38,171 nt of DNA from a bacterium (GTDB taxonomy: Bacteria > Patescibacteriota > Doudnabacteria > UBA920 > VMFF01), in contig JAKCAE010000003.1 of NCBI GenBank assembly GCA_021842385.1, forward strand, positions 1-38,171, written 5' to 3'. The notes under the pieces were generated by a model that saw nothing but the letters and a program-made list of their open reading frames with translations, ran no database searches and had not been told where the DNA came from. The position numbers and the translations under genes are program-made. Below, piece by piece: positions 1 to 38,171 of this stretch (positions are counted from its first letter, which is position 1; each line of letters begins with the position of its first letter).

Positions 1-60
1 TGCAAACAAGTCAAACCCTTAATAGAAAATCTGCCTGATTTAGGCATCTAAAACAAAAAT

Positions 61-1158
61 ATGAACAAAAGAGTTTTAATAGCATTGGGAAGTATTTTAG
101 GCTTAATCATAGTCATCGTTGTTTTCATTATCATAGTTAATGCCAGAAGCAAAGCACCTGTTACTGAACAAAATAATACAGAAGTAACAGCTGAGAATAC
201 TGACAAAACCGCTCCAGCTGCAAACACTGATCAGTTAACTAAAATAACTGATGCTGCTGTGATAGCGCCAATTCTTTCATATGACGGCAAGGCTGCCTGG
301 TTTTTTACAGGTGATGGACATCTTTACAAGTTGAATCTTTCCACAGGTTTAAAACAAGAATATCTATTGCCAACATATCTTGAGGTTTCAGACGTAATTT
401 GGCCCTTAAACGGCAATGACTTTATTGTTGTTTTAGGAACAGGCGCTTCTAAAACCTTCAGCTATTACAATTCTGAAACTAAAACCTTTAATGACTATCC
501 TTCAAATGTTAAAGCCGTTGATTTTACTCCTGATGGCAAACACGTCATTTACAATTGGGTTAGTGGAGCTAAATCAACGCTTAGTCTGGCAGACCCTAAT
601 CTAAAGAATTACCAGAACATCATTGATCTTCCTTCAGGTGGTCTGACATTGAAAGTCTCGGCTTTAGGCAACAAAGTTTTTGCCTATGATCACGCAAATA
701 GCACTGACGGGAAATTAAACTTGATTGACCTTGATTCTAAAAAACTTGTGACCATTAGAACAGCCGCTGATAATTCAGTGCTTTGGTCTCCTGACGGCAA
801 GAAGTTTGTTTACAACAGAGATCCTGACGGTAAAACTAATAATAACTCACTGTGGCTTGGGGATTCGGAAGAAGTTACTAACAAGCAATTAAACATTGAA
901 GGTTCTGTTTCTAAAACAGTTTTTGATCAGAGCGGTAAATATCTTTTTGTTTCCTCTGTTGGTTTAGACGATCAGACTGAATCCATCTGGAAGATAGATT
1001 TGCAAACTTTGCAAAAAACAAAAGTCTTTAAGCTTAAAGACTTGGTTACTAAGATTGATGCATCTGATTTGCTCATTAGTCCTGATGCGCAAATCTTGTA
1101 TTTCAAGAATGCGGACGGATATTTGTATTCAGTACTTCTTTCTAAAGAGGTTAAGTAG
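61..1158 (+). CDS. Membrane-anchored beta-propeller (TolB/WD40-like) protein
   Basis: ORF with N-terminal TM helix and repeated SPDGKKFVYNRD / TPDGKHVIYN-type propeller motifs. Confidence 0.7.
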   Translation: MNKRVLIALGSILGLIIVIVVFIIIVNARSKAPVTEQNNTEVTAENTDKTAPAANTDQLTKITDAAVIAPILSYDGKAAWFFTGDGHLYKLNLSTGLKQEYLLPTYLEVSDVIWPLNGNDFIVVLGTGASKTFSYYNSETKTFNDYPSNVKAVDFTPDGKHVIYNWVSGAKSTLSLADPNLKNYQNIIDLPSGGLTLKVSALGNKVFAYDHANSTDGKLNLIDLDSKKLVTIRTAADNSVLWSPDGKKFVYNRDPDGKTNNNSLWLGDSEEVTNKQLNIEGSVSKTVFDQSGKYLFVSSVGLDDQTESIWKIDLQTLQKTKVFKLKDLVTKIDASDLLISPDAQILYFKNADGYLYSVLLSKEVK

Positions 1159-3234
1159 CTATTCTAAGTGGATAACTTTTTCGTTGATTAGTTTTAATAT
1201 CTCCGGATGCTTTGCAAGCCCCGGGTCTTTTGCATATATTCTTTTGGCCCAATTTAGCGCAAGTTTGGCAGTTTCCGGATTGTAGTCGTAGAAGCGGAAG
1301 TAGGCAAACCCTGACTGTTCTTCACCAAAGATATTGCCAAAACCTCTGGTTTTTAAATCAAGCTCTGCAAGCTCAAAACCATCTGATATCTCTGAAAACT
1401 TTGTTAATCTCTGCCTGATTCTTTCATTTTCATTCTCAGAAAAAAGCAGGCAGTAAGACTGATGTTCTGACCTGCCGACCCTGCCTCTGAATTGATGCAG
1501 TTGGGCAAGACCAAAACGTTCTGCCCCTTCTATGATCATGACACTGGCATTTGGTACATCCACACCCACCTCAATTACTGAAGTGCTTACAAGGATATGA
1601 AACTCTTTGTTTAAGAAGTTTTGCATAATCTCTTCTTTTTCTGCTGTTTTCATTTTGCCGTGCAGCAACCCTATTTTTAACTTTGGAAATATTTTTTGCA
1701 AAGCCTCGTATTCTTTTGTTGCAGACTTAACCCCCAGTTTGTCGCTTTCTTCAATTAGGGGAGTGACTACAAAAATTTGTCTGCCTGAAGCGACCTGTTT
1801 TGCAACAAAAGCATAAGCTTCAGGACGTTCCGCAGTATTAACAACTTTTGTTTTTATTATCTTCCTTCCTTTTGGCATTTGTTTAATCTGGGATATTTCT
1901 AAATCGCCAAAAAGGGAAAGTTTTAAGGTTCTTGGGATTGGTGTAGCGCTCATGGAAAGCAGGTGCGGGAAGTTTGTTTTGCTTTGTTGTTGAAGGTGTG
2001 CCCTTTGCCTAACTCCAAACCTGTGTTGCTCGTCAATTATTAACAGTGCGATGTTTTTAAATTCCACGGAAGCTTGTAGCGCAGCATGTGTTGCAATGAT
2101 CAGCTGCGGCCCGCCGTGTTTAATTTCAGCAATCAGTTCTTTTCTGTTTGCTTTGAAAGAGTTATTTATACTTGCTTTTTTGCCTGTTAACAAAACAACA
2201 CTTATTTTTTTAGCATAATCTTTGAAGTATTTTAGAGCGCTGTTGAAATGTTGTTGGGCAAGAATTTCTGTGGGACAGAGTAAAACAACCTGTTGTTGCA
2301 AGGAAAGCACTTGTAAGGAAGCGATAAAAGCAACAAGAGTTTTTCCGCAACCAACATCTCCTTCCAAAAGTCTGTTCATGGGCACAGATTTTTGCATATC
2401 CTTTAAAATATCCCAGGTTGCTTTTTTTTGGTCCATGGTTAATTCCCAGGGAAGTTTTTTGATGAAGTCTTTAATTAATTCCTGATCAAAGGGGATTGGG
2501 GTTGCTTTTTCCGCTTCAATTTCTGCCTTGTGCTTTATTACTGCAAGCTGAGCATTAAAGATTTCTTCAAAGCCAACTCTGTATTTTGCTCGGTTGAAAA
2601 GTTCGTTGTTTTCAGGAAAGTGTAAGTTTCGGATAGTTTCCTGAATATTTAAAAGGTTTAGTTCAGAAAGCATTTCTTCCGGAAGATATTCCTGTATTTC
2701 AGAAACTTTTTGTAAAGCCTGGTACATGCAGGTGCGCATGTTTCTTAAGGAGATTGCACCTGCTAGTTTGTATATCGGAATTATTCTTCCGGTGTGTATT
2801 GAAACAGGGTCAGAGTCCTCTGTGTGTAAGACTTTTTCCCAAACAGGGTTTTGCAGCTGGAGCATTGAAACCCTGCCTTTTTGGTAAAGTCTGACAGTTC
2901 CAGCAAGAAAGACTTCGTCCCCGTCTTTTAAATATTTTGAGATATATGACTGGTTAAACCAGACAACCATTAAAGAACCGCTTTGATCTGAAACTATCGC
3001 CTCAGCGCGGTTTATGCGCCCATAGAAGGCATTTATAGCCTTAATCTGAGTTACCTTTGCTTTGATGCTTATCTGTTCCCCAGGTTTAATCTCGGAGATT
3101 TTCAGGACATTGGAAAAATCTTCATAGCGGTAGGGGAAATAAAAAAGGAGATCAGGGGTTGATTTAATTCCCAATCTGCCAAGTTCTTTTTCCAGTTTTT
3201 GTTCAGTTTTGTTAGTAGTGTTTTCAAATATCAT
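1159..3234 (-). CDS. recG: ATP-dependent DNA helicase RecG
   Basis: 691 aa; N-terminal LGRLGIKSTPDLLFYFPYRYEDFS wedge domain, LLEGDVGCGKT, DEQHRFGVRQR, SMSATPIPRTL, QFRGRVGRSEHQSYCLL motifs. Confidence 0.97.
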   Translation of the reverse strand: MIFENTTNKTEQKLEKELGRLGIKSTPDLLFYFPYRYEDFSNVLKISEIKPGEQISIKAKVTQIKAINAFYGRINRAEAIVSDQSGSLMVVWFNQSYISKYLKDGDEVFLAGTVRLYQKGRVSMLQLQNPVWEKVLHTEDSDPVSIHTGRIIPIYKLAGAISLRNMRTCMYQALQKVSEIQEYLPEEMLSELNLLNIQETIRNLHFPENNELFNRAKYRVGFEEIFNAQLAVIKHKAEIEAEKATPIPFDQELIKDFIKKLPWELTMDQKKATWDILKDMQKSVPMNRLLEGDVGCGKTLVAFIASLQVLSLQQQVVLLCPTEILAQQHFNSALKYFKDYAKKISVVLLTGKKASINNSFKANRKELIAEIKHGGPQLIIATHAALQASVEFKNIALLIIDEQHRFGVRQRAHLQQQSKTNFPHLLSMSATPIPRTLKLSLFGDLEISQIKQMPKGRKIIKTKVVNTAERPEAYAFVAKQVASGRQIFVVTPLIEESDKLGVKSATKEYEALQKIFPKLKIGLLHGKMKTAEKEEIMQNFLNKEFHILVSTSVIEVGVDVPNASVMIIEGAERFGLAQLHQFRGRVGRSEHQSYCLLFSENENERIRQRLTKFSEISDGFELAELDLKTRGFGNIFGEEQSGFAYFRFYDYNPETAKLALNWAKRIYAKDPGLAKHPEILKLINEKVIHLE

Positions 3235-3235
3235 A

Positions 3236-3313
3236 TGGTGATCCCGGCAGGGCTCGAACCTGCGACCTTCAGCTCCGCAAGCTGACGCTCTAATCCAACT
3301 GAGCTACGGGACC
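3236..3313 (-). tRNA. tRNA-Arg (anticodon GCG), CCA encoded
   Basis: Reverse complement GGTCCCGTAGCTCAGTTGGATTAGAGCGTCAGCTTGCGGAGCTGAAGGTCGCAGGTTCGAGCCCTGCCGGGATCACCA folds as a cloverleaf; anticodon loop TTGCGGA. Confidence 0.96.
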
Positions 3314-3328
3314 CCGGTGTTTGGCTGT

Positions 3329-3805
3329 TTAGAATCTCAGCCTTCGCGCTAGTTTCTGGGCGACTGTTTCGCGGTTTGGAGTTGATTCAGGAAGGTGTTT
3401 TTTTAATATCTCTGAAACTTCTGATGGATCCATGCCATTTAAGGGTATGACCACAAAACGATTTAAGTAGGCTGTAGTTTCAAAATGCAGCTGTTGTGCT
3501 TTTTCATGGTAGACAACCCAGAATCTTTTGATGTTATGGAATGGAAAATATACATCACCGACGCTAATTCCTTTTCCTGTAATGAGCACTTCAATTTCTT
3601 TTGGTTCTTGTTTTGAAAAGAAATATATTGCAAGCATGGCTACAGCAATGGTTAATGCTGCCATCCAGTCATGCATGAATATTTCATACCCAATCATAAG
3701 CAGGGCAATGATGCCTAAGGTCATATACCAACCTGTTCCCTTTTCATGGTGGTCAAATTCTTTGGTGGTCCAGGTATATATTTCGTTGTTTTGATTTTGT
3801 GCCAT
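3329..3805 (-). CDS. Conserved hypothetical membrane protein (two TM helices plus PH-like C-terminal region)
   Basis: 158 aa ORF between two tRNAs on the same strand; hydrophobic pair WYMTLGIIALLMIGYEIFMHDWMAALTIAVAMLAIYFF. Confidence 0.7.
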   Translation of the reverse strand: MAQNQNNEIYTWTTKEFDHHEKGTGWYMTLGIIALLMIGYEIFMHDWMAALTIAVAMLAIYFFSKQEPKEIEVLITGKGISVGDVYFPFHNIKRFWVVYHEKAQQLHFETTAYLNRFVVIPLNGMDPSEVSEILKKHLPESTPNRETVAQKLARRLRF

Positions 3806-3815
3806 ATTTTCTTTT

Positions 3816-3906
3816 TGGCGGTGGGGGAGGGATTCGAACCCTCGAGAGATTCATCACCTCTACTAGTTTTCAAGACTAGCTCGATAGACCACTCCGACAC
3901 CCCACC
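3816..3906 (-). tRNA. tRNA-Ser (anticodon TGA), CCA encoded
   Basis: Reverse complement begins GGTGGGGTGTCGGAGTGGTC, anticodon stem-loop CTAGT-CTTGAAA-ACTAG, long variable arm, ends CCCCACCGCCA. Confidence 0.96.
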
Positions 3907-3990
3907 AAGGTATCTAAAACAGCTTGCGGGAATGGTGATGACCCTTTGATTTTAACATCAAAAGCTTTTTTTAGCAATATTTAAAGGCAT

Positions 3991-4019
3991 TTTAAAAGCG
4001 CGTCTTTTAACGCGCTTTC
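3991..4019 (-). terminator. Intrinsic terminator downstream of the 4022..5122 gene
   Basis: Minus strand AAAGCGCGT-taaaag-ACGCGCTTT followed by T-rich tract. Confidence 0.8.
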
Positions 4020-4021
4020 AG

Positions 4022-5122
4022 TTATTTCTCAAATGATGCCGGAGGTTCAATAATGAAGCCGGCGTGTGTGTCTTTTAGGTTAGGCAGGGGAGTTGTTTGT
4101 TTTAATTCTGTGTTTAGAATCTTTGGTTTTTCTTCTTTTGCTTTTTCAGCTGCTTCTTTTTCAGTCTGAGCTGTTAATATCACTGTTATTGTGTCAGCAA
4201 TGTTTTCTTGTTCTTTTAAGTGCGCTTGGATTTTAACAGTATCGCCGATTTGAATATCTGAGGCTGTTAGCAAACCACCGTCTTTGTTAAAGGTTTCTGT
4301 GCTGTTTAATATTTGGAATTTGTTTGTTCCAACAACAATGGTGTTGTCTTTGATGTTGCTTACTTTGCCGCTGGTTTCTACTTTTTGGATTGGGTTAATT
4401 ACAGCATTGCTTTCTTCATTTGCTGCTGCGATGATTTTTTTAATTTCATGTAATGCAGTTTTTGTTTGCTCTTCATTTTCTGCAGCACCTTGTGTGTCAC
4501 TTTGGGCAATAAGGGTGTTTTGGCTTTTGGCAATGGTTTCTGCTTTTTCTATGATCTCAGAGTTTTTAGAAGAAATTGTTAGAGCAACCTTTACTTCTTT
4601 CAAAGCAGCCTTGGTTTGAGTCTGGAGCTCTGCTATGGCTGCTTTTGATTTTTCAGAATCATTTTCTGAAAGGATTTGTTTTGCTTCTTGTAGTCTTTGG
4701 ACGGCAAACTCAAGCTGTAAGTCAGCTCTTTTTTCAGGATTTGTGGTAAGGGTTAAACGCAGTTGCTGAAAACTCTTTTTTAGACTGAAGAGCGTTTCGC
4801 CAGGCAGGCTGTTGGCTGCGGCAAAGCTTGTTCCAGAAATTAATATGACTATGCTTGCTAAAACCGCAGAAAGCATTCTAAAGGAAGTAAGGAATTGTGC
4901 TGCAAAAGACCGATTTTGTTGGTGCTCTAAGTAAAGTTTTCTTTTGGTTGGTTGAGGTACTTGTTTTTTTGGTAAAGTAGAAACTTTTAAAACCAGGGAA
5001 AGCATTGAGGCAAGCTCTTCTTGAACATTTTGCGGGTAATCTGAAATCACCAGAGAAATATTTTCCCCGCTCTTTATTCTCGAAATCGCATGATCTAAAT
5101 ATTGTTCAATTTGTGGTTGCAT
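4022..5122 (-). CDS. Putative transmembrane anti-sigma-like protein with DUF5667-like and DUF5666-like regions
   Basis: TM segment then LPGETLFSLKKSFQQLRLTLTTNPEKRADLQLEFAVQRLQEAK; later GKVSNIKDNTIVVGTNKFQI...TASDIQIGDTVKIQ; overlaps the sigma factor gene. Confidence 0.7.
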   Translation of the reverse strand: MQPQIEQYLDHAISRIKSGENISLVISDYPQNVQEELASMLSLVLKVSTLPKKQVPQPTKRKLYLEHQQNRSFAAQFLTSFRMLSAVLASIVILISGTSFAAANSLPGETLFSLKKSFQQLRLTLTTNPEKRADLQLEFAVQRLQEAKQILSENDSEKSKAAIAELQTQTKAALKEVKVALTISSKNSEIIEKAETIAKSQNTLIAQSDTQGAAENEEQTKTALHEIKKIIAAANEESNAVINPIQKVETSGKVSNIKDNTIVVGTNKFQILNSTETFNKDGGLLTASDIQIGDTVKIQAHLKEQENIADTITVILTAQTEKEAAEKAKEEKPKILNTELKQTTPLPNLKDTHAGFIIEPPASFEK

Positions 5123-5729
5123 TTTTAACTTCTTGGTTTGGTGATTTTAATTGTTGATTCTTGTATTCTAAGAAAAGTTCTTGTAGTTTTTGAATTGCTC
5201 TGTGCTGAGTTACTCTGATTGAGCCTTCAGTCCTGGAAATTAGTTCTGCTATTTCGTCGTTGTCCATTTCTTCCATGAATTTAAGCTTAACGACGATTTG
5301 CTGTTCAGGGGTGAGTTTTTTAACTAGCTCTAGGAAGATTTTTCTTTCAATGATTGTGTTAGCATCTTCATTGAGGTTTTCTTCGGATTCCAAGATGTTT
5401 GAAACATCTTCTAGGTTTACCAATTCTCTTTTCTGTCTGTAGTGGTCAATGATGAGGTTTTTAGCTATCTGGTACAACCAGCCACTGAAAGATTCTGCTT
5501 TAACGCTTGATATTTTAATCCAGGCTTTAACAAAGACCTCTTCTGTAAGATCTTCTGCCAACTCTTTGTGATTTACTCTAAAAAAAATGAATTTAAAGAT
5601 CTTTTCAAAGTAAAGCTCATAGAGCTGACCAAAAGCAGGTTCTTCACCCTGTTTGGCTCTGAAGACCAGAAGTTTCTCTCTTTCCGGATCTTTCTTGGAA
5701 ATTCTAGATTGTCCTTGTATATCGGACAT
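5106..5729 (-). CDS. ECF-type RNA polymerase sigma factor
   Basis: Sigma-70 region 2 (FRVNHKELAEDLTEEVFVKAW, GWLYQIAKNLIIDHYRQKR) and region 4 (LTPEQQIVVKLKFMEEMDNDEIAELISRTEGSIRVTQHRAIQKLQ). Confidence 0.93.
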   Translation of the reverse strand: MSDIQGQSRISKKDPEREKLLVFRAKQGEEPAFGQLYELYFEKIFKFIFFRVNHKELAEDLTEEVFVKAWIKISSVKAESFSGWLYQIAKNLIIDHYRQKRELVNLEDVSNILESEENLNEDANTIIERKIFLELVKKLTPEQQIVVKLKFMEEMDNDEIAELISRTEGSIRVTQHRAIQKLQELFLEYKNQQLKSPNQEVKNATTN

Positions 5730-5848
5730 ATATGGTGCTAACTTATTAGACGTGTTTATTGCTTAATCGTTACTAAATTATATCATTTTTTCTGTGTATT
5801 AGGATATATTGTGTTAATTTAGGCAAGTTTTTGGTAATATATGCATAT

Positions 5849-6103
5849 ATGAAGACGACTTTTAAAGAAAAGGTTTACAAGATTGTTTCAAAGATTCCTA
5901 AAGGTAAAACCCTAACTTATGGAGAGGTTGCAGAGCTTGCTGGGAGTCCTGGAGCTTTTAGAGCAGTTGGAAATATTATGAGTAAGAATTGGGATCCAAA
6001 AATTCCTTGTCATCGGGTTGTCAGGGCAGACGGTAATCCTGGTGGCTACAATCGTGGAAAGAGAAACAAAGTTAGGATATTAAAAAAGGAAGGAGCAATA
6101 TGA
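5849..6103 (+). CDS. MGMT/ATL family methylated-DNA-[protein]-cysteine methyltransferase, DNA-binding domain only
   Basis: KVYKIVSKIPKGKTLTYGEVAELAGSPGAFRAVGN...IPCHRVVRADG with intact PCHRV; ATG at 5849 preferred to the TTG at 5831. Confidence 0.9.
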   Translation: MKTTFKEKVYKIVSKIPKGKTLTYGEVAELAGSPGAFRAVGNIMSKNWDPKIPCHRVVRADGNPGGYNRGKRNKVRILKKEGAI

Positions 6104-6354
6104 TTGAAGATTTTAACGAAAAAGAAAAAAGGTTAAGTAGGGAGTTGAGAGTGCAGGGGATTGGATATATTGTTGCAGCTTTAGGTTTAGTTGCCGGTCT
6201 TTCTTGGAATGATGCTATTAAATCCTTGATTGATCATTTTTTTAACACTGAAGGATCAGGCATGCTTGCAAAGTTCATTTACGCAATTGCCATTACAGTT
6301 CTAATTATCTTGTTGAGTCAGTTCTTGATGCGCATTGCAAGAAAAGATGAGTAA
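6100..6354 (+). CDS. Small membrane protein (DUF5654-like)
   Basis: 84 aa, two TM helices, GYIVAALGLVAGLSWNDAIKSLID; overlaps stop of the upstream gene by 4 nt. Confidence 0.7.
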   Translation: MIEDFNEKEKRLSRELRVQGIGYIVAALGLVAGLSWNDAIKSLIDHFFNTEGSGMLAKFIYAIAITVLIILLSQFLMRIARKDE

Positions 6355-6356
6355 TT

Positions 6357-6383
6357 AAAAACCCCAGGGTCCCTGGGGTTTTG
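6357..6383. terminator. Bidirectional intrinsic terminator between convergent genes
   Basis: aaaaaCCCCAGGgtCCCTGGGGttttg. Confidence 0.85.
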
Positions 6384-6385
6384 TT

Positions 6386-6943
6386 TTACTTCTTGAAAAG
6401 TTCTCCTGGTTTCCAGGGCGCTCCAAGTTCTGGCATCATGAATCTGTCTAAGCCATACCAACCTGCTATTCTCCAGGCAAGGATTATGAAGAGCTGTAAG
6501 AAAAGCAAGATTGGGTTAACACTTACTGTTCCTGCAAGTAAGAAGTTCATGTTCATGAAGCTTCCAAAGAAAGCTGCAATTCCTGTAAATACTCCTAAGA
6601 TTAAAGCAATGCCAACCAGAATTTCGCCATAAGTAACCATGTAAGAAAAACCAACAGCGTGTTGGCTAACAAAGCCGTTTAGAAAGTCAGCATACCAGCC
6701 TTGAACATCAGGATGTAATCCTGTTGTTTTGTTTAAAGCGCCGGTTAAGAAACCTTGTATAGCAACGCCCGCTTTAGAGCCAACCCAGACCGGGCTTTGT
6801 AGCTTTTCCCAGCCAGCTATTAGCCAGGACCAGCCAACATAGACTCTGATTATTAACCAAAGCCAAGCAAACCTTGTGTCTGCAAAGAGAAACTTTGCAA
6901 GAGGAGGTTCTGGTATTTGTATGTGTCCGTATTTTATTCCCAT
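6386..6943 (-). CDS. DoxX-family membrane protein
   Basis: 185 aa, 4 TM, RVYVGWSWLIAGWEKL and GEILVGIALILGVFTGIAAFFGSFMNMNFLLAGTVSVNP motifs. Confidence 0.8.
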   Translation of the reverse strand: MGIKYGHIQIPEPPLAKFLFADTRFAWLWLIIRVYVGWSWLIAGWEKLQSPVWVGSKAGVAIQGFLTGALNKTTGLHPDVQGWYADFLNGFVSQHAVGFSYMVTYGEILVGIALILGVFTGIAAFFGSFMNMNFLLAGTVSVNPILLFLQLFIILAWRIAGWYGLDRFMMPELGAPWKPGELFKK

Positions 6944-6973
6944 GTTTTTTGTTTAATTATTTTAATTTTTAAA

Positions 6974-7372
6974 TTATTCGCTAGTTATTCCATCAAAGTG
7001 TTCTGAGTCTTTTTCTGCTTGTTCTTTTGTTTGGTGTATGGTTTTGTCTTTGTGATGTGGAGGAGAATATATCGTGTAGAGTTTTAAAGATTCTGTATCT
7101 GAAGTATTGATGATGTTGTGTTTTGCACCCATGGGTACAATGAGCACATCGCCGTCTGAAACACTCTTTTCATTACCATCTATTATTACTTTGCCTGTTC
7201 CTTTTTCAAATCTGAAGAATTGGTCTGATTCATCATGTATTTCTTCACCAATTTCTTCTTGTGGTTTAAGGCTCATCAAAACAAGCTGGGAGTTTTTTCC
7301 CGTGTAGAGCACTTTTCTAAAGTCTTCGTTTTCTAGAGTTAGTTTTTCAATGTTGTCTTTGTATCCTTGCAT
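6974..7372 (-). CDS. Cupin-domain protein
   Basis: EEIGEEIHDESDQFFRFEKGTGKVIIDGNEKSVSDGDVLIVPMGAKHNIINTSD. Confidence 0.85.
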   Translation of the reverse strand: MQGYKDNIEKLTLENEDFRKVLYTGKNSQLVLMSLKPQEEIGEEIHDESDQFFRFEKGTGKVIIDGNEKSVSDGDVLIVPMGAKHNIINTSDTESLKLYTIYSPPHHKDKTIHQTKEQAEKDSEHFDGITSE

Positions 7373-7381
7373 ATTTTTTTG

Positions 7382-7804
7382 TTATTTAATGAAAACTGTT
7401 GCTAAAACACCTGCTGTTACTAAAAGACCGCCTGTAACATTTCCTAAGGTTGGTTTTTCTCCCAGGAATATGAAAGCAAGAAGAACTGTTAAAGCAACAC
7501 TTAGTTTGTCTATGGGAGCAACTTTTGAAGCTTCACCAAGCTGTAATGCTTTGTAGTAGAAAAGCCAGGAAAGTCCTGTTGCAATTGCAGAAAGGATTAT
7601 GAAGGTGTATGAGTATTTAGAGATTTTAAGAAGGTCTGAGGCATTTCCCTGCATAAAGACAATTCCCCAGGCAAAAATGACAATTATTATCGTTCTAATG
7701 GCCACAGCAAGGTTGCTATCAACCCCTTTTATCCCTATTTTGCCAAATATCGCAACTAATGATGCAAAGAAAGCAGAAAGAACCGCATAGATCACCCAAT
7801 TCAT
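7382..7804 (-). CDS. EamA-family transporter, single-domain (about 140 aa)
   Basis: MNWVIYAVLSAFFASLVAIFGKIGIKGVDSNLAVAIRT...LGEKPTLGNVTGGLLVTAGVL. Confidence 0.85.
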   Translation of the reverse strand: MNWVIYAVLSAFFASLVAIFGKIGIKGVDSNLAVAIRTIIIVIFAWGIVFMQGNASDLLKISKYSYTFIILSAIATGLSWLFYYKALQLGEASKVAPIDKLSVALTVLLAFIFLGEKPTLGNVTGGLLVTAGVLATVFIK

Positions 7805-7879
7805 ATTTTGTTTGTTAATTCCCTTTAATTATACACCTGCCCTTAAACAATCTCCAAAAGTTTGCTATGTTTTTAGTAT

Positions 7880-8737
7880 ATGAAAGTTTTAATTATTGGC
7901 GCAGGTAAAATTGGACAGGCAATTCAAAGCGGTTTTAAAGCAGATGTTTCTTTTGAGTTTTGGGACAAGGATCCAAGCAAGGTTCCAAATCAAAAAATTT
8001 TGGCAGAAGCTCTTTCTTTAGCTGATCTTGTTTTTTTGTGTGTTCCTTCAACAGGGCTGTTGGAAGCAACTCTTGCTTTAAAAGAGCATATTAAAGCAAC
8101 AACTTTTGTTGTTTCTTTAACAAAAGGCATGGAGCCAACTGGTCTTAAGTTTTCCTCTGAACTTTTTTCAGAATATCTTGCCAAAGAAAGCTTTGCTTTG
8201 CTTTCAGGACCAATGCTAGCTGATGAACTCATTTCCGGGAAAAAAGGCAGTGCTGTGGTTGCTTCTGCAAACAAAGAAATATTTGAAGCATTAAAGAGTT
8301 TGTTTAGAGAAGACTTTTTAGATTTAGAATATGATTCTGATGTCTATTCTGTTTCAATTTGCGGGGTTTTGAAAAATGTTTATGCTCTGGCAATGGGCAT
8401 TGCAGACGGTCTTTCTTGCGGTAATGATTTAAAGGGCGAGCTTTCTTCAAAGGCAATAGAAGAGGCTATGTCTGTGATTTCAGAACTTTCAGGAAATCCT
8501 AAAGTTTTTTTGGGAACAGCGGGAGTTGCTGATTTTGTGGCAACAGCAAACAGTTCAGAGTCCATGAATTTTCAAGCAGGCAAATGCATTGCGGAAAGTA
8601 AAGAATACCGAGTTAGTGAAGGTGTTAAGTCTTTGCCTTTGTTGGTTTCAAGGTTAAAAGATGTTTCTGTATATCCTTTGTTGAATAGCGTTTACGAAAT
8701 ATTGCTTAAGAAAAAACGGCCTGAAGATTTAATTTAA
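7880..8737 (+). CDS. gpsA: NAD(P)H-dependent glycerol-3-phosphate dehydrogenase-like protein
   Basis: N-terminal VLIIGAGKIGQAI, FVVSLTKGMEP, LLSGPMLADEL, CGVLKNVYALAMGIADGL, GTAGVADFVATA. Confidence 0.8.
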   Translation: MKVLIIGAGKIGQAIQSGFKADVSFEFWDKDPSKVPNQKILAEALSLADLVFLCVPSTGLLEATLALKEHIKATTFVVSLTKGMEPTGLKFSSELFSEYLAKESFALLSGPMLADELISGKKGSAVVASANKEIFEALKSLFREDFLDLEYDSDVYSVSICGVLKNVYALAMGIADGLSCGNDLKGELSSKAIEEAMSVISELSGNPKVFLGTAGVADFVATANSSESMNFQAGKCIAESKEYRVSEGVKSLPLLVSRLKDVSVYPLLNSVYEILLKKKRPEDLI

Positions 8738-8775
8738 TTTCGTTGTATTTATCATTAACAAGAGGGCGTTAATAT

Positions 8776-9219
8776 ATGACCAACGGATTATTAAGCCATG
8801 AGTTAGAAAAATTAAGAGCTTTTATTGCCGGACACAAGATTGCCGTACTTGCTACGGTAGACCATTATTCCTTGCCCGAGGCTGCGGTAGTTGGTTTTAG
8901 CATGGGGGAGAACTTTGAGCTGTATTTTGGAACCTCTGTGGATACAAGGAAGTTTGAGAATATTCAAAAAAATCCCCGGGTTGCACTGGTTATTGGCTGG
9001 GACAAGGGGAAAACCGTGCAATATGAAGGGGAAGCAACAGAGCTTTCAGATGAAGAGGTTTTGAACTATCAGCAGACAGCGCTTGCTGATGTTCCTTCAA
9101 TTGCTAAGTATGTGCACAAGCAGGAAATGGTTTTTTACAAGGTTAAACCAAAGATGATTAAGTATACAGATGTTTCCACTCATCCTTGGGAAGTTTTTGA
9201 ACTTGCTGAGTTTAATTAA
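8776..9219 (+). CDS. Pyridoxamine 5'-phosphate oxidase-family (FMN-binding split barrel) protein
   Basis: IAVLATVDHYSLPEAAVVGFSMGENFELYFGTSVDTRKFENIQKNPRVALVIGWD. Confidence 0.85.
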   Translation: MTNGLLSHELEKLRAFIAGHKIAVLATVDHYSLPEAAVVGFSMGENFELYFGTSVDTRKFENIQKNPRVALVIGWDKGKTVQYEGEATELSDEEVLNYQQTALADVPSIAKYVHKQEMVFYKVKPKMIKYTDVSTHPWEVFELAEFN

Positions 9220-9241
9220 AAAACCTCTTTTCAAGGTTTTG
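9217..9241. terminator. Intrinsic terminator
   Basis: AAAACCT-cttttca-AGGTTTT hairpin. Confidence 0.65.
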
Positions 9242-9250
9242 TGAGTAGCT

Positions 9251-9278
9251 AAAAAAACGTGCACGCAAAGCGTGTACG
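9251..9278 (-). terminator. Intrinsic terminator for the 9295..9573 gene
   Basis: Minus strand CGTACACGC-ttt-GCGTGCACG followed by TTTTTTT. Confidence 0.8.
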
Positions 9279-9294
9279 AAAGAAACGCTTTCAG

Positions 9295-9573
9295 TTATTC
9301 GTTATGTGCGCTGCTGTGGGCAAGGTTCCAAATCCAGGCAAAGACATAGCCCATGATGTAGCCGATGACTGCTGTGACTATAACTAAGAGCAGGGCATTG
9401 CCAAAGGAAAATTGGTTGATGCTGTATTGGAAGTTCATGAAATGCAAGCCAAAGATCCAATCCATGAATGGTTTGGCAAGGTTAACAAGAACCATTAAAG
9501 CCCAAACCAAATGAACTAGTCCAAGCAAGCCACCAAAAGCTAAACCCACTTTATGCATGTTTAGATTGTGCAT
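9295..9573 (-). CDS. Small hypothetical membrane protein
   Basis: 92 aa, two hydrophobic helices. Confidence 0.65.
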   Translation of the reverse strand: MHNLNMHKVGLAFGGLLGLVHLVWALMVLVNLAKPFMDWIFGLHFMNFQYSINQFSFGNALLLVIVTAVIGYIMGYVFAWIWNLAHSSAHNE

Positions 9574-9622
9574 ATTTGTTTCTTTTGCGATGTTTCGACC
9601 TTTGTATATATTCTAGCACTTT

Positions 9623-10135
9623 TTATTCTATTTGTGCTTTAGCAGCCTTTAGGAAGGTTAAGTCCCGAAGCACAATGAAGCGTCCTTCATATTGATCTAC
9701 ATTGATTTCGTTTTCTAAAGTTTGTATGGCTGTTTCAAGATCCATCCATTCAGGTTCAAAGCCGTCTTGTGCTTCTTCTTCAGTTAAGCTGTTTGTTCCT
9801 TTTTCGCCAACTAAGGAAGCAACAAAGCAGTGCGATGTTTGATGCTCTTTAAAGCCATTTCTGTATTCTTCAATAATACCAAGGTCTTTGAGGTTGTTTG
9901 CTTCACATCCAATTTCTTCTAGGAGTTCTCTTTTGAGCGCTGTTTGCATATCCTCACCCTCTTCAATACCACCACCTGGAAGTTTGTGATATGACTTTTT
10001 AGTTGCATGCAGCAAAGCTATTTTTTTCTCTGCATCAAAAACAACAGCACGCACAGCGCTTCGAAGCTTGTATTGTTCAGGCTTTGTATTGTTGTAACCA
10101 ATATCAGTATCGTAGATTGTTTTTAGTGTTTTCAT
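9623..10135 (-). CDS. NUDIX hydrolase
   Basis: Nudix box GGGIEEGEDMQTALKRELLEEIGCEA. Confidence 0.95.
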   Translation of the reverse strand: MKTLKTIYDTDIGYNNTKPEQYKLRSAVRAVVFDAEKKIALLHATKKSYHKLPGGGIEEGEDMQTALKRELLEEIGCEANNLKDLGIIEEYRNGFKEHQTSHCFVASLVGEKGTNSLTEEEAQDGFEPEWMDLETAIQTLENEINVDQYEGRFIVLRDLTFLKAAKAQIE

Positions 10136-10220
10136 GTTTTTAGTATATTCCCTTGCTATATTTTAGCAGGCTTTTTGCGTATACAGAGTTAAGGGATGTC
10201 AAATTGTTTGTGATATTGTA

Positions 10221-11087
10221 TTAACTAATTACCCCTATGACAAAGCTTGCAGCAACTGTCATGGTAGCACCAACAAGCTGTAGTTTTGAAATTTTTTCGT
10301 GATTAATAGTAATACCTAATAGTAGGGAAATTACTGGGTAGCTTTCGGTTATTGCGATTGTGACTGCAAGCTCTTTCTTTGCGAGAGCAATGGCAAAGAG
10401 TACCCAAGCCAAAGTATCAAAAATGCCCATTCCAACTATTAGCCAAGCATAATTACGGATGTGTCTAGAGGCTGTTTTTAATCTTCCGTGGTAAATGAGA
10501 TAACAGATACAGATTCCAACAAACACGACCCAAGGAAACCAGATAGTTAATAGCGGTGAAATTTCTTTTGCTCCGACTGCAGTAAGAAAATTAACTAAAC
10601 CATAACCAATTGCTGTGATTAAAGCCAGAACTGCTCCTTTTTCAAAGAAGTGGTGTTTTTTAATTTCTCCTGGCTTAGTAGCAATTAAAATAATACCCAC
10701 GAAAATCATAACCATGAGTAATATTTGTAGGATGTTGATATGTTCTTTTAAAAAGATCAAACCCATAATTACCGTAAGAGGTAGTTCTAACTCCATTAAT
10801 ACCTCTACAATGGAAAGTTTTCCTCTTTTGAGAGCTTCGAAATTAGATATGGCAACGATAAAGGCAGTAATTCCTAGGCCAAGTAGGATAAGGAAATTAG
10901 AGCGTTGTAAAACTAAAGCCAGATCATGCCAAACAAAAGGTAGCAAACCTAAAGAACCCAAGAAGCTTATCCAAGCTAGAGTTTCGATATCTCCTAGTTT
11001 GCGAGTCCCTTTTTGGATTAAAAAATCACCGAAACCCCAAAATAACATGGCTCCCAAAGCAGCCATAATACTAACTGAAGCGATCAT
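10221..11087 (-). CDS. EamA-family transporter (about 10 TM)
   Basis: Two EamA repeats, e.g. LSIVEVLMELELPLTVIMGLIFLKEHINILQILLMVMIFVGIILI. Confidence 0.88.
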   Translation of the reverse strand: MIASVSIMAALGAMLFWGFGDFLIQKGTRKLGDIETLAWISFLGSLGLLPFVWHDLALVLQRSNFLILLGLGITAFIVAISNFEALKRGKLSIVEVLMELELPLTVIMGLIFLKEHINILQILLMVMIFVGIILIATKPGEIKKHHFFEKGAVLALITAIGYGLVNFLTAVGAKEISPLLTIWFPWVVFVGICICYLIYHGRLKTASRHIRNYAWLIVGMGIFDTLAWVLFAIALAKKELAVTIAITESYPVISLLLGITINHEKISKLQLVGATMTVAASFVIGVIS

Positions 11088-11122
11088 AATTTGATCTTAG
11101 ATTTATACAAACAAAGCATAAC

Positions 11123-11144
11123 AAAAAATCGCCAAAAAGGCGAT
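11123..11144 (-). terminator. Intrinsic terminator downstream of tRNA-Ser(GCT)
   Basis: Minus strand ATCGCC-ttttt-GGCGAT followed by TTTTTTGT. Confidence 0.8.
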
Positions 11145-11174
11145 GATATTTGATGTTTTTGAGATAAAAACTAG

Positions 11175-11266
11175 TGGCGGAGAGGGAGGGATTCGAACCC
11201 TCGAAAGGTTTTGACACCTTTACCGGTTTAGCAAACCAGCGCACTAGGCCTCTATGCGACCTCTCC
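11175..11266 (-). tRNA. tRNA-Ser (anticodon GCT), CCA encoded
   Basis: Reverse complement GGAGAGGTCGCATAGAGG...CTGGT-TTGCTAA-ACCGG...long variable arm...CCTCTCCGCCA. Confidence 0.96.
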
Positions 11267-11319
11267 AAGTCTTTACTTTAACTCCGGTATTATACCTTTC
11301 CCATTATCTTTTTTCAACT

Positions 11320-11907
11320 TTAAAAATCTCTTGCAAAGGTTAAACATATGACCTCTGTTGCCCCCGCTTCTTTTAGTGCTTCTGCGCATTCTTTAATCTC
11401 CGTTAAAGAAGTTTCAATTAAAAGAATTTTAAGACTCTCGCTATCACAAGCTTTGTATACATTTGGTTTTTCTCTTGTTTTCTTAAGCAGTGTTAAAGTT
11501 GGCATGTTTAGAAGTTTTGCAAACTCTCTGGCAATGGCTTCATTTGGGTTAAACCCTTGAATTGCTTGTCTTCTTGGGTGTATTGGCACAAAGGAGATGA
11601 CAAAGTCTTCTGAAGGCAGTTCTTGTCTTTCAAGGAGAAACTTAAACATGATTTCAGCACAGGTTACATCTAAGCCTTTGATTAACTGACAATTAAAGGC
11701 ATTAAAGATTTTTCGTATTAGTGGTTGTCTTGAAGAACAAGCAGATAGTATTTGCTTGTTTTGATCTTCTAAAAACTCAATGGTATTCCAACAATTTCTG
11801 CAAAGGAGCATGCCGTATTCTCTGCAACCAACGCAAAGAGTAGGGAAGAGCATTTCCAACAGTTGAAGGTTTAATCTTTGGGTGCTTAATTTAAAATCCT
11901 GGCGCAT
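11320..11907 (-). CDS. comF: ComF-family phosphoribosyltransferase-like protein
   Basis: N-terminal zinc motif CVGCREYGMLLCRNCW; VPIHPRRQAIQGFNPNEAIAREFAKLL. Confidence 0.88.
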   Translation of the reverse strand: MRQDFKLSTQRLNLQLLEMLFPTLCVGCREYGMLLCRNCWNTIEFLEDQNKQILSACSSRQPLIRKIFNAFNCQLIKGLDVTCAEIMFKFLLERQELPSEDFVISFVPIHPRRQAIQGFNPNEAIAREFAKLLNMPTLTLLKKTREKPNVYKACDSESLKILLIETSLTEIKECAEALKEAGATEVICLTFARDF

Positions 11908-11950
11908 GCTATATATACGCCAGGATCATTAAATATTTGTTAATTTTGCA

Positions 11951-14560
11951 TTAAGCAAAGATTAACTTTTCTTTTGAGACTGATATTTTAATGTTTGAAC
12001 CTTGTTTGAATTTGCTGGTAATTAGTTTTTCAGCGAGCGGATCTTCAATTAAATCCTGGATGTTTCTTCTGACCAAACGTGCTCCCTGACTTGGATCAAA
12101 GCTTTTGTCTGAAATGAACTTAATAACCTTTGGGCTTGTTTGCAGGGTTATTTCCTGTGTTTTAAGATGTTCTACAAGCTCTTTTAATTGCAGTTCTGTG
12201 ATCTTTTTAATTTCCTCATACCCCAAAGGTTTAAAGACCACGATCTTGTCAATGCGGTTGATGAATTCAGGCCTGTATTGTTCACGGAGTGCCTGTGTAA
12301 CCTTTTCTTTTAACTGATTGTATTCAGCTTCAAATTTAGAGCTGTCTTTGTGCTTTGTTGTTGTTTCTTCAAAACCAATCTTGGCAGCCTGAAGGTTTAA
12401 ATCATGCAAACCAATGTTTGATGTCATGATTATGATGGTATTTCTGAAGTTTATCTTCCTCCCTGATGCATCAGTTAGTTGTCCTTCTTCTAGGATTTGC
12501 AGGAGAATGTTGAAAACATCAGGATGCGCTTTTTCCATTTCATCAAAAAGAATGACGCTGTATGGTTTTCTTCGGACTGCTTCTGTTAATCTGCCGCCTT
12601 CTTCATAGCCAACATATCCTGCTGGTGCTCCGATTAATCTTGAAACATTGTGTTTTTCCATGAACTCAGACATATCCACACGGATTAAAGCATCCTCATC
12701 TTCAAAGACTTCTCTTGCCAAGACTTTTGCTGTTTCTGTTTTACCAACCCCAGTTGGTCCTAAGAAGATAAAAGATCCCAGCGGACGTTTTGGGGAAGTA
12801 ACTCCTGCTCTTGATCTGCGTATTGATTTTGCTATGACATCAACAGCTTCTTTTTGTCCGATGATTTTGGTTTGTAAGATCTCTTCAAGATTGGTTAGTT
12901 TGGCAGACTCTGTTTTAACAAGTTTGGTTAGGGGAATACCAGTCATGGTGGCAACTGTTTTGGCAATGTCTGAAACTGATATTTCCTGTCTGTGTTTGTT
13001 TTTTGAATCCGCAATAACGTTCTGCACCTGATTTATGGTTCTGGAAAGATCAGAGATTTGTTTGTGCAGTTTTTCCCCTTGAATTCTTAAGTGTTCTGCT
13101 GTGACAAAATCTTGAGCAAGAACTGCTTTTGTTTTTTCATCCTCCAGTTCTTCAAGCTCTGTTTCCAGTTTTTTGATGGTTCTCAAAGACTTAGAATTAA
13201 CGCCAACAGTTTTTAAGTAAGCTGCGGTTTCGTCTATTAAATCAACAGCTTTGTCAGGAAGATATCGATCTTGGATGTATCTGCTGCTTAATTCAACCGC
13301 TGCTTTTATGGCATCGTCAGTGATTGTGATTTTGTGATGCTTTTCGTAGTTTGGTCTTAAGCCTTTTAATATTTCAATGGCTTCGTCTTGTGATGGTTCA
13401 TCAACAACAATTGGTTGGAAGCGTCTTTCTAAGGCCGCATCATGTTCAATGTGTTTTTTGTATTCTGAAAGTGTGGTTGCTCCAATGGCGTGAAGTTCCC
13501 CTCTGGCTAAAGCTGGTTTAAGGATGTTTGCCGCATCCAGTGAGCCTGTGGTTGCACCAGCTCCCACAACAGTGTGTAATTCATCAATGAAGAGAATGAT
13601 TTTTGGGTTGTCTCGTATTTCATCAATGATTTGTTTTAATCTTGATTCAAACTCTCCTCTAAACATTGAACCTGCAACTATTAAAGCAAGGTCAAGCGCC
13701 AGTATCTTTTTATCAAGCAAAGAATCCGGTACCTCATGTTTAACTATGGCCAAAGCAAGTCCTTCAACAATCGCGGTTTTGCCAACCCCTGGTTCACCGA
13801 TTAACACTGGGTTGTTTTTTGTTCTGCGGTTAAGTATTGAAACCATGCGGTCAATTTCTTTTTTTCGCCCAACCACAGGATCTATTTTCCCTTGTGCCGC
13901 TTTTTTAGTTAAATCTGTTGTAAAGTAATCAAGCGCTGAGCCTTTCATGCCCACAGCTGTTTGAGCGCTCATTGGGTTGCGCATGTTGTTTCCTGAAATG
14001 TTTGCTCCAGAATCATTGTCATCACCAAAACCAAAGTTTGAACGTTCTCCAGCTTGGCTCAAAGGACCGCTTGGGGCAACATTGTCATCCAGCATGCTTG
14101 GAAACTTGGCAACGTTTTCAAAGACTTGGATTAAGTTTTTTTGCAGTTCTGTCACCTCAACTCCTAATTTAGCTAGTATTACTTTGGCCCTGTTTGCTTC
14201 AATGTCTAATATCCCGTAAAGGAAGTGTTCTGTACCAATGAATTGGTATTGATATCTAGTTGCAGCAACTGCTGCTTTTTCAATGGTGTTTTTAATATTT
14301 TCAGAAAGAATCGGTTTCCAGGCTATGGTTGTGTGACCTTGGTTTACTTTTTCCAGCTCATCTTTCATGACTGTTAGATCAATGTTGTTTTTAAGCAGTA
14401 TTTCTGAAGCAAAAGAGCTGCGTTCTGATATAATGCCATAGAGAAGATGCTCGGTGCCGATGTGGTCGTGTTTTAACTGCTCGGATATTAATTGAGCGGC
14501 AATCAAGGCATTTTTGGCCCTTGTTGATAGCCGTTCAAGGATAAAGGCAAAATTATTCAT
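11951..14560 (-). CDS. clpC: ClpC-type AAA+ ATPase (Clp protease ATP-binding subunit)
   Basis: Clp_N repeats, GEPGVGKTAIVEGLA, GPTGVGKTETAKVLA, UVR-like middle region, MSEFMEKHNVSRLIGAPAGYVGYEEGG; start set at MNNFAFILERL (ATG 14560), not the longer ORF start at 14716. Confidence 0.95.
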   Translation of the reverse strand: MNNFAFILERLSTRAKNALIAAQLISEQLKHDHIGTEHLLYGIISERSSFASEILLKNNIDLTVMKDELEKVNQGHTTIAWKPILSENIKNTIEKAAVAATRYQYQFIGTEHFLYGILDIEANRAKVILAKLGVEVTELQKNLIQVFENVAKFPSMLDDNVAPSGPLSQAGERSNFGFGDDNDSGANISGNNMRNPMSAQTAVGMKGSALDYFTTDLTKKAAQGKIDPVVGRKKEIDRMVSILNRRTKNNPVLIGEPGVGKTAIVEGLALAIVKHEVPDSLLDKKILALDLALIVAGSMFRGEFESRLKQIIDEIRDNPKIILFIDELHTVVGAGATTGSLDAANILKPALARGELHAIGATTLSEYKKHIEHDAALERRFQPIVVDEPSQDEAIEILKGLRPNYEKHHKITITDDAIKAAVELSSRYIQDRYLPDKAVDLIDETAAYLKTVGVNSKSLRTIKKLETELEELEDEKTKAVLAQDFVTAEHLRIQGEKLHKQISDLSRTINQVQNVIADSKNKHRQEISVSDIAKTVATMTGIPLTKLVKTESAKLTNLEEILQTKIIGQKEAVDVIAKSIRRSRAGVTSPKRPLGSFIFLGPTGVGKTETAKVLAREVFEDEDALIRVDMSEFMEKHNVSRLIGAPAGYVGYEEGGRLTEAVRRKPYSVILFDEMEKAHPDVFNILLQILEEGQLTDASGRKINFRNTIIIMTSNIGLHDLNLQAAKIGFEETTTKHKDSSKFEAEYNQLKEKVTQALREQYRPEFINRIDKIVVFKPLGYEEIKKITELQLKELVEHLKTQEITLQTSPKVIKFISDKSFDPSQGARLVRRNIQDLIEDPLAEKLITSKFKQGSNIKISVSKEKLIFA

Positions 14561-14595
14561 AGACCCATTATATTTTATGCAATATTCAGTGTCAA
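14561..14595 (-). promoter_or_regulatory. Consensus sigma70-type promoter of clpC, positioned for a leaderless transcript
   Basis: Minus strand TTGACA-17 nt-TATAAT-gggtct-ATG; -35 at 14590-14595, -10 at 14567-14572. Confidence 0.85.
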
Positions 14596-15065
14596 AACGC
14601 AAAATTAATCCTTTAGAAGAGCGAGTAAAAAAACTTCGCGAGAAAATGCCCTGTAAAGAATATGCGCTGTATCTGGTTTCCTTAAGGGCGCAGGGCACAG
14701 AGCAATTGCGGGACAAACTTCAAAGAAAAAACTACGACCAAAAAGAAATTATTCAAACAATAGATCGTTTAACAGAACTTGGATATTTAAACGACGCTTT
14801 GTTTGCTGAAACATATTTTGAAAATCTGTTGCGCTTTAAAAACTTTGGATACTATGGTGTTAAAAAGAAACTCATGCTAAAAAAAATACCTGAAAAAGAG
14901 ATATCAAGATTACTTAAGGGATTTAGTGTTAAGAAAGAAGAAGAGATTGCACAAAGAGTTTTAAGACAGTCAGCAAGAAAAACTAAAGAACAACTTGCAC
15001 GTTCTTTCCAAAGCAAGGGTTTTAGACCAGAAAGTTTTGCAAAGTTTTTGGGTCTTCTCGGTTGA
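14577..15065 (+). CDS. recX: Regulatory protein RecX
   Basis: EYALYLVSLRAQGTEQLRDKLQRKNYDQKEIIQTIDRLTELGYLNDALFAETYFENLLRFKNFGYYGVKKKLMLKKIPEKEI; start set at MQYSV. Confidence 0.88.
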   Translation: MQYSVSKRKINPLEERVKKLREKMPCKEYALYLVSLRAQGTEQLRDKLQRKNYDQKEIIQTIDRLTELGYLNDALFAETYFENLLRFKNFGYYGVKKKLMLKKIPEKEISRLLKGFSVKKEEEIAQRVLRQSARKTKEQLARSFQSKGFRPESFAKFLGLLG

Positions 15066-15187
15066 TTAACCCTCATTTTAAATGTGTAATACAAGTTTGT
15101 GATTGTTGTTTCCCTATGGTATATTTGATATATAGTTTAGAGAGGGGAAACAGTGCGACACAAACATAAAATTAAACATCATCATAT

Positions 15188-15643
15188 ATGGAATATACAG
15201 ATAAAAACGCGCAATTAATGCGTTTTTTGGCAATCATTGTCTTGATTGTGCTTTTGGCAGGATTAACATACTGGTACAACCAAGCTAACAAACCAAAGGT
15301 CTTTCCTAGAACAGACGCTTTCGCAGGGCAGGTTATTGAAGGATTTCCAAAGGATTTAATTTTTGATGCTAAAGAAATTACAGAAAGTTACTCAATTGAT
15401 TATGGCAGTTCTGCTAAGCAATACGTGGCAGAATATACATCAAAAGACCAGGTAATTATCGCGTATTTAAAGGCGGATAAATACCTTAGAGGGAATAATT
15501 ATGTAATTGTTAATCAAAGGTTGCAACCAACAGTTGCTAATATTTATGGTACAAAATCCGAGGGGGATGTAAATGTTCTTGTACAAAAATTAACAGATAC
15601 TACTTCACAAATTATTATTAGCGCTGTGAAGAAAGGAAAATAA
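15188..15643 (+). CDS. Hypothetical membrane-anchored protein
   Basis: 151 aa, N-terminal TM LAIIVLIVLLAGLTYWYN. Confidence 0.7.
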   Translation: MEYTDKNAQLMRFLAIIVLIVLLAGLTYWYNQANKPKVFPRTDAFAGQVIEGFPKDLIFDAKEITESYSIDYGSSAKQYVAEYTSKDQVIIAYLKADKYLRGNNYVIVNQRLQPTVANIYGTKSEGDVNVLVQKLTDTTSQIIISAVKKGK

Positions 15644-15646
15644 TCA

Positions 15647-17125
15647 ATGCGAACTCTTAATTTTACGCGAAAGTTTTTTAAATCAAACTTCTCTTTGTTA
15701 ATTATTTCAGCTTTGCTTTTAGGTTCTTTGAATTTTGTTCCAAAATCAGCTCAAGCCGGCAATTGTGTCATTGATTCGCTTGTGGCAACCCCTAGTGTGG
15801 TTGCCTCAGGGAATACAGCCACAATTGGTTGGACGCAAACAGGATGCGCCTCAGTAACTATTTACTTGCAGTCCGGACGTTTTTTGACTGACCCGTTATA
15901 CACAAGCATTTATGCCATAGATAGCTACACCACAGCTCCTTTGTTATATACAGGCACTAATCCGACCTATCTCTTGGTAGATGAAACTGGTACAACTGTA
16001 GCTAGTATTACCATCCCTGTTACTCAAGGTGGTAATTCGTGTGTTTTAAGTAATTTTACGTCCACAACCTTAACAGTTGCCAGTGGCTCTTCTGTAATAT
16101 TGACATGGTCAGCTCAAAATTGTTCAAGCTTGTCCATTGATCAAGGTGTTGGCGATGTTACCGGACTTACAAGCAAAACCGTAACCCCAACAGCCACCAC
16201 AACCTATACCATCACAGGATCTTTTGGTGCGGCCACTGCTTCAGTTACCATCACTGTCAGTTCTGCTCCTTGCGCGATAAATACTTTCACAGCATCACCT
16301 AATCCGACAATTGATGCCAGCAAGTTATATTGGACAACCACTAATTGCGCTAATGCATATATAATTGACCCAACCAACGCTTTTATCTCTGTCCCTGTAA
16401 ACAATCCGACCGATGGTTATCTTGTTAATGTTACTGCTGCCAGCACGGATTACTATCTCTTCACAGCTCCAAATGAACCACAACAGAAAGTGACTATTAT
16501 TAAAACAGCTGCTTGTGAAATTACAAATCAATCTGCTGTGGTTAATCCTGATTTAAGCGTAACAGTAAGCTTTAATATAGCTAACTGTACTGATGCAAAG
16601 ATCACTGGTGGCTACTTTGGCTTTAGCGGCACATCGAAATTATCCCAAACCTCGAATTATACTGGCATCATATCAGCAACCACGGCTGCCAATGAAATGT
16701 CCAGTGTTGTCACGTCCATGACTTATTACATTGATGCCTGGAGCACCGCGCCAAACGGAACGATAGCCATTGAAAAAGTTGCGGTTGCAAGTTATGCTGC
16801 ACCAGTGTGTCATATAAGCACAGGCAGGAGATTAAATAGCGGTTTAGCTCAGGATGTTGGTTTTGAGTCTGCTACGTATAAGTATGATCTTTACGGAACA
16901 CAAACAATTAATGTTTCTGGGGATATGAATAACGTGTCTGTGCCTTGTGGTGATGGAAAGTTTATTGGTATGACTTCGCCTGTTAACACAACAGCTAAAG
17001 ATTCACAGGGGAATACCATAAAAGCATACTTGAAAGGAACATATGGATTTAGCGCGAACTCAGTTAATCCTGCTCCTACAGTTATTTTTGAGTATCAAAC
17101 CCCAGCAAAGATTGAGATAAAGTAG
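15647..17125 (+). CDS. Secreted protein with repeated Cys-containing Ig-like domains
   Basis: Signal peptide (LLIISALLLGSLNFVPKSAQA) and repeats of type CVIDSLVATPSVVASGNTATIGWTQTGCASVTIY / CVLSNFTSTTLTVASGSSVILTWSAQNCSSLSI. Confidence 0.8.
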   Translation: MRTLNFTRKFFKSNFSLLIISALLLGSLNFVPKSAQAGNCVIDSLVATPSVVASGNTATIGWTQTGCASVTIYLQSGRFLTDPLYTSIYAIDSYTTAPLLYTGTNPTYLLVDETGTTVASITIPVTQGGNSCVLSNFTSTTLTVASGSSVILTWSAQNCSSLSIDQGVGDVTGLTSKTVTPTATTTYTITGSFGAATASVTITVSSAPCAINTFTASPNPTIDASKLYWTTTNCANAYIIDPTNAFISVPVNNPTDGYLVNVTAASTDYYLFTAPNEPQQKVTIIKTAACEITNQSAVVNPDLSVTVSFNIANCTDAKITGGYFGFSGTSKLSQTSNYTGIISATTAANEMSSVVTSMTYYIDAWSTAPNGTIAIEKVAVASYAAPVCHISTGRRLNSGLAQDVGFESATYKYDLYGTQTINVSGDMNNVSVPCGDGKFIGMTSPVNTTAKDSQGNTIKAYLKGTYGFSANSVNPAPTVIFEYQTPAKIEIK

Positions 17126-17153
17126 CATAAACACAGGTTTTCTCTTAAATTCC

Positions 17154-17182
17154 TTGACAAAAATTGAATAATATTTTACAAT
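17154..17182 (+). promoter_or_regulatory. Sigma70-type promoter for the GC-rich lipoprotein gene
   Basis: TTGACA (17154-17159), 17-nt spacer, TACAAT (17177-17182). Confidence 0.8.
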
Positions 17183-17211
17183 GCAGACACGATTGGTCTG
17201 CATTGTTTTTT
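17179..17211 (+). terminator. Terminator-like hairpin overlapping the -10 of the lipoprotein promoter
   Basis: Perfect 10-bp stem CAATGCAGAC-acgattg-GTCTGCATTG followed by TTTTTT. Confidence 0.75.
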
Positions 17212-17247
17212 GCAGCCAACAGAACTTCCCAACCCATAGGAGGGCAT

Positions 17248-18210
17248 ATGCGGAAGATTTACTTGCTGCTCTCAGCAAGCCTGTTTCTTTGTGCTTGCGG
17301 CGGGGAAGTTCCAACCACCCCCGTCATCAAAACCTGCAGCGGGACGATCAGTCCTGCTGAACAGGTCACCATCAACACTGGACAGACCACCTCTGTGGTC
17401 TTGAACTTCCAGAACTGCACGTCAGTAACTGTTCGGGCGGACAACGATCCCATCTACGTTAACGGCGTCACAGTAGAACCCAATGCTACGGTGAAGCTGT
17501 CGCCTTCCAAGGCAACAGTCTACACCTTCATCGGCAACGGCGGTGCTGTTACGCTTCGCCTCACGGTGAACGTCGTTGGGAAGCCGGAAGTCACTGTTGA
17601 TGTCAGCGCAGTCCCTGACAGCGGAGTTGTGCTTAACAGCACCATGAAGTTGCCACTGCGCAAGCAGAACATCAGCTCGTGCAGCGCGCCGGTTTTCAAC
17701 GGCACGTTCACAACAGCTGATCCCAACACCGTGAAAGCCACGGCTTCAATCAGCGCTGACACGCTCGTTTACAGCCCGGGCAGCACCATGCCTGTGCTAA
17801 CAAACGGGAAGCGACAGGCGACCATCCAGGTCTCCTGTCTTGGTCAGGACGGTTCAACTGTCACGACCAGCGTCACGCTGAAGCTTGTGGTACCGACGCT
17901 GAAGTGTTCGAGCATTACGCCGGACAGCGTTGCCCTTGGCTGGACCGGGATCTTGGTTGTGAACTGTTCAGGAAATTCTGTCACTTCCCTCAATGGTGTC
18001 GATTTCAAGGGCACCATGTTCACTGTGGCAATTGAAGGCGAAACACCCACTCCATTCATAACCAACCCCACGCAGTTCCACAATCCCAACGAATACGGGA
18101 TTGGGGTAACTACTTGGGGGAATGGGACATTCAAGGCGGTAAGAGACATATACCTGAAGAATTCTGAGCGGCCTGAGGAACCGCTCAAGTTCAGGTTTGT
18201 GATTTTATAA
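17248..18210 (+). CDS. Lipoprotein with Cys-containing Ig-like domain (GC-rich gene)
   Basis: AGGAGG SD at 17238-17243; lipobox LFLCAC; CSGTISPAEQVTINTGQTTSVVLNFQNCTSVTV resembles repeats in the upstream gene; about 57% GC by hand count in 17641-17700 against 35% in 16501-16560. Confidence 0.8.
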   Translation: MRKIYLLLSASLFLCACGGEVPTTPVIKTCSGTISPAEQVTINTGQTTSVVLNFQNCTSVTVRADNDPIYVNGVTVEPNATVKLSPSKATVYTFIGNGGAVTLRLTVNVVGKPEVTVDVSAVPDSGVVLNSTMKLPLRKQNISSCSAPVFNGTFTTADPNTVKATASISADTLVYSPGSTMPVLTNGKRQATIQVSCLGQDGSTVTTSVTLKLVVPTLKCSSITPDSVALGWTGILVVNCSGNSVTSLNGVDFKGTMFTVAIEGETPTPFITNPTQFHNPNEYGIGVTTWGNGTFKAVRDIYLKNSERPEEPLKFRFVIL

Positions 18211-18220
18211 TCTTCCACTC

Positions 18221-18264
18221 GCAAGACCGTTCATGCCATCCAGGTGTGAACGGTCTTTGCTTTG
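18221..18264. repeat. 44-bp direct repeat copy 1 (contains an intrinsic terminator hairpin)
   Basis: GCAAGACCGTTCATGCCATCCAGGTGTGAACGGTCTTTGCTTTG, identical to 23347-23390. Confidence 0.95.
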
Positions 18265-18442
18265 CTACCTGTGCGATTAATTATATTTGTCAATATTTTC
18301 GTATTTTTTGAGGTATTAAGTGTTGGTCATTCCTTGTAAAAATTATGAGAACAGCTTATTCTGTTATCAAGTTATATAATTTTTAATGTTGTTGCAGTGC
18401 ATAGTGTTTTGGAGTTTTTATGTTTTAAAAGTCAATAAAATC

Positions 18443-19690
18443 ATGAATAAATCAAGAAGTAATAAAGATTCGCTAAAAAAACCAAGAGGAAAATTTAAAA
18501 AGCCTGGGATTGATGATTTTCATAAAGCTGATCCAATGCCGAAAGATGTGTTTTTAAGAGTGAATAAGATTCTGAAAAACGCAAATTTATTTCGTTATAT
18601 TGGTAACAAACCAGCTGACTCAGAGACTGCTTTATTAGAAAGGGATTTTACAAAATATCTCGGAGTTAAATATGCACTTGCGCTAAATTCTTGTAGTAGC
18701 GCAATGTTTCTTTCTTTAATTAGTTGTGGTGTTAGACCTGGTGATAAAGTTTTAGTACCCGCATTTACATTCACAGCAGTTCCAAGCGCTATTATACATG
18801 CTGGCGCCGTCCCCGTGTTGGTTGAATGTAACGAGAGATATTGTATAGACGTTGATGATTTGAGGAAAAAAATATCGTCAGAAACTAAGGCTTTACTTTT
18901 ATCACATATGCGAGGGCACACTGCAGATTTGGAACGTATTGTGAAGCTTTGTAAAGAAAAAAATATAATTCTTATTGAAGATGCAGCTCATAGCTTGGGG
19001 GTGTTATGGAACGGTCAGCCAGTAGGAACTTTTGGCAAGGTTGGTTGTTATAGTTTTCAGTCTTATAAAATTATTAATGGTGGCGAAGGAGGGCTGTTAG
19101 TAACAGACGATGAAGAGATTATTGTGAAAGCAATCTTTTTATCTGGTGCATATGAAAAGATGTATGAAAAGCATTTTGTAAAGAGTAAGTTTTTTGAACT
19201 ATACAAAAATACTTTACCAGCTTTTAATTTACGACTGCATAATATATCAGCTGCTATAATTAGACCCCAAATTAAAAAAATAGAAGACAAGGTAGCTATA
19301 TATAATAAAAACTATAAATTTTTAATAAACAGACTTGCTACTTCAAAAAATATTAGTATTCCCAAAATAGATCCAAGAGAGAGAATGGCTCCAGATTCAA
19401 TACAATTTAAATTATGTAATCTGAGCCTAAAAGAAGCAAAAGAATTTATGAATAAGGTCCGAGATAAAGGGGTGTCATTGTATGTGTTTGGGGTACATGA
19501 AGATAATGCAAGATTTTTTTGGAACTGGAAGTACTTTCAAAATTCTTTCCCATTAGAAAAAACAAGGAATTTGCTGGAGCTAACGTGCGATATGAGGCTG
19601 CCAGTATCTTTCCGAAAAGTTCATATTGATTATATTGCGGATGTCATTCTTTCAGTGTTAAATGACATAAAAAAGAATGAAAAAAATTAA
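18443..19690 (+). CDS. DegT/DnrJ/EryC1/StrS-family PLP-dependent aminotransferase
   Basis: ALNSCSSAMFLSLISCGVRPGDKVLVPAFTFTAVPSAIIHAGAVPVLVE, IEDAAHSLGVLWNGQPVGTFG, SFQSYKIINGGEGG (putative PLP lysine); start MNKSRSNKD chosen. Confidence 0.9.
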   Translation: MNKSRSNKDSLKKPRGKFKKPGIDDFHKADPMPKDVFLRVNKILKNANLFRYIGNKPADSETALLERDFTKYLGVKYALALNSCSSAMFLSLISCGVRPGDKVLVPAFTFTAVPSAIIHAGAVPVLVECNERYCIDVDDLRKKISSETKALLLSHMRGHTADLERIVKLCKEKNIILIEDAAHSLGVLWNGQPVGTFGKVGCYSFQSYKIINGGEGGLLVTDDEEIIVKAIFLSGAYEKMYEKHFVKSKFFELYKNTLPAFNLRLHNISAAIIRPQIKKIEDKVAIYNKNYKFLINRLATSKNISIPKIDPRERMAPDSIQFKLCNLSLKEAKEFMNKVRDKGVSLYVFGVHEDNARFFWNWKYFQNSFPLEKTRNLLELTCDMRLPVSFRKVHIDYIADVILSVLNDIKKNEKN

Positions 19691-20666
19691 AGTAGGTGTA
19701 TTCATACCATTACCAGTCCCTAAAGGACAGAAAGCTTCGATCCATTCCGCAGGAATAGGGCGGCTTCCTTTGACCACACAACAAAGACTCGTGGAATTGA
19801 TAAGAAGTACAAAAGGAGTCGATATTTATTTTGATTTGGATTTTAGGGATTCTTTGATTCGAGACGGTAAAGTCTATGTAGGTGATTTTTGTTTGAACGA
19901 TCTTGATATTTTCTTTTGGTATTGTGAGATCGATAGAAGTGTTGGTAGTTATGATCTTGATGTACTAAAAACGCTTGCAAAAGATATTAAAGTGGTGATA
20001 AATCCGCAAAGTTTTGAGTTGGGTTTAGATAAGTATGCGTCTCATCTGGCTATAAAAAGAGCCGGTGGGTTAGTAGCCGAAACCGTCTTGTTTGATTACA
20101 AGAATTTTTCCGGAGTAGAGAAGATATTGGACGAATGGGGGCTTGCAGTGCTTAAACCTAGGCGGGGAGGTTTTGGAAAGGGAGTTACTTTGATAAGTAG
20201 CTTTGCTATGTTGCGAGATGTAGTTGATTATATCTACAGTACCACTGGCATCACGCCAGACAAAGCATATATGCTCGAAAGATTTTATGATAATAGTCAT
20301 GATAACTGGATCAGTGTAACTATGGTAAACGCAGAAATAATGTACGGCTATAGAAAAAGAAAAACAAAACTAGTTGAGATGGGTAATGGTATTACTAAAG
20401 TATATGATGCAAACGAAATAGGTGGTGATGTAGAAAGTTGTGAAGTGCCGCAGTTGTATAAGGACGAAGCATTGAAAGCTTATTATGCTATAGGTGCTGA
20501 GGTCATCGGATTTGATATGATTTTATATCAAGGTAAACCAATTATTATAGATGAGAATACTTTCCCTGGATATTATGAAGACATTTTTGAAGTCGTTGGA
20601 CGTGACCCAGCAAGGGAGTTTTATAAGCTAATCATCACAGAGATTGATAAGCTCAAACTTAGATAA
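19677..20666 (+). CDS. ATP-grasp ligase (RimK/glutathione-synthetase-like)
   Basis: WGLAVLKPRRGGFGKGVTLI and GAEVIGFDMILYQGKPIIIDENTFPGYY; overlaps the upstream gene end. Confidence 0.85.
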   Translation: MKKIKVGVFIPLPVPKGQKASIHSAGIGRLPLTTQQRLVELIRSTKGVDIYFDLDFRDSLIRDGKVYVGDFCLNDLDIFFWYCEIDRSVGSYDLDVLKTLAKDIKVVINPQSFELGLDKYASHLAIKRAGGLVAETVLFDYKNFSGVEKILDEWGLAVLKPRRGGFGKGVTLISSFAMLRDVVDYIYSTTGITPDKAYMLERFYDNSHDNWISVTMVNAEIMYGYRKRKTKLVEMGNGITKVYDANEIGGDVESCEVPQLYKDEALKAYYAIGAEVIGFDMILYQGKPIIIDENTFPGYYEDIFEVVGRDPAREFYKLIITEIDKLKLR

Positions 20667-20668
20667 TT

Positions 20669-21955
20669 ATGCTTACTAAGAAAGAAATTTTAAAGTATCA
20701 TTTAGGTGGAGAAAAAAACAATAACCGTGGTTTTGAATTAGAGATTTTTTGTTTGGGTGACAAATATCAAAGATTATTTTTAGAACAGGGACGGAAAGGC
20801 AAGTTACAGAATCTTTTGAACTATTTAAGAGAGGTAGAAAATTTCAAAAAATTGGATCTTAAAAAAACAATTGGTGTTGAAAAAAATGGATCTAAATTTA
20901 CTTTTGAGCCTGGTTTCCAGCTAGAATATAGCACAAAACGGAATAAAAACGCTGATACTTTAATTAAGGATTTTTTTGGACTACTTAAACTGTATAAAAG
21001 CTTTTGTAAAAAGCTTGGTTTAAAATTAAGCGATGTCTCTTTATTTCCTGCTGGTGACATTAAAGATACTTTTATGTTAGCTACCGATCGGTATAAGATT
21101 ATGAATAAATATTTTTCTAAAACTGGTACTCTCGGTAGTACAATGATGCGTAATACAAATTCGCTACAGCTTACTATTAGTTATGGGTCCAAGCAAGATT
21201 TGGAAGAAAAAGTAAATAGACTGCTTTTTCTTAAGCCTGTTTTACTTGCACTTTCATCAAATTCGCGTGTTCATAAAAATAAAGACACAGGTTTTCGTTC
21301 TTTCCGAGATGTAATATGGAAAAATACCGATCCAAAACGCTGTGGTGACCCAGGAAAAAATTTTTGGATAAATGGACGGTGGATAATAGAAGATTATATA
21401 GAAAAAGTTTTGGATGCACCAGTTATTTTTGATGTTGTCAATAAACGGTATAAAGCAGTGCCTGCAGAGCCTTTTCGTAATTTAATGGACAGTCTTGATC
21501 TTGAGTCATATATTTTTCATAATTCAACCATCTTTACAGATATACGTATAAAGGATTATATTGAACTGAGATACCTGGATAATCCAACTATTCTTTTAGT
21601 GCCGGGTATGATTTTGTTAGTAGAAAATGCTTTGAATAACGGTAAAGTTTGGAAATTGCTTGAAGGCTTGCCTTATAAGTTTGAGAACGTTCCCGATATG
21701 AGCCAAAAACTTAATACAGTTGACAAGGAGTCGTTTGAGTTCTGGAATCAAGCAATAAAACCAGTTTTAGTGGAGGCACTTAATGAGATAAAGTTGTCTT
21801 GCTCCCGAGAAAATCATTTTTTTCTTGATGTTTTATTAGAAAAGATACATCAGCTTGGTAGTTTATCAAATTTACAAGTTAGTACTAAAAATTTTTTAGA
21901 AAACTCAACCAATCAATTTAATAATAATTTAATAAGGCTCGCTAGTCGTGAGTAA
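20669..21955 (+). CDS. Glutamate-cysteine ligase-like (plant-type GCS2) protein
   Basis: FEPGFQLEYSTKRN, RYKIMNKYFSKTGTLGSTMMRNTNSLQLTISYGSKQDLEEKVNRLLFLKPVLLALSSNS, GFRSFRDVIWKNTDPKRCG follow the block order of plant/alphaproteobacterial-type GshA. Confidence 0.8.
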   Translation: MLTKKEILKYHLGGEKNNNRGFELEIFCLGDKYQRLFLEQGRKGKLQNLLNYLREVENFKKLDLKKTIGVEKNGSKFTFEPGFQLEYSTKRNKNADTLIKDFFGLLKLYKSFCKKLGLKLSDVSLFPAGDIKDTFMLATDRYKIMNKYFSKTGTLGSTMMRNTNSLQLTISYGSKQDLEEKVNRLLFLKPVLLALSSNSRVHKNKDTGFRSFRDVIWKNTDPKRCGDPGKNFWINGRWIIEDYIEKVLDAPVIFDVVNKRYKAVPAEPFRNLMDSLDLESYIFHNSTIFTDIRIKDYIELRYLDNPTILLVPGMILLVENALNNGKVWKLLEGLPYKFENVPDMSQKLNTVDKESFEFWNQAIKPVLVEALNEIKLSCSRENHFFLDVLLEKIHQLGSLSNLQVSTKNFLENSTNQFNNNLIRLASRE

Positions 21956-21961
21956 AAGTAT

Positions 21962-23215
21962 ATGATAGATATTAAATTAGTACGAGACAATCAGGAATTA
22001 GTAAAAAAGAAAATAGCGACAAAAGGATATGATCCATCGCTCGTTGATGATTTTATCGTGGCAGATTCAGAGTATAGAAAATTGTTGGCAGAGTCTGAGG
22101 ACTTAAGAAAACGCCGCAATGAAATATCAATAGATGATGCCAGTCGTGAAGAAGCAAAACAAATTAAAATTGCTTTACAGAAGTTAGAAAACACCCTTAA
22201 GAAAAAGGAAGAGAAAGTTTCGCAATTACTTAATGGTATTCCAAATTTACCTTTAGATGACGTACCAATAGGGAAAACCGAAAATGACAACAAAGTGTTG
22301 AAAACCTTTGGCACAAAACCGAATTTTGCTTTTAAGCCAAAAACACACTTTGAGCTGGGTAAAGCCCTCGACCTTTTAAATTTTGAAGCAGGCGCAAAAG
22401 TTACAGGCTCCCAATTTTATTTCCTGCTTGGAGATATTGTCTTTCTTGAGTTTGCTTTAGTTGATTATGCTTTTAGATTACTTGTCAAAGAAGGTTTTGT
22501 GCCTATCATAACGCCAGACTTGGCAAAATCCCGATATTATTTAGGCACAGGATATATACCTAAAGGCGACGAAGCCCAGATTTATACGATTGAAGGCGAG
22601 GATTTGGGTTTAATTGCTACTGCTGAAGTTACTATAGCCGGGCTATACGCTGATGAAATTATACCTGAGGAAAATTTGCCGTTAAAGTATATAGGGTACT
22701 CCCACGCATTTAGGCAGGAAGCGGGAGCCTATGGTAAGTATTCTAACGGTCTTTATCGTGTGCACCAGTTTACTAAAGCGGAAATGTTTGTTTATTGCCT
22801 GCCTGAAGAGTCAGAAGCTTTGCATGGTTATCTTTTAGGACTGGAAGAGAAGATTTATCAAGGCTTGGGTATTCCGTACCGTGTTTTGGAAATGTGCACT
22901 GCTGATCTTGGCGCCATTGCTGCGAAAAAATATGATATCGAAGCATGGATGCCAGGACGTAATGATTACGGAGAGGTGACATCGACATCGAACTGTACAG
23001 ATTACCAAGCCAGAAATTTAAAAATCAGGGTTCGCAGAAAAAACGGAAAGATTGAGTACTTGCATATGCTAAATGGTACAGCAATTGCTATATCACGCAC
23101 GTTAATTGCAATATTTGAGAATTATCAGCAAGAAGATGGAACAATCATTGTTCCTGAAGTATTGAGAGCATACATGGGCAAGGATAGGATTGGTTTTGAA
23201 AAGAATTTGTTATGA
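21962..23215 (+). CDS. serS: Seryl-tRNA synthetase
   Basis: 417 aa; N-terminal coiled-coil arm, TAEVTIAGLYADE, motif 2 FRQEAGAYGKYSNGLYRVHQF, STSNCTDYQARNLKIR, motif 3 LNGTAIAISRTLIAIFENYQQEDGTIIVPEVLRAYMG. Confidence 0.93.
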   Translation: MIDIKLVRDNQELVKKKIATKGYDPSLVDDFIVADSEYRKLLAESEDLRKRRNEISIDDASREEAKQIKIALQKLENTLKKKEEKVSQLLNGIPNLPLDDVPIGKTENDNKVLKTFGTKPNFAFKPKTHFELGKALDLLNFEAGAKVTGSQFYFLLGDIVFLEFALVDYAFRLLVKEGFVPIITPDLAKSRYYLGTGYIPKGDEAQIYTIEGEDLGLIATAEVTIAGLYADEIIPEENLPLKYIGYSHAFRQEAGAYGKYSNGLYRVHQFTKAEMFVYCLPEESEALHGYLLGLEEKIYQGLGIPYRVLEMCTADLGAIAAKKYDIEAWMPGRNDYGEVTSTSNCTDYQARNLKIRVRRKNGKIEYLHMLNGTAIAISRTLIAIFENYQQEDGTIIVPEVLRAYMGKDRIGFEKNLL

Positions 23216-23346
23216 TATGGCATAGTAAATAACCGTAGGCACTAGGTTTAAGGGATCAAAAGCTGTTTTACAAAAAGCTTTGTGCCAATTGGCTGAATTC
23301 GTCATCCGACGACGCAGTCATACACGTCACGCAGGTTTTCCTACAA

Positions 23347-23390
23347 GCAAGACCGTTCATGCCATCCAGGTGTGAACGGTCTTTGCTTTG
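23347..23390. repeat. 44-bp direct repeat copy 2 (contains an intrinsic terminator hairpin)
   Basis: Identical to 18221-18264; stem GACCGTTCA/TGAACGGTC followed by TTTGCTTTG. Confidence 0.95.
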
Positions 23391-23435
23391 TTTAGGTTTG
23401 ATTATTAACCCTTTTGTATATATCATTGAATATAT

Positions 23436-24011
23436 ATGAGTAAAAATACTGAAAGACAATTTGCCCCAGATCCTAACGATCCTGAGATTATCAGGCTCTA
23501 TCCTGATGGCAACGCAGAGACAGATCAGCTCGACCTTTTTAAGGATGAACAAGAAAAGCTGGACGCAGAAGCAGAGGCGCGTAAGGAAGAGGAGCGAAGA
23601 GTCATTGCTTTGGCAAACAAACCCATCAGGGAACAATACGCAGAAACTGGTGTTTTTAACGCTGCTATGGCTCATGAAATCTATGCGCATTACATGGGGA
23701 AGAAAGTAGGGGAGACGCCGCGTCCTGAAATGGATTTAAGTTTTCTTAAAGAGTTAAAAGATCCGGAAGCAGCAGCAGTTGTCTGTAAATATCCGGGGAT
23801 AATAAACTTGGATGGAGTTGAACATCTTTCCTGGGAGGTTGCGAATGTTTTGAATGAAAACAATGCCTTTGTTTTCTTAAGAGGATTGAATCCTGTTAAT
23901 GAAAGAGTATTAAGGGTTTTGCAAAACTTGGACAGAAAGACAAAATTAGTTGCTTCAGAAGAATTAAGAAAGCAGTTAGATGCTTTGTTTCAAAAGGACT
24001 TGAATGAGTAA
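23436..24011 (+). CDS. Hypothetical protein
   Basis: 191 aa ORF overlapping ddl start by 8 nt; sequence PEAAAVVCKYPGIINLDGVEHLSWEVANVL suggests leucine-rich-repeat-like elements. Confidence 0.6.
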   Translation: MSKNTERQFAPDPNDPEIIRLYPDGNAETDQLDLFKDEQEKLDAEAEARKEEERRVIALANKPIREQYAETGVFNAAMAHEIYAHYMGKKVGETPRPEMDLSFLKELKDPEAAAVVCKYPGIINLDGVEHLSWEVANVLNENNAFVFLRGLNPVNERVLRVLQNLDRKTKLVASEELRKQLDALFQKDLNE

Positions 24012-24936
24012 ATTAAAAATTGCTGTGTTAGCAGGAGGAATTTCTAACGAGAGGGAAGTTTCTCTTAATACCGCAGAACAAATAGTTACAAATTTGCCGA
24101 GTGATAAATACGAGGTTAACAAAGTAGAGGTCAATGCTGATTTGAATTGGATTGAAGAGTTAAAGCAAAATAAGCCTGATGTTGCTTTCATTGCTTTACA
24201 CGGAAAATTCGGTGAAGATGGCAGGACTCAAGCTGTTTTGGAATATTTGGGGATTAAATATACAGGATCCGGAGTTCTTGCTTCTGCTTTTGGCATGGAC
24301 AAGATCAGATGTTCCGGATTTTTGTCTGAGAGTGGTTTAAATATTCCCAAGATGGTTTCTTTTTCTAAAGCTGTCGATTTTGAAAAAGCTTTGTTAGAAG
24401 TTAAAGGCAAGGTTTCTTTTCCATGTGTTGTTAAACCAAATGAATCAGGTTCAAGTGTTGGCGTAACCATTTGTCAGAGTGAAGATGATTTTAAAGAAGG
24501 TTGGGAAAAAGCTTTTAAAGAAGACTCTTTAATTTTAGTTGAAGAATACATTAAGGGAAAAGAATTAACTTCCGGTGTTTTGGGAAACACGGGATCAGAA
24601 CTTCTTGCTCTGCCGCCGATTGAGATAGTGCCGCACAAGCAGTTTTTTGATTATGCTGCTAAATATCAAAAAGAAAGCGATGAAATATGTCCAGCTAGAA
24701 TTTCTGAAGAACTTACTAAAGAGGTACAGGAAGCATCGGTTTTAGCCCACAAGCTTTTAGGATGCAGGGGGCTAACACGTTCTGACTTCATTTCTGATGG
24801 CACCAAGCTCTATTTTTTAGAAATAAACACGCTGCCAGGGCAAACTAAGGAAAGCCTTTGCCCTAAAGAAGCAGCAGCCATTGGTTTAAGCTTTCCTGAG
24901 TTTTTAGAAAAACAAATACAACTGGCTTTAGAATAG
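24004..24936 (+). CDS. ddl: D-alanine--D-alanine ligase
   Basis: AVLAGGISNEREVSLNTA, VAFIALHGKFGEDGRTQAVLEYLGIKYTGSGVLASAFGMDK, LEINTLPGQT. Confidence 0.95.
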   Translation: MSKLKIAVLAGGISNEREVSLNTAEQIVTNLPSDKYEVNKVEVNADLNWIEELKQNKPDVAFIALHGKFGEDGRTQAVLEYLGIKYTGSGVLASAFGMDKIRCSGFLSESGLNIPKMVSFSKAVDFEKALLEVKGKVSFPCVVKPNESGSSVGVTICQSEDDFKEGWEKAFKEDSLILVEEYIKGKELTSGVLGNTGSELLALPPIEIVPHKQFFDYAAKYQKESDEICPARISEELTKEVQEASVLAHKLLGCRGLTRSDFISDGTKLYFLEINTLPGQTKESLCPKEAAAIGLSFPEFLEKQIQLALE

Positions 24937-25002
24937 CGGGTTTGAAAGGCTTTTTAAGTTTTCATTCCAGGTCTTTTTGTAGTATAATAATTCAGTAAAA
25001 AT

Positions 25003-25287
25003 ATGATTTTAACAGCAGAAGAAGTCCGAAAAATAGCCGGATTGGCCCGCATAAAGTTGAGTGATAATGAGGTAGAGAAGTTTAGGAAAGAACTCTCTGT
25101 TGTTTTAGACTATGTTTCAGAGCTTGAGAAAGTAAACACAGAAGGCGTTGAAGAAATCTCGCAGGTTACGGGCTTAGAAAATGTTTTGAGAGAAGACCAT
25201 GCAAAATTAAGCGAGTACCGAGATGCCATCATCGCATCATTTCCTGAACGCAAAGATGACTTTTTAAAGATTAAAAGTATTTTGTAA
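25003..25287 (+). CDS. gatC: Asp/Glu-tRNA amidotransferase subunit C
   Basis: VRKIAGLARIKLSDNEVEKFRKELSVVLDYVSELEKVNTEGVE...REDHAKLS. Confidence 0.95.
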   Translation: MILTAEEVRKIAGLARIKLSDNEVEKFRKELSVVLDYVSELEKVNTEGVEEISQVTGLENVLREDHAKLSEYRDAIIASFPERKDDFLKIKSIL

Positions 25288-26777
25288 TGGAATTAGCTTT
25301 TTTAGAAATCAGCGAGCTTGCTGAGAAATTACGCAACAAAGAGATTTCGTCTGTTGAACTGACGAAATATTTTTTGCAGCGCATTAAAGAATATGACGGT
25401 GAGTCTGGTTTAAACGCTTTTCTAACAGTTACAGAAGAAGAGGCGCTGGGTCAGGCACAAGATGCAGACAAGGTTTTAGCATCAGATCCAAACGCTTCTT
25501 TACTCACAGGCATTCCCTATGCTGCCAAAGATTTGTTTTCAACCAAGGGTATTAGAACCACAGCTTCTTCAAAGATTTTGGACAAGTTTGTGCCGGTGTT
25601 TGATGCCACTGCAGTTGAAAAGTTAAAGAGTGAAAAATCAGTTCTTCTCGGTAAAACAAATCTTGATGAATTTGCGCACGGCTCTTCAACAGAAACATCC
25701 GCATATGGCCCAAGTAAAAATCCTTGGGATGTTTCAAGAATCCCGGGTGGATCATCCGGAGGCTCTGCTGCTGCAGTTGCAGCAGGACTTGTTCCTTTTG
25801 CTCTAGCTACAGAAACAGGTGGCTCAATTAGGCAGCCTGCTTCTTTGTGCGGAGTTTGCGGCTGGAAACCAACATATGGCAGAGTTTCAAGATATGGTGT
25901 CATTGCCATGACCTCTTCAAATGATAGCCCTGGAACAATTGCCAGGAGCGTTAAAGATTTAGCCATAAGTGCAGAAATTCTTTCAGGTCATGATTTGAAA
26001 GACTCAACAACAAGTGTTAAGGACATACCAAACTATGCGGCAAATCTTCGCTCTGATTTAAAAGGAGTAAGAATTGGCGTGCCTAAAGAATATTTTGTAG
26101 AAGGCATGCAGCCTGAAGTAGAAGCAAGAATCCATGAAGCAATTGCAAAATTAAAAGAACTTGGTGCTGAAATTGTAGAAGTTTCATTGCCTTTAACAAA
26201 ATATGGTTCTTTAGTCTATGCCATAGTCACACCAGCAGAAATTTCTTCTAACCTTGCTCGTTTTGACGGTATTAGGTATGGACACCGTTCTGATTCAGCA
26301 AAAGATTTGTCAGACATATATGATCAAAGTCGTGAAGAGGGTTTTGGCGATGAAGCAAAGCGCCGTATTTTAACCGGAGCTTACGCTCTTTCAGCCGGCT
26401 ACTATGACGCCTATTACCTTAAAGCGCAAAAAGTGCGCAGACTTTTAGTTAATGAATTTGATGAGGTTTTTAAAAAAGTTGATGCTTTGGTTTGCGCATC
26501 AGTTCCTAATGTTGCTCAAAAGATTGGTAGCGCTAAGGACAATCCTTTGTTTGGATATATTGCTGATCAGTTAAATATTCCAGCATCTATGGCAGGGCTG
26601 CCTGCTTTGTCTATCCCTTGCGGTTTTGCAAAAGCAGAGGATGGTGATGTAGAAATGCCTGTTGGTTTGCAGATTATAGGGTCGCAGTGGGGTGAGCAAA
26701 ACGTTTTCAATATTGGACATGCATATCAGACAATAACTGATTGGCATAAAAAATACCCTAAAGGGTTTGGAGCATAA
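25287..26777 (+). CDS. gatA: Asp/Glu-tRNA amidotransferase subunit A
   Basis: Amidase signature GGSSGGSAAAVAAGLVPFALATETGGSIRQPASLCG. Confidence 0.97.
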   Translation: MELAFLEISELAEKLRNKEISSVELTKYFLQRIKEYDGESGLNAFLTVTEEEALGQAQDADKVLASDPNASLLTGIPYAAKDLFSTKGIRTTASSKILDKFVPVFDATAVEKLKSEKSVLLGKTNLDEFAHGSSTETSAYGPSKNPWDVSRIPGGSSGGSAAAVAAGLVPFALATETGGSIRQPASLCGVCGWKPTYGRVSRYGVIAMTSSNDSPGTIARSVKDLAISAEILSGHDLKDSTTSVKDIPNYAANLRSDLKGVRIGVPKEYFVEGMQPEVEARIHEAIAKLKELGAEIVEVSLPLTKYGSLVYAIVTPAEISSNLARFDGIRYGHRSDSAKDLSDIYDQSREEGFGDEAKRRILTGAYALSAGYYDAYYLKAQKVRRLLVNEFDEVFKKVDALVCASVPNVAQKIGSAKDNPLFGYIADQLNIPASMAGLPALSIPCGFAKAEDGDVEMPVGLQIIGSQWGEQNVFNIGHAYQTITDWHKKYPKGFGA

Positions 26778-26778
26778 C

Positions 26779-28275
26779 ATGACAGAAAAGAACAACACAA
26801 ATTCATATACCCCGGTAATTGGTCTTGAGATTCACGTGCAGTTAAAAACTAAGAGTAAGATGTTTTGTGATTCTCCGAACAATCCGGATGAGACTGTTCC
26901 TAACACAAACATTTGCGAGGTTTGCACAGCTCAACCAGGAACCCTTCCTGTTGCCAACAAAGAAGCAATTCGTTTAGGAACCCTGCTTGGTTTGGCGCTG
27001 AATTGTAAGATTGCAAACAGTTCCAAGTTTGACCGCAAATCCTACTTCTATCCAGATCTTCCCAAAGGCTATCAGATTTCGCAGTATGACAAACCAATTG
27101 CAGAGCATGGGTATTTAGATATCAATGTTGATGGTGTTGTTAAAAGAATCCGTATTCGTAGAGCGCATTTAGAAGAAGATGCCGGTAAAAATATCCATCC
27201 AGAAGGTTTGGGGTATTCTTTGGTTGATTACAATCGCGCAGGCACTCCCTTAATGGAAATTGTTACAGAGCCTGATATTACATCAGCAAAAGAAGCAAGG
27301 ATTTTCTTGGAAGAATTAAGAAATATAGTCAGATATATTGGTGCAGGCTCTGCTGACATGGAAAAGGGGACCATGCGTTTGGAACCAAATATTTCAGTGA
27401 GAAAACCAGGACAGCAAGAACTACCAAATTATAAAGTTGAGGTTAAGAATATAAACTCGTTTAAGTTTGCAGAAGCAGCCATTGAGTATGAAATCCAAAG
27501 GCACATTGAGATGCTTTCAGAAGGGCAGACACCAAAACAGGTGACCATGGGTTGGAATGAAAAAGCATCACAAACAGTGGAACAAAGAAGCAAGGAAGAA
27601 GCTAATGATTACAGATATTTTCCAGATCCGGATTTACCAGTTTTAAAGCTTTCTGAAGAATATATTTCGAACCTTAAAACTTCATTGCCTGAACTTCCTG
27701 CTGCAAAACGTCAGCGTTTTAAGGAAGAATATGCTTTGCCAGATGAAGATATTCAAAATCTTGTTAACTGGAAAGAATTAACCGAGTATTTTGAGGAAGT
27801 TGTTTCTGAAATACAAGCTTGGATTCAAGCAGATCGTTCTAAAGAAGATTTGTTAAAGCTTGTTAAAATGGCTGCAAATTGGTGTTTGCAGGATTTTTCC
27901 GCGCTTTTAAACGCAGCTAAGATCAACCCCTCAGAAAGTAGGATTACTCAGGAAAACTTTGCTGAATTGTTGAAACACATCGCAGATGCTAAGATTAGCG
28001 TAACAGCAGCCAAACAAGTCTTTGCAAAGATGTTTGAGCATGGCGGAGAGCCTGATCACATCATTGAAGATTTAGGACTATCCCAGATCAGTGATACAGC
28101 TGCCATTGAAAGCGCTGTTGATCAAGTTATCAAAGCAAATGAAAAGGCTGTCTTGGATTACAAAGCAGGTCAGCAAAAATCCTTTGGTTTCTTGGTTGGT
28201 ATGGCTATGAAAGAATTAAAAGGTAAAGGCAACCCCTCTTTGGTTAATGAAATATTAAAGAAAAGACTGGAGTAA
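26779..28275 (+). CDS. gatB: Asp/Glu-tRNA amidotransferase subunit B
   Basis: PVIGLEIHVQLKTKSKMFC, DLPKGYQISQYDKPI, DYNRAGTPLMEIVTEPD, DYRYFPDPDLP; start set at ATG 26779. Confidence 0.97.
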   Translation: MTEKNNTNSYTPVIGLEIHVQLKTKSKMFCDSPNNPDETVPNTNICEVCTAQPGTLPVANKEAIRLGTLLGLALNCKIANSSKFDRKSYFYPDLPKGYQISQYDKPIAEHGYLDINVDGVVKRIRIRRAHLEEDAGKNIHPEGLGYSLVDYNRAGTPLMEIVTEPDITSAKEARIFLEELRNIVRYIGAGSADMEKGTMRLEPNISVRKPGQQELPNYKVEVKNINSFKFAEAAIEYEIQRHIEMLSEGQTPKQVTMGWNEKASQTVEQRSKEEANDYRYFPDPDLPVLKLSEEYISNLKTSLPELPAAKRQRFKEEYALPDEDIQNLVNWKELTEYFEEVVSEIQAWIQADRSKEDLLKLVKMAANWCLQDFSALLNAAKINPSESRITQENFAELLKHIADAKISVTAAKQVFAKMFEHGGEPDHIIEDLGLSQISDTAAIESAVDQVIKANEKAVLDYKAGQQKSFGFLVGMAMKELKGKGNPSLVNEILKKRLE

Positions 28276-28277
28276 AT

Positions 28278-28643
28278 ATGTTTAAGGAAGGTCAAGCAGC
28301 AGAAGAGCCTACAAATATATATGATCCACACAGAGCTGAGTACAGACCGCATCCAACAGATCCGGTTGAGTTTAAGGCGCGAGTTTTAGGTGATGTTAAG
28401 GAATACTTTGATCAAGCAACAATTGCCAAGAATGGTGATCTTGAAATGATTGCTAACAATATTGCAACGTATCTTGGTATTAGTTACTGGGACGGAGAAA
28501 GCGCTGAACAAAAGCGTTTAATTACAGAAGCGCTTCGTTCCAAAGAAGATCTGAACATGAATCAGAAAAGGGTTATAAGTCTTGTTATTCAATCCCTGCT
28601 TTCAAGAGGAGAAACAGAACAACCAAGGCAAGAAGCAGCTTAA
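28278..28643 (+). CDS. Hypothetical protein downstream of gatB
   Basis: 121 aa ORF, 2-nt gap after gatB. Confidence 0.6.
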   Translation: MFKEGQAAEEPTNIYDPHRAEYRPHPTDPVEFKARVLGDVKEYFDQATIAKNGDLEMIANNIATYLGISYWDGESAEQKRLITEALRSKEDLNMNQKRVISLVIQSLLSRGETEQPRQEAA

Positions 28644-29566
28644 ACCGCTTCTTTTAAAAAGTTTTTAGTTTTTAAAGCTGCTTTTAAAAAGCTGCTTTTT
28701 TTGTTTGGATCAAGCCAGTTAATTTCCTTGTTTCTCTTAAACCAAGTGCGTTGTCTTTTGGCATACTTTTTCACTGCGATTAAAAGAAGCTCTTTCATTT
28801 GTTCTTTAGATATCTTACCTTGCAAGGACTCTGCAACAAAACGATATTCTAAACCAAAGTTTTCCAGAGTCTTCCAAGAAACTCCGTTTTTGTGCAGTCT
28901 TTTTACTTCTGCAATCATTCCTTTTTTAAGGCGCAGATCTAAGCGCTTGGATATTTTCTGCATGAGTTTTTCCGTGGGCATATCCAAGCCAATATAGAGG
29001 GTTTGGTATTTTGGAGGATTCTGAAGATTACTGTAAGCAGATTTTTTTGTTGCTTTGATAATTTCTAAAGCCCTGATCAACCTTCTTTTGTTTTTCGGAT
29101 CAATGTTTTTTGCTCTTTTCGGATCCAGTTTAGAAAGCATGACAAAAAGTTTTTCTGTTGATTGTTGGGAAAGTTTTAAGCGCAGGGCTTTGTTAGGAGC
29201 AACTTCTGAAAAAGACTGGTTTTGACAAAGAGCGTCAATCCAAAAGCCAGTACCACCGCAAATGATCGGCACTTTCCCTTTCTTTAATATTTCAGAGATT
29301 GCTTTTTCAGAAGCTTTTTTAAACTTAGTTACATTGTAGGAAGCAATTTTTGGATCAGCCACATCTAAAAGATGGTGTTTAACCCCTTGCATTTCTTTTT
29401 TCGTTATCTTACCGCTTCCTAAATCCATTCCTTTATACACTTGGCGCGAGTCTGCAGAAATTACCTCGCCCTTAAATTTTTTTGCAAGAAAAACCGCCAG
29501 ATCTGATTTTCCTGTTGCAGTAGGCCCTACAATTGCTAATATTTTCGGAAGTTGTTGAGAAGACAT
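28640..29566 (-). CDS. miaA: tRNA dimethylallyltransferase
   Basis: AIVGPTATGKSDLAVFLAKKFKGEVISADSRQVYKGMDLGSGKIT, GGTGFWIDAL, YAKRQRTWFKRN. Confidence 0.96.
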   Translation of the reverse strand: MSSQQLPKILAIVGPTATGKSDLAVFLAKKFKGEVISADSRQVYKGMDLGSGKITKKEMQGVKHHLLDVADPKIASYNVTKFKKASEKAISEILKKGKVPIICGGTGFWIDALCQNQSFSEVAPNKALRLKLSQQSTEKLFVMLSKLDPKRAKNIDPKNKRRLIRALEIIKATKKSAYSNLQNPPKYQTLYIGLDMPTEKLMQKISKRLDLRLKKGMIAEVKRLHKNGVSWKTLENFGLEYRFVAESLQGKISKEQMKELLLIAVKKYAKRQRTWFKRNKEINWLDPNKKSSFLKAALKTKNFLKEAV

Positions 29567-29620
29567 AGATTTTTTACAAATCTTAGTATATTATATTGAG
29601 ACTTAAAAAGAAAGGGAATT

Positions 29621-30121
29621 ATGAAACAAAAAATAGTTTTAGCATTTGCAGCTCTCGCGCTTTTAGCAGCGGGTTGCAACACAAAGGTCCAAAACAAAGA
29701 GGATAACTCAAAGACTGAACAAACACAAAACACAGAAAACAAACAAGCAGCAGGTGTTGAAGTTTCTCAAGTTAATACACCTACCCCTAATCAGCCCTCT
29801 GATACACATTTTTCAGATGGCAGCGATGTTGAAGCTATACCTACTCCTGAAGTTTTAGAGATTAAAATGACAGCTGATGGTTTTGTTCCAGCAACCATAT
29901 CAATTAATAAAGGTGACTATATTCAGTTCACAAATACAGAGACCACTTTGCACTGGCCAGCATCAGATCCACACCCAACACACACTGATCTTGCCGGCTT
30001 TGATTCTTTGAAAGGAATAGAATCAGGAAAATACTACAGGTATCAGTTTACGCAAACAGGGAGTTTTGGTTTCCATGACCATTTGCATCCTGCTTTGAGA
30101 GGAACAGTAACAGTTAAATAG
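29621..30121 (+). CDS. Cupredoxin-domain lipoprotein
   Basis: Lipobox LAAGC; cupredoxin elements GDYIQFTNTETTLHWPASDPHP and GSFGFHDHLHPALRGTVTV. Confidence 0.85.
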   Translation: MKQKIVLAFAALALLAAGCNTKVQNKEDNSKTEQTQNTENKQAAGVEVSQVNTPTPNQPSDTHFSDGSDVEAIPTPEVLEIKMTADGFVPATISINKGDYIQFTNTETTLHWPASDPHPTHTDLAGFDSLKGIESGKYYRYQFTQTGSFGFHDHLHPALRGTVTVK

Positions 30122-30135
30122 TTGGTGAAATGTTT

Positions 30136-30178
30136 GAGGACCGGCCACGCGCGAGCGCAGCCGGTCCTCGTTTTGTTT
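30136..30178 (+). terminator. Strong GC-rich intrinsic terminator after the cupredoxin gene
   Basis: GAGGACCGGC...GCCGGTCCTC perfect 10-bp stem then gTTTTgTTT. Confidence 0.85.
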
Positions 30179-30182
30179 CAGT

Positions 30183-30307
30183 CGTGGACGTCCACCTTTT
30201 TGGCCCTAGGTGGCAGGGCTCGAAAGATCACCTCCGAGAGAAAGCAGTGGGAATGATCGTCCGCGAGCACATGTGGTGTCCTCCGTTCGGGGAACACCCT
30301 AATTATA
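30183..30307 (-). ncRNA. Candidate structured small RNA (identity unknown; strand favoured by an extended -10)
   Basis: GC-rich non-coding stretch with nested helices 30218-30222/30264-30268, 30226-30230/30254-30258 and 30186-30195/30273-30281; minus-strand TGGTATAAT centred on 30302-30307. Confidence 0.4.
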
Positions 30308-30313
30308 CCACTG

Positions 30314-32104
30314 TTATTGCTTCTTTAGTATCTCTTGTCTAACTTTTTCGGCAAACTTCTTTAAAAGCATGGCGCCAAGGTCTTTTTGGGACCTTGTTCT
30401 AATTGATATTTTTTTAGATTTCATTTCTTTTTCGCCTAGAATTAGCATGTAAGGGGATTTGTTCATCTGTGCTTCACGGATTTTCTTACCAATTGATTCA
30501 TCACGATCATCTAGCTCTAAACGAATGCCAGGAACAAGACTGTTTAGTTCTTTTTCCACAGCCTTGGCATATTTGTTTTGCTTTTTTGATATTGGTAAGA
30601 TCGATACTTGGACAGGGGAAAGCCAAAGCGGGAAAGCTCCGGCAAATTGTTCTATGAGGATGCCCATGAAGCGTTCATAGGAGCCTAGGAGTGCTCTGTG
30701 AATGACAATTGGGGTTTTCTTTGAACCGTCTTTGTCAACATATTCTAAGCCAAATCTTTTTGGCTGCTGAAAATCAAGCTGAATGGTTGCTAGCTGCCAT
30801 TGTCTTCCTAAGGAGTCTTTAATCTTCATGTCAATCTTTGGACCATAGAAAGCGCCGTCTCCTGGATTTAATTGATACTTCCACTTTGCTTTTTTCAAAG
30901 CAGCAGCAAGGGCGTTTTCTGCTTTGTTCCACTCTTCTTTGCTGCCCAGTGCTTTTTCAGGCATGGTTGCAAGATAGACATCCTCAATTTTCATGTTAAA
31001 GATTTTGTATATTTTCTGAGTTCGTTTAAGCAGTTCTGCAACTTCATTAGCAACCTGATCTGGTGTTAGGAAAATATGGCAATCATCCTGAGCAAATGCT
31101 CTGACTCTGGTCATGCCGCCGAGCGCGCCGCTTAATTCGTTTCTAAAGAGCGTATTCATCTCAGCAAGTCTTAAAGGCAGGTCTTTGTAGGAGTAAAGAC
31201 CTTGTTTGAAAAGAAGCATGTGTCCCGGACAATTCATTGGTTTCAAGGCAAAGTCTTTGCCTTCTATTTTGAAAGTAAACATGTCTTCTTTGAAATGCTG
31301 CCAGTGCCCTGATGTTTTCCAGAGTTCAGCATCAAACATTTGCGGAAGTTTTACTTCGCTGTATCCTGGACCATATGATATTTCTCTGACAAACTTTTCC
31401 AGCTCGTTTCTAACAATCATTCCTTTTGGTTGGTAGAAAGGGATTCCCGGAGAAAGCTCATTGAAAAGAAACAAACCAAGCTTTGGACCCAAAACCCTGT
31501 GGTCGCGTTTGGCCAGTTCTTCTTGAAGCTGGATGTGTTTTTCTAACTGCTCCTTAGTTTCAAAAGCCAGACCATAGATTCTTTGCATCTGTGGATTTTT
31601 TTGATCTCCGCGCCAGTATGCGCCTGATGTTTTTTCAAGCTTAAAAGCATCAGTTTTAATTTCTGAAGTATTGTTAACATGTCCGCCGCGGCAGAGGTCA
31701 ACGAATTTACCCGTGTGATATATGGAGACATGGCTTGGTTTTTCTTTTTCTGAACCTTGATCTCCAGTAATGTCTTTAAAAACCGTGGTCCCGTGCTTTT
31801 CAATGTCTGCTACGAGTTCAACTTTAAAAGGTTGATTTTTTTCTTCAAAGAATCTCTTTGCTTCCTTAAAGGTCTTTTCCTCGCGTCTGAATTCAAGTTT
31901 TTGACGAATTAATTCACGCATTCTTTTTTCTAAGCGGTTTAAGTCCTCAGGAGTTAACGCGCGTGGTAATAGGAAGTCGTAATAGAAGCCATGCTCAATT
32001 ACAGGACCAACGCCAAGCTGGGCTTTGGGAAAAGCTTCAAGCACTGCACTTGCCAAGATGTGGGCAAGAGAATGTCTTAAATTGTGTAGTTTTTCGTTTT
32101 GCAT
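30314..32104 (-). CDS. thrS: Threonyl-tRNA synthetase (no N-terminal TGS domain)
   Basis: RHSLAHILASAV, VDLCRGGHVNNT, MNCPGHMLLFKQGLYSYKDLPLRLAEMNTLFRNE, GGMTRVRAFAQDDCHIF, anticodon-binding domain at C-terminus. Confidence 0.97.
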   Translation of the reverse strand: MQNEKLHNLRHSLAHILASAVLEAFPKAQLGVGPVIEHGFYYDFLLPRALTPEDLNRLEKRMRELIRQKLEFRREEKTFKEAKRFFEEKNQPFKVELVADIEKHGTTVFKDITGDQGSEKEKPSHVSIYHTGKFVDLCRGGHVNNTSEIKTDAFKLEKTSGAYWRGDQKNPQMQRIYGLAFETKEQLEKHIQLQEELAKRDHRVLGPKLGLFLFNELSPGIPFYQPKGMIVRNELEKFVREISYGPGYSEVKLPQMFDAELWKTSGHWQHFKEDMFTFKIEGKDFALKPMNCPGHMLLFKQGLYSYKDLPLRLAEMNTLFRNELSGALGGMTRVRAFAQDDCHIFLTPDQVANEVAELLKRTQKIYKIFNMKIEDVYLATMPEKALGSKEEWNKAENALAAALKKAKWKYQLNPGDGAFYGPKIDMKIKDSLGRQWQLATIQLDFQQPKRFGLEYVDKDGSKKTPIVIHRALLGSYERFMGILIEQFAGAFPLWLSPVQVSILPISKKQNKYAKAVEKELNSLVPGIRLELDDRDESIGKKIREAQMNKSPYMLILGEKEMKSKKISIRTRSQKDLGAMLLKKFAEKVRQEILKKQ

Positions 32105-32120
32105 ATTTTTATATGATTAA

Positions 32121-32256
32121 AAGATAAAACCCCGAAGCAAGGACGCAAGGAATTTGCGAACTAGCTTTGGGGTTCAATGTTGAACGGTTCCACCCAAACT
32201 TACTTTGTATTGTTTGAAGCTCTGCAGTTGGTGGCTGCTTCATTGCTTCAAGGACT
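32121..32256 (-). promoter_or_regulatory. T-box leader (compact, ultrashort Stem I type) upstream of thrS
   Basis: Minus strand: TTGAAGC-AATGAAGCAG-CCACCAA-CTGCAGA-GCTTCAA; antiterminator TTTGGG-TGGAACC-GTTCAA-CA-TTGAAC-CCCAAA; competing terminator AACCCC...GGGGTTTTATCTTTT. Confidence 0.85.
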
Positions 32257-32262
32257 GTTGTT

Positions 32263-32292
32263 AGTATATCAGACTTTACAAGTTATATGCAA
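32263..32292 (-). promoter_or_regulatory. Promoter of the thrS leader
   Basis: Minus strand TTGCAT (32287-32292)-18 nt-TATACT (32263-32268). Confidence 0.6.
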
Positions 32293-32303
32293 TTGTGTAT
32301 TCT
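32275..32303 (+). promoter_or_regulatory. Promoter of the GC-rich 81-aa ORF
   Basis: TTTACA (32275-32280)-17 nt-TATTCT (32298-32303). Confidence 0.55.
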
Positions 32304-32359
32304 TAGCTGCTGTATTCCTGTTGTATCCCACCACCGCAGCAAGCTCTTGAGGAGGAGCT

Positions 32360-32605
32360 ATGCAGACCACGCTGGAACGCACGGATCATGTCGAGGTTGC
32401 CAAGAGGATCTGGCAGAACCTCTTGCACAAGAGAGCGGACGGCAGCTGGGTGGACCATTGCTATGAGCTGATCGACGAGATCCAGCTCAGCGGCATGAGC
32501 CTTTGGGACTTTTTCCGGGCTCATCTGCGGGGTTCATCCAGCATCGATCGTGATGAGCGCTTCTTCCGTTTCGTTCTTTCCTGCGCCGGGAAGGGCGGGG
32601 TGTGA
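32360..32605 (+). CDS. Small hypothetical protein (81 aa, GC-rich gene)
   Basis: Strong SD AGGAGG upstream of ATG, own promoter and terminator, about 58% GC by hand count in 32401-32460. Confidence 0.65.
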   Translation: MQTTLERTDHVEVAKRIWQNLLHKRADGSWVDHCYELIDEIQLSGMSLWDFFRAHLRGSSSIDRDERFFRFVLSCAGKGGV

Positions 32606-32625
32606 GAACAGCGTCAGAAGCTTAA

Positions 32626-32673
32626 GACCGGGTAAGGTGTTTTTTCAACACCAAGCCCGGTCTGCTGTTTTTT
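32626..32673. terminator. Two-tier intrinsic terminator between the small ORF and dnaE (convergent)
   Basis: GACCGGG-taa-GGTGTT-tttc-AACACC-aag-CCCGGTC followed by T-rich tract. Confidence 0.85.
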
Positions 32674-35600
32674 ATCCTCTCCCGTTGTTTACAACTACCC
32701 TGGAAATTTCTTTTAAGGCCCTTAGTTCTTCAAGCATGGAATCTGAAAAGCCAACCTTTATCTTAGTGTTGATTGTTTTTTCAGTTGTTCCCAAAGCATC
32801 AGTTATGAGCAGATTTACAGAAGCATTACCTGGAAATCTGGTTAAGATTGTTTTCATGGAATCCATAGTTTGTCTGCTTACTTTTTGTGGCAGGTATATT
32901 TCCACAATGCTGTTGTTTTCAATATCATCAAGGTTCATCTTGTAAAGGTCATCATTGGGTAGTTCTTTGATGTCTTCTGCGATTAATTTAAACTCACCAT
33001 CCTTTTCTGAAAGACGTCCAGATATCTGGACTATTTTTTCTAATTCAACGAAACTGCCAAATCTTTGCAGAGTAGTAGGGAAAACTAGCGCTTCAATGCT
33101 GCCACTTTGATCTTCTAAGTTTAAAAAGACCATTGGTTCTTGTTTTTTGGTTAAGCTTTTCTTTAGTTTTGAAATGATTCCACCAACAGAAACAGTTGCA
33201 TCTATCATTTCGTCATTTAAAGCCCTAATTTTCATTATTTGCGAAAGAACATTTTTGTAGTTATTCAAAGGATGGGAGGAAACATAGAGACCTAAGAGTT
33301 CTTTTTCCCAGAGCAGCTTTTCGTCATCAGTGGCTGCTATTGTTTCAGCCAGACGGATATCTGAGTTATCTTGAGAGCTAGCGCCAAAAAGGCTTTCTTG
33401 TCCCGACTGTTTTATCTTGTTGTGGTCCCTGACAAATTCCAGAATATTTTCTGTGTTGAAAAGCATTTGATTGCGTTCACCAAAGATATCCAATGCCCCT
33501 GATTTAACTAAAGCTTCCCAAGACTTTTTGTTAAAGTTTTTAGTTTCAATGCGCATTAAAAAGTCTTTGAGGTTTTTGAACTTCCCTTTAAGTTTTCTTT
33601 GTTCCTTGATTTGAGAAATGACATCATAACCCAGGTTTTTTATGGCATTCAAGCCAAAGCGGATATTGTGTTCATCAATGACCGTGAAATTATTTAGGGA
33701 TTCGTTAATATCAGGAGGGAGCACATTAATGCCCATTTTTTTGCATTCTTCAACAGCTTCATAGATTTTAACAATGTCCCCAGATTCTGCTGTCATGACT
33801 GCTGCCATGAACTCAACCGTGTAGTTTGCTTTCATGTAGGCAGTTTGGTAGGAAACTGTAGAGTAGGAAGCTGAGTGGGATTTGTTAAAACCATAGGCTG
33901 CGAAAGGTTCTATCCAGGACCAGATTTCTTCTGCCTTGCTTTGGGAAAATTTTGAATGTTCTACACAACCTTTAACAAATTTTTCTCTTTGCTTGGCCAT
34001 TTCAGCAGGGATCTTTTTTCCAACCGCTTTCCTAAACTTATCAACCTCTTCCCAGCTGTACCCGGCAATATCATGCGCAATTTGCAAAAGGTCATCTTGA
34101 TATACCAAGACGCCATAGGTGCGTTTAAGGATAGTCTCAAAAGCTGGATCTAGATATGTGACAAGTTTTGGGTTATGCGCGCGTTCTATGAACAAGGGGA
34201 TGAATTGCATTGGACCTGGTCTGTAAAGGGCAATCATTGCCATGATGTCAAAAATGTCTTTTGGCTGAAGTTCTTTTAAGTATCTGGTCATGCCGGAAGA
34301 GCCCATTTGGAAAACCCCGAAAGTATGTCCTTCTGAAAGCAGCTCAAAAGTTTTTTTGTCAGGATGCGGCAGGTTGTAAATATCTATTTTAGTGCTATGT
34401 CTTGCTTCAACGATTTTAATTGCTTCTTCCAGGATTGAGAGATTTCTAATTCCCAGAAGATCTATTTTAACAGCGCCGATTGCTTTAGCGTTAGCATTAA
34501 CATCTAAAGAATACATGTCATATTGCGTGATTAGACGGTCACCATCTGGCTCTTTTTGCAGCGGCATGTAATCAGTTAGTTTGGTTGGGGTAATGACCAC
34601 ACCAGCAGCATGCACAGATGCGTGTCTGGCACCACCTTCAAGCTTTGTTGCAATATCAATTATTTTTTTTGTTTCAGGATCTTTTTTGTAGACCTCAAAA
34701 AGTTCTGTGGATATTTGCAGAGCTTTTTCAATGGTCATATCAAAGCCTTGTTTGCCAAGCGGAATCATCTTAGCAATCTTGTCACATTTGCCGTAAGCAA
34801 TGCCTAAGGCACGACCAACATCTCTGACTGCTGCTCTTGCTTTCATTGTTCCGAATGTGATTATCTGGGCAACTTTGTCTTTGCCGTATTTTTCTGTGAT
34901 GTATGAAATGATGTCATCTCTTCTGTTGTCGGCAATATCCAAATCAATATCCGGAGGAGTAGGGCGGTGCATGGTTAAGAAACGTTCAAAAGGAAGCTGG
35001 AAGTATATGGGATCTACGTTTGTAATACCGATGGAATATCCAACCATTGAGCCTGCTGCTGAGCCTCTGGTGTTAGTGATGATACCCATGCTTTTTGCGG
35101 TGTTAACAATGTCTGCAAGCACCAAAAAGTAGGTAGCAAAGCCTTTGTTTGTAATGATGTTTAATTCATAATCCAGTCTTTCAACAATACTTTCCGGAAG
35201 TTTGCCATCTTTAGCGTAGAACTTTTTTGCTCTCTCAAAGGTAATGGTCTTTAGGTATTCTTCAGGTGTTTCTCCTTGCGGAGTTTTGTAGACAGGGAAG
35301 TATCTTTGGTTGATGGGGATTTCAAGGTTGCAGATTTCTGCTATCTTTGAAGTATTTTCTAAAGCTTCAGGATAGTCTTGGAAGCGTTCTCTCATTTCCC
35401 CTGCGCTTTTAAGTGAAAGATCGCTTGTAGTCATATCTAGACGATCTGTATCATTTACGGTTTTGCCCGTGCCAATGCAGACTAAAACATCTTGTGCTTC
35501 AAAATCGTTGGGGTTGATATAGTGGCAGTCAGCTGTGGCGACAAGACCCAAACCTTCGGTTTTTGCCAAGGCTGCCAAACCTTTGATGACTTTTTCGTTT

Positions 35601-36169
35601 TCAAGATCAAATTCAGAACTTGGGTTTTCTGTTCTGTAATTTCTTTGGATTTCTAGAAAGAAGTTTTCTTTGCCAAAAATATCAATGTATTCGCTTAAGA
35701 CCTTTTGTGCTTCAATGAGGTTTTTGTTTTTTATGCTCCTGTATATCTCACCCCTGGGACATCCGGAAAGGGCGATTAAACCTGCTGAATGTTTTTTAAG
35801 GAGTGCTTTGTCTATTTTTGGCTTGTAGTAGTAGCCCTCCAGGTGAGCGCTCGTTGTTAGTTGGATGAGGTTTTTGTAACCTTCCAGGTTTTTTGCAAGC
35901 AGGGTCAGGTGGAAATAGTCGTCGTCTATTTTTGGTTGTTTGTCATTGATGGAGCGGATGGCAATGTATGCTTCCATGCCAATTATCGGCTTTATGCCTC
36001 GTTCTAAAGCTTTGGTGTAAAATTCAATTGCGCCATACATAACTCCGTGATCTGTTAGGGCTAGGCTTTCAAAACCAAGTTCTTTGGCACGATCAAGAAG
36101 CGGGTCAATCTGGGAAAGCCCGTCTAAGAGCGAGAGGTGGGAGTGGACGTGGAGGTGGGTGAATTGCAT
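32672..36169 (-). CDS. dnaE: DNA polymerase III subunit alpha
   Basis: PHP domain FTHLHVHSHLSLLDG, TRGSAAGSMVGYSIGITNVDPI, PPDIDLDIADNRRDDII, GVLVYQDDLLQIAHDIAGYSWEEVDKFRKAVGKK, C-terminal OB fold. Confidence 0.98.
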   Translation of the reverse strand: MQFTHLHVHSHLSLLDGLSQIDPLLDRAKELGFESLALTDHGVMYGAIEFYTKALERGIKPIIGMEAYIAIRSINDKQPKIDDDYFHLTLLAKNLEGYKNLIQLTTSAHLEGYYYKPKIDKALLKKHSAGLIALSGCPRGEIYRSIKNKNLIEAQKVLSEYIDIFGKENFFLEIQRNYRTENPSSEFDLENEKVIKGLAALAKTEGLGLVATADCHYINPNDFEAQDVLVCIGTGKTVNDTDRLDMTTSDLSLKSAGEMRERFQDYPEALENTSKIAEICNLEIPINQRYFPVYKTPQGETPEEYLKTITFERAKKFYAKDGKLPESIVERLDYELNIITNKGFATYFLVLADIVNTAKSMGIITNTRGSAAGSMVGYSIGITNVDPIYFQLPFERFLTMHRPTPPDIDLDIADNRRDDIISYITEKYGKDKVAQIITFGTMKARAAVRDVGRALGIAYGKCDKIAKMIPLGKQGFDMTIEKALQISTELFEVYKKDPETKKIIDIATKLEGGARHASVHAAGVVITPTKLTDYMPLQKEPDGDRLITQYDMYSLDVNANAKAIGAVKIDLLGIRNLSILEEAIKIVEARHSTKIDIYNLPHPDKKTFELLSEGHTFGVFQMGSSGMTRYLKELQPKDIFDIMAMIALYRPGPMQFIPLFIERAHNPKLVTYLDPAFETILKRTYGVLVYQDDLLQIAHDIAGYSWEEVDKFRKAVGKKIPAEMAKQREKFVKGCVEHSKFSQSKAEEIWSWIEPFAAYGFNKSHSASYSTVSYQTAYMKANYTVEFMAAVMTAESGDIVKIYEAVEECKKMGINVLPPDINESLNNFTVIDEHNIRFGLNAIKNLGYDVISQIKEQRKLKGKFKNLKDFLMRIETKNFNKKSWEALVKSGALDIFGERNQMLFNTENILEFVRDHNKIKQSGQESLFGASSQDNSDIRLAETIAATDDEKLLWEKELLGLYVSSHPLNNYKNVLSQIMKIRALNDEMIDATVSVGGIISKLKKSLTKKQEPMVFLNLEDQSGSIEALVFPTTLQRFGSFVELEKIVQISGRLSEKDGEFKLIAEDIKELPNDDLYKMNLDDIENNSIVEIYLPQKVSRQTMDSMKTILTRFPGNASVNLLITDALGTTEKTINTKIKVGFSDSMLEELRALKEISRVVVNNGRG

Positions 36170-36247
36170 AGTTTTATCCGTATCTCATTATATATCAGAT
36201 TACAAGCCTTAGAAAATGCGTTTTTGTGGTATACTTAAGGAAGATAT

Positions 36248-37078
36248 ATGAGCGAGTTTCAGAAAGAAAAATTAGAAATTGAATTAGCGGAAAAGGAGAT
36301 TGAGACTAAGGAGTTTTTGCAAAGCTTTCCCAAAAGGAAGCGCTATGCAATATATATCTTAGGTATTCTTTTAATTCCGATTTTTTTCATTGCGAAATAT
36401 TCTGTTTCTAACCTCTATTTGCATTTCTTCAAAGTCAACCGTGAGATTGGCGTGCATGAGGCAGTTGTTACAAGCTTGCCGGTTCAGATTTTAGAAACCA
36501 ATGCTTTAAGTATTTTAGGTAACAGCTATTCTGCTTACGCATTGATTAAAAATCCAAACAAAGATCTTGTCGCTTCTGAATTGAAATATGTTTTTCATTT
36601 TCAAGACAAAGATGGTAAAGACCTGGTTGCCCAAGAAGGTAAAACTTTCATTTTAGGTGGGGAGCAGAAATATATCCTGATGCCGAATGTGAAAATTTTT
36701 CAGGCGCCTGTTAGTGTAAAGGTAGAAATCTCAGAACCAATCTGGAAGCGCAGATTAAGTTTGCCTAATGTGGTTTTGAAAAGCGGGGTTTCAAAGTATG
36801 GCGATCAAACAGACCCGATTGGTTTTTACATTTCAAACAGTCTTTACAATCAAAGCTCGTATACTTTAGGAACGGTTAAGGTAAATGCTGTTGTTTTTGA
36901 TAAGTCGGGCAAAGTCATTGCTGTAACCCAATACACGGCAAATACAGTTGCTCCGCAGCAAACCCGAGATTACAAAATGTTTTGGCCCCTGCCGATCGCT
37001 GCGCATGTTTCAGGAGATCCAAGGATTTTTGTGGAAACCAACATATTGGATGAGGCTAATTTAAAAAGTTCTGAATAG
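36248..37078 (+). CDS. Hypothetical membrane-anchored protein with FxLYD-like extracellular region
   Basis: 276 aa, N-terminal TM YILGILLIPIFFIAKYSV. Confidence 0.65.
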   Translation: MSEFQKEKLEIELAEKEIETKEFLQSFPKRKRYAIYILGILLIPIFFIAKYSVSNLYLHFFKVNREIGVHEAVVTSLPVQILETNALSILGNSYSAYALIKNPNKDLVASELKYVFHFQDKDGKDLVAQEGKTFILGGEQKYILMPNVKIFQAPVSVKVEISEPIWKRRLSLPNVVLKSGVSKYGDQTDPIGFYISNSLYNQSSYTLGTVKVNAVVFDKSGKVIAVTQYTANTVAPQQTRDYKMFWPLPIAAHVSGDPRIFVETNILDEANLKSSE

Positions 37079-37080
37079 CT

Positions 37081-38171
37081 ATGGAGAACGTTTTTGGCAA
37101 AATTAAGCATATGGACATATCCTTGGCAGTAACCTGCTTTCTTTTGTTGCTGGTTGGATTATCTCTGATATATAGCACGAGTTTGTCCGGGAATACGCAG
37201 GTTTTTACAAGACAGCTCCTGCATGCTTTGGTCGGTATTGGTCTCTTCTTCTTTTTTTCATTCTTTGATTTTAGAAGCAGCACCAAAACCAGCCGTTATC
37301 TCTATTTGCTTTTTGTTCTTGCACTTATTGTTTTATTAGTGATGGGTATTTCTGTGAAAGGAAGTTCACGTTGGTTTAATTTCGGATTTTTTAATTTTCA
37401 GCCCGCTGAGTTTATGAAGCTGGTTATGGTTTTAATTCTGGCAAGATTTTTTGCTTTAAGAAGAGGAGAGATTAATACTTGGAAAAATATTTTGATGTCT
37501 TTTGTCTATGCTTTGATTCCGATGTTTTTGATTGCCAAGCAACCTGATCTTGGTTCTGCCCTTATTATCTTTATAATTTGGTTGGGCATGCTTTTTTTCA
37601 GCACAGTGAATAAAAAGGTTTTTATTTATCTTTTTTTAATCTTTGTAGTTTTTGCCGGAATTTCCTGGAAGTTTTTTTTGCATGATTATCAAAGAAACAG
37701 AATTGAAACATTTTTAGAACCAAGCCTTGATCCCAAGGGACAAGGTTACAATGTCAGGCAGGCAACTATTGCCATTGGTTCAGGAAGTTTAACAGGCAGA
37801 GGTTTAGGCAAGGGTTTGCAATCACAACTTCGTTTTTTGCCAGAACGTCAAACTGACTTTATCTTTGCCTCAGCAGCAGAAGAGCTTGGTTTTGTTGGTT
37901 CTGCTGTTATTTTAATTTTGTATTTTATTCTCTTGTTTAGACTCCTAGTTATTTATCGCATTAGCAGGGACGATCTTTCGCGTTTTGTTGCTATTGGTAT
38001 TTTCTTTATGATTTTTGGTCAGGTAGTTATTAACATTGGTATGAACATGGGCATTTTGCCTGTGACAGGAATTCCTTTACCGCTATTATCATATGGCGGC
38101 AGTTCTTTGATGACTGTAGCTATTTCTTTAGGTATTGCCGAGTCTGTGGCAATTAATGCCAAGGGTTTAAG
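37081..38171 (+). CDS. rodA: RodA/FtsW/SpoVE-family peptidoglycan polymerase, truncated by window end
   Basis: Open frame from ATG 37081: GSSRWFNFGFFNFQPAEFMKLVMVLILARF, AKQPDLGSALIIF, FLPERQTDFIFASAAEELGFVGS, GIPLPLLSYGGSSLM. Confidence 0.95.
   Translation, partial: MENVFGKIKHMDISLAVTCFLLLLVGLSLIYSTSLSGNTQVFTRQLLHALVGIGLFFFFSFFDFRSSTKTSRYLYLLFVLALIVLLVMGISVKGSSRWFNFGFFNFQPAEFMKLVMVLILARFFALRRGEINTWKNILMSFVYALIPMFLIAKQPDLGSALIIFIIWLGMLFFSTVNKKVFIYLFLIFVVFAGISWKFFLHDYQRNRIETFLEPSLDPKGQGYNVRQATIAIGSGSLTGRGLGKGLQSQLRFLPERQTDFIFASAAEELGFVGSAVILILYFILLFRLLVIYRISRDDLSRFVAIGIFFMIFGQVVINIGMNMGILPVTGIPLPLLSYGGSSLMTVAISLGIAESVAINAKGL

Follow-up and report, generated by a model that had tools for sequence, protein, structure and literature searches.

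A second seryl-tRNA synthetase and three putative biosynthetic enzymes share a predicted operon on a relocating gene block of a CPR bacterium

Results

Four tightly packed genes within an 8.2-kb block

We analyzed a stretch of 38,171 nucleotides (the window), i.e., contig C7 of genome G000 (565 kb, 90% complete). The host belongs to the Patescibacteria (CPR), a placement that the original prediction had considered, as does G103, a genome of the same phylum compared below. Four genes on the forward strand occupy positions 18386–23215, exactly where the original prediction had placed them. They encode a DegT-family aminotransferase, an ATP-grasp ligase, a GCS2-family ligase (GCS) and a seryl-tRNA synthetase (SerRS2); we refer to the first three as the trio. 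The predicted head-to-tail packing was also found: DegT (18386–19690) and ATP-grasp (19677–20666) overlap by 14 nt, and gaps of 2 nt and 6 nt precede GCS (20669–21955) and SerRS2 (21962–23215), respectively. DegT has two candidate start codons in the same frame, an ATG at 18386 and another near 18443. The genes and the surrounding block comprise the following features:

15062–15072, no strand: left block edge, TTGATTAACCC; overlaps the stop codon of recX; set by comparison with TTGATTATTAACCC at the uninterrupted G002 site
15066–23397, forward: block of about 8.2 kb, absent at the homologous G002 site; homology to the G002 copy spans 15094–23281
15188–15643, forward: small protein with hydrophobic N terminus; orthologue in the G002 block 87% identical; moves with the block
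15647–17125, forward: predicted secreted protein with signal-like N terminus; G002 orthologue; moves with the block
17164–18210, forward: predicted lipoprotein; G002 orthologue 62% identical; local G+C 51%; moves with the block
18221–18264, forward: 44-nt terminator-like hairpin, copy 1, 100% identical to copy 2
18334–18362, forward: promoter-like sequence TTGTAA-17-TATTCT upstream of DegT; 26 of 30 nt kept 5' of SerRS2 in G002
18386–19690, forward: DegT/DnrJ/EryC1/StrS-family PLP aminotransferase (PF01041, lysine motif YSFQSYKIINGGEGG)
19677–20666, forward: putative ATP-grasp amide ligase of RimK/LysX fold (five-sequence model, Foldseek)
20669–21955, forward: GCS2-family carboxylate-amine ligase, diverged from plant-type glutamate-cysteine ligase (GCL) (PF04107, conserved residues)
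21913–21955, forward: 3' end of GCS (43 nt), retained ahead of SerRS2 in G002
21962–23215, forward: SerRS2, N-terminal arm and class II core (TIGR00414)
23347–23390, forward: 44-nt terminator-like hairpin, copy 2, 100% identical to copy 1
23398–23411, no strand: right block edge, TTGATTATTAACCC; set by the same G002 comparison

The two hairpin copies, on either side of the four genes, are the only ones in the whole G000 genome; the sister genome G002 has one copy, at the equivalent place. The promoter-like sequence matches the consensus at 8 of 12 positions, which is under the scanner threshold. Because of the tight gene spacing and the upstream region conserved in G002, we infer that the four genes form a single transcript. 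Neither the small protein at 15188–15643 nor the predicted secreted protein matched a Pfam family; distant paralogues of the former occur in G001–G004.

An aminotransferase and two diverged ligases

The prediction of an aminotransferase together with members of two ligase families was borne out by profile searches and by the ATP-grasp fold. DegT scored 232 bits against PF01041 (E 1e-68), well over the cut-off of 19.8, and carries the PLP-lysine motif YSFQSYKIINGGEGG. In both respects it resembles octulosonate, scyllo-inosose and perosamine transaminases, and its nearest solved chains include 8-amino-octulosonate, inosose and perosamine transaminases at modest scores. It stays, however, under every cut-off listed for DegT-type transaminases of named function and, in contrast to DegT/DnrJ/EryC1/StrS systems, no nucleotide-sugar genes were recognized in the block.

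The ATP-grasp protein was weak by sequence, i.e., under the cut-offs for RimK PF08443 (17.6 bits versus 21) and TIGR00768 (39.9 versus 143.4); its relative in G103 passes PF08443 with 66.1 bits. A five-sequence structure model (pLDDT 81.5) nevertheless upheld the assignment: Foldseek comparison with the PDB placed LysX, RimK and D-Ala-D-Ala ligases closest, with a probability of 1.00 for LysX/RimK. Because the model is closest to these ligases, the weak family match is best read as divergence. By alignment, ATP-grasp residues are retained. The protein thus resembles RimK/LysX/ArgX amino-acid ligases in predicted fold and in these residues, although not in reaching the RimK sequence cut-offs. 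Its group includes members from G103 and Bacteroidota, at 31–35% identity. The G103 relative sits in a cluster of several ATP-grasp ligases (L068) where, unlike here, DegT, GCS2 and SerRS are absent from the stretch read. Three Bacteroidota relatives (L093, L094, L095) adjoin an FGE-sulfatase/DinB protein of EgtB/OvoA type; a second ATP-grasp gene is also nearby in L093 and L095. Profile searches gave no match to a glutathione-synthetase (GshB) domain in the window ATP-grasp protein.

GCS passed PF04107 (GCS2) with 90.6 bits (cut-off 21, E 1.5e-25). Its best named profile was plant GCL (TIGR01436), followed by EgtA (TIGR03444), both under cut-off; the 130.8 bits reached against the plant GCL equivalog lie far under the required 463.15, in line with the predicted divergence from true plant-type GCL. 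A single-sequence AlphaFold model had a pLDDT of 31.3, and the fold assignment rests on sequence profiles. GCS shares its family with EgtA and with plant-type GCL (PDB 2GWC, 6GMO, 9UFC), the latter at about 25% identity, and keeps the GCS2-wide residues: E80, E86, S199, R213, H284, R293, E299, R301 and D304 match all 10 compared GCS2 proteins, and S88, R141, Q167, D221 and R224 match 9 of 10. By contrast, in the alignment GCS departs from four bona fide plant-type GCLs at more than half of the columns that these share without variation, including the GCL-fixed EPGGQ and MMxRTC. The predicted change in the substrate motif is present but modest, as EPGFQLEYS keeps the E-x5-E-x-S frame. As GCS retains the GCS2-wide residues but deviates at most GCL-specific ones, our best guess is that it is a carboxylate-amine ligase whose acceptor is an amine other than cysteine.

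SerRS2 is a second, divergent synthetase

SerRS2 is full-length and scored 472 bits against TIGR00414 (cut-off 301.65). Seryl_tRNA_N and core domains were matched, class II motifs are present, and the active-site motifs are nearly canonical. G000 contains two serS copies; SerRS1, encoded elsewhere (G000:C2:177-1457), is 42% identical to SerRS2. Its gene precedes ftsQ-like and UMP-kinase-like genes; G002 shows this arrangement too, preceded there by lysS-like and NUDIX-like genes (neighbors were named from their sequences rather than by profile matches).

A maximum-likelihood tree of 32 sequences places SerRS1 with SerRSs from other members of the order and SerRS2 in a separate, well-supported clade. 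The nearest relatives of SerRS2 that we found are 59–64% identical and come from other families, in genomes with one SerRS match each; DegT, ATP-grasp and GCS occur in none of the three regions read around them. More than one SerRS match at E 1e-40 was obtained for 3 of 379 phylum genomes (G000, G002, G133). We regard SerRS2 as xenologous to the housekeeping SerRS1 and, as the sequences indicate, horizontally acquired.

Between G000 and G002, dN/dS of SerRS2 is about 0.05, similar to SerRS1, and two SerRS2 copies or variants within G002 differ with dN 0.002 and dS 0.29. SerRS2 in G002 has hence stayed under purifying selection.

We rejected the idea that SerRS2 compensates for a broken SerRS1: the odd SerRS1 motif and its one-residue deletion are shared by G001, where SerRS2 was not found. 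SerRS1 (L003) and its order-mates L016, L020–L022, L024 and L028 have NDAT or NDAT-like residues before motif 3, at a place where most SerRSs have LN[GN][ST]; the genus adds the one-residue deletion there. Separately, the SerRS matches of G053 and G007 (L007, L010) contain one TGA, which may be just a frame end.

The block occupies different positions in sister species

In G000, recX and a 191-aa ORF border the block, with short direct repeats TTGATTA(TTA)ACCC on both sides. In G002, it lies between gpmI and recJ, without the trio: contig C11 carries the block beside gpmI, and C10, with recJ further along, is its most likely continuation across SerRS2. Conversely, homologues of w15046 and w23398 are directly joined on C1 of G002, about 15 nt apart and block-free, and in G000 (C25) and G001 (C32) gpmI and recJ are close, with an unrelated ORF of about 200 aa between them and the block absent. 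The gpmI and recJ matches of G003 are 8 nt apart. Because each genome has a block-free site at the other's position, the block occupies different chromosomal positions in G000 and G002; one contig link, C11–C10 at the right junction of G002, is deduced from contig ends, as both contigs stop inside SerRS2.

No integrase or transposase was recognized within the block. Recent exchange of the block between species was considered but found no support, given that its dS values (0.51–1.85) lie mostly within those of other genes (0.63–2.44), with SerRS2 slightly below. In L116 and L117, the ORFs of about 200 aa between gpmI and recJ are G+C-rich and take up the site at which G002 carries the block.

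G002 retains SerRS2 and a remnant of GCS

In G002, the DegT-upstream region is separated by about 3 nt from the 43-nt 3' end of GCS, which is in the same reading frame and precedes SerRS2. Because the C-terminal tail of GCS aligns with the C termini of GCLs, the trio was most likely lost from G002, through deletion of about 3.55 kb, rather than gained by insertion in G000, a direction read from the short 43-nt tail.

Upstream of this tail (L035, about 600–1500), G002 has a pseudogene of a low-molecular-weight phosphatase and also an integrase-like remnant of 36 aa, whose rve_2 match (E 0.005) falls short of the cut-off. A further SerRS2 3' half was found on C47, with an intact phosphatase (LMWPc) nearby. 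Compared with the half on C10, it is 99.6% identical in protein and 95% in DNA (L036 8837–9601; L037 1–765). Its context differs from that of C10, and it may represent a second copy or a strain variant.

The gene set was not found elsewhere

Searching 379 sampled phylum genomes with two of the genes revealed no other DegT, ATP-grasp and GCS cluster. The original prediction had named a lack of co-occurrence elsewhere as grounds for refutation, but in G002 a GCS remnant still precedes SerRS2. GCS2 members occur in 14 of the 379 genomes, none of them close, and at the GCS2 loci examined DegT and this ATP-grasp were both absent over a distance of about 1.5 kb. Nearly all compared genomes are fragmentary assemblies. 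Single-sequence GCS scans of genome and viral contigs, an ATP-grasp scan of viral contigs and phage searches gave no match. Plasmids yielded only distant GCS2 and ATP-grasp relatives, with the cassette absent from the annotated or read contexts.

Discussion

DegT, ATP-grasp and GCS together look like an amide-ligase pathway, a co-function read from their adjacency in one species. We propose that DegT most likely transfers an amino group onto a keto substrate, sugar- or cyclitol-like, a class guessed from the broad family. GCS would activate a carboxylate, probably the glutamate γ-carboxyl, as acyl phosphate and join it to an amine other than cysteine, and the ATP-grasp ligase would add a further amino-acid unit. 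The output could be an amide-linked small molecule or a modified amino sugar.

The original prediction named a glutathione-like or γ-glutamyl small-molecule pathway. For a glutathione-like thiol, GCS would form γ-glutamylcysteine and the ATP-grasp enzyme would add a third residue. Plant GCL and then EgtA are indeed the top named profiles for GCS, and the Bacteroidota ATP-grasp relatives adjoin the EgtB/OvoA-type protein and a second ATP-grasp gene. However, GCS scores far under the profile cut-offs and differs at most positions held constant in true GCLs, the ATP-grasp protein is without a glutathione-synthetase match, and such a pathway gives DegT no role. The relatives of the ATP-grasp protein, in another ligase cluster or beside the EgtB/OvoA-type protein, likewise lend no support to glutathione specifically. 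We therefore consider a glutathione-like thiol unlikely, though not the most improbable of the alternatives.

For the synthetase, two roles had been proposed, i.e., seryl-tRNA as a pathway substrate or a housekeeping gene joined by the pathway. Both need revision, as SerRS2 is a second, xenologous SerRS kept without the trio in the sister species. Its retention under purifying selection in G002 without the trio argues that SerRS2 is independent of these enzymes. It would be an auxiliary synthetase working alone, sharing the operon upstream region and not feeding the trio. With about even confidence in our best explanation taken as a whole, we suggest that the four genes are one operon on a gene block of changing chromosomal position.

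Among the alternatives, we give most room, while still thinking it unlikely, to SerRS2 as a passenger, i.e., a redundant foreign serS on the block that came to lie beside the trio by chance rearrangement. Its foreign ancestry, an unstable locus (G002 has an integrase-like remnant there) and a trio unlinked to serS elsewhere fit this, but purifying selection is strong, both across species and between the G002 copies or variants, and points to a useful function. AbmK/SerRS2 of albomycin and VlmL of valanimycin set precedents for a second SerRS in immunity or substrate supply (PMC9032320; PMC9437257). Here, too, a second SerRS diverged from the housekeeping copy lies beside biosynthetic genes (PMC9032320); unlike in those systems, nucleoside, siderophore and azoxy genes were not recognized, and SerRS2 outlives its neighbors in the sister species. 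By analogy to the albomycin producers (PMC9032320, PMC9437257), SerRS2 might be an immunity enzyme that resists a seryl-adenylate mimic, made with help of the trio or by other microbes; G002 would then have lost production and kept immunity. A divergent SerRS within a biosynthetic-looking operon, kept in G002 without the trio, suits this reading. We nevertheless find it improbable, given that nucleoside and siderophore genes were not recognized in the block, the SerRS2 motifs are nearly canonical and no other SerRS was found in the genomes that carry its nearest relatives. Bolder, and a long shot, is the idea that the trio itself helps make the seryl-adenylate-like compound, with G002 as an immune non-producer that kept the upstream region and SerRS2; if true, an ultra-small CPR bacterium would carry a combined antibiotic and immunity operon. 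Least probable of all is a supply role like that of VlmL or AbmK, in which the trio would draw seryl-tRNA or seryl-adenylate from SerRS2: despite these precedents and the shared operon, no seryl-tRNA-dependent transferase was recognized adjoining SerRS2, and G002, where the trio is absent, still keeps SerRS2 under constraint.

Several aspects matter for CPR biology. A second SerRS is rare in the phylum, and reduced genomes are not expected to retain one without reason. The block is a case of genes seen shifting position within CPR genomes. The two sister species offer a natural experiment, with the synthetase accompanied by the ligase genes in one and lacking them in the other, and the trio would provide a concrete, testable enzyme set for an amide-linked metabolite.
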